A DNA stretch of 24,419 bases. Origin: a virus. The position numbers and the translations under genes were made by a program. Below the pieces are notes generated by a model that ran no database searches, was not told where the DNA came from, and saw only the letters and a list, made by a program, of their open reading frames with translations. Below are positions 1 to 24,419 of the stretch, piece after piece (positions within the stretch are counted from its first letter, which is position 1; each line of letters starts with the position of its first letter). The DNA lies in the IMG/VR virus record IMGVR_UViG_3300027631_000130, positions 1 to 24,419 of that record; one strand, given 5' to 3'.

Positions 1-3000
1 CAGATGGATCTTTTATTCCAGAAACCCCAGCCAAATTAGGCATATGGCCAAAATACAAACCAATGCTTTACTTGGATACCACATTGGTTACTCCTCGTTG
101 GATGATACAAGGGCATGATGGCAGTCATGTTCTTGCATACGGGACATACGGCACCAACGGCGTTGCCGATTATCGAGATGCAATCATCTTGGAATTAGAA
201 AAACGAATTTTTAATAATATCAAAGTAGAATACAATACAGAAATTTTTGATATTGCAGAACTATTACCTAGCTATAATAGACCTGGTGATTATTCTAGAA
301 AAGAATTTAATCAAGTATTGGCTCCTTCTTTCTATCAATGGTCTGCATTAGTTGATAGAGATTTTACAAAACCGTTGAGTTTTGATAGAAATAATCCTTT
401 TACTTTTAAATACAGTTCATTTAGTACTCCTGACGGACAAGAGACTCCGGGATATTGGCGCGGAATTTATCAATGGATTTATGATACAGACCGTCCACAT
501 ATTTGTCCTTGGGAAATGTTAGGGTTCAGTATTGAACCAGCTTGGTGGCAAACCCTGTATGGTCCTGCACCGTACACCAGCGATAACCTTGTGATGTGGA
601 AAGACATATCAGAAGGCTTTGTACGCAATCCGGCTGTTCCAGCAGTGCAATTAAAAAAATATATTAAACCTTTTTTATTAAAACACTTACCAGTAGACTC
701 AGTGGGTAATTTAGTTAATCCGTTAGTATCTGGATTCATTAAAGGAACAATAACTGCTCACTCTCAAACAGATTTTGTATTTGGTGACGGCAGTCCGGTT
801 GAAACTGCTTGGAAGAGAAGTAGTCACTATGCATTTAGTGCAATATTAACTGCACTTTTATTAAAACCTTCTGATACTTTTGGAAAATTATTAGATAGAT
901 CTAGAATAATACGGAATCGTTGTGGACAACTAGTTTATAACGAAACTGGATTGCGAATTAAATCTGAAGATATCAAATTACCAAGCATTTATTCTAGCAC
1001 CAGTCGTGTTCAGACATCGGGAATTATTAACTATATTATAAATTATATTCTAAGTGATAATTTAAAATCATATGAGACTTACACTTATGATTTAACTTAT
1101 ATTAATACACGATTGAGTCATCGAGTTGGAGCATTCACATCAAAAGAAAAATTTAAATTATTGTTAGACTCTAAATCTCCACTATCAACTAGCAGTGTAT
1201 TTGTACCTCCAGAGGATTATACGGTAATCCTAAATTCGTCTTCCCCTATAAAAAAATTAACCTATAGCGGAGTAATTGTCAGCAAATTATCTGATGGGTA
1301 CGAGATCAAGGGCTATAGTAGAAGTACTCCTTATTTTAAATACTACCAATACCAGCAGTCTGGCATTACTATAAACATAGGTGGAATATCTGAGAATTTT
1401 GTCACGTGGACGGCCAACGAGCAATTTGGCGCTGGCCAAGTTGTCAAGTATAATAATCAATACTTTAGGTCAACAGTAACACACACAACTTCAAATTCTT
1501 TCAACGACTCTTACTACGAAGCACTACCGCGTTTACCAATCATAGGCGGCAGAGATGCGGTGATACGAAAGTCGTGGGATAAGTCTATTATTAATACTAG
1601 TCCGTATGGTACAAAATTTGAAAAGATACAAGAAGTTGTTGATTTCTTATTAGGATACGGCGAGTGGTTAAAAGACGAAGGGTTTATATTTGACGAGTTT
1701 AATCCAATATTAAATGCAGTTACTAACTGGGAAACTAGTGCCAAAGAATTTTTATTCTGGACAACACAAAATTGGAGCAACGGCCAGGAAAAATGGGCAG
1801 AGTGGACACCGGGTATGCGTATGACGTTCGGTGACATAGTTAGATATAATGGCGACTATTTCAAAGCTAATACAAATTCAACTTCTTCAGTATTTTTAGA
1901 AACTGATTTTACAAAATTAGATGGACTTGGTAGTACAGGTGGATCGGCAATAAGTCTAAGTCCATCTGCCGCAAAGCTCACATTTAAAACAGAATTAAGT
2001 GTAATTGATGATATTCGTAATCCGTTTAACGGGTATGAAATTTTTAAAGTTGACGGGACACCACTTGAACCAACTTTTATTAATTCTTATAGAGAAGACA
2101 ATGCCGTTAGTTATAGTCCTCGAAGTGAAGACGGCATATACGGCGCAACATTTTATTTAATACAACAAGAACATGTTGTCTTGTTAAACAACACTACCAT
2201 ATTTAATGATACAATTTTTAAACCAGAAACTGGTTATAAACAAGATAGAATTAAAGTTTCAGGATACGTTAGCACCAATTGGTACGGTGGACTAGACATT
2301 CCTGGATTTATTCTTGATGTTGCCGAGATACAGAATTGGACACCTTGGGAAGATTACGACCTTGGTGATATTGTAAAATATAAACAATTTTATTATACTG
2401 CAAGTAGATTTTTACCAGGCGCGGTTGCCTTTGTTAACGAAGACTGGATATTGTTAGATAAGAAACCAGTAACACAACTATTGCCAAACTGGACATACAA
2501 GGCAGAACAATTCACAGACTTTTATAGTTTAGATAGCGATAACTTCGACACTGCGCAACAACAATTAGCCCAACATTTAATTGGCTATCAAAAGAGACAA
2601 TATCTAAGTAACATTATTAAAGATGATGTAAGCGAATTTAAATTCTATCAAGGAATGATTCGCGAAAAAGGAACACAAAACAGTTTAAACAAATTATTTG
2701 ATGTGAAATCTGCCATTGGCGAAGAAAGTTTAACATTTTACGAAGAGTGGGCAATTAGAACAGGTCAGTACGGAGCAAGCGAAGCGTTTGAGTCAATTGA
2801 ATTTATCTTAGACGAATCTAAGATTAGAAGTAATCCCCAGGGATTTTATCTATCAGAAAATCTTGATGACCCGAACGACTTCATAATTACGTATAATTCA
2901 AATCAGGTATATTTAAAACCAGTTGGATATAAATCTAACCCTTGGCCTGTTTTGCAAAATTATCGTCCTTATTTAAGAAGCGCAGGCTATTTTAGATCTG

Positions 3001-6000
3001 ATGAAGTATACACAACTATAAAATCTCTAAACGATGTTTTATTAGCAGATCCGTCAACATTCCAACCAAACATATCTATAGCAGTTACCTTCGAAGGTAC
3101 TGGCTGGAATGTTTACAAATATATCAATGCCAGCGTCAATGTTACTGCTGTGGATTATAGCAGTAGTGCAAAAACTTTAACAATTACACTGAGCGAGTTA
3201 GTAGATTTTACCGCTGGATCGTATATAGGTATAGATCAGGTTGATTTAATAAAAGGATTTTATAAAATTATTTCAGTATCACTGAATACATTTACGGTTT
3301 CCGCAACAATTGCAAGCTGGGCGCCGCCTTTCACGCAATCTCAAAAAATAGTAATTTTTAAATTTGTTAGCCAACGATCTACGTCAATGGACTTAGTTGA
3401 TAATCTAACACGACCGACTTTAATCCCAGGTGATAAATTATGGATTGATTCTGATAGTAATAATAACTGGTCCGTATGGGAATATTCTCCTATATACAGT
3501 AGAAACCTTATTCCAAATTCTTCGCCCGTTGACGGCGCAAATTACGGAAAGATTATTTCTTCTACAAAATTGGGAAAAATCATTGCAATTGGTTCTAATT
3601 CAGGTGACATAGAAATATGGGATAAATCTGGATACAATTCTCCGTGGATACAACGACAGCTTGTTACTAAGCCGTTTGTCAGTTATTTGTCTAACGAATC
3701 TAAATTAGGAACCGTTGTTGCATTATCGTTTGACGGAAAATGGTTAGCTACTGGCAGTCCGTTGGCAAGTAACGCATATACAAAATTAAAAGGTGAGTTT
3801 AATACTAATACGTCGTATGTTACAGACGATATTGTATACCTAAGTAACAGTAGTATATACACTGGATTTTATCAAGCATTACAAAATAACACCAATAGCA
3901 CAATGCCAAGACCAGACGGTGTTGCAGGATTAATACCAAATGTAATATCTTGGAAAAAAATAAAATATGTTCCAACATTGTTAAGTGGAACTAGTAGTGG
4001 ATTAGCAGAACAAGGAGTTGTCAGTTTATATAGTAAGGATGCTAACAATATTTTTACACTAGTAGATACAATTGTAAGCCCGTTCCCAACTGCTAATGAA
4101 AAATTTGGATCGCAGTTAGCATTTGCTAATGACATACTGTACATCTCAGCTATTGGTTATAATAATAACGCTGGCCGAGTTTATAAATTTGAACATTCAG
4201 AAGATGTCCAAGCAACTACGTATTATAATCCTGTTGGTAGTTCAAATACTACGTTAACGGTTACTTCTACGGTAGGAGTGTTACCCGGCATGTTAATTAC
4301 CGGCGTCGGATTCAGCTCCGGCCAACTAGTAACGGCTGTAATTGATTCAAAAACATTAACAATTTCACAAAGACCAGATATAACACCGACAGGGTTAATT
4401 GAGTTTTCAACAGTGGGCTGGGGATTTAATTTGTCAGCAACGTTATCTGGAGATGTTACAGATCGACACTTTGGATCAGGAATAGTAACAACAGATGACG
4501 ACAGCACGTTAGTAGTTACTGCCAACAATAATTCGTTATCCGGTCAAGTTAAAATTTATAAATTAGGGGTGTTATCTCAAACTCTAACGGGTACTAATTT
4601 AAATTTTGGAAAGAGTGTTGATATTTCCGATACCGCAGACTATTTGGTAATTTCTGACAGTTTAGCAGACAATGAAAAACAAGATTCAGGAACGGTAACT
4701 ATTTACAAATTTATAGCATCTGCATTTGTACCATACCAGACATTGAAAAATCACAATCCAGAAAATTCAGGATATTTTGGAAGCAAGGTTGCATTTATTG
4801 ATGATTACAAAACTATTGTTGTTTATAGTTCTGATCAAGACACTGTTCTAAAAACTATCTTCGACGAAAATCAAACAATTTTTGATAAAGATTCTACTAA
4901 CATATCACAGCTAGCCGCTGAATCTGGCCGAGTTGATGTATATGATATGTATGACACAAAATGGATTTATAGCGAAACTTTAGAAAATTTACAAACATCC
5001 GGCTCAGGTTTTGGTCAAGGCATAGCAACTGGCAATAATCATATTATTGTAACAGCGCCGTTTGAATCCGATCAAAATTTACAATCTGGCATAGTAATTG
5101 ATTACGAGAAAAAAGAAAATACATTTAGCTGGAATATTAAACATCAGCAAATAACTGTACCAGATCCTTCCAAAGTTAAATCTGCATTTTTATACAACAA
5201 AGCTACTGGCGAATTGGTAAAATATGTAGATGTGATCGATTTGGCACAAGGTAAGATTGCAGGCCCTGCTAGAGAAGAAATTAAATTTTCATGTTATTAT
5301 GATCCTGCCATCTATTCAGTTAGCAATGCTAACAATGATGTAACAGTTGACGCCGCGGCACCATGGGGCAAAGAACAAGTCGGTTACATTTGGTGGGATT
5401 TAAGAACTACAAAATTAATTGACGCATATGACGATTCTGTAGTCTATAGAAATAGCGTATGGAATTCGTTAGCAGTTGGTGCAACAGTAGACTTGTATGA
5501 ATGGGTTGAAAGTACAGTATTACCAGCAGCCTGGGACCTTCAGGCTGATACAGAAGCTGGAATAGCCAACGGTATTAGCGGTACGAGTTTATATGGAAAT
5601 AATGTTTATTCTATAAAAGAAAGATTTGATACCGGAACTCAAACAAAGAAATACATTTACTATTACTGGGTAAAAAATAAAAAAACTATTCCTAACGTAC
5701 CTAGCAGAAATTTATCAGCTAGCGATGTTGCAAGTTTAATTGAGAATCCACGAGGATCGGCTTACACATATCTTGCATTAACTGGACCAAACTCATTTAG
5801 TTTAGTAAATGCCGTCAACTATTTGCAAGATGCTAACGTAGTATTGTCTGTAGAATATTGGACGGTAGATTCTCCATCCCAGAATATACACAGCCAATGG
5901 AAAATTATTAATAGCGATTCTGCTACGGTAATACCTTCTCATCTTGAACAAAAATGGTTTGATAGTTTATGCGGCAAAGATGCAATGGGAAGGGATGTTC

Positions 6001-9000
6001 CAGATTTAACGTTAGCAGAAAAACTTCGTTACGGCGTAGAAAATAGGCCTCGTCAGGGCATGTTTATTAATCGATTTGAAGCATTAAAACAATTAATCGA
6101 AGAAGCCAATACTGTGTTATTAGCAAATCCAGTTGTTGACAGTCGAAATATTTCAAACATCGATGTAAAAGAATCAGCACCTAATTTAGTATCTGGGTTG
6201 TACGATACTACCCAAGAAACATCAGAAGAATTACGATTTGTAAACGTTGGGGCTTTTAGAAGACCTATATTTGGCAGTTGCACTATTGTCGATGGCAAAA
6301 TAACAGATATCAATATTTCGTATTCAGGCCGAGGCTACTTAGTTGCGCCTTACATTTCAATATCAGGCAATGGCGAAGGAGCAATAGTTAAAGCTATATT
6401 AAGCAGTAACGGCACGGGGCAAATTATCGGAGTAACTATTGTAAACTCAGGCGAAGGATATGACGACAATACTGTTGCTACAGTTCGAGACTATTCAGTG
6501 TTGGTAGCAAGCGATTCCGAAGCTCAAGGCGTTTGGAGCATATACTCATACGATCCAGTTGGGAAATTGTGGTCACGCACTAAATCTCAATCATATGATG
6601 TAACTATATATTGGAATAAAACTGATTGGTTTGCACCGGGATACAGTCAGTTTACTGCAATTGATCATGCAGTAGATATGGTTTCAGATTTACAAACACT
6701 AGCTGATTCCGTTGGCCAAATTATCAAAGTTCGTACAACTACTACAGGTTGGTCGCTATTAGAAAAAATATCCAACGTAGAATCGTTTGATTATACACAA
6801 ATGTATAAAGTAGTGGGACTAGAAAACGGAACAATACAATTAAATTCTGCATTATATACATCTTCAACGGTTAGTACTGGATACGACGGAACAACTTATG
6901 ACGGAATAGCATTTGATAATAGTCCTACTTTAGAACTTAGAATTATTTTAGAATCTTTGAAGAATGATATTTTTATTGATGATTTAAAAATAAATTATTT
7001 AAATTTATTTTTCACTACTGTAAGATACGCATTGAGCGAACAAGTTTACTTAGATTGGATATTTAAAACAAGTTTTATTAAAGCAAGACACAATGTTGGA
7101 AAGTTATCAACACCAGTGACCTATAATAATGACAACTTGTCAAATTTTCAAGATTATATAAATGAAGTTAAACCATTTAAGTCTAAAATTCGAGAATATG
7201 TTAGTAGTTACCAGTTAGTAGATCCGACTTCTACTATGGTTTCAGATTTTGACTTGCCTCCAATATATAGAAATAATGCAATAACAACAATAGCTACCAA
7301 TGCGAATAGAGGTACAGTAACAGCAGACGATGCTACCATTAGACAATATCCTTGGAAAAACTGGTTAGATAACGTTGGGTTTATTGTAACAGATATAACA
7401 ATTATTAATGGCGGATCTGGTTATGTTGGAGAACCCGTTGTAAAAATTACAAACGATTCCGGCAGCGGCGCAACGGCCCGAGCATTTTTTACAAACGGTA
7501 TTATTAATAGAATTATTTTACTTACACATGGTTCTGGATACTTGTCAGCACCTACCATATCAATAATAGGCGGATTATCGTCAACCGGCGTTGCGGCGCG
7601 GGCTGTAGCAATTATTGGAAATAGTGTATCCTCTTCGGAATTCCACGGTGTTATTAGATCAAGCCTAATTAAAATAAAATTTGATAGAATAACAAGTTCT
7701 CATTTCTTTGTTAACTTAGAAGAAACAGAATTTATTAATACTACTGGAAATTTACAATATAAACTCACATATGCTCCGGATATCACTATTGGATCATCAA
7801 CGCTTACAATTAACGATATTCCAGTATTACGAGAAAATTACGCATTATCAACAGTCACAACAAAAACTGACTACACTAAGTATTCGGGATTATTGACATT
7901 CAAACCGGGAACTCAGCCTGTTACCGGCCAAGTTATTAAAATTGTTTATCTAAAGAATCAGTCGTTATTAAACGCTGCCGATAGAATACATCATTATTAT
8001 AATCCGCAAGCTGGCGATATTGGTAATGATTTATCGCAATTGATGACTGGAGTAGATTACGGTGGAGTAATAGTACAAGGTCTTGGATTTGATGTTAGTT
8101 CGGGTTGGGGAACAACACCGTGGTTTACAGATAAATGGGACAGTTTTGATCCACTGTTTGACGACTACATACTAACCGTCGCGGCTAATACACGTTCTTT
8201 TATGTTACCTTATATTCCTACACCAGGAACTAAAATTAACACATATTACGTAGGTTTAAATTTAACTACAATACCTGTGGTAACTGATGTATTAACTTAT
8301 TCATATACTTTTATTGGAACAAATCCTACCGCATCTCTAGTAAGAAGTGTAGCGGCTGGCGGCACGTCAACAAATTATATTCCAGTAGGAACATATGATC
8401 CAACTTCAGTTGTGGTAAAAGTAGCGAGTGTTACTGGAATATTACCAGGAATGTCTATATTAGGCACAGGGTTTACTTCAAAACAAACCGTATTATTAAT
8501 TAATTCCACGTCCGATACCGTTACATTAACTGCTCCACCGAACGTACAGCCTAACGGTACTTTATATTTTACAAAGAGTATAGCGGGATCTGCAACGTTA
8601 TCGTTAAGCAGTACAGTTGGATTAAGAGTCGGCGACAAGGTAACTACATCTTCTGCATCTTCTTTTGGGGTTGACACTGTAATTAAAACAATTTTAAATA
8701 GTACAGAAATTCTTTTAAACCAAATAATATATGTTACGGTTCCAACAGCGGCAACAATTGTCTTTACTAGAGCATTAAATAAATACACTGACATAGTGAT
8801 TTCTAACGGATTTGTAAACTTAACAAATTCCTTAACTTCTGGAAGTGTTATTAATATTACTAGCACGTTGCCTAGTGTTAAATTAGACGACGAAAATTTT
8901 GGAACGCCCCAACAAACTAACGACAATGCAGTTATATCTACATTTATTGGAAATGGAAATTTAAATACTGTAACAATTCCAAATACGTTTGTAGTATCCG

Positions 9001-11618
9001 ACGGCGATAAATTTATACTTCGAAAGAGCACAAGCGACGGTTCCCTTATTCCTCAAGATACAGACTACGACACTACATTAAGTGGTGGAGCATTTGACGG
9101 TAATTATACCAGTGGCACATTTACTAGTGCAACTGGATATGCCGCTGATGATATCATACTAGATGGAGACGGATTTGTAACACCAACTAGTAGTCCTGCT
9201 CCTGAAGAAGTGATTCCTGGACAAGTAGTTGATACAGTTGCTATTAAAGTATATGACCAACCAAATTCAGGAGCAGCCAACATTAAAGTTGATAATTTTA
9301 TTGGAAATTCGTCGACGACAACATTTAAAATGTCTCAAACCCCAAATAGTGCAGAATCGGTTATTGTTAAGAAATCTAATGTTATCTTAAATTCAGATCA
9401 ATACACTGTTGACTATAGAGCTAGAGAAGTAGCATTATTAACACCGCCAGCAACCGGTGAAATAGTAAGCATTTATAATATAGGCTTTAACGGTAATAAT
9501 ATTTTAGATATTGATTACTTTGTTGGCGATGGGACAACTACTGAATTTATTACTAAAGCACCATGGTTGTCAGCAGTTACTAATATTGTTTATGTAGACG
9601 GTGTTGTTGCAACCCCAGTATTATTCCAAACAGATGCAACGTATGAAACTGCTAAACGTGTTGCTTTACGATTTGCCACAGCACCTGCTACCAATGCATT
9701 AATACATTATGTTATTGTTTCGGGTAATCAGCAAACATTTGCAATAACTAAAAAAGAAAGAATTGTTACTACAGGAACGCACACTTATACATTAGCTTTT
9801 CCAATAGGAAACAATTTACCTGCCGAGGCAAATATGATTGTTAGGGTAAATCAAACTATTCTACCTTCGCCTATTAGCAGTTATTTTACTATAAAAAATA
9901 ACAAATTGTCTTATAAAATTGACGCAACGAAAATTGTGCCGTATTCTACTCCTATCACAAATATTTTAGTTATTGTTGGAACAACAGTATTAAAATTAGG
10001 AACTGATTACACTGTGGATCTTGGCGGCTTGACTATTAAAATAAACAAGATAACGTATGCAACTTATGTTAATCAAACACTGGTAGTAACAGTGAATAAT
10101 TCGCAAGGGTATGTATATAATTCAACTAACAATACGATTGTATTTTCGCAGGCTTATACAAGTTCTGACTTAGTTGAAGTTATTAGTTCTTATAATCACG
10201 ATATATTAGACATACAAAGAACTGCAATTACAATTAGTACAAATTTATCAATAACAGAAAATTCAGCAGAGTTCTATACTTATAAAGAAGCGTTGTCTGG
10301 ATTAATTGCACTTGATAGGACTGTAATTTCTGACGAATACGTATGGGTTGTAAAAAATAATACGTTACTAGTACCGTCGGTGGATTACAAATTAAACAAC
10401 AATAAACAAAGTATTCAACTTGCAACTAAACCGGCTATCAGCGATGTATTCACTTTAATTACATTTGGCAACAATGTGTTAGGATCAACTATATCCTATA
10501 TGCAATTTAAAGATATGTTAAATCGAGTACACTACAAGAGATTAAGTAAAAATAAACAAACTCAGCTATTACAGCCGCTAGCGTTTAACGACACTACAAT
10601 TATTGTTGAAGATGCTAGCAATTTTGACATTCCAAATGCCGCTATAAATCGTCCAGGTATAATTGAGATTAGAGGTGAACGTATTGAGTTTTTTGGACTT
10701 ACTGGTAATGTTCTAAGCAAATTGCGCCGAGGTACACTAGGAACTGGAGTACCATTACAACATAATGCTGGAACTTTAGTACAAGATATAGGCCCGTCAG
10801 AAACTTTACCTTATAATGAATCTTCTGTAATACAACAAATAGAGTCAGACGGATCGGCTGTTATTAATTTAAATTTTATTCCTACAAAGGTTGTAGAAAC
10901 GGCTATGAACTTTACAATAGGTCGTCAATACAAGATTGTTACTTTAGGCACAACTGATTGGAATACAGTTGCCAACACTACTGGAGTATTATATGCTGTT
11001 GACAGTTTAGTAACAATAGCTAAATCGGCAACAGGAACCGGTACTGCAATATCTACTTCTTACGGGCAATGCGATGAACTAGAAGTGTTTATTGGCGGCT
11101 ACAATATTGATACTGTGTGGACTTCTGCTATACCTTATACAGTTGGCACATTAGTTATTTCAGGAAGTTACACATATCAAGCAACAGTTTCGCATACTAG
11201 TAAGACAACTTTTAAACAAGACTATGATTTAGGCTATTGGAAGTTATTTGTTGGTAATACTCGATTAAAGAAAATTCCCTACAAGGTGCACCACGAATTA
11301 CAAAGTTCAGTAGCATCGTTAAATCCTACTAATCTTGACCAATTAATGGCAGCTGAGTTTACTGTAGACGGTGTTTCGACAGCTGTCAGGTTAACTACGC
11401 CTGTTGATGTAGGCGTTAAAGTAACTGTTGTTAAGAGAATGGGCACAGATTGGGATAGTACGTTAAATATACAATACGATACCGGCGCCATAACTGAATT
11501 TTTAAAAGCAACCCCAGGAATTTGGTACAATAGTAATAATATATCAACTATCTACACTGGAACTTTTGATAATAGAGCTACAGGATTTTTTGATAGTGAT
11601 GAAAATACATGGGAATAA
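1..11618 (+). CDS. Giant multidomain virion structural/adhesion protein (5' end outside window)
   Basis: The reading frame is open from base 3 (DGSFIPETPAKLG...) through the ATG at 63 to TAA at 11616-11618. The true start therefore lies to the left, and at least 3,871 codons (over 400 kDa) are present. Numbering from the ATG at 63, residues 1-430 form a conserved-looking region (IQGHDGS, PWEMLGF, YGPAPYTSDN, GDGSPVETAW). CBM5/12-like modules (W...Y..GD.V.Y...Y.A) lie near residues 448-491, 561-621, 756-803, 1245-1307 and 3684-3730. An FG-GAP propeller covers about 1160-1685. A helical stretch (LTLAEKLRYGVENRPRQGM) lies near 1985-2010. GSGY repeats occur at 2080-2141 and 2442-2520, and fibronectin-like 'VDG..DYTV' repeats fill about 2950-3480. 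A GERIEFF...LRRGTLGT motif and a YKIVTLGTTDW motif precede the C-terminus. There is no signal peptide or clear membrane span. The composition fits a phage tail or baseplate protein. The exact role is unknown; host-surface glycan binding is inferred from the modules. Confidence 0.9.
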   Translation, partial: DGSFIPETPAKLGIWPKYKPMLYLDTTLVTPRWMIQGHDGSHVLAYGTYGTNGVADYRDAIILELEKRIFNNIKVEYNTEIFDIAELLPSYNRPGDYSRKEFNQVLAPSFYQWSALVDRDFTKPLSFDRNNPFTFKYSSFSTPDGQETPGYWRGIYQWIYDTDRPHICPWEMLGFSIEPAWWQTLYGPAPYTSDNLVMWKDISEGFVRNPAVPAVQLKKYIKPFLLKHLPVDSVGNLVNPLVSGFIKGTITAHSQTDFVFGDGSPVETAWKRSSHYAFSAILTALLLKPSDTFGKLLDRSRIIRNRCGQLVYNETGLRIKSEDIKLPSIYSSTSRVQTSGIINYIINYILSDNLKSYETYTYDLTYINTRLSHRVGAFTSKEKFKLLLDSKSPLSTSSVFVPPEDYTVILNSSSPIKKLTYSGVIVSKLSDGYEIKGYSRSTPYFKYYQYQQSGITINIGGISENFVTWTANEQFGAGQVVKYNNQYFRSTVTHTTSNSFNDSYYEALPRLPIIGGRDAVIRKSWDKSIINTSPYGTKFEKIQEVVDFLLGYGEWLKDEGFIFDEFNPILNAVTNWETSAKEFLFWTTQNWSNGQEKWAEWTPGMRMTFGDIVRYNGDYFKANTNSTSSVFLETDFTKLDGLGSTGGSAISLSPSAAKLTFKTELSVIDDIRNPFNGYEIFKVDGTPLEPTFINSYREDNAVSYSPRSEDGIYGATFYLIQQEHVVLLNNTTIFNDTIFKPETGYKQDRIKVSGYVSTNWYGGLDIPGFILDVAEIQNWTPWEDYDLGDIVKYKQFYYTASRFLPGAVAFVNEDWILLDKKPVTQLLPNWTYKAEQFTDFYSLDSDNFDTAQQQLAQHLIGYQKRQYLSNIIKDDVSEFKFYQGMIREKGTQNSLNKLFDVKSAIGEESLTFYEEWAIRTGQYGASEAFESIEFILDESKIRSNPQGFYLSENLDDPNDFIITYNSNQVYLKPVGYKSNPWPVLQNYRPYLRSAGYFRSDEVYTTIKSLNDVLLADPSTFQPNISIAVTFEGTGWNVYKYINASVNVTAVDYSSSAKTLTITLSELVDFTAGSYIGIDQVDLIKGFYKIISVSLNTFTVSATIASWAPPFTQSQKIVIFKFVSQRSTSMDLVDNLTRPTLIPGDKLWIDSDSNNNWSVWEYSPIYSRNLIPNSSPVDGANYGKIISSTKLGKIIAIGSNSGDIEIWDKSGYNSPWIQRQLVTKPFVSYLSNESKLGTVVALSFDGKWLATGSPLASNAYTKLKGEFNTNTSYVTDDIVYLSNSSIYTGFYQALQNNTNSTMPRPDGVAGLIPNVISWKKIKYVPTLLSGTSSGLAEQGVVSLYSKDANNIFTLVDTIVSPFPTANEKFGSQLAFANDILYISAIGYNNNAGRVYKFEHSEDVQATTYYNPVGSSNTTLTVTSTVGVLPGMLITGVGFSSGQLVTAVIDSKTLTISQRPDITPTGLIEFSTVGWGFNLSATLSGDVTDRHFGSGIVTTDDDSTLVVTANNNSLSGQVKIYKLGVLSQTLTGTNLNFGKSVDISDTADYLVISDSLADNEKQDSGTVTIYKFIASAFVPYQTLKNHNPENSGYFGSKVAFIDDYKTIVVYSSDQDTVLKTIFDENQTIFDKDSTNISQLAAESGRVDVYDMYDTKWIYSETLENLQTSGSGFGQGIATGNNHIIVTAPFESDQNLQSGIVIDYEKKENTFSWNIKHQQITVPDPSKVKSAFLYNKATGELVKYVDVIDLAQGKIAGPAREEIKFSCYYDPAIYSVSNANNDVTVDAAAPWGKEQVGYIWWDLRTTKLIDAYDDSVVYRNSVWNSLAVGATVDLYEWVESTVLPAAWDLQADTEAGIANGISGTSLYGNNVYSIKERFDTGTQTKKYIYYYWVKNKKTIPNVPSRNLSASDVASLIENPRGSAYTYLALTGPNSFSLVNAVNYLQDANVVLSVEYWTVDSPSQNIHSQWKIINSDSATVIPSHLEQKWFDSLCGKDAMGRDVPDLTLAEKLRYGVENRPRQGMFINRFEALKQLIEEANTVLLANPVVDSRNISNIDVKESAPNLVSGLYDTTQETSEELRFVNVGAFRRPIFGSCTIVDGKITDINISYSGRGYLVAPYISISGNGEGAIVKAILSSNGTGQIIGVTIVNSGEGYDDNTVATVRDYSVLVASDSEAQGVWSIYSYDPVGKLWSRTKSQSYDVTIYWNKTDWFAPGYSQFTAIDHAVDMVSDLQTLADSVGQIIKVRTTTTGWSLLEKISNVESFDYTQMYKVVGLENGTIQLNSALYTSSTVSTGYDGTTYDGIAFDNSPTLELRIILESLKNDIFIDDLKINYLNLFFTTVRYALSEQVYLDWIFKTSFIKARHNVGKLSTPVTYNNDNLSNFQDYINEVKPFKSKIREYVSSYQLVDPTSTMVSDFDLPPIYRNNAITTIATNANRGTVTADDATIRQYPWKNWLDNVGFIVTDITIINGGSGYVGEPVVKITNDSGSGATARAFFTNGIINRIILLTHGSGYLSAPTISIIGGLSSTGVAARAVAIIGNSVSSSEFHGVIRSSLIKIKFDRITSSHFFVNLEETEFINTTGNLQYKLTYAPDITIGSSTLTINDIPVLRENYALSTVTTKTDYTKYSGLLTFKPGTQPVTGQVIKIVYLKNQSLLNAADRIHHYYNPQAGDIGNDLSQLMTGVDYGGVIVQGLGFDVSSGWGTTPWFTDKWDSFDPLFDDYILTVAANTRSFMLPYIPTPGTKINTYYVGLNLTTIPVVTDVLTYSYTFIGTNPTASLVRSVAAGGTSTNYIPVGTYDPTSVVVKVASVTGILPGMSILGTGFTSKQTVLLINSTSDTVTLTAPPNVQPNGTLYFTKSIAGSATLSLSSTVGLRVGDKVTTSSASSFGVDTVIKTILNSTEILLNQIIYVTVPTAATIVFTRALNKYTDIVISNGFVNLTNSLTSGSVINITSTLPSVKLDDENFGTPQQTNDNAVISTFIGNGNLNTVTIPNTFVVSDGDKFILRKSTSDGSLIPQDTDYDTTLSGGAFDGNYTSGTFTSATGYAADDIILDGDGFVTPTSSPAPEEVIPGQVVDTVAIKVYDQPNSGAANIKVDNFIGNSSTTTFKMSQTPNSAESVIVKKSNVILNSDQYTVDYRAREVALLTPPATGEIVSIYNIGFNGNNILDIDYFVGDGTTTEFITKAPWLSAVTNIVYVDGVVATPVLFQTDATYETAKRVALRFATAPATNALIHYVIVSGNQQTFAITKKERIVTTGTHTYTLAFPIGNNLPAEANMIVRVNQTILPSPISSYFTIKNNKLSYKIDATKIVPYSTPITNILVIVGTTVLKLGTDYTVDLGGLTIKINKITYATYVNQTLVVTVNNSQGYVYNSTNNTIVFSQAYTSSDLVEVISSYNHDILDIQRTAITISTNLSITENSAEFYTYKEALSGLIALDRTVISDEYVWVVKNNTLLVPSVDYKLNNNKQSIQLATKPAISDVFTLITFGNNVLGSTISYMQFKDMLNRVHYKRLSKNKQTQLLQPLAFNDTTIIVEDASNFDIPNAAINRPGIIEIRGERIEFFGLTGNVLSKLRRGTLGTGVPLQHNAGTLVQDIGPSETLPYNESSVIQQIESDGSAVINLNFIPTKVVETAMNFTIGRQYKIVTLGTTDWNTVANTTGVLYAVDSLVTIAKSATGTGTAISTSYGQCDELEVFIGGYNIDTVWTSAIPYTVGTLVISGSYTYQATVSHTSKTTFKQDYDLGYWKLFVGNTRLKKIPYKVHHELQSSVASLNPTNLDQLMAAEFTVDGVSTAVRLTTPVDVGVKVTVVKRMGTDWDSTLNIQYDTGAITEFLKATPGIWYNSNNISTIYTGTFDNRATGFFDSDENTWE
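3540..5117 (+). other. FG-GAP-type beta-propeller region inside the giant protein, about seven blades
   Basis: Seven successive segments repeat an 'FG..v.....d.l.i.......G.v.iy' pattern. They start near 3540 (YGKIISSTKLGKIIAIG), 3697 (SKLGTVVALSFDGKWLATG), 4098 (EKFGSQLAFANDILYISA), 4459 (RHFGSGIVTTDDDSTLVV), 4599 (LNFGKSVDISDTADYLVI), 4767 (GYFGSKVAFIDDYKTIVV) and 5001 (SGFGQGIATGNNHIIVTA). Each ends in a strand such as GRVYKF, GQVKIYK or GTVTIYKF. This is the integrin-alpha/FG-GAP pattern, and seven copies would close a propeller. Blade 2 is interrupted by a CBM5/12-like insert (about 3795-3985) and the loop after blade 3 by a 'PGM' mini-domain (4245-4409). The family assignment is by pattern only. 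Confidence 0.6.
4245..4409 (+). repeat. 'PGM' beta mini-domain, copy 1
   Basis: This in-frame module of about 55 residues has the pattern TVTSTVGVLPGMLITGVGF, then SGQ.V, a strand TLTIS, and P..TPTGLIEFS. It matches the copy at 8406-8579 in spacing and key residues (G.LPGM.I.G.GF, V..I.S..TLT, P...P.G...F). It is inserted between propeller blades 3 and 4. Confidence 0.7.
6300..6486 (+). repeat. GSGY-type beta repeat pair, first block
   Basis: The block holds two half-units ending in GRGY and GEGY (ISYSGRGYLVAPYISISG, then IIGVTIVNSGEGY), with a GEGAIVKAIL strand between them. This is the 'G.GY..aP.v.i.g..g.GA.a.a' repeat often seen in marine phage structural proteins. It matches the block at 7386-7622 in the same gene. 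Confidence 0.65.
7386..7622 (+). repeat. GSGY-type beta repeat pair, second block
   Basis: Two half-units are visible, INGGSGYVGEPVVKITN and LTHGSGYLSAPTISIIGG. They are followed by GSGATARAFF and TGVAARAVAI strands. The spacing and the G-S-G-Y core match the block at 6300-6486, so the module was duplicated within the gene. The bases around GATARA and VAARA are locally GC-rich because of Gly/Ala codons. Confidence 0.7.
8406..8579 (+). repeat. 'PGM' beta mini-domain, copy 2
   Basis: The segment reads VASVTGILPGMSILGTGF, then SKQTV, TVTLTAPP and NVQPNGTLYF. It lines up along its whole length with 4245-4409. A more distant third copy follows directly at 8589-8774. Confidence 0.7.
8589..8774 (+). 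repeat. 'PGM'-like beta mini-domain, copy 3 (divergent)
   Basis: The segment SATLSLSSTVGLRVGDKVTT, a variable loop, ILLNQ and PTAATIVF keeps the S..T.VG...G..V and terminal I.F positions of copies 1 and 2. It has lost the PGM core. It directly abuts copy 2, which suggests tandem duplication. Confidence 0.5.
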
Positions 11619-11633
11619 AGGAAAAATAATAAA

Positions 11634-13109
11634 ATGTCTCAGCAAATAATTAATACAAATAAAGGCACCGCAGATAGTTTAAAAACTGGTGCAACAAAAA
11701 TTAACAGTAATTTTACTGAATTGTATACAATATTGGCAAATAATCCAATAGCGATTCCATCAGTGGCAAATAACAGTGGAAAATATTTAACAACAAACGG
11801 CGTTACTGTTAGTTGGCAACCATTTACTACTCCCAACCTTGCTACAGTAGCAACAAGTGGAAGTTATACCGACTTGACTAACAAGCCAACTATACCAGCC
11901 GCGTATTCTTCAACTAGCATCAATGCACTAAGCGATGTTAACACTGCAACTAACGTACCGACAAATGGACAACCACTAGTATGGAATTCTGTAAGTTCGA
12001 ATTGGATACCGGGTTCTGTTATTTTGGATAGTTTGAGCACATTATCAGATGTAACTATAACTTCGCCAAGCCCAGGCCAAGTATTAAAATACAATGGTGT
12101 TGCATGGATTAATGATGCAGATTCAACATCCGGCGGCGCCGGTGTCGGTACAGTTACTAATGTGAGTGTTATATCGTTAAATGGATTTGCCGGCACTGTA
12201 GCCACATCTAGTTCAACTCCTGCAATCACAATAACAACCAGCATCACTGGTATGTTAAAAGGCAACGGTACTGCAATATCAGCCGCAACTAGTGGAACTG
12301 ATTATGCTCCGGGTACTGGCGCATTGACAACTGGTATTATAAAAAGTACAACTACAACTGGTGCATTAACAATTGCAGTTGCCGGTACTGACTATCAATC
12401 ACCTATTGGAACAATTACAGGATTAGTTAAAGGCAATGGAGCAAATGCTCTTACTGCCGCAGTTGCTGGTACTGATTATCAATCAGCGCAAAGTGTTACT
12501 GGTATTGTAAAATCGTCAGGAACAACTCGTTCTGCCGCAGTTGCAGGAACGGATTATCAAGCACCAGTAAGTGCTACTGGTATATTAAAAAGCAGTGGAG
12601 TGAGTGGTAACGTAAGTGCCGCAATAGCCGGAACTGATTATCAAGCACCTATTAGTCTAACTACAAATGGATCAAGTGGCCAGGCCACTTTTAGTAACAA
12701 CACTTTAAATATTCCTCAATACACCGCATTGGCTGCAAGAAACTCAACTAATGCTACAACCGCATCATTAGCAAATAACGCCGCTGGCAACATCACTATA
12801 ACTGGTTGGAAAAGTTATATGCTATTAAGCATCCAAACTTCCGTCGCCGCATGGGTAACTGTTTATACTTCTTCCGCCGCAAGAACTGCGGATGCAAGTC
12901 GAACCATCACTACCGATCCAACACCAGGATCAGGAGTAATTGCAGAAGTTATTACAACCAGCGCAAGTACACAGATATTTTCTCCAGCAGTATTTGGGTT
13001 TAACGATGAAGAATCTCCGTCAACTGATATACAAGTTAAAGTAGTTAATAGAAGCGGTAGTACTGCCGCAATTACAATAACAATGAAGTTAGTTCAACTA
13101 GAGGTATAA
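11634..13109 (+). CDS. Phage tail fibre protein with GTDY repeats
   Basis: This 491-aa product begins with SLKTGATKINSNFTELY (residues about 15-31), a start typical of phage fibres of the form 'G...R.AG.KIN.NF.ELY'. It continues with SGSYTDLTNKPTIP (about residue 80) and LSDVN...PTNGQPLVWN / LSDVTITSPSPGQVLKYN, two copies of a fibre motif. Five units of about 25 residues ending in GTDY follow (about 204-339). The last 120 residues (SYMLLSIQTSVAAWVTVYTS, SRTITTDPTPGSGVIAEVI) look like a globular fibre tip. An AAGGA ribosome site overlaps the stop of the giant gene 12 nt before the ATG, and the gap is only 15 bp, so it probably shares the giant gene's transcript. The likely role is a tail fibre or fibre-like adhesin. 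The receptor is unknown. Confidence 0.85.
   Translation: MSQQIINTNKGTADSLKTGATKINSNFTELYTILANNPIAIPSVANNSGKYLTTNGVTVSWQPFTTPNLATVATSGSYTDLTNKPTIPAAYSSTSINALSDVNTATNVPTNGQPLVWNSVSSNWIPGSVILDSLSTLSDVTITSPSPGQVLKYNGVAWINDADSTSGGAGVGTVTNVSVISLNGFAGTVATSSSTPAITITTSITGMLKGNGTAISAATSGTDYAPGTGALTTGIIKSTTTTGALTIAVAGTDYQSPIGTITGLVKGNGANALTAAVAGTDYQSAQSVTGIVKSSGTTRSAAVAGTDYQAPVSATGILKSSGVSGNVSAAIAGTDYQAPISLTTNGSSGQATFSNNTLNIPQYTALAARNSTNATTASLANNAAGNITITGWKSYMLLSIQTSVAAWVTVYTSSAARTADASRTITTDPTPGSGVIAEVITTSASTQIFSPAVFGFNDEESPSTDIQVKVVNRSGSTAAITITMKLVQLEV
12243..12650 (+). repeat. Five tandem GTDY fibre repeats (about 70-85 bp each)
   Basis: In-frame units read TGMLKGNG...TSGTDYAP, TGIIKSTT...VAGTDYQSP, TGLVKGNG...VAGTDYQS, TGIVKSSG...VAGTDYQAP and TGILKSSG...IAGTDYQAP. 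The DNA is also similar between units (for example 'ggtactgattatcaatca' and close variants). Fibre shafts commonly carry such repeats, and unit number can change by unequal recombination. Confidence 0.85.
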
Positions 13110-13110
13110 C

Positions 13111-15804
13111 ATGACAGATCCGATTCCACATCTTGGTAATCCTGATGATAAAAGTTTAAAAAAGTATATTGTTACTTTAAAAAACTTTGAAGATTCAACA
13201 GAATTTTATGACAACATGGAAACAAACGGCAGCGGCATTAATAATGTATTACCTATTAGATCAATAGAATGCGTTAATCGTAAACCATCGAGTAGGAATA
13301 CTGAATATATGATGACGTATGATGAAGCGGCACTGGTACTTGATGATCCGCGAGTTTTGGCAGTTGAATTGAATCCTGAAGACCTTGGATTCATTAAAGC
13401 GCCTTTTAGTTTTGAACAAACATCTGCTCAATTTAACAAAGCTGTAGCAAGTAGTGCAACAGATATTAATTGGGGACTACTTCGTGTTCTTAGAGCAACA
13501 GACATCAGTAACTGGGGATCAACAGGAACAATCAATCAATCAGCTTCTATAATAGCAGATTCTTCTGGCAGAAATGTTGACGTTGTAATTATGGACGATG
13601 GATGCCCATATCCAACAACATTAGAATATCAAAAAAACCCAGATGGTACTGGTTACCCTCGAATGGTAGAATACAATTGGTACCAGCATAATCCAGTAGT
13701 TACTGGCGGAGCTGTGGGAGAATACCCTTACAGTGCTGAAAGACTACAAGAACATGGCTCCCACACCACAGGCACTGTTGCTGGTAATACACAAGGATGG
13801 GCACGAGATGCAAACATTTTTAATTTAACCTATAATGACTCAATTGATTATGTAAAAGAATTCCACAAAAATAAACCAGTTAATCCGTTAACTGGTGTAA
13901 AAAATCCCACAGTAATGAATAACAGTTGGGGTTATCGAGGCGGCGCCTTATCAACTGCTTCAATATCTAAACTAACAATCCGAGGCGTTGAATATTTTCC
14001 AACAAGTGGTACACAAGGATCGTATGTTTGGGATGCAAACGTTATACAAAATATTGCTCGATTAAATATTGGAGGCGCATTTCCTGCAAGAAATACTGCA
14101 ACTGATGTTGATATGATTGAAGCAATGGCGGAAGGTGTAATTATTGTAGCAAGTGCAGGTAATAGTTATTTTTACCAAGATTCAATAGGCGGCCTGGATT
14201 ATAATAATACCATGATACAGAACGGCACAACATATTACATTCATCGTGGCAGTAGTCCTGGAGCTGCCGATGGCGGCACCGAAAGTACAAAAATTATTTG
14301 CTCTGGCGCAAGTGGTCAACATAATGAAACATCTACAAATATATATGATGCAACTTCGATTGAAGTTGGAGATTACAAAGCAGAATTTAGTAATTATGGC
14401 CCTCGTATTGATTGCTATGCACCTGGCTCTGGAATTCAAAGTATTTGGAAAGCAAATTCAGATTTGTATGATAACACCAATACTACAGATCCTCGAGTAG
14501 CGGCACTAGGTCTAACAGACACTACTAATAATAATTTTAAAAAATGTCCGGGTACTAGCATGAGCGGTCCCCAGACCGCTGGCGTACTTGCATGTCTTGC
14601 TGAAAAATATCCTAGAATGACACAAGCTGATGCTAGAGCATATATCAAGAATGCTTGCCCTTCTACTATGTTAAGTACTAGTGGCGGAGCTCAAGATTCT
14701 AAAGACGCAGGCCCATCATTTAATTCGTCTAGTAACGTACAGATGCTTATACTTCGTGGAACAAGACACCCAACAGCAGACGTTGGAGGATATTATCCAA
14801 CACCGTTTCCTTCAGTCGTTGATAAACATAGACCACCTAGTGGCCAAGCCTACCCAAGAAGAAATACTGTAAACAGTTTTAATAAAAATGCAACCTTTGC
14901 TTTGGCAACAGATTTTGCAACAAGAACTAATGGTCAAACTGCAACTATTACATTTACTACTAATATTCCAAACGGAACAGACGTGCAATATTTAATAACA
15001 GCTAAACCAAAATCAGAAACAACTACTCCTACATTACTAGATACTGGCCTAAGCGGTGTTTATTCATCGAGCGCTACTATACTTAATTCAGCTTTTTTTG
15101 ATACTAGACCAAATACTGGTAATAGAATTGAAACAATTTCTGGATCTGCAACTCACAGTGTTATCACAAACAACCTACTTGGCGCAGGATCTCTAACATT
15201 ATCAACTCCAACTGCGCCAGCTGGATTAGTATATACAGGAGCATCGAGTGGAGACGATGGATATTGGACTGTACCGCTGCCATTCAACATTACATATTTA
15301 GGCCAAACATACAGCACTGTGTATATAGGTACTAACACTTATATCACATTTGGTGGAGGATCTATTGCCTATGCGCAACTAGGCCCAGCTGAGCCTCCTT
15401 ACCCTAAAATTATGATATCTGCGGCAGATAATAAAGCGTTTCGAATTTATCACGGGATTGAAGGAACATCTCCAAATAGAACATTTAGAATTAGATGGGA
15501 AGGACACCATGTTTATAACTCCGCTGAAACCACTCCTACTATGATTTATGAAGCTACTTTTTACGAACAATACCCAGCAAGAGTTGAAATTCATACCGGA
15601 GTTAACGCTAGATGGTCTACCCTATCTACCACCACAACTCCTCCCTTTTCCGTTTCTTATATCGATAAGCCGCTAGTTGGTACAATGACAGTTAGCAATG
15701 GATCAGCAACTTTACCAATAACAATAAACACTGCAACTGGCTATGTTATGAACGTTAGATTGGGAATATTTCCTAGCCCAAGCGTTGATATAACATTAAA
15801 CTAG
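13111..15804 (+). CDS. Subtilisin-like serine protease (peptidase S8), virion-associated candidate
   Basis: This 897-aa protein carries a complete S8 active site. Asp162 lies in VIMDDG, His215 in EHGSHTTG, the oxyanion Asn351 in ASAGN and Ser483 in PGTSMSGPQTAG. MNNSWG matches the substrate-binding strand. The His-to-Ser distance (268 residues) exceeds that of subtilisin (157), so there are insertions. Residues 18-92 (KYIVTLKN, YMMTYDEAALVLDDP, VLAVELNPED) resemble an inhibitor I9 propeptide. There is no signal peptide. After the protease come a beta domain (about 590-650) and a NIDO-like domain (about 710-830: LPFNITYLGQTYSTVYIGTN). The gene starts 1 nt after the fibre stop, with an AGAGG site inside the fibre gene, so translation is probably coupled. 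Fibre or tail maturation, or digestion of host surface protein, is inferred from position. Confidence 0.92.
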   Translation: MTDPIPHLGNPDDKSLKKYIVTLKNFEDSTEFYDNMETNGSGINNVLPIRSIECVNRKPSSRNTEYMMTYDEAALVLDDPRVLAVELNPEDLGFIKAPFSFEQTSAQFNKAVASSATDINWGLLRVLRATDISNWGSTGTINQSASIIADSSGRNVDVVIMDDGCPYPTTLEYQKNPDGTGYPRMVEYNWYQHNPVVTGGAVGEYPYSAERLQEHGSHTTGTVAGNTQGWARDANIFNLTYNDSIDYVKEFHKNKPVNPLTGVKNPTVMNNSWGYRGGALSTASISKLTIRGVEYFPTSGTQGSYVWDANVIQNIARLNIGGAFPARNTATDVDMIEAMAEGVIIVASAGNSYFYQDSIGGLDYNNTMIQNGTTYYIHRGSSPGAADGGTESTKIICSGASGQHNETSTNIYDATSIEVGDYKAEFSNYGPRIDCYAPGSGIQSIWKANSDLYDNTNTTDPRVAALGLTDTTNNNFKKCPGTSMSGPQTAGVLACLAEKYPRMTQADARAYIKNACPSTMLSTSGGAQDSKDAGPSFNSSSNVQMLILRGTRHPTADVGGYYPTPFPSVVDKHRPPSGQAYPRRNTVNSFNKNATFALATDFATRTNGQTATITFTTNIPNGTDVQYLITAKPKSETTTPTLLDTGLSGVYSSSATILNSAFFDTRPNTGNRIETISGSATHSVITNNLLGAGSLTLSTPTAPAGLVYTGASSGDDGYWTVPLPFNITYLGQTYSTVYIGTNTYITFGGGSIAYAQLGPAEPPYPKIMISAADNKAFRIYHGIEGTSPNRTFRIRWEGHHVYNSAETTPTMIYEATFYEQYPARVEIHTGVNARWSTLSTTTTPPFSVSYIDKPLVGTMTVSNGSATLPITINTATGYVMNVRLGIFPSPSVDITLN

Positions 15805-15819
15805 CAGATAATAAACAAT

Positions 15820-15827
15820 GATAAATA
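15820..15827 (+). promoter_or_regulatory. T4-type late promoter-like box (GATAAATA)
   Basis: The box matches 7 of 8 positions of the T4 late consensus TATAAATA. It lies in the 43-bp gap after the protease gene, 20 nt before the ATG at 15848. The other two longer gaps hold the same ATAAATA core at 22 and 21 nt from the start codon, which supports function over chance in AT-rich DNA. Confidence 0.6.
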
Positions 15828-15847
15828 TAATATAAAGAGAGTTCACT

Positions 15848-16462
15848 ATGCAGAGTCAAGAAACAACTGGAATTCACATCGAAGGACATATTAAAATATG
15901 GGATCCTGAGTCTAAAACCGTCTATATTAATAAACGTAATGCAATACATTACGAAAATATCAGTATAGCATTAGCTAATAGCATAGCAAATAGCGGCACT
16001 GGATTTGTTTATGAAATGGCGTTTGGCAACGGCGGAACGGCCATAGATCCAACAGGTATTATAACTTATTTGACACCAAATAGTTCAGGGTCAAATGCCA
16101 GTTTATATAATCAAACTTTCCAAAAAGTAGTTAATCAAAATTCCAGTAATAATGCAGACCCTAGCAGAAACTTTATTGAAGTTAGACATGTTACTGGGAC
16201 AAATTATACCGATGTATTTGTAACTTGTTTATTAGACTACGGCGACGGTAACACTTCAGGGCAACAGGCGTTTGATAATACAACAGATGCAAATGGTTTG
16301 TTTGTTTTTGATGAATTAGGATTGAAGAGTTACAGCGCAAGCGGAAATAGTTTATTGCTAACTCATGTTATTTTTCACCCAGTACAAAAAAGTCTTAACA
16401 GATTAATTCAAATTGATTATACTGTTCGGATACAAAGTTTAACCGGCATTGTAGGAGTATAA
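15848..16462 (+). CDS. Phage structural protein of unknown function (204 aa)
   Basis: The product has no signal peptide, membrane segment or catalytic motif that I can recognise. It starts with GIHIEGHIKIWDPESKTVYI and KRNAIHYENISIALANSIAN. It continues with a beta-rich body (YEMAFGNGGTAID, FIEVRHVTGTNYTDVFVTC, DELGLKS) and ends LNRLIQIDYTVRIQSLTGIVGV. Its composition fits a small baseplate, fibre-connector or chaperone-type protein. It is the first gene after a late-promoter-like box and lies 3 bp before a collar-type fibre gene, so it may work with that fibre. The ribosome site is weak (GAGAG, 6 nt before the ATG). Real coding is supported by its length and by tight packing with the next gene; the function is not known. 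Confidence 0.8.
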   Translation: MQSQETTGIHIEGHIKIWDPESKTVYINKRNAIHYENISIALANSIANSGTGFVYEMAFGNGGTAIDPTGIITYLTPNSSGSNASLYNQTFQKVVNQNSSNNADPSRNFIEVRHVTGTNYTDVFVTCLLDYGDGNTSGQQAFDNTTDANGLFVFDELGLKSYSASGNSLLLTHVIFHPVQKSLNRLIQIDYTVRIQSLTGIVGV

Positions 16463-16465
16463 CAA

Positions 16466-18589
16466 ATGAGTTATCAAGTTACATTTACCGAAACAACTAA
16501 CCCTGCAAAACCTGCGCTAACTGTTGCAGATCAAACTTTAAATTCGCAAACAAGTTTAACTTTTGTAGGAAAAAATTATGCAGGATATGCTCCGGTTGTT
16601 GCAAACAATTTTTTACACTTATTAGAAAATTTTGCAAATAATAATCCGCCAGCAAATCCAATTGAAGGTCAATTGTGGTACGACAATACAAGCGGTGTAA
16701 GTTTGTTAAAAGTATTTGATGGAACTATTTGGACATCGGCAGGATCTGTAAAAAAAGCAGGTAACGCACCACTAGCGGCAAATAGTAATCCTGGAGACTT
16801 GTGGGTTAATACTACAACAGCACAGCTATATGTGTTCTCTGGTAGTAACTGGTTATTAGTTGGCCCGCAGTTTAGTTCTGGTAGCTTAACAGGTACAGTA
16901 GTTGATACTATTGTTGACACTTCAAATGTAACTCACAGTGTAATATCGTTATATGCTAATAACTATCAATTAGCAATTATAAGCAAAGAAACATTTACTC
17001 CAAAGTCAACAATTGTAGGATTTACCACTATTAATCAAGGTTTCAATCTTAGTTCAGTTGATTCGGCCAATACTACAAGTTTATCAAGGATATGGGGAAC
17101 TGCAAGTAATGCTGACGCACTGTTGGTAACTGGTGTATCAATTCCATCCGTAAACTTTTTAAGATCAGATGTTTCTAGTACTAGTAATTTTCCGTTAACT
17201 ATTCGAGCTGACGGCGGATTAACTATTGGTAGTAATTCAAGTTTCAACATTGGCCGCGATGGTACGAGTACGGTTTTATACTCGAAATCAAGCGGCGACA
17301 GTGTTGATTTTCGATTAAACAACAACAGTATACCAGTCACTGTATTACATATAGATGCATTAGCCCGAGTAGGAATTGGATCAAATAATACTGCACCTAC
17401 TGCTACATTAGATGTTGCCGGTACATTTACTTCCAGCGGTGATGTTTCAATAACTAGTACCACCGATGCATCATCTTTAACCACTGCAAGTATTAAAACA
17501 ACAGGCGGACTTTCAGTAACTAAAAATATCAGAATTGGCAAAGATGCAACTATCAACGGAAAACTATATTTAAATACATTAGATCCTACTACAGGATTAG
17601 AATCACCGGGCTCTGTAATATTGCCAAGTACTACTGGTATATTTGATATTGGATCAGAAACAAAATCATTTAGAAATGTTTATGCTGATACCTTTAGCGG
17701 AAATTTTACTGGATCATTTACCGGAACATTACAAGGTAGTATTAGTGGATCAGCCGCCCGACTAGCCAGTCCAACAGTTTTTAGTATGCAAGGAGATGTT
17801 AGCAGTGACAATATTAGTTTTACTGGACAAAGTTCTTTAGGAACTGCAACATTTACAACAACAATTAGCCAAAATTTTATTAGTAATAAATCTGCTGCCA
17901 CTGATTCATTGTTATCTGATCAAGTATTAGTCTACCGTGCTGGTAGTACAAATTTATTACGCATGACTAAAGAAACATTGCTAAGACATGTAGCAACTGT
18001 TCCTGTGGGCGCAATAATGCCATACGCAGGTACTAGTGTGCCAGATGGTTATTTATTGTGCGATGGTAGCGAAGTTAAAACTGCTAATTATCCAGAACTA
18101 TACGGAGTTATAGGATACACTTACAAATCAGCTACATTATTACTAGGTGCCGCAACATTTGCTCTTCCTGATCTTAGGGGAAGATTTCCCCTAGGCAGAG
18201 ATAATATGGATAACGACCAAAGAATTCCATCAAGAGACGATGCTAGCATTTTAATAGACGCAGGTGGCGGCTCCGCTAACAGAGTCACCGACGTTACAGC
18301 TGACATAGTTGGTACAGGGTCAGGTGCCCAAACAGTTACTCTAACACTTAATAATTTACCAGATCACAAACATAATCTTAGTAGCACTTCTGCACAATAT
18401 TATGCGGCAGGATTGCCCAGCGGAATTAGTGATACAGCCGCAGTACCGGGACTCGGACTTCCAAACTCGAGTACGGGCTCTGGCTTGCCAAATAGCGGCG
18501 GCATTATTGCAAGTACGTTAGGCTCAGCAGTTACAATAATGAATCCTTATGCAACTATAAATTATATAATTTTTACTGGTGTCCTATAA
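16466..18589 (+). CDS. Tail fibre with C-terminal phage tail collar domain (T4 gp12-like)
   Basis: This 707-aa protein starts with the N-terminal module shared by the next two genes (VGKNYAGYAPVVANNF, LLENFA, EGQLWYD, PGDLWVNT, about residues 1-190). Residues about 210-510 are fibre shaft sequence, including ATLDVAGTFTSSGDVSI, FRNVYADTFSGNFTGSFTG and SGSAARL. The tip is a tail collar domain: VPVGAIMPYAGTSVPDGYLLCDG (near 512-534), DLRGRFPLGRD (near 569-579) and a C-terminal MNPYATINYIIFTG. LPDHKHNL has His634-x-His636. In T4 gp12, an HxH pair from each of three chains binds zinc, so a trimeric metal-stabilised tip is plausible. An AGGAG site lies 8 nt before the ATG. The stop overlaps the next start by one base (TAATG). 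The likely role is a short tail fibre or receptor-binding protein. Confidence 0.9.
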   Translation: MSYQVTFTETTNPAKPALTVADQTLNSQTSLTFVGKNYAGYAPVVANNFLHLLENFANNNPPANPIEGQLWYDNTSGVSLLKVFDGTIWTSAGSVKKAGNAPLAANSNPGDLWVNTTTAQLYVFSGSNWLLVGPQFSSGSLTGTVVDTIVDTSNVTHSVISLYANNYQLAIISKETFTPKSTIVGFTTINQGFNLSSVDSANTTSLSRIWGTASNADALLVTGVSIPSVNFLRSDVSSTSNFPLTIRADGGLTIGSNSSFNIGRDGTSTVLYSKSSGDSVDFRLNNNSIPVTVLHIDALARVGIGSNNTAPTATLDVAGTFTSSGDVSITSTTDASSLTTASIKTTGGLSVTKNIRIGKDATINGKLYLNTLDPTTGLESPGSVILPSTTGIFDIGSETKSFRNVYADTFSGNFTGSFTGTLQGSISGSAARLASPTVFSMQGDVSSDNISFTGQSSLGTATFTTTISQNFISNKSAATDSLLSDQVLVYRAGSTNLLRMTKETLLRHVATVPVGAIMPYAGTSVPDGYLLCDGSEVKTANYPELYGVIGYTYKSATLLLGAATFALPDLRGRFPLGRDNMDNDQRIPSRDDASILIDAGGGSANRVTDVTADIVGTGSGAQTVTLTLNNLPDHKHNLSSTSAQYYAAGLPSGISDTAAVPGLGLPNSSTGSGLPNSGGIIASTLGSAVTIMNPYATINYIIFTGVL

Positions 18590-20313
18590 TGAGCTATACA
18601 ATTACAAAAACAGACGGTACAACAATAACACAAATTGTTGACGGAAGTTTAGATCAAACTTCAACAGACTTAACCCTTATAGGAAAAAATCTTTCGGGTT
18701 ATGGTATTTTTATTAATGAAAACTTAGTTAAATTATTAGAAAACTTTGCAAGCACGTCTCAGCCTCCGTACCCGCTAGCCGGACAACTATGGTTTGATAC
18801 TACTGAAAATAGATTAAAAGTATATGACGGAAATAATTTTAAAGTAAGTGGCGGCACCATTATTTCTCAAACTGTTCCAAGTTCAATTTCTGCTGGAGAT
18901 ATCTGGATTGACAGTACTAGACAACAACTATATTTTAATGACGGATTATCAACTAAACTTGCAGGCCCAGTGTATACATCATCTCAAGGAATAACAGGAT
19001 TTAATGCTGAAGACATTATTGATACTGTTGGAATTTCTCATACTATTTTGAAACTATATGTTGCACAATCTTTATTAGGAATTTTTAGTAAAGATTCTTT
19101 CACCCCTGCCTCAACCATTGCAGGATTTACAGGAAGTATTTCTACTGGATTTAATGTTAGTACATTAACTGGTGTAAAATTTAAAGTTTCTGCATCACAA
19201 GCAGATTCTTTGCTGGCAGCAGATGGCACTGCCCGCACAGCCGCAAACTTTTTGTCAACGTTAGATGACTCTGCAACAACTGGTACAATATCTATTCAAA
19301 ATGCTGTTCCCTTAGTACTAGGCGAAGGTGCAAGCACTGAAATAAATGCTACAACATCAATATTCCAGTTTAAATCAAATACCAGCAATCAAAACTTTGG
19401 CGTTAATTTACTCAGCGGAAGCGGCCTAACAACCGCTTTTTTCATTAATGCTACAACTCAACGTATGGGGGTTTATACAGAACTGCCAACTGCAACTTTA
19501 GACGTTAATGGTGATGCACGTATTCGAGGCAGTCTAACGGTTGAAGGGAATCTAACTTCCGTTAATACTACTAATGTTGAAATAGCTGATAAACTAATTG
19601 AATTAGCAAAGGTTGCAACACCTTCAAATTCGACAGCCAACGGCGGCGGAATCTCAGTGGAAGGCGGCACAGACGGAGATAAAACACTTACTTGGTCAAG
19701 TACTGGAGAAACGTGGACTTCTTCAGAACATTTTAACCTAGCAACTAATAAAGCGTATAGAATAAATGGTTTTGATGTGTTAAGTCAAACTAGTTTAGGC
19801 ACAACTGTGGCAAGCGCCCCGGGTTTAACTAGTGTTGGAACATTGTCTAGTTTGCAAGTTAGCAATTTAAATCTTAGTGGTACTACTATAGCCAGTACAA
19901 CAGCTAACGGTAATATAAACTTAACTCCAAACGGATCTGGAGCTGTTAATGTTGGTGGCAAACGTATAACCGGAGTAGCAACAGCTCTTCCAGGCGAAAT
20001 ATTTGACCCAATAAATGGTTCAGCTATTGATTACATATATGATGCTGCCAATAAAAATTATGTTGATACCAAAGTTAGAAAAGCATCAGTAGGACTAAGT
20101 GCAGATACTACTGGGTTAACTCCAGCACAAATTGCAACAAGTATACTTGCAAGAATATTTCCACCAACAGAACACGAAAGCGGTACTATACTACGATTAA
20201 TTTGCACCGACAAGCCAGAGTCTGGCACTGATTTAAACAGTAGATACAAACAATTTAACTTAACGCCAACTGTAGGCGAGACAAAAGAATGGCAATACGG
20301 CGGCCCGCTGTAA
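18589..20313 (+). CDS. Tail fibre paralogue 2 with a tip of unknown type
   Basis: This 574-aa protein shares its N-terminal 240 residues with its two neighbours (IGKNLSGYGIFINENLVKLL, LAGQLWFDTTENRLKVYDG, AGDIWIDS, ASQADSLLAADG). The shaft contains ATLDVNGDARIRGSLTVEGN and the fibre motif TNVEIADKLIELA (about residues 329-341), then GLTSVGTLSSLQVSNLNLSG. The last 78 residues (KASVGLSADTTGLTP, ILARIFPPTEHESGT, LICTDKPESGTDLNSRY) do not match a fibre tip that I recognise. The gene starts inside the previous stop codon (TAATG) and has no clear ribosome site, so it likely depends on coupled translation. The likely role is a tail fibre whose C-terminus sets a second binding specificity. Confidence 0.85.
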   Translation: MSYTITKTDGTTITQIVDGSLDQTSTDLTLIGKNLSGYGIFINENLVKLLENFASTSQPPYPLAGQLWFDTTENRLKVYDGNNFKVSGGTIISQTVPSSISAGDIWIDSTRQQLYFNDGLSTKLAGPVYTSSQGITGFNAEDIIDTVGISHTILKLYVAQSLLGIFSKDSFTPASTIAGFTGSISTGFNVSTLTGVKFKVSASQADSLLAADGTARTAANFLSTLDDSATTGTISIQNAVPLVLGEGASTEINATTSIFQFKSNTSNQNFGVNLLSGSGLTTAFFINATTQRMGVYTELPTATLDVNGDARIRGSLTVEGNLTSVNTTNVEIADKLIELAKVATPSNSTANGGGISVEGGTDGDKTLTWSSTGETWTSSEHFNLATNKAYRINGFDVLSQTSLGTTVASAPGLTSVGTLSSLQVSNLNLSGTTIASTTANGNINLTPNGSGAVNVGGKRITGVATALPGEIFDPINGSAIDYIYDAANKNYVDTKVRKASVGLSADTTGLTPAQIATSILARIFPPTEHESGTILRLICTDKPESGTDLNSRYKQFNLTPTVGETKEWQYGGPL

Positions 20314-20324
20314 CATCAAAATAG

Positions 20325-20332
20325 CATAAATA
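20325..20332 (+). promoter_or_regulatory. T4-type late promoter-like box (CATAAATA)
   Basis: The box matches 7 of 8 positions of TATAAATA. It lies in the 41-bp gap between fibre paralogues 2 and 3, 22 nt before the ATG at 20355. An AAGGA ribosome site follows at about 20336-20344. It shares the ATAAATA core and spacing with the boxes at 15820 and 22765. Confidence 0.6.
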
Positions 20333-20354
20333 CTGAAATAAGGAAAAGAGCGCA

Positions 20355-21830
20355 ATGGCATACACTATAAACAGATATAATGGAGCACAAATTACAGTAG
20401 TTGCTGACGGCACTATTGATACTACGCTCGATGTTAAACTAATTGGAAAAAACTACGCAGGGTACGGAGAAATTCAAAATGAAAATCTTGTATTTTTGCT
20501 TGAAAATTTTGCTAGCCCTACGCAACCTCCTCGCCCGCTTTCGGGGCAGGTATGGTTTGATAGTTCTAATAACAAATTAAAATTCTACGACGGAACAAAA
20601 TTTAAGACAACGGGCGGAGCAGAAGTTGCAACAACTCCGCCAACTGGATTATCTGAAGGTGATTTTTGGTGGGATAAAGCAAATACACAATTACATGCAT
20701 GGACAGGTACTAGATTTGAACTAATTGGCCCACAAGGTGTTGCCGGATCAGCAACAACGCAGATGCGCTCTGCTAGTTTAATAGACACTAACGGATCACC
20801 TCATGCAGTTATACAAGGTATTTCAAACGGACAAACTATATTTACTGTTAGTGCTGACGCCGATTTTACTTTAAATAACGCCGTAAATGCAATTACAGGG
20901 TTTACCAAAATTCGGCAGGGTGTTACTTTATGTTATACTAACTCAGAAGGCCCGTTGTTAGGGCAAACTACAAGTAATCATAGATTTTTTGGAACAGCAA
21001 CCAACGCAGAAAGATTAGGCGGATATGATATCAGTTCATTTGTATTAGCTGGCGCAACAAGTTTCACTTCATCAATTAATTTTTCTGATGTAGGATATAC
21101 AGTTGGTAATCCAGTTGTTAAGTTGCGGGTGTTTAATGATAGTGCCACTACTCCAACAATTTACAATCAACAGGGTGATACAATTGTTTTTAAGACAACT
21201 GTATCAAGTGCCGAAAGAACTCCAATGAAACTAGTAGGTACTGATATAGTACCAGGAGTTACACTTACTTCTAACTTAGGTTCACCTACTTTAAAGTTTA
21301 ATAACTTATATGCAAATTACATATACGGTACAATTGAACAAGCAGACAAGTTAACTGTTAACGGTGTTTATAGATCTGCAAGTACAGACCCAGGCATTAA
21401 TACTATTGCTGCCAGAGATGGAGTAGGCACTCTTTCGGCAATTTTATTCTCAGGTGTAGCAACGCAAGCTAATTATGCAGACTTAGCTGAAAAATATCTT
21501 GCTGATGCAGAATACGATGTAGGTACAGTAGTAATGATAGGCGGAGAAAAAGAAGTAACAGCTTGTCAACTTGGGTCACGTGCAATTGGCCCAGTATCTG
21601 TAAATCCTGCTTATTTAATGAATAAAGATTTAGAAAACGGAATAGCTATTGCATTGAAAGGCAGAGTGCCAGTAAAGGTTAGCGGTCCTATAGTTAAAGG
21701 TCAGCATTTAGTTGCTGGTGCAAACGGCACAGCGCAGTCTGCAGGATCAAGCAATCCAGACACATTTGCTATAGCATTAGAAAGCAACATTGATCCTTTA
21801 GTTAAATTAGTTGAATGTTTAATATTATAA
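20355..21830 (+). CDS. Tail fibre paralogue 3 with a DLAEKYLADAEY-type C-terminal domain
   Basis: This 491-aa protein has the shared N-terminal module (LIGKNYAGYGEIQNENLVFL, SGQVWFDSSNNKLKFYDG, EGDFWWDKANTQLHAWTG, FFGTATNAERLGGYDISS). The shaft is short. The C-terminal 120 residues begin NYADLAEKYLADAEYDVGTV (about residue 374) and continue with SVNPAYLMNKDL, IAIALKGRVPVKVSGP and KGQHLVAG. This domain ends many marine phage fibres and resembles the region around self-cleaving intramolecular chaperone tips; no cleavage residue is assigned here. The ribosome site AAGGAAAAGAG precedes the ATG, and a late-promoter-like box lies just upstream. The likely role is a host-recognition fibre with a tip different from its two upstream relatives. 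Confidence 0.87.
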   Translation: MAYTINRYNGAQITVVADGTIDTTLDVKLIGKNYAGYGEIQNENLVFLLENFASPTQPPRPLSGQVWFDSSNNKLKFYDGTKFKTTGGAEVATTPPTGLSEGDFWWDKANTQLHAWTGTRFELIGPQGVAGSATTQMRSASLIDTNGSPHAVIQGISNGQTIFTVSADADFTLNNAVNAITGFTKIRQGVTLCYTNSEGPLLGQTTSNHRFFGTATNAERLGGYDISSFVLAGATSFTSSINFSDVGYTVGNPVVKLRVFNDSATTPTIYNQQGDTIVFKTTVSSAERTPMKLVGTDIVPGVTLTSNLGSPTLKFNNLYANYIYGTIEQADKLTVNGVYRSASTDPGINTIAARDGVGTLSAILFSGVATQANYADLAEKYLADAEYDVGTVVMIGGEKEVTACQLGSRAIGPVSVNPAYLMNKDLENGIAIALKGRVPVKVSGPIVKGQHLVAGANGTAQSAGSSNPDTFAIALESNIDPLVKLVECLIL

Positions 21831-21840
21831 AGGAACAATT

Positions 21841-22722
21841 ATGGCTGGCGTAAATACTGCAATCTTAGCAACCGATTATAATACTATACAATCAAATGTT
21901 AATAGTATATTAGGTATTGGTTCAGGAGACTACGGTTACGGACAAACAGTTACTAGTAGTCAAGTTGCTAGAACTAATAGGATTACTGTAGCACAATGGA
22001 ATGCTTTGAGAACTGATTTATTGAAAGCACGTAATCATCAAACATCTGTAGACGAAAGCGGAGCTTTATCTATTGCGTCAACTACTACTCGTATTAGAGA
22101 AGCCGACAGATTGGCTTACAGCACATTTTCTAATTTAATAACTACAAATAGATTAGTAACACCTCCAAGTTCTCAAGCATCATTAACTACATTACAAACG
22201 GTCACACGAACTGCTCCCTGGGCAACTACTATTAGTCATGAAGTAACTATAACTTTTGCATCGGAAGATAATAGCAGATTTTTCTTTAATAGTGGAAGTT
22301 CGATTAAATTTAGTTCATCAATGACAGGATACTCTGCTGGAGTCAGCTTGTTAGTTAATCAATCGTGGGCTACATTGCTAGCAAATATGGGCATTATTAG
22401 CTTTAATGCATATTCAACTACATCATCTGGAACAGGAACATCTCAGGCAATTGGTTTTTATAATTTAACAACTACAAATCAATTAGTTTTTACCAAATTA
22501 GTCGAAGCAGGCAATCAATACACTCCTAATCAATATCAGTTGTATGTAAGGAAGTCTGGAAATTCTGTTATTTTCACACCAACATGGAGTTATGTTGAAG
22601 ATGGAAATTATGGATTCTTTGAACCAGCAGACGGCACACTAACTAGTTTAGTTCAAGCATATACTGCTACTGGATTAAATGTTTCAGTAACTGCTCCAAC
22701 AAGTTCTACAACTAATTTATAA
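21841..22722 (+). CDS. Phage structural/adhesin protein, short copy of a duplicated pair (293 aa)
   Basis: I do not recognise the family by name. The N-terminal part is partly helical (DYNTIQSNVNSILGIGSGDY, TVAQWNALRTDLLKARNHQ). The rest is beta-rich, with SRFFFNSGSSIKFSSSMTGY, LVFTKLVEAG and TPNQYQLYVRK. The whole protein matches the first roughly 295 residues of the gene that starts at 22794, but it stops where that one goes on to Calx-beta-like and glycine-rich domains. An AAAGGA ribosome site lies 6 nt before the ATG. It is 10 bp after fibre paralogue 3 and probably shares its transcript. Its place in the fibre cluster suggests a virion or fibre-associated protein. Confidence 0.82.
   Translation: MAGVNTAILATDYNTIQSNVNSILGIGSGDYGYGQTVTSSQVARTNRITVAQWNALRTDLLKARNHQTSVDESGALSIASTTTRIREADRLAYSTFSNLITTNRLVTPPSSQASLTTLQTVTRTAPWATTISHEVTITFASEDNSRFFFNSGSSIKFSSSMTGYSAGVSLLVNQSWATLLANMGIISFNAYSTTSSGTGTSQAIGFYNLTTTNQLVFTKLVEAGNQYTPNQYQLYVRKSGNSVIFTPTWSYVEDGNYGFFEPADGTLTSLVQAYTATGLNVSVTAPTSSTTNL
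21919..21968 (+). repeat. Duplicated coding segment, copy 1 (90% identical to 22875-22924)
   Basis: These 50 bases encode GSGD.GYGQTVTSSQVA and differ from 22875-22924 at only 5 positions by direct comparison. The rest of the two genes is more diverged, apart from a second near-identical patch encoding TPNQYQLY (about 22521-22551 and 23480-23510). Confidence 0.85.
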
Positions 22723-22735
22723 AAATGTGTAAGTT

Positions 22736-22761
22736 AAAGTATTTTTTAGTACCAATACTTT
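22736..22761. other. Inverted repeat in intergenic gap (weak hairpin)
   Basis: The arms aaagtatt (22736-22743) and aatacttt (22754-22761) are exact reverse complements around a 10-nt loop. Two more pairs, one of them G-U, can extend the stem. It lies just after the stop at 22722 and before the late-promoter-like box. All but one pair of the 8-bp core is A-T and no T-run follows, so it is at best a weak terminator or an RNA-processing/stability hairpin. Confidence 0.35.
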
Positions 22762-22764
22762 GAT

Positions 22765-22772
22765 AATAAATA
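22765..22772 (+). promoter_or_regulatory. T4-type late promoter-like box (AATAAATA)
   Basis: The box matches 7 of 8 positions of TATAAATA. It lies in the 71-bp gap, the longest in the window, 21 nt before the ATG at 22794. An AGGGGA ribosome site sits at 22783-22788. The distance to the start codon is the same, within 2 nt, as for the boxes at 15820 and 20325. Confidence 0.6.
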
Positions 22773-22793
22773 CACATATAATAGGGGACATTA

Positions 22794-24419
22794 ATGGCAG
22801 CAGGCGTCGGATCTAAGGTAGAATATTTAGATTACAATCAAATACAAACGATAATAAACACCGTGTTTGGCGTAGGTTCAGGCGACTCTGGTTACGGACA
22901 AACGGTTACTAGTAGCCAAGTTGCCCAACATTCAATAGTTACAGTTACACAATGGAATTCGTTGAGAAACGATCTACTTAAAGCTAGACAGCATCAAAGT
23001 GGTGTAGATGAATCTGGAAATTTAGGTCTTCCTACGCTTGATATTCGATTATCTGAGTCAGATCGTGCGGCATATTTAAGCATGGCAACTTTGATCAATG
23101 ATAACAGAAACATTACTCCTCCTAGCGGCGAATCTAGCTTTGTAACTTTAATAACAGCAAACAGATTATCTGGCTGGACCAGTACTGTTAATCACACATT
23201 AACGATTGAGTTTGGATCAGCAGATAATCTTCGTTGGTTTTTTAATTCAGGTGGTAATTTTCAATTTAGTTCATCACTTACTAACTATCAAACATCAGGT
23301 GACAGTGCCTTAGTAAATTCTTCATGGGAAACGCTGTTAAGGACCATGGGAATAATAAAGTTAAGTAATTTTTCAACTACTAATACTGGATCTGGAACCC
23401 CTGCAACTAATATTGGATATGCTAATTTAACAACATCAGATCAATTGATTTTTACTAAACTAGTTGAAGCAACGCTATATACTCCTAATCAATATCAGTT
23501 ATATGCAAGGGTTGCCGCCGGCTCGTTAATTATTACACCAAGTTGGAGTTATACTGACGCCGGCAACGACGGGACTTATAGAGTATTTGAGCCAGTGACT
23601 GGAACTTTAAATAGTTTTTGTCAAATGTACATTGCAACCGGAGCAAACGTAGCGGTTGCATATCCGCAAGTAGTATTCAGCGGATCTGGCTGGACATATT
23701 CTTCAGCATATGCAGTACCGCCGCCGAGTTACAGTATACGACCAAATGTTACATTAGTAAATGAAGGCGGTACGGTTACTTATACAGTTAGTACTGATAA
23801 TATCATAAACGGAACTTTATTATCTTGGAGAAATATAGGAACCTCTAATGCAGACGATTTCACCGATGGAGTTAATTCAGGAACTGTTCAAATAACATCT
23901 AATACTGGAACTATAGTTAGACAAGTGCGGGCAGATCTTACAACAGAATTTGTTAACGAAACTATCATCTTACAATTATTAACTGGATCAACGGCAACCG
24001 CAACTGACGCAATATTTACATCATCTGGTACGTGGGTGTGCCCAGCAGGAGTAACATCTGTATCTATTGTTGCTATTGGCGGCGGCAGTGCAGGTGGTAG
24101 TAGGCCATTGTCTGGCGGCGCGGCAGGCGGTGCAGGCGGCGGAGGCGGCGGAGGTTTAGCGTATATTAATAATTACACTGTAATACCAGGACAAAGTTAT
24201 ACAGTTGTAGTTGGCCGCGGTGGCAGCACTTATACAACTTACCAACAATATCTTGATGGCGTTGGCCAAGGCGGCCCAACATATTTTGCCTACTTAGGCA
24301 GTGATGTCATTAGAGCAACTGCTGGCATTCAAGGACAAGAATATAATAGTCAAGGTACTTCTACTAACCCAGCACCTATCGGAGGTACCTGGTCAGGAAT
24401 TCCAGGCACTATTGGGTAT
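22794..24419 (+). CDS. Large adhesin-like structural protein: duplicate domain, Calx-beta-like and glycine-rich domains (3' end outside window)
   Basis: The frame is open from the ATG at 22794 (ribosome site AGGGGA, 5 nt away) to the last base, 542 codons with no stop. Residues 1 to about 295 match the 293-aa protein upstream (DYNQIQTIINTVFGVGSGD, VTQWNSLRNDLLKARQHQ, NLRWFFNSGG, LIFTKLVEA, TPNQYQLYARV). Residues about 306-400 (NVTLVNEGGTVTYTVSTDN, then DDFTDGVNSGTVQI and TEFVNETIILQL) have the Calx-beta pattern. From about residue 405 a glycine-rich domain follows (FTSSGTWVCPAGVTSVSIV, a Gly run, INNYTVIPGQSYTVVVGRGG), a type found at the ends of marine phage fibres and adhesins. Glycine-rich tips resemble the adhesin role of T-even gp38, which is only an analogy. 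The likely role is host-surface binding. Confidence 0.87.
   Translation, partial: MAAGVGSKVEYLDYNQIQTIINTVFGVGSGDSGYGQTVTSSQVAQHSIVTVTQWNSLRNDLLKARQHQSGVDESGNLGLPTLDIRLSESDRAAYLSMATLINDNRNITPPSGESSFVTLITANRLSGWTSTVNHTLTIEFGSADNLRWFFNSGGNFQFSSSLTNYQTSGDSALVNSSWETLLRTMGIIKLSNFSTTNTGSGTPATNIGYANLTTSDQLIFTKLVEATLYTPNQYQLYARVAAGSLIITPSWSYTDAGNDGTYRVFEPVTGTLNSFCQMYIATGANVAVAYPQVVFSGSGWTYSSAYAVPPPSYSIRPNVTLVNEGGTVTYTVSTDNIINGTLLSWRNIGTSNADDFTDGVNSGTVQITSNTGTIVRQVRADLTTEFVNETIILQLLTGSTATATDAIFTSSGTWVCPAGVTSVSIVAIGGGSAGGSRPLSGGAAGGAGGGGGGGLAYINNYTVIPGQSYTVVVGRGGSTYTTYQQYLDGVGQGGPTYFAYLGSDVIRATAGIQGQEYNSQGTSTNPAPIGGTWSGIPGTIGY
22875..22924 (+). repeat. Duplicated coding segment, copy 2 (90% identical to 21919-21968)
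   Basis: This is the partner of 21919-21968, with 45 of 50 bases the same. It encodes the same GSGD.GYGQTVTSSQVA stretch near residue 28 of the second gene. The local conservation at DNA level points to tandem gene duplication with selection or gene conversion on this part. Confidence 0.85.

Follow-up and report, generated by a model that had tools for sequence, protein, structure and literature searches.

We report that a virus record of 24,419 bases (analysed over its whole length and hereafter called the window) encodes, within one reading frame of a giant phage protein, seven consecutive FG-GAP-type blades (3489-5147), and that a confident structure prediction makes this region a closed FG-GAP propeller of seven blades whose fold is that of the integrin alpha head. 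A probable baseplate component of very large phages thereby shares the head fold of an animal adhesion receptor. We put at roughly 55% the probability that the ring, set in a hairpin turn of this baseplate-cluster protein, is a display scaffold whose exchangeable loop domains contact the host surface.

A giant protein encoded in a baseplate gene cluster

The first open reading frame of the window is open at its 5' end (Table 1). The same propeller was present at 100% identity on two further metagenomic contigs, one of which, L002, spans the complete gene, with 4,863 codons between stops and 4,856 amino acids counted from the first ATG. Between L002 and the window the giant protein was 100% identical through residue 1800 and 96-98% identical downstream (window 5403-11615), a C-terminal divergence that suggests strain recombination or local diversification.

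The protein matched phrog_10938 (E 7e-204 with the part in the window, 1e-298 with the complete L002 protein), and both flanks of the propeller were homologous to the giant virion proteins found in jumbo phages of RaK2, 121Q, PA5oct and Atu_ph07 type. Unlike the window, the named isolates in this family have no propeller at the site as judged by the blade profile (one 4-bit match in XaC1).

In L002 the directly adjoining upstream gene is gp6-like (phrog_219), and in the genomes of the homologues a gp25-like/baseplate gene is followed by a baseplate wedge gene and then by the giant-protein gene. Because gp25-like and gp6-like/wedge genes precede it, the giant gene lies at the position of T4 gp7. 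No sequence homology to T4 gp7 was detected: the giant protein's profile matches to PDB sequences included no T4 baseplate chain. The frame is directly followed by genes matching the baseplate wedge-tail fibre connector family and the tail fibre/collar families. The cluster in the window also holds a subtilase (S8) gene (13111-15804) with His (HGSHT) and Ser (GTSMSGP) motifs; a simple pattern found no standard Asp motif in it.

Virion proteomics covers homologues that have no propeller at this site: PA5oct gp355 is tagged ESI-MS/MS in its record, and CBB_236, which is the giant-protein gene by gene position, yielded 21 unique peptides in the virion (PMC5259590). These data, together with the phrog_10938 match, bear out the initial annotation's description of a phage structural protein. 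From its gene position, the giant protein is probably a tail baseplate component in very large phages.

Seven FG-GAP-type blades

Seven FG-GAP-like blades had been proposed from the letters of the DNA. A held-out profile, built from the blades of relatives with the window and its four closest relatives excluded, returned eight matches, at residues 1180-1224, 1236-1260 with 1335-1360, 1367-1397, 1490-1530, 1534-1583, 1591-1662 and 1669-1715, which make up seven blades in order because the insert of blade 2 divides that blade in two. Every match had an i-E of 6e-7 or better, and the profile found no comparable blade in the rest of the giant protein or in any other reading frame of the window. 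Shuffling of the region produced one match at i-E<=0.01 in 19 of 200 trials and two in 0 of 200; the shuffles and the held-out profile together ruled out chance repeats. All seven of the claimed blades were thus recovered, more than the six consistent ones that the initial proposal required. The propeller occupies about residues 1180-1705 of the window part of the giant protein. The annotated span, 3540-5117, took in blade 1 to most of blade 7, but the full domain covers about 3489-5147, from an N-terminal closing strand (about 3489-3512) onwards.

The blade consensus, NFGSSIAFSNDGSTLAVSSPGALTNSGRVYIYKKDSNNKWVLSQTITSPS, is that of an FG-GAP blade. It is shared with Pfam FG-GAP_2 (PF14312), a family of repeats without calcium loops, although here the blades lie within a giant phage protein and bear modules in their loops. 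FG-GAP_2 scored 33 bits on the window fragment against a curated cut-off of 23 and was found at E<=0.1 in 21 of 24 relatives; on the whole 3871-aa protein it gave a single stretch at 21.6 bits, below the cut-off. A profile of the region searched against PDB sequences matched integrin alpha-4 (E 6e-5), and the profile searches thus agree with the proposed kinship to FG-GAP and integrin families. The D.D.DG..D calcium motif was absent from the window and from all 107 members with a propeller (described below), in which the 1-2 loops are short (medians 3-6 residues). Calcium-dependent binding of the integrin type was ruled out by the missing motif, so that the term integrin-like holds for the fold but not for the calcium motifs.

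Predicted fold

AlphaFold2, run on an alignment of 24 relatives, gave a mean pLDDT of 79 overall, with values of about 85-95 for almost the entire propeller, and a pTM of 0.75; the lowest pLDDT inside the ring fell in the blade-6 insert, and the strand list held four strands per blade. In VIA-align the top match was integrin alpha-L (Z 32.6, 3.0 A, 346 residues, 17% identity), and integrin alpha heads made up all of the best 50 matches listed. Residues 124-667 of the model aligned with integrin residues 1-590, model residue 124 falling on integrin residue 1. In integrins, the strand at residue 1 closes blade 7. The structural part of the initial annotation was therefore upheld by a confident model that superposes on closed integrin rings.

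Multi-propeller WD40 proteins ranked first in Foldseek, with integrin alpha-4 at rank 24. A WD40 propeller was nevertheless rejected, since the Foldseek TM-scores of the WD40 chains were mostly below 0.35 (query-normalised), VIA-align favours integrins and the sequence profiles are those of FG-GAP. Against viral models, Foldseek returned a close homologue from an uncultured phage, 36-40% identical where the two align, as well as FG-GAP proteins from giant viruses of algae and amoebae, so that viral FG-GAP propellers as such are already known. Propeller-like predicted folds were also seen in stand-alone phage proteins (A0A2L0UZX4 of Atu_ph07 and H6WG31 of cyanophage S-TIM5), one of them named 'Hemagglutinin', from phages without this insertion or of other groups.

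Insertion into a hairpin turn

At the same site, L031 (12734-14362) and its duplicate contig L021 are empty, reading WTTWQY-QTSKWEVLHTV where the window has SVWEYS-(550 aa)-FSWNIKHQQ. Both sides of the hairpin are kept in L031, and in the alignment the ring fills the turn of this beta-hairpin. The ends of the ring would lie next to each other, as they should when the N-terminal strand closes a propeller. The model of the empty site in L031 was low in confidence (mean pLDDT 54.6, with about 67-85 for the hairpin strands flanking the insertion point), and the placement therefore rests more on the alignment than on the model. The site is also nearly empty in RaK2, PBECO4 and XaC1. Unrelated sequence occupies it in Atu_ph07, Phosso and SCTP-2 (L059, L058 and L060), as over 1,000 aa of unrelated domains or, in SCTP-2, another domain; a LamG-type sandwich at the SCTP-2 site, suggested by eye only, was set aside because Pfam gave no confirmation.

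Table 1. Features of the giant reading frame and its propeller (positions in the window)
Feature	Position	Strand	Basis or remark
Giant virion structural protein ORF, phrog_10938	3..11618	+	5' end outside window; 3871 aa in window
Host-domain strands KLWI...SVWEY, outgoing side of hairpin holding the propeller	3435..3485	+	Model; kept in L031
N-terminal strand SRNLI, probably closing blade 7 as in integrin alpha	3498..3512	+	Model, strand list
Blade 1	3540..3671	+	Model, held-out profile
Blade 2, split by CBM-like insert	3702..4085	+	Model, held-out profile
CBM5/12-like module, blade-2 2-3 loop	3780..3962	+	Model, module profile, Pfam
Blade 3, split by small beta module	4101..4463	+	Model, held-out profile
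'YNPVGSS...GM.I.G.GF' beta module, blade-3 3-4 loop	4221..4406	+	Model, module profile
Blade 4	4467..4595	+	Model, held-out profile
Blade 5, strongest FG-GAP_2 match	4602..4751	+	Pfam, held-out profile
Blade 6	4773..4988	+	Model, held-out profile
Blade-6 2-3 loop insert (FDENQTIFDKDST...)	4830..4928	+	Model (lower confidence), loop count
Blade 7	5007..5150	+	Model, strand list, held-out profile, alignment
Last strand of blade 7, WNIKHQ, probable return strand of host hairpin	5130-5147	+	Model, strand list, alignment
Second copy of blade-3 module	8373..8570	+	Residues 2791-2856, i-E 3.5e-15
'GTTDFT' module copy	10893..11054	+	Residues 3631-3684, i-E 1.7e-5

Variable modules in few loops

Two inserted modules had been noticed in the blades; both proved real, as a CBM5/12-like module in blade 2 and a small beta module in blade 3, and a third, shorter insert was found in blade 6, where 90 of 107 relatives have a 2-3 loop insert of 25 aa or more. 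Pfam CBM_5_12 matched the blade-2 module in just 5 of 24 relatives, so the sugar site of this insert may be degenerate. CBM_5_12 was the only named binding family detected in the inserts, and no integrin alpha-I domain was found in the propeller loops. The 'GTTDFT' module sits in the blade 6-7 loop in some relatives, and because loop modules recur elsewhere in the giant protein (Table 1), the loops are supplied from a common pool of modules.

Loop lengths were taken from a profile alignment of the 107 propeller members, with an insert defined as 25 aa or more. By this count, which mislabels some long blade-3 inserts as blade 4, inserts occupied 0/749 of the 1-2 loops, 211/749 of the 2-3 loops, 93/749 of the 3-4 loops (all in blade 3) and 31/642 of the 4-1 loops. 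A second count was for this reason made from split profile matches; it assigned no insert to the 1-2 loops and left 32 of 194 inserts without a clear loop class, 11 of these being either 4-1 or the next blade's 1-2. By standard propeller topology, one face carries the 2-3 and 4-1 loops and the opposite face the 1-2 and 3-4 loops, and in integrins the 2-3/4-1 face bears the ligand and the alpha-I domain. Since the commonest insert, in the blade-3 3-4 loop, lies opposite that face, any display would not be purely one-sided.

Among relatives, the blades are constant and the inserts vary in kind and in length, up to about 1,000 aa. This pattern, read from sequences, supports the initial suggestion that the propeller may display the modules. 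In L205 (10095-15221), seven blades surround roughly 1,000 aa of glycine/serine/threonine-rich repeats placed after blade 4. The ring of the short relative L038 is almost free of inserts.

Distribution and selection

We collected 116 distinct architectures of the site from public viral contigs and named phages, a sample biased toward relatives of the window. At least five blade matches were found in 107 of the 116; grouping of matches into blades gave exactly seven in 61 of these and six to eight in 99, the rest being split or missed matches. In a tree of the flanks, the 107 members fell into one clade of 108 (support 0.97), whose remaining member is the propeller-less L021, nested deep within that clade (support 1.0 for its group of seven). 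The sampled tree therefore has one gain of the propeller and one clean loss, and because it was lost in L021/L031 the propeller is dispensable in at least one lineage. No cellular-genome relatives with a conserved flank were found. The propeller is a clade-wide trait of uncultivated large phages; described at first as unusual, it is thus not a one-off oddity.

In comparisons with three relatives, dN/dS climbed from 0.04-0.08 in the flanks through 0.08-0.11 in the core of the propeller to 0.14-0.31 for the inserts; with the closest relative, L004, values for core (0.097) and inserts (0.11-0.13) were almost alike. All parts were under purifying selection in the comparisons of the window with these four relatives, and dN/dS, well below 1 throughout, gave no sign of positive selection.

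Discussion

The propeller shares with the integrin alpha head (alpha-L, alpha-M, alpha-V and alpha-5) seven FG-GAP blades in a ring, a closing N-terminal strand and domains inserted in propeller loops, the integrin's being the alpha-I domain. It differs in its low identity to integrin alpha (17%), in the lack of DxDxDG calcium loops, in the loops used and the kinds of insert, and in its setting within a phage structural protein. Among phages, the nearest precedents in the literature found are PhiKZ gp131 and phi11 Gp45, as described in one source (PMC4901313). There, PhiKZ gp131 has a C-terminal seven-bladed propeller (4GBF) at the baseplate periphery of a jumbo myophage, its role being unproven, and so shares blade number and a jumbo phage baseplate with the window; gp131 was among neither the region's sequence-profile matches nor the Foldseek and VIA-align matches listed. 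The phi11 receptor-binding protein Gp45 has, according to the same text, a baseplate propeller proposed to bind GlcNAc, in which an N-terminal strand closes the ring, but it has five blades, belongs to a trimeric fibre-type protein and, in the part of the source available, is reported with no large loop modules. Our search of open papers found no phage baseplate protein with a propeller of FG-GAP or integrin type, nor a module-swapping propeller of this sort; within that range, both are new.

In the reading that we favour, the ring and its hairpin anchor would stay constant while a few loops bear exchangeable small domains (CBM5/12-like and other beta modules), and these domains would contact the host surface, most likely glycans, as the baseplate lands. 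That the propeller is a display scaffold which binds the host surface or fibres is an inference, as are its position in the particle, the exposure of its loops and its binding of a ligand. Tentatively, this may be extended to the whole clade of uncultivated phages: the integrin-alpha-like propeller, gained once, could be an evolvable display platform on which modules as long as about a thousand residues are exchanged to alter what the phage grips. The insertion of domains into integrin heads offers a parallel in organisation to such a platform.

Propellers are general protein-protein docking platforms, and the ring could instead be an assembly hub whose faces dock baseplate or fibre proteins, for example the downstream fibre products, with inserts co-varying with these partners and not with receptors. 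The fibre-connector and tail fibre/collar matches of the next genes would suit such a role, as would the peripheral propeller of PhiKZ gp131, with its function unproven (PMC4901313). We regard this as rather unlikely, given that some loop modules resemble CBM5/12 carbohydrate-binding modules, and that the domain was cleanly lost in one lineage and the propeller-less clade assembles tails anyway. The same loss, the very variable length of the inserts (to about 1,000 aa) and their status as the fastest-evolving part in most comparisons would also fit a largely neutral decoration, in which recombined modules pile up in tolerant loops with no specific ligand; but the ring is kept in 107 of 108 clade members with a stable blade number, dN/dS is purifying in core (0.07-0.11) and inserts (0.11-0.31) alike, and the 1-2 loops have no assigned inserts, all of which makes neutrality improbable. 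Least credible is an enzyme of the sialidase, lyase or lactonase kind acting on surface polysaccharide: several phage propellers are glycosidases, such as the endosialidases named in the same source (PMC4901313), yet the kinship of this one is to FG-GAP/integrin propellers and not to an enzymatic family, and a weak Lactonase match appeared in only 1 of 24 relatives (E 0.057).

As a display scaffold, the ring would be a natural example of a propeller used to present domains, with seven blades kept and inserts of very different size at few fixed loops. The variable loop modules suggest that the phage could vary the surface with which it grips host cells or other parts of the tail, and the arrangement provides a testable model for diversification of binding in such phages beyond the tail fibres.

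Modules of the CBM5/12 kind also occur beyond the propeller; in the giant reading frame as a whole, Pfam recognises three such stretches, the best at residues 468-498 (window 1404-1496).
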